DNA of 7,324 nucleotides from contig JALRFB010000044.1 of NCBI GenBank assembly GCA_023256555.1, forward strand, positions 1 to 7,324, read 5' to 3'. Shown in pieces: positions 1 through 7,324 of the stretch (the first letter of the stretch is position 1; each line of letters begins with the position of its first letter). The notes below the pieces were generated by a model. That model was not told where the DNA came from and did no database searches. It saw only the letters and a list, made by a program, of their open reading frames with translations. Source of the stretch: Sediminibacterium sp. (GTDB lineage Bacteria > Bacteroidota > Bacteroidia > Chitinophagales > Chitinophagaceae). The position numbers and the translations under genes were made by a program.

Positions 1-20
1 CCCCAAAACCCCAAAACCCC
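1..20. repeat. Ciliate macronuclear telomere, C4A4C4A4C4
   Basis: The window opens with two and a half C4A4 units, ending exactly on a C4 block before unique sequence begins. The C-rich strand reads 5' to 3' inward, the correct orientation for a chromosome left end. Spirotrich ciliates cap their gene-sized macronuclear chromosomes with C4A4/G4T4 repeats. The 20-nt double-stranded length matches Oxytricha and Stylonychia, whereas Euplotes carries about 28 nt. Bacteroidota chromosomes have no such ends. Because the repeat sits at the first base, some outer sequence could have been trimmed. The alternative of a chance microsatellite is unlikely given the ciliate-code gene directly inside it. Confidence 0.93.
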
Positions 21-68
21 TTTCCTTTGAAAAAAAAAATAGAAATAGAAATTTTTGGAATAAGATGT
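21..68 (-). other. Subtelomeric / 3' untranslated spacer of the ciliate nanochromosome
   Basis: This is the 48-bp AT-rich stretch between the telomere and the TGA stop of the protease gene. On the coding (minus) strand it is the 3' untranslated and subtelomeric region, with a long T run where the plus strand has A at about 30-39. Short untranslated and subtelomeric spacers are usual for spirotrich nanochromosomes. I could not identify a polyadenylation signal or a chromosome breakage signal in it. Confidence 0.6.
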
Positions 69-572
69 TCATTTATTTGGAGCTGATCCAATACTCTTCC
101 TGATGTTCTCAATCTAAGCTTTTGTATTCTCAAGTTTTACAAATGCAATTGTATTTTATTTAAGAATGCCGCATATCCCCTAGGTTGGAAATATTTCAGA
201 GTCGGTGGATATCCTGGCGTAACCTTTCTCTCCCCAGTTTTTACCCCAAGAATTCTTGATGATTATATATTCTTTTTTAGTTTTGGGGTCTATGTCATAG
301 CCAACAGCGATAACAGCGTGGTTTACTGAAGGTTGGCAATCCTTCGAGTCAATTATTCCCCCTGAATAAAAAGTAAAAAGCTTGGAGTCTCCATTGAGAG
401 ACATTGAAACGGGTCCTCTCACCAGTGCCTCTTTGAGGGCCTTGACTGTTCTACCGATTTTGTAATATGATTCCACTTTTATTCCCTCCTCAAATTTGTC
501 AAGATCAGAAGCTCTAACTCTCCTAGCACCTGGAATTCCAAAAATTTCTTTGAGAGTTTTACCAATTGATTA
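69..572 (-). CDS. Ciliate papain-family (C1A) cysteine protease, C-terminal part, truncated at the junction
   Basis: This is the C-terminal half of a papain/cathepsin-like endopeptidase, which in ciliates usually acts in food vacuoles or lysosomes or is secreted. Visible motifs in order are GPVSMSL, the FYSGGI strand, the catalytic histidine in VNHAVIAVGYD (codon 318-320), and the catalytic asparagine in KNSWGKNWGEKGYARI (codon 252-254). Under the standard code the frame stops at TAG 180-182. Reading TAG/TAA as Gln extends it through 180-182, 156-158 and 114-116 to TGA at 69-71. That recovers QGICGIL, matching the G-x-C-G-I motif near the C-terminus of papain enzymes. Continuation past the TAG is therefore genuine. 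The signal peptide, propeptide and catalytic-cysteine segment (CGSCWAFS in the family) are missing, because upstream sequence is replaced by bacterial DNA at about 560-576. No start codon belongs to this fragment; a GTG at 474-476 is an internal Val. No intron is visible. Confidence 0.9.
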
Positions 573-576
573 AGTT
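560..576. other. Ciliate/bacterial chimeric breakpoint
   Basis: Right of about 574 the plus strand reads as LpxH protein (VYFAPHEFSFSGKKF, then HGDGLGPGD). Immediately left, the same frame has TAA at 571-573 and upstream codons with no LpxH-like sequence; the GNHD motif expected roughly 20-30 residues earlier is absent. The minus strand left of about 570 reads as papain-family sequence in the ciliate code. The breakpoint must lie in this short interval. The exact base cannot be fixed without the two parent sequences, and a few bases of microhomology may be shared. No transposon end, target duplication or telomere repeat sits at the join. Confidence 0.85.
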
Positions 577-1014
577 TATTTTGCTCCGCATGAATTTAGT
601 TTCTCTGGTAAAAAATTCTTTATTGCGCATGGCGATGGATTAGGACCTGGGGACGAAGGGTATAAGTTCATAAAGAAAATTTTCACTAGTTCTATTTGCC
701 AATGGTTCTTTAGATGGTTACATCCAGATCTAGGGATTAAATTGGCTAATTTTTTCAGCACTCAAAGTAGAATCAAAACAGGTAGTGCTGATGAAATATT
801 TTTAGGAGAAGATAAAGAGTGGTTAATTATTTATGCTAAAGAGCTGGCTAAAACCAATAATGCCAATTATTTTATTTTCGGCCACAGACATTATCCACTA
901 GACTTAAAAATTACTGATACTGCTAGATATATTAATTTAGGAGATTGGATAAGATCCAATACCTATGCAGTGTTTGACGGAAATAATCTTGAACTTAAAA
1001 AATGGGAAGCATGA
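574..1014 (+). pseudogene. lpxH: UDP-2,3-diacylglucosamine diphosphatase LpxH, 5'-truncated by the junction
   Basis: LpxH is a calcineurin-like metallophosphatase that hydrolyses UDP-2,3-diacylglucosamine to lipid X and UMP, a step of lipid A synthesis at the inner membrane. The readable part is 146 residues, against about 240-260 for the family. It contains HGDGLGPGD (His codon 628-630) and FGHRH (882-891 region), the metal-ligand motifs of the second half. It also has HPDLGIKLANFFS and the C-terminal RYINLGDWI, typical of the Bacteroidota enzyme. The N-terminal ligands (D-x-H, GD and GNHD motifs) are missing. Reading frame continues upstream to 574, where an in-frame TAA precedes it, so a TTG at 742 is internal and not a start. 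The TGA stop at 1012-1014 overlaps the next gene's ATG. The truncation is probably an assembly artefact; the parent bacterium almost certainly has an intact gene. Confidence 0.9.
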
Positions 1015-2069
1015 ATCTAACAGATACTTTTTTAAGTAATAGCATTAGAAGTTATTTGATTGTATTAGCCATTCTGCTAGTAGCTTTTATTATCAAAAGA
1101 ATTATATCTCGTTTTTTTGCTGGATTAATTTATACTTGGATTGTTAAAAACAATCATGCAGAATTAAAAAAATCGCAATTACATAGATTGGTGGTGCCTA
1201 TTGAGCAATTTTTATTGTTTTTGGTAGCTGTGATCGCTTTGTACGAATTACATTTTCCGGAGGCTTGGAATTTACATTTGTTCAAACTAAGCTTACAGCA
1301 AGTCATTGAATCTTGTACCAAACTTATCTTTATTGTTTTATTGATTCGAGTATGCTTAAGAACATTAGAATTTATTGCTAAGATTTTAGAAGAAAAAGCT
1401 AAAGCTACTGCAGACCAAAGCGACGATCAGTTGGTATTATTTTTTAGAGACTTTTTTAAAGTGATTTTATATATCGTTGGACTATTGTTGATTTTACATT
1501 ATGTGTTTAATGAAAATATCGGCAATCTTGTTACCAGCTTAAGTATTGTGGGTGCTGCCATTGCATTGTCAATGAGAGAAAGTTTGGAAAATATTATCGC
1601 TTCCTTCATTATCTTTTTTGACAAACCCTTTACAGTAGGAGATATGGTGAAAGTGAATAATTTTACAGGTACCATTGAAAAAATTGGCTTACGTAGTACA
1701 AGAATTCGTACGCAAGAAAAAACCTATATCTCTGTTCCTAATAAGCAGATGGTAGATACTATTGTAGACAATATTAGTTTAAGAACAGAGCGTAAGTTTG
1801 AAATGGATATCCAATTAAGTGTGCAAACAACAGCTGATGCTATTGGTGCTTTTGCAGATCACCTTAGATCTTTTATCAAACAACAAGCTGGTGTGATTAA
1901 TGCGGTAGTAGTTTTAACTGATGCTGGGAAACAAGCGCATATCATTCATGCAGAAGTGTATGTTACTATGAGTATTGATATAACTGCTTTTCAAATAATA
2001 AGAGAGCGTATAAATTTAGAAGCGATATCCTATGCCAATCACCATCAGATTCAATTTGCTGAACAATAA
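1011..2069 (+). CDS. MscS-family mechanosensitive ion channel
   Basis: This is an inner-membrane channel that opens under membrane tension to release solutes during osmotic downshock. I prefer the ATG at 1011, which overlaps the lpxH TGA as ATGA (translational coupling) and gives 352 residues; an ATG at 1002 adds MGS and is possible. Hydrophobic segments lie near residues 16-33, 60-79, 100-119 and 147-166. A pore-lining helix follows at about 172-203 (LSIVGAAIALSMRESLENII), where small residues pack as in MscS TM3. After it come the signature beta-domain features FDKPFTVGDMVKV, GTIEKIGLRSTRIRT and VPNKQM. E. coli MscS has 286 residues and three helices, so this form has about two extra N-terminal helices, common among longer MscS-like channels. 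The C-terminal alpha/beta domain appears complete. Confidence 0.93.
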   Translation: MNLTDTFLSNSIRSYLIVLAILLVAFIIKRIISRFFAGLIYTWIVKNNHAELKKSQLHRLVVPIEQFLLFLVAVIALYELHFPEAWNLHLFKLSLQQVIESCTKLIFIVLLIRVCLRTLEFIAKILEEKAKATADQSDDQLVLFFRDFFKVILYIVGLLLILHYVFNENIGNLVTSLSIVGAAIALSMRESLENIIASFIIFFDKPFTVGDMVKVNNFTGTIEKIGLRSTRIRTQEKTYISVPNKQMVDTIVDNISLRTERKFEMDIQLSVQTTADAIGAFADHLRSFIKQQAGVINAVVVLTDAGKQAHIIHAEVYVTMSIDITAFQIIRERINLEAISYANHHQIQFAEQ

Positions 2070-2076
2070 TAAATTC

Positions 2077-2682
2077 TTACAAACTTTCTTTTAAGTGCGT
2101 CAAGAAGCTTTTGATATTTTTTAAGCTATTCAATAAAGCCATATCCTTATCTGCTTTTTCCTTATTATTTTTCAAATAAGTTTTAGCACCATCTATTGAA
2201 TATTTTTTCTCCCTTAACAAGAAATAAATTTGCTTTAAGAATTCTATATCCTGAGACCTGAATAATCTATCTCCCTTTCTTGTTTTACGTGGTTGTAATT
2301 GTTTAAATTCTTTTTCCCAGTATCTAATTAATGAAGTATTTACATTAAACCAAGTAGCTACTTCTCCAATAGGGTAGTATAACTTTTTTGCCAATATCTC
2401 TGCACTAGGTACTTGTAATTTGTCCATGTCCCCTTCCATTGAAGCGAATGATTTTCTACCTCTTTTTTGTAAGACCGCGCTCGCTTTATATTGCATACTT
2501 GTTCTAGAAACTGTTGGTAATGTTTCCTCAGCAACTATAGAATGGTCTTCTTCTTTTACTACTGCTTTTAGTGCAACTGTTTTTGGCTTTTTAAAATTTT
2601 TAGAACTTGCTGGGGCTGCAATATGCACCGGTTGAGGTGTATCGTTACCAAATAAATCTAATTGCTGCAAGTGTTTAGCCAT
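2077..2682 (-). CDS. MerR-family DNA-binding transcriptional regulator
   Basis: A 201-residue protein. Residues about 101-169 form a MerR-type winged helix-turn-helix: YYPIGEVATWFNVNTSLIRYWEKEF, then the wing with RKGDRLFRSQDIEFLKQI, and a helix resembling the REKKYSIDGAKTYL segment of the family. The first 95 or so residues are low-complexity, charged and rich in Lys/Ala/Thr, probably disordered. No cysteine-based metal site or large effector domain follows; only about 30 residues remain, which may serve as a dimerisation helix. Regulators of this build (N-terminal tail plus MerR domain) recur in Bacteroidota, but I know no assigned target. The gene converges on the channel gene with a 7-bp gap and diverges from the operon starting at 2768, so autoregulation or control of that operon is possible (inference). 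The minus-strand ATG at 2680-2682 lies 4 bp from a TAnnTTTG box. Confidence 0.9.
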   Translation of the reverse strand: MAKHLQQLDLFGNDTPQPVHIAAPASSKNFKKPKTVALKAVVKEEDHSIVAEETLPTVSRTSMQYKASAVLQKRGRKSFASMEGDMDKLQVPSAEILAKKLYYPIGEVATWFNVNTSLIRYWEKEFKQLQPRKTRKGDRLFRSQDIEFLKQIYFLLREKKYSIDGAKTYLKNNKEKADKDMALLNSLKNIKSFLTHLKESL

Positions 2683-2686
2683 ATTT

Positions 2687-2694
2687 CAAAGTTA
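2687..2694 (-). promoter_or_regulatory. Bacteroidota -7-like box (TAACTTTG) for the MerR gene
   Basis: On the minus strand TAACTTTG matches the Bacteroidota -7 consensus TAnnTTTG and ends 4 bp before the MerR ATG. Transcription would begin at or within a base or two of the start codon, giving a leaderless message. No convincing TTTG/TTG -33 element is seen about 19-21 bp upstream, so this rests on one box. Confidence 0.4.
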
Positions 2695-2756
2695 CTATAC
2701 AATTCTTTGACAGATAAGACTATAGCAGATTGGTGGATAAATTGTTAAGTATAGTG

Positions 2757-2764
2757 TAATTTTG
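2757..2764 (+). promoter_or_regulatory. Bacteroidota -7-like box (TAATTTTG) for the downstream operon
   Basis: TAATTTTG matches TAnnTTTG and ends 3 bp before the ATG at 2768, so initiation would fall at the start codon. Candidate upstream TTG triplets (2730-2732, 2742-2744) are not at the usual spacing. The mirrored arrangement with the MerR-side box makes it more credible than either box alone. Confidence 0.4.
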
Positions 2765-2767
2765 CAT

Positions 2768-3733
2768 ATGCGTATTTTTATTGATACAAAAGCTACTTGG
2801 AATTTGCCCAGTGTATTGGTGCATCAAGTGGTGATTGATTTGATTACTGCGGAAATCCAATTGCCTTCAGCTGAAATAATTGTTGTGTCTGATGGATTTA
2901 ATGGAATTTTACCTCCAGGGGCTAGTTTGATGAGTACAATGGAAGCCGAAAACCTTTTGATCAATTGCACCAATGCTGTCATTATACATTTTGGTTTGGT
3001 TTTTAAAGGAGCTGAACATTTTCCTCAATATTTTATTGATCTAACCAATCCGAAGCATTTAAAAGAGGGCTTTTTAGCTAATTGGATAGCACAAATAAAT
3101 TATCATAAAACTATTAAAAAGGCTCGTAGGGTTTTTGGATGGTTGGATTTGCCATCCCCTAGTTTACCTAGCTATGAATGGTCTGAATTAGCTATGGCAA
3201 AATCTCGTAATTCAGGAGGCGACAACTATTTTATGGCCTTTGTTCCTTTATCAGAAATAGTGTCTACACTTAAAGAGTTTTCTATTTTTAAAAAATGGCA
3301 ACAAACAAGTATGGCCATACTATTTATTTGCGAAAATCAAAAGGAATTATCTAATGCAGAGTCATTGGTTAAAGGGTATAAATATAGAAATGCGGTATTT
3401 TTTAAAACCCTTGAAAACCTTGACCTGATTGATTTTGCAGCTGCTTATACTACCCTTTGGAGTACATCTATACATTATTATACTCGTATGATACAATGGT
3501 CTGCGGGATTGGGAGTTCCTATATTAATGAATAGTACATCCAACTGGTCTGTTGCATTTACAAAAGCAGGAGAATGTTTTAATTTCTCTGAAACTATGGG
3601 TCTTTCCAATCATTTCAAATTATACTATAAAGACGAAGTGTATAAACAAACCAGAGCCAACCATGGCCATGCTTGGTTCAACCAAATGAAGCAAGATGGT
3701 CTTACCATAAAAAATGGTATTTTTGCCCAATAA
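2768..3733 (+). CDS. Divergent glycosyltransferase-like protein (GT-B fold suspected)
   Basis: A 321-residue protein from ATG 2768; a TTG at 2762 would add two residues but lies inside the promoter-like box. The N-terminus MRIFIDTKATWNLPSVL starts like a GT-B nucleotide-sugar transferase strand. Near residues 154-187, the stretch FMAFVPLSEIVSTLKEFSIFKKW followed by AILFICEN resembles the second Rossmann domain of GT4 enzymes, where the chain proposes a task list and a strand. Residues 224-257 (AAYTTLWSTS, then QWSAGLGVPILMN) echo the GT4 pattern of a site with small residues followed by EAMA-x-G-x-PVI. However, the E-x7-E pair that binds the nucleotide sugar is not clear, so catalytic activity is doubtful. 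There is no signal peptide or membrane span. It heads the operon, ending 8 bp before gldC. Other possibilities are a degenerate glycosyltransferase or an unrelated Rossmann-like protein. Confidence 0.6.
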   Translation: MRIFIDTKATWNLPSVLVHQVVIDLITAEIQLPSAEIIVVSDGFNGILPPGASLMSTMEAENLLINCTNAVIIHFGLVFKGAEHFPQYFIDLTNPKHLKEGFLANWIAQINYHKTIKKARRVFGWLDLPSPSLPSYEWSELAMAKSRNSGGDNYFMAFVPLSEIVSTLKEFSIFKKWQQTSMAILFICENQKELSNAESLVKGYKYRNAVFFKTLENLDLIDFAAAYTTLWSTSIHYYTRMIQWSAGLGVPILMNSTSNWSVAFTKAGECFNFSETMGLSNHFKLYYKDEVYKQTRANHGHAWFNQMKQDGLTIKNGIFAQ

Positions 3734-3741
3734 ATTTAATT

Positions 3742-4092
3742 ATGCATCAATCTAATATTAACGTTCAAATTAGCTTGGACGAACAAAAAATTCCACAACA
3801 AATTCAATGGTCTGCAACAGATAGTTCTGCTCAAGAAGCACAAGCTGCTAGAGCCATGATGCTTACTTTTTGGGACCCTACAGATAAAACTGCCTTGAGA
3901 ATAGATTTATGGACCAAAGAAATGATGGTAGACGAGATGGCCGATTTCTTTTATCAAAATCTAATGGGAATGGGTGATACTTATATGAGAGCGACCCAAG
4001 ACAAAGCATTATCAGATGAATTTAAAAATTTCGCTAAGTCTTTTTTAGTGAAATTTAAAGAGAGTCAATTGAAACAAAACAATACTAAATAA
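3742..4092 (+). CDS. gldC: Gliding motility protein GldC
   Basis: A 116-residue soluble protein matching GldC as I remember the family: SNINVQISLDEQKIPQQIQW near the N-terminus, WDPTDKTALRIDLWTKEM at about 44-61, then VDEMADFFYQNL, MGDTYMRAT and a helical C-terminus. GldC is a Bacteroidota accessory factor of gliding motility, first described in Flavobacterium johnsoniae, where it improves but is not essential for movement and is thought to support GldB. The start chosen is ATG 3742. A longer frame opening at 3673 overlaps the preceding gene in another frame and its extra residues do not fit the family. It lies 8 bp after the previous stop and 8 bp before the yqeY-type gene, so it is cotranscribed. 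Other gld genes are not in the window. Its presence does not prove motility, since GldC is found in many non-gliding relatives. Confidence 0.88.
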   Translation: MHQSNINVQISLDEQKIPQQIQWSATDSSAQEAQAARAMMLTFWDPTDKTALRIDLWTKEMMVDEMADFFYQNLMGMGDTYMRATQDKALSDEFKNFAKSFLVKFKESQLKQNNTK

Positions 4093-4100
4093 TTACCCTT

Positions 4101-4553
4101 ATGAGTTTAGAAGAAAAAGTAATGTCTTTGATGAAAGACGCTATGAAAAGTAAAGATGAAGCAACATTAAGAGGTTTAAGAGCGATCAAAGCTGAAATCA
4201 TTAAAGCTAAAACAGATCCAGGTGCGAATGGTGCAATTAACGAAGACACTGAAATAAAATTGTTACAAAAATTAGTAAAGTCTCGTAAAGATTCTTTGAC
4301 TATTTATGAGCAACAAAATAGAGCAGACTTAGCTGCTAAAGAAATAGAAGAAATTGCAGTGATTGAAAAATTCTTACCAGCTCAAATGAGTGAGGAAGAA
4401 GTGACTGCTGCAGTGAAAGCTATCATAGAGCAAGTGGGTGCTGCTGGTCCTCAAGACCTTGGAAAAGTTATGGGTGTAGCATCTAAGCAATTGGCTGGAA
4501 AAGCAGCAGGAAACGTTATTTCAGCAGTTGCTAAAAATTTATTGACAGCCTAG
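4101..4553 (+). CDS. yqeY: YqeY/GatB-related domain protein
   Basis: A 150-residue, highly helical soluble protein that aligns along its whole length with YqeY: SLEEKVMSLMKDAMKSKD, then TLRGLRAIKAEIIKAK, LLQKLVKSRKDSLTIYEQQNRADLAAKEIEEI, FLPAQMSEEEV, and DLGKVMGVASKQLAGKA with the GxxMG-type turn. The domain resembles the tail domain of GatB, the amidotransferase subunit that helps make Gln-tRNA and Asn-tRNA, and so may bind tRNA. Its physiological role is not well established. Length is normal for the family (about 148 residues). The TAG stop is followed after 1 bp by the cvpA ATG, indicating coupling. Confidence 0.95.
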   Translation: MSLEEKVMSLMKDAMKSKDEATLRGLRAIKAEIIKAKTDPGANGAINEDTEIKLLQKLVKSRKDSLTIYEQQNRADLAAKEIEEIAVIEKFLPAQMSEEEVTAAVKAIIEQVGAAGPQDLGKVMGVASKQLAGKAAGNVISAVAKNLLTA

Positions 4554-4554
4554 T

Positions 4555-5058
4555 ATGTGGATTGATATACTTTCTGGTACCATTTTGATTCTTGCTATTT
4601 TGCAAGGATATAGAAATGGATTGATCAAAGCTGTGATATCTTTTTTCTCTCTTTTTCTTGGATTGATTTTGGCTTTTCAATGTGCAGGATATGTTGCTGA
4701 TTTATTAAAAGCACACACAAAAATTGCTTCACATTGGTTGCCTTTTATTGCTTTTTTAGTGGTATTGATTGGAGTAATGATTTTATTAAAAATGATTACA
4801 GGTATCTTGCAACAATCTGCTGAATGGTTATTGTTGGGATGGTTGAATAAATTATTGGGCATGGTTTTATATGCCTTGATATATGGTACCATTTTAAGCG
4901 CATTGCTCTATTTTATGATCTTACTTGGAGTAGTTGAAAAATCTAGCATAAAAGATAGTTTTAGCTTCCCTTATCTAGAATCTTGGTGGCCCTATTTTAT
5001 GAAAAAGTTAAGTTTATGGATTCCTTCTATTAAATCTAGTTTGACCACTTTACTTTAA
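4555..5058 (+). CDS. cvpA: CvpA-family membrane protein
   Basis: A 167-residue integral membrane protein with four hydrophobic segments near residues 4-18, 22-47, 61-84 and 100-125. The family hallmarks are present: the D-x-L start, QGYRNGLIK after the first helix (family pattern G-x-x-x-G), and LLGWLNKLLGMVLYALIYG before the last helix. In E. coli CvpA is needed for colicin V production and influences envelope homeostasis; the molecular function is unresolved and no colicin gene is seen here. The C-terminal 40 residues are polar/aromatic (FSFPYLESWWPYFM). The start follows the yqeY TAG by 1 bp, so translation is probably coupled. Confidence 0.9.
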   Translation: MWIDILSGTILILAILQGYRNGLIKAVISFFSLFLGLILAFQCAGYVADLLKAHTKIASHWLPFIAFLVVLIGVMILLKMITGILQQSAEWLLLGWLNKLLGMVLYALIYGTILSALLYFMILLGVVEKSSIKDSFSFPYLESWWPYFMKKLSLWIPSIKSSLTTLL

Positions 5059-5079
5059 GGTTATTTAATCTGAATCATT

Positions 5080-5087
5080 TATCTTTA
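5080..5087 (+). promoter_or_regulatory. Weak -7-like box (TATCTTTA) before the hydrolase gene
   Basis: The 33-bp gap 5059-5091 is the longest intergenic space in the plus-strand cluster. TATCTTTA differs from TAnnTTTG only at the last base and ends 4 bp before the ATG, the same placement as the two boxes near 2690 and 2760. It may be an internal promoter. With one mismatch and no clear -33 element this is only suggestive. Confidence 0.2.
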
Positions 5088-5091
5088 AAGC

Positions 5092-5853
5092 ATGGACTAC
5101 GAAATTAAAAAAGAAGGCAAATTTGAATACCTAGAAGTAGGTGAGGGAGAGGTGTTGATGCTATTGCATGGACTTTTTGGAGCATTGAGTAATTTTTCTG
5201 ATTTAATTGAGCGTTTTAGAACGACTCATAAGGTGGTGGTACCTTTATTACCTTTATTCGATTTAGATATTTTACATACTAGTGTAACTGGTTTAGCCAA
5301 GCATGTTGATCAATTTATTGAACACAAAGGTTACGATCAAATTCATTTATTAGGAAATTCTTTAGGCGGTCATGTTGCTTTAGTGCATGTATTAAAACAT
5401 CCCGAAAAAATAAAGTCATTGATTTTAACTGGAAGTAGTGGCTTATTTGAAAATGCCATGGGAGATACTTACCCAAAGCGCGGAGATTATGAATATATCA
5501 AAAATAAAACTGCTTTAACCTTTTATGACCCTAGTTTAGCAACCAAAGAATTAGTGGATGAAGTTTTTGAAATCACTAAAAACAGAATTAAAGTAATTAA
5601 AATTATTGCTTTGGCTAAAAGTGCTATTAGAAATAATTTGGGAGACGAGCTAAAACAAATTCAAAAACCTACTTTATTAATCTGGGGAAAGAACGATACA
5701 GTAACACCGCCATTTGTGGCCGAAGAGTTTCATAAATTGATTTCACATAGTCAACTGCATTTTATTGATAAATGTGGTCATGCACCAATGATGGAAGTTC
5801 CTGGTGAATTCAACGATTTATTGGATAATTTTCTTCAATCATTGCCAAAATAA
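5092..5853 (+). CDS. Alpha/beta hydrolase
   Basis: A 253-residue alpha/beta-fold hydrolase with a complete catalytic set: oxyanion-loop LLHGLFGALSNF (residues 24-35), nucleophile elbow GNSLGG with Ser90, acid in WGKNDTVTPP with Asp202, and CGHAPMMEVP with His230. The elbow G-N-S-x-G-G, the HG motif and a cap region at about 120-185 resemble the esterase/meta-cleavage-hydrolase group, but the substrate cannot be told from sequence. No signal peptide is seen, so it is cytosolic. In several Bacteroidota the gene upstream of the CBS-domain/nadK cluster is a hydrolase of this kind (recollection, not checked), so a housekeeping role is more likely than a specialised pathway. It ends 5 bp before the next start. 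Confidence 0.92.
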   Translation: MDYEIKKEGKFEYLEVGEGEVLMLLHGLFGALSNFSDLIERFRTTHKVVVPLLPLFDLDILHTSVTGLAKHVDQFIEHKGYDQIHLLGNSLGGHVALVHVLKHPEKIKSLILTGSSGLFENAMGDTYPKRGDYEYIKNKTALTFYDPSLATKELVDEVFEITKNRIKVIKIIALAKSAIRNNLGDELKQIQKPTLLIWGKNDTVTPPFVAEEFHKLISHSQLHFIDKCGHAPMMEVPGEFNDLLDNFLQSLPK

Positions 5854-5858
5854 ATTTC

Positions 5859-6518
5859 ATGATTGCCTCTAGTATAGCAGTTCAGAGTTTTCCTATGATG
5901 CGCCTAGAAGATAAGGCGGGCTTTGTTTTGCAAAACATGGAAGATTTTGATGTCCAAGAATTGGTAGTCATCAAAGATGATTATTATATTGGATTAGTCA
6001 ATAAAGAAGATGTACTAGATATACCTGAAGAACAATCAATTGCTTCAATTGCAGATAGTTTTCAGAGAATAGGTGTTCTAGGTGCTGCGCATATTACAGC
6101 AGTATTAGATCATTTTGCAAAACACCATTTAAGTATCTTGCCAGTTTTAAATGAACAACAAGAATGTGTTGGTGTAGTACCTCAGAAAAATCTGAATGAA
6201 ATGTTGGCCTTGTATTTAGGCGTTGCTCAACAAGGTGCTATTTTAGTATTTTCTGTTTCCCCATATCAATATTCCTTGGCCGAAATGAGTAGAATTGTTG
6301 AATCTAATAATGCTCAAATTGTACAATTGAATTCTATTTTTGACGAAGCTACCGGTGCTTATATTATTACCATAAAGATTAACAAAGAGGAAGCACAATC
6401 TATTGTTGCTACTTTTCAGCGTTATGAATATCAGTTGCTTCATTATTTTGGTAATACGCCTGTTAATAATGACATTGAAGATCATTATCACCATCTAATG
6501 AATTATTTAGATGTTTAA
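5859..6518 (+). CDS. Two-CBS plus ACT-like domain protein
   Basis: A 219-residue soluble protein. Residues 1-55 form a first, divergent CBS domain (ELVVIKDDYYIGLVNKEDVL). Residues about 72-118 form a second (AAHITAVLDHFAKHHLSILPVLNEQQECVGVV). CBS pairs bind adenosine nucleotides and act as energy or redox-state sensors. Residues 128-196 look like an ACT-type regulatory fold (ILVFSVSPYQYSLAEMSRIVESNNAQIV, then TGAYIITIKINKEEAQSIVATFQRYEYQLL). No enzymatic or transporter domain is attached, so it is probably a partner or sensor protein. In many Bacteroidota this gene precedes nadK, as I recall; here an outer-membrane gene follows directly. Its last codons overlap the next gene by 8 bp in another frame. 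Confidence 0.85.
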   Translation: MIASSIAVQSFPMMRLEDKAGFVLQNMEDFDVQELVVIKDDYYIGLVNKEDVLDIPEEQSIASIADSFQRIGVLGAAHITAVLDHFAKHHLSILPVLNEQQECVGVVPQKNLNEMLALYLGVAQQGAILVFSVSPYQYSLAEMSRIVESNNAQIVQLNSIFDEATGAYIITIKINKEEAQSIVATFQRYEYQLLHYFGNTPVNNDIEDHYHHLMNYLDV

Positions 6519-7324
6519 ACCTTGTGTTTTATTTTTCTTTTTTAGTATTGCTTTCGCATTTTCTGCTAAGGGCCAAATTGTAATTCGTTCAATTACTATC
6601 AAAGGGAATAATAAAACTAAAGATTATATTATTCAAAGAGAATTACCTTTCAAAATTGGATCAACTGTTGCTACAGATTCTTTAGCGTCTTTGATTTCAC
6701 TAGCACAATATCAGATTTTTAATACCAGTTTATTTAATGAAGCCAAAGTGGAATCTATTATGGTGGATAGTACCACTGCCGATGTGTTGATTCATGTTAA
6801 AGAACGCTGGTATTTATTTCCACTCCCTTATTTTAGATGGGTAGATAGGAATTTCAGTCAGTGGTGGAATCAACAAAATAGAAGTTTGGATAGGGTGAAC
6901 TATGGCATGAACTTTAGGCAGAGCAATTTTTCAGGTAACAATGATCGCTTAGTGATTGGTTTAATTACAGGCTATACGCATCAAGCCATTCTTAGATATC
7001 AAATTCCTTTTATTGATAAAAAATTGCAATGGGGTGTTGGAGCAGGACTACAATACTACACTCAAAAAGAAATCAATTTTACAACAATTGCAGATAAACA
7101 AGTTTTTTATAAATCTGATCGCAATTTAAGAGAGGGTTTTAGAGCTAATGTTAATCTATCTTATAGACCTAATTTATTTGAAAGATTTAATTTTCAACTG
7201 GGTTTGGGTGAAGAGCAAATCTCAGAGGAAGCTTTTGTAAAAGCACCAAGCTTACTTCCTACTTTAAATAAATCCATGCGATATGCAGATTTTACAGTAG
7301 GGTATGTTAAAATGAAATTTGATT
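6511..7324 (+). CDS. POTRA plus beta-barrel outer-membrane protein (BamA/TamA-like), runs off the right edge
   Basis: The readable part is 271 residues and is open at the window's end. MFKPCVLFFFFSIAFAFSAKG is a signal peptide, probably cleaved near residues 20-22. Residues 24-98 form one POTRA domain: IVIRSITIKGNNKTKDYIIQREL, then the LFNEAKVES strand and ADVLIHVKERW. After it come repeated amphipathic strands (YGMNFRQSNFSGNNDRLVIGLITGY, LQWGVGAGLQYYT) typical of an outer-membrane barrel, with the Omp85-like turn near FSGNNDRL. BamA carries five POTRA domains, so this short single-POTRA form is closer to the BamA/TamA-like proteins of unknown cargo found in Bacteroidota. The ATG at 6511 lies 8 bp inside the CBS gene's end, suggesting coupled translation. 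The C-terminal barrel strand, diagnostic of family, is outside the window. Confidence 0.85.
   Translation, partial: MFKPCVLFFFFSIAFAFSAKGQIVIRSITIKGNNKTKDYIIQRELPFKIGSTVATDSLASLISLAQYQIFNTSLFNEAKVESIMVDSTTADVLIHVKERWYLFPLPYFRWVDRNFSQWWNQQNRSLDRVNYGMNFRQSNFSGNNDRLVIGLITGYTHQAILRYQIPFIDKKLQWGVGAGLQYYTQKEINFTTIADKQVFYKSDRNLREGFRANVNLSYRPNLFERFNFQLGLGEEQISEEAFVKAPSLLPTLNKSMRYADFTVGYVKMKFD

Follow-up and report, generated by a model that had tools for sequence, protein, structure and literature searches.

A telomere-capped ciliate protease fragment joined to Bacteroidota genes in a bacterial genome bin is very likely an artificial chimera

The window analyzed here, 7324 bp and the whole of contig C307 in a 1.33-Mb bacterial bin (368 contigs, 58.4% complete), carries the telomeric end of a ciliate nanochromosome joined directly to a run of Bacteroidota genes. 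We consider it, with a probability of about 0.95, to be an artificial chimera, in which the broken end of a nanochromosome was joined to a broken fragment of a Bacteroidota chromosome during library preparation, amplification or assembly. We favor this reading because (i) both genes at the join are cut mid-domain, (ii) the interrupted bacterial gene is mostly full-length in the genus, (iii) the bacterial genes keep bacterial stops and, as the decisive comparison, (iv) public contigs with unrelated bacteria and genes show this arrangement again. The first-pass annotation had named such a chimera as the simplest reading, and the relatives of the interrupted gene, the stop codons and the recurrence of the architecture now support that view.

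The first 20 bases of the contig (positions 1–20, forward strand) are exactly CCCCAAAACCCCAAAACCCC, or C4A4C4A4C4, the C-rich strand of a spirotrich-type macronuclear telomere. This 20-mer has no other match in the bin, also when two mismatches are allowed. Among 294 sampled family genomes it matches two, the source genome counted among them, and it is absent from the four other genus members in that sample. No second telomere was found in the window or in the 58%-complete bin at up to two mismatches and, given the single telomere, the ciliate DNA in this contig is only a fragment of a nanochromosome. The following 48 bases (21–68, reverse strand; GC 0.19) have the composition of an AT-rich subtelomeric or 3′ UTR stretch. 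Their length may be compared with the mean 3′ UTR of ~49 bp in Halteria, whose telomere is given as (C4A4)2–3C4 in the accessible text of the same report (PMC7858049). A (C4A4)nC4 telomere, code-6 codon use, a TGA stop and a very short 3′ UTR are all common to Halteria nanochromosomes and the contig. Oxytricha and Stylonychia are also spirotrich ciliates with macronuclear nanochromosomes. Unlike a spirotrich nanochromosome, the contig has the 3′ tail only, bacterial DNA taking the place of the N-terminal half of the gene and of the second telomere.

On the reverse strand, a TGA stop (69–71) 48 bases from the telomere closes a frame that, in code 6, specifies the C-terminal half of a C1 (papain-family) cysteine protease (72–569, with the upper edge somewhere between 554 and ~569). 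The product matches the Pfam Peptidase_C1 profile with an E-value of 2.9e-25 (90.1 bits, compared with a cut-off of 20.7) over profile positions 110–217 of 220, and thus its N-terminal half is absent. The NHAV and KNSWG stretches correspond to the His and Asn regions of the profile, residues that have catalytic roles in peptidase family C1, and the part that would contain the catalytic Cys is absent. Solved structures related to the fragment include eukaryotic papains and cathepsins, and seven homologues (P0001–P0007) with 43–57% identity lie on contigs of 1.4 kb or less. Three in-frame TAA/TAG codons interrupt the frame unless they are read as sense. Because an open code-6 frame is weak evidence alone (TGA is likewise absent from this frame in 122 of 2000 shuffles), the ciliate case is carried by the protein match together with the telomere. 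Neither a second copy of the protease nor a histone gene was found in the bin, and thus no second ciliate gene is seen there. An intact copy of the protease gene was likewise not found by tblastn or blastn among the telomere-bearing loci described below. Setting aside its own locus, the protease recovered L066 (27% identity, E-value 3e-5) and L107 (E-value 0.36) by tblastn and nothing below an E-value of 0.1 by blastn.

The bacterial part of the contig opens with the C-terminal 146 residues of lpxH (UDP-2,3-diacylglucosamine diphosphatase; 574–1014, forward strand), a gene needed for lipid A. The fragment is 86% identical to the protein of the closest genus relative (G028) and matches PDB 5b49 with an E-value of 4.7e-5, aligned from residue 104 of 248. 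LpxH of this relative has 252 residues, so that ~106 N-terminal residues are missing from the contig copy at the join. The shared C-terminal portion is followed in both by the same MscS and MerR genes in identical order, and alignments of several relatives extend from lpxH past base 2,390. An lpxH frame of at least 250 residues is present in 34 of 36 same-genus genomes, the other two having a 206-aa frame and a 36-aa stub; judged by this frame, the 34 genomes are without the join. The N-terminal half of lpxH was not found in the bin using a query that, as a positive control, matches 12 of 12 relatives. The upstream neighbor of lpxH (a query run without a positive control) and the reciprocal junction were not found there either, and with a bin 58% complete these absences constitute mild evidence.

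Bacterial DNA accounts for ~6.75 kb of the contig and is ordinary in content. Following lpxH, and on the forward strand except where noted, are genes for an MscS-type mechanosensitive channel (1002–2069; Pfam MS_channel_2nd, 4.8e-21), a MerR-family regulator (2077–2682, reverse strand; MerR_1, 7.3e-15), a 321-aa protein with an open reading frame but no Pfam match (2768–3733), a GldC-like gliding-motility protein (3742–4092; Pfam GldC-like, 3.1e-35), a YqeY-like protein (4101–4553; Pfam, 1.6e-40), a CvpA/colicin V production family member (4555–5058; Pfam, 2.1e-22), an alpha/beta hydrolase (5092–5853; Pfam, 4.7e-24) and a CBS-domain protein (5859–6518; Pfam, 9e-7). The YqeY-like gene ends in TAG and the others in TAA. 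The last frame (6511–7324), recognized as an ORF only, is the N-terminal part of an exported outer-membrane-like protein, presumably BamA-like, and is cut by the contig end. We label this part Bacteroidota because of the GldC match and one family member (G235:C241). All nine bacterial genes checked have clean table-11 frames, and eight of the nine end in TAA or TAG, stops that the ciliate code would read through; the bacterial genes do therefore keep bacterial stops, as had been claimed.

Three lines of comparison place the join within a narrow interval. First, none of the DNA alignments of 23 same-genus relatives to the bacterial part begins before position 564; 13 begin at 564–577 and the remaining 10 at 607–614. 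Second, the lpxH consensus is matched residue by residue from VYF at 574 onward, and the 18 codons ahead of 574 do not encode the residues conserved among the relatives at those positions. Third, on the ciliate side, homologue P0001 aligns from residue 22 on, which corresponds to homology up to base 554 (bases 552–554); the P0007 alignment does not begin until residue 34. From these edges, the join lies within 555–574, with at most ~20 bases between ciliate and bacterial homology, and both genes are broken mid-domain inside this one 20-base interval. The first-pass annotation had described a spirotrich-type telomere at the contig start, a ciliate-code protease fragment lacking its N-terminal half, an lpxH truncated to begin at 574 and a join around 540–600 that cuts both genes. 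Each element of that description holds, with the junction now confined to the shorter interval. A codon-usage scan was also tried as a junction counter and rejected: trained on the contig itself, it put the junction of the window at ~630 rather than 574, and its output for other loci is left out of all counts.

An exact search for the telomere 20-mer in public collections returned at least 115 stretches from GTDB genomes (L003–L117), a non-random sample, and 16 from IMG/VR (L118–L133). The 20-mer lies 40 bp or less from a contig end in at least 65 of the 115 GTDB loci listed and in 15 of the 16 IMG/VR loci. Among the matches listed, 91 of 94 end runs are oriented outward, as a telomere requires, and three inward; 71 of the 91 outward runs begin or finish on the first or last base of the contig. 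A reversed-pattern control is uninformative for this 20-mer, which is identical when read backwards. Of the 131 loci listed, 11 carry the 20-mer at each end and 69 at a single end. In 51 it lies away from the stretch ends (60 inner runs counted), and some of these loci belong to Microcystis or other genomes to which the 20-mer may be native.

The one-end loci are those most similar to our contig. We scanned one ORF in each of 30 of these 69 loci, hand-chosen with long table-11 ORFs favored, taking the nearest (23 loci) or second-nearest (seven loci) coding-like ORF at 25 to ~4,500 bases from the telomere. In 23 of the 30 chosen loci this ORF matches a prokaryotic NCBIfam model at 1e-5, weakly so in L023, L046, L047 and L093, and in 14 it passes a curated cut-off; the loci with weak matches and the seven with none are less certainly bacterial. 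As with lpxH here, the matched gene has lost sequence on the side facing the telomere in L064 (tig, trigger factor), L067 (rfbH), L094 (secA) and L117 (an oxidoreductase). In at least seven loci (L022, L048, L066, L068, L103, L107 and L131), two inverted telomeres delimit a complete small nanochromosome that is joined to further DNA, which in L068 and L103 includes an ORF with a type IX secretion tail. Pfam searches with nine ORFs, from eight two-telomere loci and the one-telomere locus L063, gave matches for three. According to their record titles, the partners in the 23 NCBIfam-matching loci span several bacterial phyla, among others Acidimicrobiales, Flavobacterium, Alphaproteobacteria, Anaerolineae, Leptolyngbya, Parcubacteria and Desulfovibrionaceae. 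Such diversity is predicted by random joining with other DNA in the tube, and not by a specific symbiosis or transfer. The recurrent telomere-ended contigs, many of them bacterial or viral in appearance beyond the telomere, thus look like a class produced by technical chimerism and mis-binning, although a single real member of the class would still be compatible with the class evidence. The literature searched, at the level of titles and abstract openings, yielded no description of telomere-capped ciliate–bacterium contigs in MAG collections, which is not proof of absence.

Coverage values in record titles are 2.3–3.2 for three one-telomere loci, L016 and L023 (both with NCBIfam matches) and L101 (none), and 9.3–117 for four loci that look ciliate throughout (L012, L028, L079 and L029). 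The other values are 6.7 for the unclassified locus L090, and 2.3, 18.7 and 14.3 for L097, L050 and L077, where the 20-mer is further inside. In this tiny sample, the values fit low bacterial coverage at the joins.

Several other features of the telomere-bearing loci were observed. Eight contigs (L009, L010, L051, L063, L070, L074, L108 and L109) come from one Candidatus Paceibacterota MAG (MAG_CO256) and bear a telomere close to one end or to both; of three ORFs tested there against Pfam, two match EF-hand and SMC domains and one matches nothing, and this bin could contain numerous ciliate nanochromosomes. L123 (IMGVR_UViG_3300027904_000479) has telomeres near both ends and one 1274-aa ORF with type II topoisomerase domains, and probably represents a ciliate nanochromosome that was entered in a viral collection. 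Where nanochromosome ends are joined internally, the G-rich strand runs for 20 bases before the foreign DNA in L068, L131, L065 and L112 and for ~28–40 bases in L003, L019, L107 and L066, as if joining had in some cases retained the single-stranded overhang and in others removed it. Finally, the telomere is only ~70–170 bases from a long coding frame in L132 (a 37.6-kb viral contig) and L064 (a 46.8-kb contig), so the ciliate part of a chimeric contig can be very short.

How could such a contig arise? Ciliate and bacterial DNA would both have been present in one library, a nanochromosome would have been broken with its natural telomere end retained, and the two broken ends would have been joined in vitro or in silico, perhaps through ligation of the ends, through template switching or in assembly. 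The contig presumably stops at base 1 since the nanochromosome itself ends there. The join may have survived through thin coverage of the bacterial part, where a rare chimeric fragment would not be outvoted. As a counterpoint, a chimeric read in a well-covered nanochromosome should cause a branch in the assembly graph; because many assemblers would break such a branch, a surviving join needs low local coverage, which we assume here. Chimeric contigs are a recognized problem in ciliate assembly: in the accessible text of the Oxytricha genome report, ~9% of contigs were split as potential chimeras at sites without spanning read pairs (PMC3558436). The contig here differs from those in having a bacterial chromosome as its partner and in having been released as part of a bacterial bin.

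The alternative that survives best, albeit as a very improbable one, is that prey or symbiont DNA was truly joined to a nanochromosome in the ciliate macronucleus and has been maintained there with a telomere at each end. The exact telomere, a ciliate tail indistinguishable in layout from a normal nanochromosome 3′ end and the existence of similar joins in other contigs would all be accommodated by such an event. Weighing against it are the presence of one telomere only, with a right end that is an assembly end inside a gene, the TAA/TAG stops kept in eight of nine genes, which the host code would read through, and partners from several phyla, as random joining predicts. In the portions of the relevant reports available, moreover, no nanochromosomes with bacterial sequence are described for Euplotes focardii (PMC8455672) and no fragment of the Halteria assembly mapped to bacteria (PMC7858049). 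We regard as equally far-fetched the broader proposal that bacterial DNA swallowed by ciliates acquires a telomere by joining to broken nanochromosomes inside the macronucleus, the public telomere-capped contigs, ours included, being snapshots of prey DNA kept for a while. Transfer into the ciliate was rejected on the stop codons of eight of the nine genes.

Even less probable is integration of ciliate DNA into the chromosome of a Bacteroidota species. The contig was indeed binned with a bacterium, but integration would have broken lpxH, which is a full-length frame in 34 of 36 same-genus genomes (the two exceptions being the 206-aa frame and the stub) and was rejected on this count; the four other sampled genus members have no telomere, and the telomere would need to sit exactly where the contig happens to end, at base 1. 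That the left part is instead some other bacterial or viral gene beside a chance repeat can be dismissed with similar confidence, since, although C1-family proteases occur outside ciliates too and the code-6 frame is weak on its own, an exact 20-base C4A4 repeat sits at base 1, three in-frame TAA/TAG codons precede a TGA stop close to it and the solved-structure relatives include eukaryotic papains and cathepsins.

The artificial chimera is thus the reading we retain, and the earlier judgment that integration or bacterium-to-macronucleus transfer is less likely is upheld by the stop codons and the full-length lpxH of relatives. The added hint of symbiosis is weak, the partners of such joins spanning several phyla, and the chimera implies no more than that both DNAs were present in one DNA library.

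The contig is very likely an artifact, and the join says little as biology; it matters for data quality. In species-representative genomes of bacteria as in sets of viral contigs, a contig that ends in the exact 20-base telomere signals ciliate DNA and often a chimera, and such contigs could wrongly pass for horizontal transfer or symbiosis. Screening collections for the 20-mer would provide a cheap contamination marker, and the wider value of the finding is limited to pointing at this recurrent class of contamination in reference collections.
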